Shown here in pieces: positions 1 to 9,480 of a stretch of DNA of 9,480 nt (positions are counted from its first letter, which is position 1; the number at the start of each line of letters is the position of its first letter). The notes beneath the pieces are model-generated. The model ran no database searches. It was not told the origin of the DNA and saw only the letters and a program-made list of their open reading frames with translations. A program made the translations under genes and the position numbers. Source of the stretch: JAFGIT01 sp016929465 [NCBI: Candidatus Coatesbacteria bacterium] (lineage in GTDB: Bacteria > B130-G9); contig JAFGIT010000419.1 of the NCBI GenBank assembly GCA_016929465.1, positions 1-9,480 on the forward strand. The letters run 5' to 3'.

Positions 1-2493
1 CATTTGGCCGAAATGCGAAGGAAGGCCGAGGCGATAGACGACCCCGACATCGACTTTGACTTTCCCAAGAAGGCGTGGGAGAAGGCAAAGATAGGTCGCT
101 GTTACTTCTCTCGCGAGAACGGCTTGGGGGAGCCGCTTCCGACCTTCTGCCTCAAGATACCGACCGGCGGGGGGAAGACCCTGCTTGCAATCAAGGCAAT
201 TGATCTTGTGAGTGCGATTTATCGAAAAAGACAGACCGGCTTGGTTCTCTGGATTGTGCCCACGGTACAGATCTATCGGCAGACGCTGAGAAGCCTCAAG
301 GACAGAGACCACCCGTATCGACAGCATCTCGACATAGCAAGCGCTGGACGGACGCTGATCTTGGAGAAGACAAGCAAGTTCTCGCCGCTCGATATTGATG
401 AGAATCTTGTGGTTCTCATGCTAATGCTCCCCTCCGCGAATAGACAGACGAAGGACACGCTTCGGATCTTCAAGGACAGCGGCGGCTTTCAGCAGTTCTT
501 TCCCGCCGAGGACGACATCAAAGGGCAGGAGGACTTCCTACGGACATTTCCCAATCTCGATACCTTCAATATGGAGACTGGCTTTTGGGGAAGGCAGATT
601 AAGACATCGCTTGGCAATGCTCTGAGGACTATATCCCCGATGGTCATTCTGGATGAGGGTCACAAGGCCTATAGCGAAGGCGCGCAAGAGACTCTGCGCG
701 GCTTCAATCCCTGCCTCATCGTGGAGCTGTCCGCCACTCCCTCCGAACGAAGCAATATACTCGTCGATATTACGGGCCGCGAGCTGCACGATGAGGATAT
801 GATCAAACTGGACCTCCATGCGGTAAACAAGGTGAGTCCAGAGTGGAAGGACACTCTTCTAGATGCGATAAATCGGCGAGCTCAACTCGAGAAGGTGGCG
901 ATTGAACATGGATCGCGCACCGGTATCTATATCCGCCCAATCTGCGTAATCCAGGCTGAGCGAACGGGCAAAGACCAGCGCGGCGGTAAGCACATACATT
1001 CTGAGGATGTCCGCGAGCATCTAATAAAGGTCATCGGGATTCCGGCCGATCATGTCGCAATCAAGACGAGCGAGAAGGACGAGATCAAAGAGGTTGACGA
1101 TATCGGAGGGCTTCTCTCTCCAGACTGCCAGATACGCTACATCATCACGAAACAGGCGCTTCAAGAAGGTTGGGATTGCGCATTCGCTTACGTGCTCGCG
1201 ATATTGACCAACCCCTCATCCAAGAACGCTCTCACGCAGCTTGTAGGCCGAATACTGCGACAACCTTATGCTCGCAAGACGCATGTCAAGGAACTGGACG
1301 AGAGCTATGTCTATAGCTTTCAGAGGCGCGCCGGTGATCTATTGGATTGTATCAGGAGGGGTTTCGACCGGGAGGGATTGGGCGATCTGCGAGGCCATAT
1401 CGCCGTGGATCAAGAAGAAGGCGCAAAGCAACCTTCCAAGCAGATTACAGTCAATGAGCGCTTTGCGGAAGCGGCGAGGCGAACCATCTTGCCCGTGTTT
1501 GTCGTTAGAAACAATGGTGGCTGGCGGCCCGTCAATTATGACATGGACATCCTATCTCGAATATCATGGGATCAAATCGATCTTGCGCCCTTATCGGAAC
1601 TGACGCTTTCCTCCCCCGAGACGCGCGAGGTAGAGCAGGTGATTTCGCTCTCAAATAGTAGTATATTGGGGTCGGCAGAGCTAAAGGAGTTAAGGAAATT
1701 CCAGGCAGCCGGCGCCCACGTTGATCCGTTGTTCGTGACACGCCATATCTCAGATATCGTGCCAAATCCCTGGCGGGCCTACGAAATGGCAAGGAGTACC
1801 TTGACCCAACTACGTGAAGTCCCCGGCGATAAGGACAAACGAGAGCAGCTCATTTCCAGCAATTTCACCTTCATAATATCTGAATTACGCAAGCGATTGA
1901 TGAAAGAGAGAGACCGCTTATCCAAGAGCATCTTTCGAGCCATGCTGAAGGATGATCAGCTTCGCTTCCTCGTTATTGGCAATGACATGAGCTGGACACC
2001 TCCAAAGTCAATATCCGTTCCTGCGACAGCTAAGAGACTTACAAGAGCCGATGGTGGCCAGCTTGAGCTCAACTTATTTGACTTTGTGCCCGAAGACGAT
2101 TTCAACGAGCTCGAAAAAGCTGTAGCGTGTTATCTAGAGGACCAGACACGGCTATTCTATTGGTTTCGCAACAGGCCACGACGGGACTACTATATCCAAG
2201 GTTGGAAACGGCACCGCATCTATCCCGATTTCATCTTCACGGCCTGTGATGAGGATAGAACCGAGGGGACATCCGATTTTGACAGCGTGTACGTCCTGGA
2301 GACCAAGGGATTGCATCTGAAAGATAGCGATAGAACCGCTTACACAAGTGAACTATTCGCCATCTGCACCGAGCAAGCTAAGGCTCGAAGCCTAAATCAG
2401 CTTGGCCTCGAGATAAAGGACAAGATTCTGCGCTATGAGGTCTTGGCGGAGGATGAATGGCGAGCCAGACTGAATAGCATGCTTCAGGGATGA
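1..2493 (+). CDS. Type III restriction Res-like DEAD/DEAH helicase with C-terminal PD-(D/E)XK nuclease, 5' end cut
   Basis: Probable ATP-driven DNA translocase and endonuclease of a restriction system. Counting from the TTG at position 4, visible superfamily 2 motifs are Walker A (PTGGGKT, 53-59), motif II (DEGH, 217-220), motif III (SATP, 243-246), motif V (QALQEGWDC, 384-392) and motif VI (QLVGRILRQP, 412-421). The C-terminus carries a nuclease signature: D742 in YPDF and E766-x-K768 in LETKG, preceded by an FN-x-x-E and QGW-containing stretch (about 693-740) typical of Res subunits. The frame stays open to base 1, no ribosome binding site is visible, and only about 52 residues precede Walker A, where family members usually carry a YQ-containing Q-motif region. 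The true start is therefore probably a few tens of codons to the left, and the TTG is not a trusted start. The stop overlaps the next ORF by ATGA. All key residues are intact, so the enzyme looks active. The family call is firm; the partner methylase is not settled. Confidence 0.9.
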   Translation, partial: HLAEMRRKAEAIDDPDIDFDFPKKAWEKAKIGRCYFSRENGLGEPLPTFCLKIPTGGGKTLLAIKAIDLVSAIYRKRQTGLVLWIVPTVQIYRQTLRSLKDRDHPYRQHLDIASAGRTLILEKTSKFSPLDIDENLVVLMLMLPSANRQTKDTLRIFKDSGGFQQFFPAEDDIKGQEDFLRTFPNLDTFNMETGFWGRQIKTSLGNALRTISPMVILDEGHKAYSEGAQETLRGFNPCLIVELSATPSERSNILVDITGRELHDEDMIKLDLHAVNKVSPEWKDTLLDAINRRAQLEKVAIEHGSRTGIYIRPICVIQAERTGKDQRGGKHIHSEDVREHLIKVIGIPADHVAIKTSEKDEIKEVDDIGGLLSPDCQIRYIITKQALQEGWDCAFAYVLAILTNPSSKNALTQLVGRILRQPYARKTHVKELDESYVYSFQRRAGDLLDCIRRGFDREGLGDLRGHIAVDQEEGAKQPSKQITVNERFAEAARRTILPVFVVRNNGGWRPVNYDMDILSRISWDQIDLAPLSELTLSSPETREVEQVISLSNSSILGSAELKELRKFQAAGAHVDPLFVTRHISDIVPNPWRAYEMARSTLTQLREVPGDKDKREQLISSNFTFIISELRKRLMKERDRLSKSIFRAMLKDDQLRFLVIGNDMSWTPPKSISVPATAKRLTRADGGQLELNLFDFVPEDDFNELEKAVACYLEDQTRLFYWFRNRPRRDYYIQGWKRHRIYPDFIFTACDEDRTEGTSDFDSVYVLETKGLHLKDSDRTAYTSELFAICTEQAKARSLNQLGLEIKDKILRYEVLAEDEWRARLNSMLQG

Positions 2494-2627
2494 CGAGATT
2501 CTCCCGGTTTGAGGAGTTCACGATTTGTCCGCCTTATATGAGCACCCACACGGCTCTGACCCTTGCAGAGAATGATCTTAAATTGAACTGGGCGTCATAT
2601 CGAGATCGTTATGTGGAGGACCTATGA
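2490..2627 (+). CDS. Small 45-residue ORF, coupled at both ends, unknown function
   Basis: An ATG at 2490 overlaps the helicase stop (ATGA, 2490-2493), and the TGA at 2625-2627 overlaps the next gene's ATG (ATGA, 2624-2627). The product reads MTRFSRFEEFTICPPYMSTH, then a 25-residue tail ending NWASYRDRYVEDL. It has one cysteine (C13), no membrane segment, no signal peptide and no motif I recognise. No strong ribosome binding site precedes it, which fits translational coupling to the helicase. The double overlap is the main argument that it is translated. It could be a genuine small subunit or regulator of the helicase operon, or the degraded remnant of a longer gene. It may also serve only to carry ribosomes to the DUF5647-like start. 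Confidence 0.5.
   Translation: MTRFSRFEEFTICPPYMSTHTALTLAENDLKLNWASYRDRYVEDL
2615..2619 (+). promoter_or_regulatory. Ribosome binding site of the DUF5647-like gene
   Basis: GGAGG lies four bases before the ATG at 2624, inside the end of the 45-codon ORF. It supports this start, alongside coupling through the ATGA overlap. The spacing is slightly short. Confidence 0.6.
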
Positions 2628-2896
2628 ATAACGCAGATGAAGCCATGGTTCAGAGGAACATCGAGCTGAGCGCGGAGTTCAGCAGATACCTTTTCGAGCA
2701 TCCCGAAATCGAAGCGGCCCTACCAAAAGGCGCGGAGATCGTTTTTCTTCCGGACTTCGATGTTGACCTTTGCGCGTATAACAGTCAGCTCGGCAGAGAA
2801 ATGGAGGCCAGAGGCGAGAGGGTGGTGTCCGTGCTAGTCGGGCCTTTGCGTGAGAAGATCATTTCCCGTATTGAGTCTATTGCTGTTCAGGTCTGA
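2624..2896 (+). CDS. DUF5647-like small protein
   Basis: A 90-residue soluble protein with no signal peptide or membrane segment. The layout of an N-terminal helix with EFSRYLFEHPE (about 17-27), a LPKGAEIVFLPDFD strand region (about 33-46), a helix with LCAYNSQL, and a closing VVSVLVG strand (about 67-73) resembles from memory the DUF5647 family, whose function is unknown. Length fits that family. The start is chosen from the GGAGG site and from the ATGA overlap with the preceding 45-codon ORF. It is the third gene of the helicase-nuclease unit. Possible roles are an accessory or regulatory subunit of the restriction system or an unrelated passenger; nothing in the sequence decides. The gene call is more secure than the family name. 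Confidence 0.75.
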   Translation: MNNADEAMVQRNIELSAEFSRYLFEHPEIEAALPKGAEIVFLPDFDVDLCAYNSQLGREMEARGERVVSVLVGPLREKIISRIESIAVQV

Positions 2897-2924
2897 GTGA
2901 TTCCCCGCCGCGACCACGCTCCCC

Positions 2925-2954
2925 TTGATAATTCGCCCGCTGGTTGAGTATCCT
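2925..2954 (+). promoter_or_regulatory. Candidate sigma70-type promoter for the permease gene
   Basis: TTGATA (2925-2930, 5 of 6 to the -35 consensus) is followed after 18 bases by TATCCT (2949-2954, 4 of 6 to the -10 consensus). It would give a leader of roughly 50 bases before the TTG at 3011. Such matches arise by chance, and the -10 is weak. Confidence 0.25.
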
Positions 2955-2999
2955 GTCCGAAATAATCTCGCGGGTTACATAGGCGGGAGATTTCGGTTC

Positions 3000-3004
3000 A
3001 GGAG
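3000..3004 (+). promoter_or_regulatory. Ribosome binding site deciding a TTG start
   Basis: AGGAG lies six bases before the TTG at 3011. It is the reason for choosing this non-ATG start, and the resulting N-terminus fits the short cytoplasmic lead normal for MacB-type permeases. Confidence 0.7.
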
Positions 3005-3010
3005 TCCAGA

Positions 3011-4240
3011 TTGATACTAAAAGAGCCAATACTTGTCGGATTAACTCAGCTTGCTGCAAACAAGCTCCGCTCCTTTTTGACGATGCTTGGGATACTGATC
3101 GGCGTTGGGTCGGTGGTCGGGATTGTCTCGATTTCCGACGGTGCGAGGGCGATGCTGCTTCAGGAGATGGACAAGTTCGGCGGCAGCAATATCATGTGGG
3201 TATCGCCCCCCCATCATTGGGTCAGGCGTGACGGCCGGTGGCAAAGACGCGCGTACGACGCCTACCTCGATAATGCCGACGTCAAGCGTATCGCGGCCTG
3301 CAGTCCGCACATCAAGAGTGTGCTGCCGATGATCGGCATCGGCGGAAATGCGACCTACGAGATGAATACTTCCAGCTGCGACATAAATGGGACGCTGCCG
3401 ACGTATGCCGAGGCCATGGACTGGAAGCCCCAGAAGGGCCGTTTCTTCTCTGACAGAGATAACGCGGCGTGGCGGAAGGTCTGCGTGATCGGTGACAAGG
3501 TCTATCTGGACTTATTTCCCGATAAATCAGACCCCATCGGAAAGGATATCAGGGTTGCGAACGTCAGATGCGTCGTCATCGGGGTGATGGAGGAGAAGAC
3601 CGTATTCGGGGGCGATTGGGGCTATAACGTGTTCGTTCCCTCCTCCACTGCACAGCATAGGATGAGGGGGACCGACAGGATAAACTACATGCTCGTGAAC
3701 GTCGATAACAGCCTCAACGTCGAGAAGGCGGAGCGCCGCGTCAAATCACTTCTCAAGCGAACAAAGGACCACGGCGAGGAGTACCGGGTCACGACAGCCC
3801 AATCTGAGATAGAGAAGGTCGAATCCGCGCTTTCCATAGCGAAATTGATCACGGGCGGCATCGCGGCGATTTCGCTCATCGTGGGCGGCGTCGGAATAAT
3901 GAACATCATGCTCGTATCGGTCGCGGAGCGCACCAGGGAGATTGGCCTAAGAAAAGCGGTCGGTGCCCGCAGGAGGCACATATTCTTTCAGTTTCTGATC
4001 GAGGCGATCATACTCTGCATTATGGGTTGTATCGTAGGAATAGGGCTCGGTTTTGGGCTGGGCCTCGGGATTGCGGCTATCATCTCGAAGACCGCGGATA
4101 TGGAGTTCATGAGCGTGGTCTCCGCCAAGGCCATTCTGATGGCGGTCGCGTATTCCGTCGGGATAGGTCTCGCAGCCGGGGTGCTGCCGGCGGTCCGGGC
4201 TGCACGGCTGAATCCGGTCGATGCGCTTCGATATGAATGA
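3011..4240 (+). CDS. MacB/FtsX-type ABC transporter permease
   Basis: A 409-residue inner-membrane protein of the MacB/LolC/FtsX (type VII ABC) group. These work with a separate or fused ATPase to drive a periplasmic mechanotransmission cycle rather than passing substrate through the membrane. The four-helix layout is complete: TM1 at about 21-42, a large extracytoplasmic MacB_PCD domain at about 45-270, then TM2 (about 276-303), TM3 (about 326-358) and TM4 (about 374-397). The conserved coupling stretch ERTREIGLRKAVGA (306-319) and the ending RAARLNPVDALRYE (396-409) are intact. Length is normal for a stand-alone permease, so no ATPase domain is fused. No ATPase or MacA-like adaptor is adjacent in the window, so its partner must lie elsewhere. 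Substrate is unknown; lipoprotein, lipid, peptide or drug export are all possible for the family. Confidence 0.92.
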   Translation: MILKEPILVGLTQLAANKLRSFLTMLGILIGVGSVVGIVSISDGARAMLLQEMDKFGGSNIMWVSPPHHWVRRDGRWQRRAYDAYLDNADVKRIAACSPHIKSVLPMIGIGGNATYEMNTSSCDINGTLPTYAEAMDWKPQKGRFFSDRDNAAWRKVCVIGDKVYLDLFPDKSDPIGKDIRVANVRCVVIGVMEEKTVFGGDWGYNVFVPSSTAQHRMRGTDRINYMLVNVDNSLNVEKAERRVKSLLKRTKDHGEEYRVTTAQSEIEKVESALSIAKLITGGIAAISLIVGGVGIMNIMLVSVAERTREIGLRKAVGARRRHIFFQFLIEAIILCIMGCIVGIGLGFGLGLGIAAIISKTADMEFMSVVSAKAILMAVAYSVGIGLAAGVLPAVRAARLNPVDALRYE

Positions 4241-4367
4241 TCGCCCGGACAGTATTTGACGGAATCTCGGGCGCGGTCTCTCCTTGTCTTCCACGGAGGG
4301 CCGCTGCGACTTCGCTGCCCCTTGGAATACATGCAATGGATAATCATCCTATTCGAGTGAGACGGTC
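4241..4367 (+). other. Intergenic spacer between permease and methyltransferase
   Basis: In these 127 bases I see no gene and no convincing terminator. A CGCCCG/CGGGCG pair (4242-4247 and 4268-4273) could form a stem with a 20-base loop but has no T run after it. No good -35/-10 pair was found. Confidence 0.5.
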
Positions 4368-6554
4368 ATGCCCAAACGCGAATTGAGATGCCTGTGCTCG
4401 GGCGATGACTCTGCCCTTCGTATCGCGCTGCGGAAGGTCAAGACGAGACTTATTCGCTCCATGCGCAAGTCTGAAAGCGAGCTTTCTCCCTCGGATATCC
4501 TTACTCTGGCAGGGGTGCTTGTTACCTATCTTGCCAGGACCTCTCCCTCGGCGCTGAGCTCCGGCAATTGGGACGGGTCGGCGCTGCCAAGAGGTCTCGA
4601 ACAAGCGATAACGATGATCTCACCGGGCGAGTTGTCTCTCGAAGGCGAGTCGATGCATGTAGCGGTGAATCTGCTCAGAGATGGCATGCCCGGGGAGATA
4701 TGGTTCACAGACGATGTACTCGGCTGGCTCTATGAGTCGTGTTGCGAGGGCGAGAGTGCGAGGCGGATGAGGGGGCAATACTATACCCCAGCTTGGCTTG
4801 CCGAGATGCTAATCGGTCATTGTCTCGAGGCTCTGATGGAGGATGAGGGTGGCTTAGAAGGCCAACTTGACACCATAAATGTGCTCGATCCGGCATGTGG
4901 GTCTGGGAAGTTCCTACTGAGTGCCTACAACGCCCTGACAGAATCGGATTCACCGTGCACGCGACCGGGGCAAAGCGTAAGAAAAAGGCTCTTCGGCATA
5001 GACATCGATCGAAAGGCAATCGCACTCGCCGAGCTCGGCCTTGCTCTCCTCGACCTGGACCGGGGAGGCGGTTTCGAGACCGAATTCTCGAATTTCAGCA
5101 GGTCGGACTTCTTGGACAGGTCATTGGAGCCCATGTTCGGGACGGTCTCGGGCAGTGGAATTAAGGCGCGGCTCTTGATGGCGCCAGTCTCCGCCTTGAC
5201 GACCGCTTTCGACATGGTGATCGGTAATCCCCCATACCTGGGCTTCCATCACCATCCGCCCAAGTATCGGCAGAGCGTTTTGAAGGATTATTCTGTCTAT
5301 GATGGGAAGGCCGACGTGTTCTATTACTTCATCGAGCGTGGGCTCGAATTCCTTCGGGAAGGTGGTGTCTTGGGATATGTCGTGCCGAGATATTGGCTCG
5401 GAGCGGATAAGGCGATGCCCCTCCGCAGATTCCTGAGTAAATCGTGTGAGCTAGTCTATCTGCTCGATTTCGACGAGATGCAGATATTCGGGAAGGCTGG
5501 AGTGCAGGTCTGTATCCTGATCCTGAGAAAGCGACTTCCGAGGCCATCGAACGCACTCGCGGTCCACAAGGCAATTGGCGACCGGAGACGCGACTCCGCC
5601 GCATCCGGGAGATTTCCCGTCGCGGGAATAGGTGATCGAGCCCAGGGCCAATTCGAAGTGCCACAGTCACGTCTCGGCGATTTCTGGGTTCTCATCCCGG
5701 AGGAAGAGCACAAATTGATGTCGATGATCGATCGGGCCGCCGACTGCCCCCTTGGGGAGGCCGCCTCGGTCAGCCCTGGTGTGATCACCGGCCTCGACAA
5801 AATCGAGATAAAGTCTGAACGAAGCGAGCGCAGCTTCTCTGGCGTCTTCGTCCTCTCCCACGATGAGGTAGAGCGCCTGCGTCTGCTTCCAATCGAGCGG
5901 GATCTACTAAAGCCCTGGATCAAGAACTCGAACGTCTCTCGCTGGTCGGTAGGAGGCACGGATGAGTTCATACTCTATCTCGATTCGGAGCCGGACTGGG
6001 ACTCGATGCCGAATATCTCACAGCACCTGATGCGACATCGCGAGGCCCTCGAGCGGCGCTACGAGATTCCGGGCTCGGATAGGCCGTGGTGGCGGCCTGT
6101 GCGTCCAAGGCGCAGCTCTCAATTCGAGGGCGCAACGCCGAAGATTGTAGTGCCCTATAAGGCCGCCCAGAGCAGGTTTGCAGTTGATTACGGCAGGCAT
6201 TATTGCAGCGCCGACGTCTATTGCATCAATCCCATCGAGGGTGTCTTGCCGGAGTATATCTGCTGTCTGCTCAATTCGAGACTGCTCGAGTTCTACTTCC
6301 GGAGGATCGCGAAGAAGATGGGGCACGTCTATGAATACTACGCTCACACTCTCTTCAGGCTGCCGATAAAGGTAGCACCCATCTCGGATCAGTTGAGATT
6401 CAAGGCGATGCACGATGAGATCGTCGCCGCGCTCTCCGGTCGAGACGCGGGTTCATCGGGATCGGACAGAATGGCGCAGGCGGAGCAAGCTCTTGGACAG
6501 GCGGTTTTTGACCTGTATGGACTGGATGCTCGGGACTTCGGGAGCAATCCATAG
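4368..6554 (+). CDS. Eco57I/TaqI-like adenine-N6 DNA methyltransferase with target-recognition-like C-terminus
   Basis: Transfers a methyl group from S-adenosylmethionine to adenine N6 in a specific DNA sequence. Visible motifs are GQYYTP (136-141, motif X region), DPACGSG (174-180, motif I, AdoMet binding), FGIDID (209-214, motif II) and NPPY (287-290, catalytic motif IV). The C-terminal part resembles the TaqI specificity domain: WW-RP (574-578), KIVVPYKA (592-599), LLNSRLLEFYF (from about 634), then a YEYY segment and LPI. N-terminal residues 1-110 match nothing I know, and no PD-(D/E)XK nuclease is apparent, so at 728 residues this looks like modification plus specificity without cleavage. 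An in-frame stop at 4341 leaves ATG 4368 as the first usable start; its ribosome binding site is weak (GTGAG). The upstream helicase-nuclease could supply cleavage, making a mixed restriction-modification system; alternatively this is an orphan methylase. It converges on purF. Confidence 0.9.
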   Translation: MPKRELRCLCSGDDSALRIALRKVKTRLIRSMRKSESELSPSDILTLAGVLVTYLARTSPSALSSGNWDGSALPRGLEQAITMISPGELSLEGESMHVAVNLLRDGMPGEIWFTDDVLGWLYESCCEGESARRMRGQYYTPAWLAEMLIGHCLEALMEDEGGLEGQLDTINVLDPACGSGKFLLSAYNALTESDSPCTRPGQSVRKRLFGIDIDRKAIALAELGLALLDLDRGGGFETEFSNFSRSDFLDRSLEPMFGTVSGSGIKARLLMAPVSALTTAFDMVIGNPPYLGFHHHPPKYRQSVLKDYSVYDGKADVFYYFIERGLEFLREGGVLGYVVPRYWLGADKAMPLRRFLSKSCELVYLLDFDEMQIFGKAGVQVCILILRKRLPRPSNALAVHKAIGDRRRDSAASGRFPVAGIGDRAQGQFEVPQSRLGDFWVLIPEEEHKLMSMIDRAADCPLGEAASVSPGVITGLDKIEIKSERSERSFSGVFVLSHDEVERLRLLPIERDLLKPWIKNSNVSRWSVGGTDEFILYLDSEPDWDSMPNISQHLMRHREALERRYEIPGSDRPWWRPVRPRRSSQFEGATPKIVVPYKAAQSRFAVDYGRHYCSADVYCINPIEGVLPEYICCLLNSRLLEFYFRRIAKKMGHVYEYYAHTLFRLPIKVAPISDQLRFKAMHDEIVAALSGRDAGSSGSDRMAQAEQALGQAVFDLYGLDARDFGSNP

Positions 6555-6581
6555 GGAGTCAATACCGGATTGTCCGTGCAA

Positions 6582-6597
6582 TGCAAGAGCTCATGCA
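6582..6597. repeat. 16-base near-palindrome between convergent genes
   Basis: TGCAAGAGCTCATGCA equals its own reverse complement except at one symmetric pair of positions. It has no loop and no T run, so it is not a usual terminator. It sits in the 69-base gap between the methyltransferase and purF stop codons. It could be a protein-binding site or chance. Confidence 0.25.
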
Positions 6598-6623
6598 GAG
6601 CCGACAGGCCTCGATGTTGAAGG

Positions 6624-8039
6624 CTATCGAATCGTTATGCTCGCGTACCTGAAGATGTCGAACTGCGATGTCTTGGGCGCCCGCGGCGCTATTGGGAAAT
6701 TGCCGCTGAAGCAGGCCGTGCAGTATCCTTTGCCGTCTTCTCCGAGAACGGAGAGCATGCCCTTCACGGAAAGATAGCTCAGCGTATCTGCCCCGATAAA
6801 TCGGCGGACATCCTCGACTGAGCTGCTGCTTGCGACGAGTTCCTCCTCTCGCGGTGTGTCGATTCCATACATGCACGGATGCCTGTATGGCGGGGATGTG
6901 ACCCCGTAATGGATTTTCCTTGCTCCTGCCTCGCGAAGCATATCCACGATCTTCCTGCAGGTGGTTCCCCTTACAATGGAGTCATCGATGACGATTACAT
7001 CCTTCCCGCGGACCACGTCCCGAATAGGATTGAGTTTCAGTTTGACACCGAAATACCTGATCGACTGCTTCGGTTCGATGAAAGTGCGCCCAACGTAGTG
7101 GTTTCTGGTGAAGCCCTTCTCTCTGAATATGCCAGATTCTTTGGAGAAGCCTATCGACGCGCAGATTCCGGAGTCTGGAACCGGGATCACGATGTCCCCT
7201 CTGACGCCAGATTCTCTCGCCAGCACCGCACCGAATCCCTGCCGAACCGTGTGGGCAGGCTGTGAGAATACTAGGCTGTCAGGCCGCGCGAAGTAGATCA
7301 GCTCGAATATACATCGGGCTTTCCGTCTCCTCGGGAATGGGAAGTAGCTCTCGAGGTTATTGCCCTGTATCACGACTATCTCGCCGGCCTCTATTTCACG
7401 AAGGTATTTCGCCCCAATGAGATCAAAAGCACAGGTCTCTGATGCTATAACGTAGCTATTCCCCAATTCGCCCAAGACCAGAGGTCTGAAGCCTCTCGGG
7501 TCGCGAGCCGCAATCAACTTGTCCTGCGTCATTATCAGGAGGCTATATGAACCCTCAAGCTTCGAAAGCGCCTCGACTATCGCATCCTCGATGCGAGGCA
7601 TCTGCGACTTCGCTATCAAATGGACTATCGTCTCGCTATCGGAAGTCGTCTGAAATATAGAGCCCTGCTTCTCGAGTTCCGAACGAATCTCGAGCGAGTT
7701 GACCAGGTTGCCATTGTGGGCTACCGCTATCGAGCCTTTCGCGCAATCAACGAGTATCGGCTGGGCATTCTCGATGCGAGAGGAGCCAGTCGTGGAATAC
7801 CTGACGTGGCCCAGGGCGGAATCACCTATCAGCTTGTCTATCTTCGCCTGATCGAAGACGTCCGCAACGAGTCCCATGCCCTTTGCGGTTCTCAGGCGTC
7901 CGTCCGCTCTGGACACAATCCCGCAGCTTTCCTGCCCTCTATGCTGGAGCGCATACAGGCCGAGATAGACCAGATTCGCGGCCTCGGGATTCCCTAAAAC
8001 GGCTATAAGACCGCAGCTGTGTTCAAGTCCGTCTAGCAT
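6624..8039 (-). CDS. purF: Amidophosphoribosyltransferase (glutamine PRPP amidotransferase)
   Basis: Catalyses the first committed step of purine synthesis in the cytoplasm: PRPP plus glutamine to phosphoribosylamine. The 471-residue product has an N-terminal glutaminase domain with nucleophile Cys9, exposed after removal of an eight-residue propeptide as in Bacillus-type enzymes, and conserved QHRGQES (32-38), GHVRYSTTG (77-85) and HNGN (108-111). The C-terminal phosphoribosyltransferase domain carries the PRPP motif VIVIDDSIVRGTT (348-360). Cys243, Cys389, Cys440 and Cys443 match the four Fe-S ligands of the Bacillus-type enzyme, so a 4Fe-4S protein is expected. The ATG at 8039 is chosen because it places Cys9 correctly; the purine-rich GAAGAGAAG before it is only a moderate ribosome binding site. 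It follows purL by 28 bases in the same direction, hence one operon. No terminator is seen after its stop. Confidence 0.98.
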   Translation of the reverse strand: MLDGLEHSCGLIAVLGNPEAANLVYLGLYALQHRGQESCGIVSRADGRLRTAKGMGLVADVFDQAKIDKLIGDSALGHVRYSTTGSSRIENAQPILVDCAKGSIAVAHNGNLVNSLEIRSELEKQGSIFQTTSDSETIVHLIAKSQMPRIEDAIVEALSKLEGSYSLLIMTQDKLIAARDPRGFRPLVLGELGNSYVIASETCAFDLIGAKYLREIEAGEIVVIQGNNLESYFPFPRRRKARCIFELIYFARPDSLVFSQPAHTVRQGFGAVLARESGVRGDIVIPVPDSGICASIGFSKESGIFREKGFTRNHYVGRTFIEPKQSIRYFGVKLKLNPIRDVVRGKDVIVIDDSIVRGTTCRKIVDMLREAGARKIHYGVTSPPYRHPCMYGIDTPREEELVASSSSVEDVRRFIGADTLSYLSVKGMLSVLGEDGKGYCTACFSGNFPIAPRAPKTSQFDIFRYASITIR

Positions 8040-8067
8040 CTTCTCTTCACTTGCTCATTCTAAATCG

Positions 8068-9480
8068 TTAATCCGAACTCACGGCGAGCAGCTCATCGAG
8101 ACTGGAGGCCCATCTCTGTTTGAGCCGTCTGCTATCGACGCTGAGGACGTGGTTCCCGCGCTGCTTGATAACGAACGCATCCTGTCCCACCTCGCCCAGA
8201 AGCAAGTAATCGATTTCGATATGGTCCAGATAGTCCGTTACTCTACCAATATTCTCAGGGGCGAGGGATATTATTGCTCGTGAGGCCGACTCGGCAAATA
8301 GCCACGGAATCGGATCGACATCTGCCGGAATTACGGCGCTCAGACCGGAAGGACAATCGTAACGAGAGCCGAAGCAGCTCTTGAGGAGAGCCACCGCCAA
8401 TCCTCCCAGGGAGCAGTCATGACACGAGCTCAATAGCCCTTCACCGATCAGATGAAGCAACGCCTGCGAGATGCGCTTGTGTGAGGTGAGGTCGATCGGA
8501 GTCAGAATTCCCGCATCCTTGCCGGAGACTATCCTGGCAAGCTCAGATGCCCCGAGGTCAGGCTCAGTCTTCCCGATCAATATGACCTGGTCCCCCTTCT
8601 TGCGGAATCCGAGTCCGATTGCCTTGCGCACGTCCTCGAGCAGGCCGACCATGCCGATTACAGGGGTCGGATAGATCTGCTCCCCGAGCGTCTCGTTGTA
8701 GAAGCTGACATTCCCGCCGGTGACAGGGACTCCCAGGAACTCGCAAGCATCCCTGATACCGCGAACCGACTCGGCGAATTCCCGCATTATCTTCGGATTC
8801 TGTGGATTGCCGAAATTCAGGCAGTTCGTTATCGCGAGCGGCTGCGCACCAGCACAACAGACATTCATATACGCCTCCGCGACCGCGGCGACTCCGCCCT
8901 GATATGGATCGAGAGCGGTTTTGCGGCCGTCACCGTCGAGGGAGAGTGCGATGCCCATCGTCGTCCCCTTGATACGCAGGACCGCGGCATCAGAGCCAGG
9001 TCCTATGACGGTATTCGTTCCGATCAGGTGGTCATATTGCTCGAAGACCCAGCGCTTATCGCACACGTTCGGCGAGACGACCACTCGCTCCAGGACCTCC
9101 GCCGGAGACAATCCGCCGAGATCGAGCGTTTCCCGTGATCCCGGCTTTGGTGGGACGGCTGTTGGCCTATCCGCAATCGGGCAGCCATCGACCAAAAGCT
9201 CGAAAGGCATGTCCGCAACGCATTCACCACCGTCATCAATTCTCAGCCGACCGTCATCGGTGACAACACCGATTGAGACGGCGCTGACGCCCCATCTCTT
9301 GAATACATCGAGAACTTCCTGCTCCTGAGCGGGTTCCGAGACGAGGAGCATTCGCTCCTGCGACTCAGAGAGCATCATTTCGTATGGTGTGAGGTTAGCT
9401 GCTCTTCTCGGCACCTTCGATAGATCGATCCTGACGCCGGTTCCACCACGGAAGGCCATCTCGGACGTGGAGCAGGTCAG
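8068..9480 (-). CDS. purL: Phosphoribosylformylglycinamidine synthase subunit PurL, 5' end cut
   Basis: ATP-dependent conversion of FGAR to FGAM, the fourth step of purine synthesis, in a complex with PurQ (glutaminase) and PurS. The window holds the last 470 residues; the frame runs open through the right edge, reading LTCSTSE ahead of the internal MAFRGGTG. Small PurL proteins are roughly 730-760 residues, so some 270-290 are missing. Seen in order are TPYEMMLSESQERML (about 9390-9346), GPGSDAAV, DGDGRKTALDPYQGG, NCLNFGNP, VTGGNVSFYNE (about 8724-8692) and PTPVIGMVGLL, all typical of the region linking the two AIRS-like halves and of the second half. The protein stops soon after the last AIRS-like region, so there is no fused glutaminase and this is the small type. 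purQ and purS are not in the window. It precedes purF in a shared operon. Confidence 0.97.
   Translation of the reverse strand: MTCSTSEMAFRGGTGVRIDLSKVPRRAANLTPYEMMLSESQERMLLVSEPAQEQEVLDVFKRWGVSAVSIGVVTDDGRLRIDDGGECVADMPFELLVDGCPIADRPTAVPPKPGSRETLDLGGLSPAEVLERVVVSPNVCDKRWVFEQYDHLIGTNTVIGPGSDAAVLRIKGTTMGIALSLDGDGRKTALDPYQGGVAAVAEAYMNVCCAGAQPLAITNCLNFGNPQNPKIMREFAESVRGIRDACEFLGVPVTGGNVSFYNETLGEQIYPTPVIGMVGLLEDVRKAIGLGFRKKGDQVILIGKTEPDLGASELARIVSGKDAGILTPIDLTSHKRISQALLHLIGEGLLSSCHDCSLGGLAVALLKSCFGSRYDCPSGLSAVIPADVDPIPWLFAESASRAIISLAPENIGRVTDYLDHIEIDYLLLGEVGQDAFVIKQRGNHVLSVDSRRLKQRWASSLDELLAVSSD

What the first reader, a model, noticed from the sequence alone, without database searches (positions are those of the whole stretch)
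2490..2627. 45-codon ORF joined by ATGA overlaps on both sides
Seen: ATGA at 2490-2493 joins the helicase stop to this ORF's start, and ATGA at 2624-2627 joins its stop to the DUF5647-like start. An exact stop/start overlap at each end of a short unannotated frame is unlikely by chance and implies translated coupling. The peptide matches nothing I recognise, and genes this short are usually missed.
Basis: partly seen in the sequence, partly recalled or inferred. Interest (0 to 1): 0.6.

Follow-up and report, generated by a model that had tools for sequence, protein, structure and literature searches.

The report
Stub of a DUF7718 gene
The short reading frame is the leftover tail end of a longer gene that in related bacteria is the first half of a two-gene, toxin-antitoxin-like pair, and this first half has been eroded repeatedly while the second half was kept.

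Summary
In detail: a 45-codon frame (2490-2627) is joined by ATGA at both ends. It is not an unknown small gene. Its last ~25-29 codons match the C-terminus of DUF7718 (profile 72-100 of 104, E 3.4e-4, below the curated cut-off). In G001, of the same family, a full 105-aa DUF7718 gene lies in exactly this place before DUF5647. Of 52 DUF5647 loci, 32 have full-span DUF7718 directly upstream. In others it is stopped, frameshifted, internally deleted or reduced to a C-terminal stub, as here, while DUF5647 stays. The 3' ATGA is therefore inherited; the 5' ATGA with the Res stop arises at the junction. The stub keeps a predicted helix, 3 of 15 invariant residues and the Shine-Dalgarno-like site of DUF5647. 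Best reading: a decayed toxin-like gene kept as leader of its antitoxin-like partner. The stub is near certain; the toxin-antitoxin role is inferred from overlap, one-sided decay and a second small partner, and failed a sequence test against TumE. Neither DUF was named in the papers searched.

The parts
2490..2627 (+). 45-codon ORF: 3' stub of a DUF7718 gene joined to a non-homologous start
2490..2493 (+). 5' ATGA, Res stop / ORF start; the 72%-identical Res of G002 ends differently (GACTGATGG)
2494..2531 (+). junction stretch without recognised DUF7718 homology; homology begins between 2532 (Pfam match, codon 15) and 2557 (DNA match to G001)
2532..2621 (+). DUF7718 C-terminal tail; 2553-2621 (ALTLAENDLKLNWASYRDRYVED) aligns without gaps to G001 and falls in the predicted C-terminal helix
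2615..2619 (+). GGAGG, Shine-Dalgarno-like site for DUF5647 inside the stub
   Evidence: read from the sequence
2624..2627 (+). 3' ATGA, ORF stop / DUF5647 start; inherited kind of overlap
2624..2896 (+). DUF5647 gene, intact; antitoxin-like partner of DUF7718 (role inferred)
   Evidence: PF18882, E 7e-25
1..2493 (+). type III restriction Res subunit, cut by the contig start; upstream neighbour at the junction

Best explanation
Shown: the ORF is the 3' remnant of a ~105-aa DUF7718 gene of the kind that stands directly before DUF5647 in relatives. The first ~70% of DUF7718, with the whole predicted beta-sheet and 12 of 15 invariant residues, is missing; the C-terminal helix codons, a GGAGG and the stop/start overlap with DUF5647 remain. 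Shown: DUF7718 is broken or missing at many loci where DUF5647 is kept. Inferred: a rearrangement set the 3' end of a type III Res gene beside the tail. Inferred: DUF7718 is the toxin-like and DUF5647 the antitoxin-like member of a toxin-antitoxin pair, so losing the first is tolerated. Inferred: the stub survives because it carries the ribosome-binding site and stop/start coupling of DUF5647; ribosomes ending Res at 2493 may restart at ATG 2490, run through 45 codons and restart again at 2624.
For: Pfam match to DUF7718 positions 72-100. Of 60 genomes searched with the peptide the only strong hit outside the window's own genome is the DUF7718 C-terminus of same-family G001, 59% over 27 aa, E 4.3e-6; full gene E 6.8e-33. 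DNA homology to G001 runs from 2557 through DUF5647. No other DUF7718 piece in the window's genome at E<=1. 386 genomes: 10 of 11 DUF7718 loci over the cut-off stand directly before DUF5647. 48 genomes chosen for holding DUF5647: 60 of 64 full-span DUF7718 hits directly before DUF5647, 7-42 nt between matches; of 98 full-span DUF5647, 55 have full-span DUF7718 (2 with an internal stop), 18 a broken or partial one, 25 none by Pfam. Upstream of 34 loci lacking an intact gene, a DUF7718 piece is recognised at E<0.05 in 17. The 4 full-span DUF7718 without DUF5647, and L246, have another small overlapping gene. AlphaFold of an intact DUF7718: pLDDT 96.5, six strands plus helix 77-104; invariant residues.
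Against: The ORF's Pfam score (20.9 bits) is under the curated cut-off (25). No experiment shows that DUF7718 is toxic; Pfam gave no TumE hit, hhalign to TumE at most 7%, and Foldseek no PDB match at E<=0.001 (best VIA-align Z 5.6). In 17 of 34 loci without intact DUF7718 no remnant reached E<0.05, so those may never have had it. Most loci are metagenome assemblies, so single frameshifts may be errors. Choosing genomes for DUF5647 inflates the asymmetry, and looking only before DUF5647 favours finding 3' remnants. The tails show no measurable decay.
Confidence: 0.85

Rival explanations
1. The stub is still a working mini-gene: a translated coupler or a 25-45 aa helix peptide (for instance one that binds DUF5647), kept by selection.
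For: Tails of 12 loci, window included, are as similar to intact relatives as DUF5647 divergence predicts (mean difference +0.036 against +0.040 in 33 intact loci, one-sided P 0.43; 9 broken loci left out). 7 of 12 have an in-frame ATG before a stop, 3.3 expected, P 0.026. In the window tail 17 of 27 differences from G001 are third-position.
Against: Badly decayed tails would not be recognised. At least two of the seven ATGs look like native DUF7718 codons (L091, L235). With ATG/GTG/TTG the excess is 9 of 12 against 6.4, P 0.11. L084, L108 and L231 have no start before a stop. L081 and L094 seem to keep only a few codons (by eye; no score). Two of the 12 (L235, L236) keep further DUF7718 pieces in other frames.
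Confidence: 0.2
2. A new short gene arisen de novo between Res and DUF5647, unrelated to DUF7718.
For: The first ~14-20 codons match nothing recognised.
Against: DUF7718 homology of the rest in the frame and position of an intact relative.
Confidence: 0.02
3. Assembly artefact: Res and the DUF7718/DUF5647 locus wrongly joined within 2494-2557.
For: The genome is a draft of 423 contigs. The 72%-identical Res of G002 has no DUF5647 behind it.
Against: No missing 5' part of DUF7718 elsewhere in G000 at E<=1, though that genome is only 86% complete; similar stubs occur in other assemblies.
Confidence: 0.08
4. DUF7718 and DUF5647 form an ordinary two-subunit complex, not toxin-antitoxin, with one dispensable subunit.
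For: No toxicity data; no significant fold match to a known toxin.
Against: Patchy distribution (10 of 386 genomes over the cut-off), one-sided loss, a second small partner, toxin-antitoxin-like neighbours at 6 of 20 loci plus G001 without a control set.
Confidence: 0.35

Closest known systems
DUF7718 (PF24839)
   Same: Residues 15-43 of the ORF match profile 72-100; same position before DUF5647
   Different: Lacks the first ~70% of the domain; 3 of 15 invariant residues left
TumE-TumA toxin-antitoxin (PF20126; PMC10584680, passages read)
   Same: Small alpha+beta protein in a two-gene unit with more than one kind of partner; an RYD..H motif that resembles TumE by eye
   Different: No Pfam TumE hit among 31 DUF7718 proteins at E<=1; hhalign at most 7%; DUF7718 comes first, whereas the paper reports DUF6516 predominantly downstream of its partner
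Orphan antitoxins of degraded toxin-antitoxin loci (PMC7354431, passages read)
   Same: Partner kept while the toxin-like gene decays
   Different: Neither member has a shown activity here
Termination-reinitiation at ATGA/TGATG overlaps (PMC6728339, start of abstract seen in a search listing)
   Same: ATGA stop/start overlaps at both ends
   Different: Coupling not measured here

Membership tests
DUF7718 (PF24839) | Match over the Pfam gathering score (25 bits) | tested here: not met
   20.9 bits, profile 72-100 of 104; filed as a remnant, not a member
DUF7718 remnant | Homologous C-terminal residues in the frame and position of an intact relative | tested here: met
   G001, 59% over 27 aa, full gene directly before DUF5647
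Independent short gene | No longer intact homologue at the same place | tested here: not met
Type II toxin-antitoxin (DUF7718-DUF5647) | Two small adjacent or overlapping genes found together | tested here: met
   60 of 64 full-span DUF7718 hits in 48 genomes; 10 of 11 loci in 386 genomes; the sets share at least three genomes
Type II toxin-antitoxin (DUF7718-DUF5647) | First protein toxic, second neutralises it | not testable with these tools
   needs expression in E. coli
Type II toxin-antitoxin (DUF7718-DUF5647) | Toxin-like gene lost more often than its partner (supporting, not strictly defining) | tested here: inconclusive
   43 of 98 full-span DUF5647 lack full-span DUF7718; 4 of 64 full-span DUF7718 lack DUF5647, and these 4 have another small partner; but the genomes were chosen for DUF5647
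TumE (PF20126) | Sequence match to TumE | tested here: not met
   none among Pfam hits at E<=1 for 31 DUF7718 proteins; hhalign at most 7%
TumE (PF20126) | Shared fold | not tested

The most novel reading that the evidence does not exclude
DUF7718-DUF5647 is an undescribed toxin-antitoxin family in which the toxin gene is repeatedly cut down to a short translated stub, kept by selection as a leader ORF or helix peptide that secures expression or stability of the now solitary antitoxin.
Probability: 0.15. Interest if true: 0.6.

Novelty: new member of a known kind. Interest (0 to 1): 0.4.

Why it matters
It turns an apparent orphan micro-gene into a readable gene fossil and points to a two-gene module, DUF7718-DUF5647, that looks like a toxin-antitoxin system and was not named in the papers searched. 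The many decay states give a natural series for asking which part of a toxin gene must stay to keep its antitoxin expressed.

Tried and rejected
Looking for the rest of DUF7718 in other frames of 1901-2900 found nothing convincing. Rfam: no match in the window. One DUF7718 protein against viral contigs, plasmids and phages: no relative. PHROGs: no match under E 0.01. PADLOC: of 9 proteins only Res matched. NCBIfam on 31 DUF7718 proteins: seven families, each in one member, best E 0.0093. Pfam on the same 31: besides DUF7718, 15 families in 1-3 members each, the best RNA_pol_inhib in 3 members, E 2.7e-4; taken as chance. Profile searches of PDB sequences: nothing under E 0.05 for DUF7718; for DUF5647 two chains of designed or repeat proteins at E about 1e-5 without a passing stretch, not followed.

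TumE homology was tested and not established. Fold searches of DUF7718 gave no PDB or viral match at E<=0.001 and VIA-align Z up to 5.6; a family absent from those lists is not excluded. The DUF5647 model resembles 2dbs (TTHC002; Foldseek probability 0.98, but E 0.10); only a paper search followed.

Enlarging the genome set around G308 and G153 gave only 9 and 2 genomes.

Full report
Observation. The frame 2490-2627 is open for 45 codons and shares ATGA with the Res stop (2490-2493) and with the DUF5647 start (2624-2627).

What it is. Pfam finds DUF7718 in the ORF, profile positions 72-100 of 104, E 3.4e-4, 20.9 bits against a cut-off of 25. Of 60 genomes searched with the peptide, the one strong hit outside the window's own genome is G001 of the same family, 59% over 27 residues, E 4.3e-6; the next is at E 0.16. 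In G001 the peptide is the end of a 105-aa gene, a full DUF7718 (114 bits), directly followed by DUF5647, stop and start overlapping. The same order holds in three genomes of other families. DNA homology between window and G001 starts at 2557 and runs on through DUF5647; the Pfam match starts at 2532; before that no homology was recognised. The window's genome has no other DUF7718 piece at E<=1. So the ORF is the 3' stub of a DUF7718 gene.

Where the rest went. The Res homologue of G002 (72% identical over 427 residues) ends at about the same place, so the window's Res seems to have its natural end. Behind it in G002 lies an oppositely oriented gene that I take for trkH by eye (no call), and G002 has no DUF5647 at E<=0.01 and no DUF7718 at E<=1. 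The simplest history, inferred, is a rearrangement that set the end of a type III restriction cassette beside the tail of DUF7718. The 5' ATGA is then a by-product of the junction: with the ATG fixed, 49% of base shuffles of 2494-2549 stay open. The 3' ATGA is of an old kind: of 40 loci including the window, 30 overlap (10 by 4 nt, 15 by 8 nt), 9 have gaps of 1-13 nt, 1 gave no start.

Survey. In 52 DUF5647 loci, a profile grown from four intact proteins finds: 32 with full-span DUF7718 directly upstream in one frame; 5 whose match begins only at profile position 17-23 (one of these, L079, lies 230 nt away); 4 split by a stop or frameshift (L072, L080, L089, L106); 4 with the C-terminus only (L084, L091, L108, L109); 7 with no hit directly upstream (L070 at a contig end, L095 beside masked bases, L078, L081, L094, L110, L111). 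In the 48 genomes of 49 of these 52 loci, 60 of 64 full-span DUF7718 hits are directly before DUF5647; of 98 full-span DUF5647, 55 have full-span DUF7718 (2 with an internal stop), 18 a broken or partial one, 25 none.

I then scored the upstream stretch of 34 loci lacking an intact gene, window included: a DUF7718 piece is recognised at E<0.05 in 17 of 34. They include C-terminal tails (for example L221, L228, L231, L232, L233; L243 weakly, E 0.014), a beginning ending at the RY of RYD (L237), a beginning run straight into DUF5647 (L218), and a nonsense codon at profile 72-73 (L072). L227 looks like an internal deletion but scores only E 0.067. L078, L081, L094 and L208 seem by eye to keep a few last codons without a score. 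The other loci show nothing, for example L216, L222, L226, L229 and L242.

Across 386 genomes, 10 of 11 DUF7718 loci over the cut-off stand directly before DUF5647 (one DUF5647 cut by the contig end), and 4 of 14 DUF5647 loci lack full DUF7718: window, G032, G153:C3, G189. This set is not independent of the 48: at least G004, G032 and G060 are the same genomes by coordinates. The 48 genomes were picked for DUF5647, so their asymmetry is inflated, and keeping of the 3' end is partly expected because only stretches before DUF5647 were examined.

Second partner. The 4 full-span DUF7718 genes without DUF5647, and L246 where DUF5647 lies further off, are each followed by an overlapping small ORF (49-71 aa, overlap 4-31 nt, starts chosen by me). 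These share a weak motif (L...G..EI; mean column identity 41% in 5 sequences) and have no Pfam match better than E 0.12. TumE toxins too are described with diverse partners (PMC10584680, passages read).

Structure. Intact DUF7718 of L063 is predicted with pLDDT 96.5 as six strands and a C-terminal helix 77-104. In 31 proteins 15 residues are invariant: R16 F31 Q34 E36 W43 R48 Y49 D50 H53 H57 D59 K69 D87 W92 Y95. The stub keeps the helix and the last three. If DUF7718 is an enzyme, its likely active site is gone. DUF5647 is predicted with pLDDT 93.

Mechanism. DUF7718 as toxin and DUF5647 as antitoxin is the reading that best fits overlap, patchy spread (10 of 386 genomes over the cut-off), one-sided decay, second partner and toxin-antitoxin-like neighbours (nucleotidyltransferase with or without HEPN, RelB-like, PIN or HicB at 6 of 20 loci, plus G001; 38 of the 40 neighbours listed and two genes of G001 were scanned, no control set was run). 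It is not proved: TumE similarity failed the sequence tests, fold searches gave nothing significant, and no toxicity is known. I put toxin-antitoxin at about 0.55 and the stub at above 0.9; the 0.85 given covers the stub with its retained ribosome-binding site.

Is the stub still used? Tails of 12 loci, window included, show no measurable decay against DUF5647 (+0.036 against +0.040 in 33 intact loci, P 0.43; 9 broken loci left out). 7 of 12 have an in-frame ATG, 3.3 expected, P 0.026, but with all three start codons 9 against 6.4, P 0.11. Recognition bias favours well-kept tails, and two of the 12 (L235, L236) keep further DUF7718 pieces in other frames. In the window the tail's dN to G001 (0.25) is like that of DUF5647 (0.22); dS of the tail could not be computed. 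The truncation is recent or the tail is constrained. This is open.

Literature. No paper in the held library names DUF5647, DUF7718, PF18882 or PF24839. Orphan antitoxins left by decayed loci are a known idea (PMC7354431, passages).

Noticed in passing
window 4368-6554: Eco57I/TaqI-like N6 DNA methylase with a specificity domain, separate from Res, with a MacB/FtsX-like permease between them.
   Followed up: no
window 3011-4240: MacB_PCD/FtsX permease gene; I recognised no ATPase partner among the ORFs of the window (not searched for).
   Followed up: no
L218 (G404:C26), just before DUF5647: First ~33 residues of DUF7718 run in frame straight into DUF5647, as if an internal deletion had fused the pair.
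   Followed up: partly
L238, L239, L240, L241, L246: DUF7718 genes with a different, unnamed small overlapping partner gene.
   Followed up: partly
DUF5647 model m09cdab4ced98 (L063 3001-3273): Resembles 2dbs, Thermus thermophilus TTHC002 (Foldseek probability 0.98, E 0.10, 27% identity).
   Followed up: no
L076 246-1838: Two DUF7718-DUF5647 pairs in tandem with equal scores, apparently a recent duplication.
   Followed up: no
L107 2-3013: DUF7718 lies at the end of a frame open for about 1004 codons; fusion or assembly oddity.
   Followed up: no
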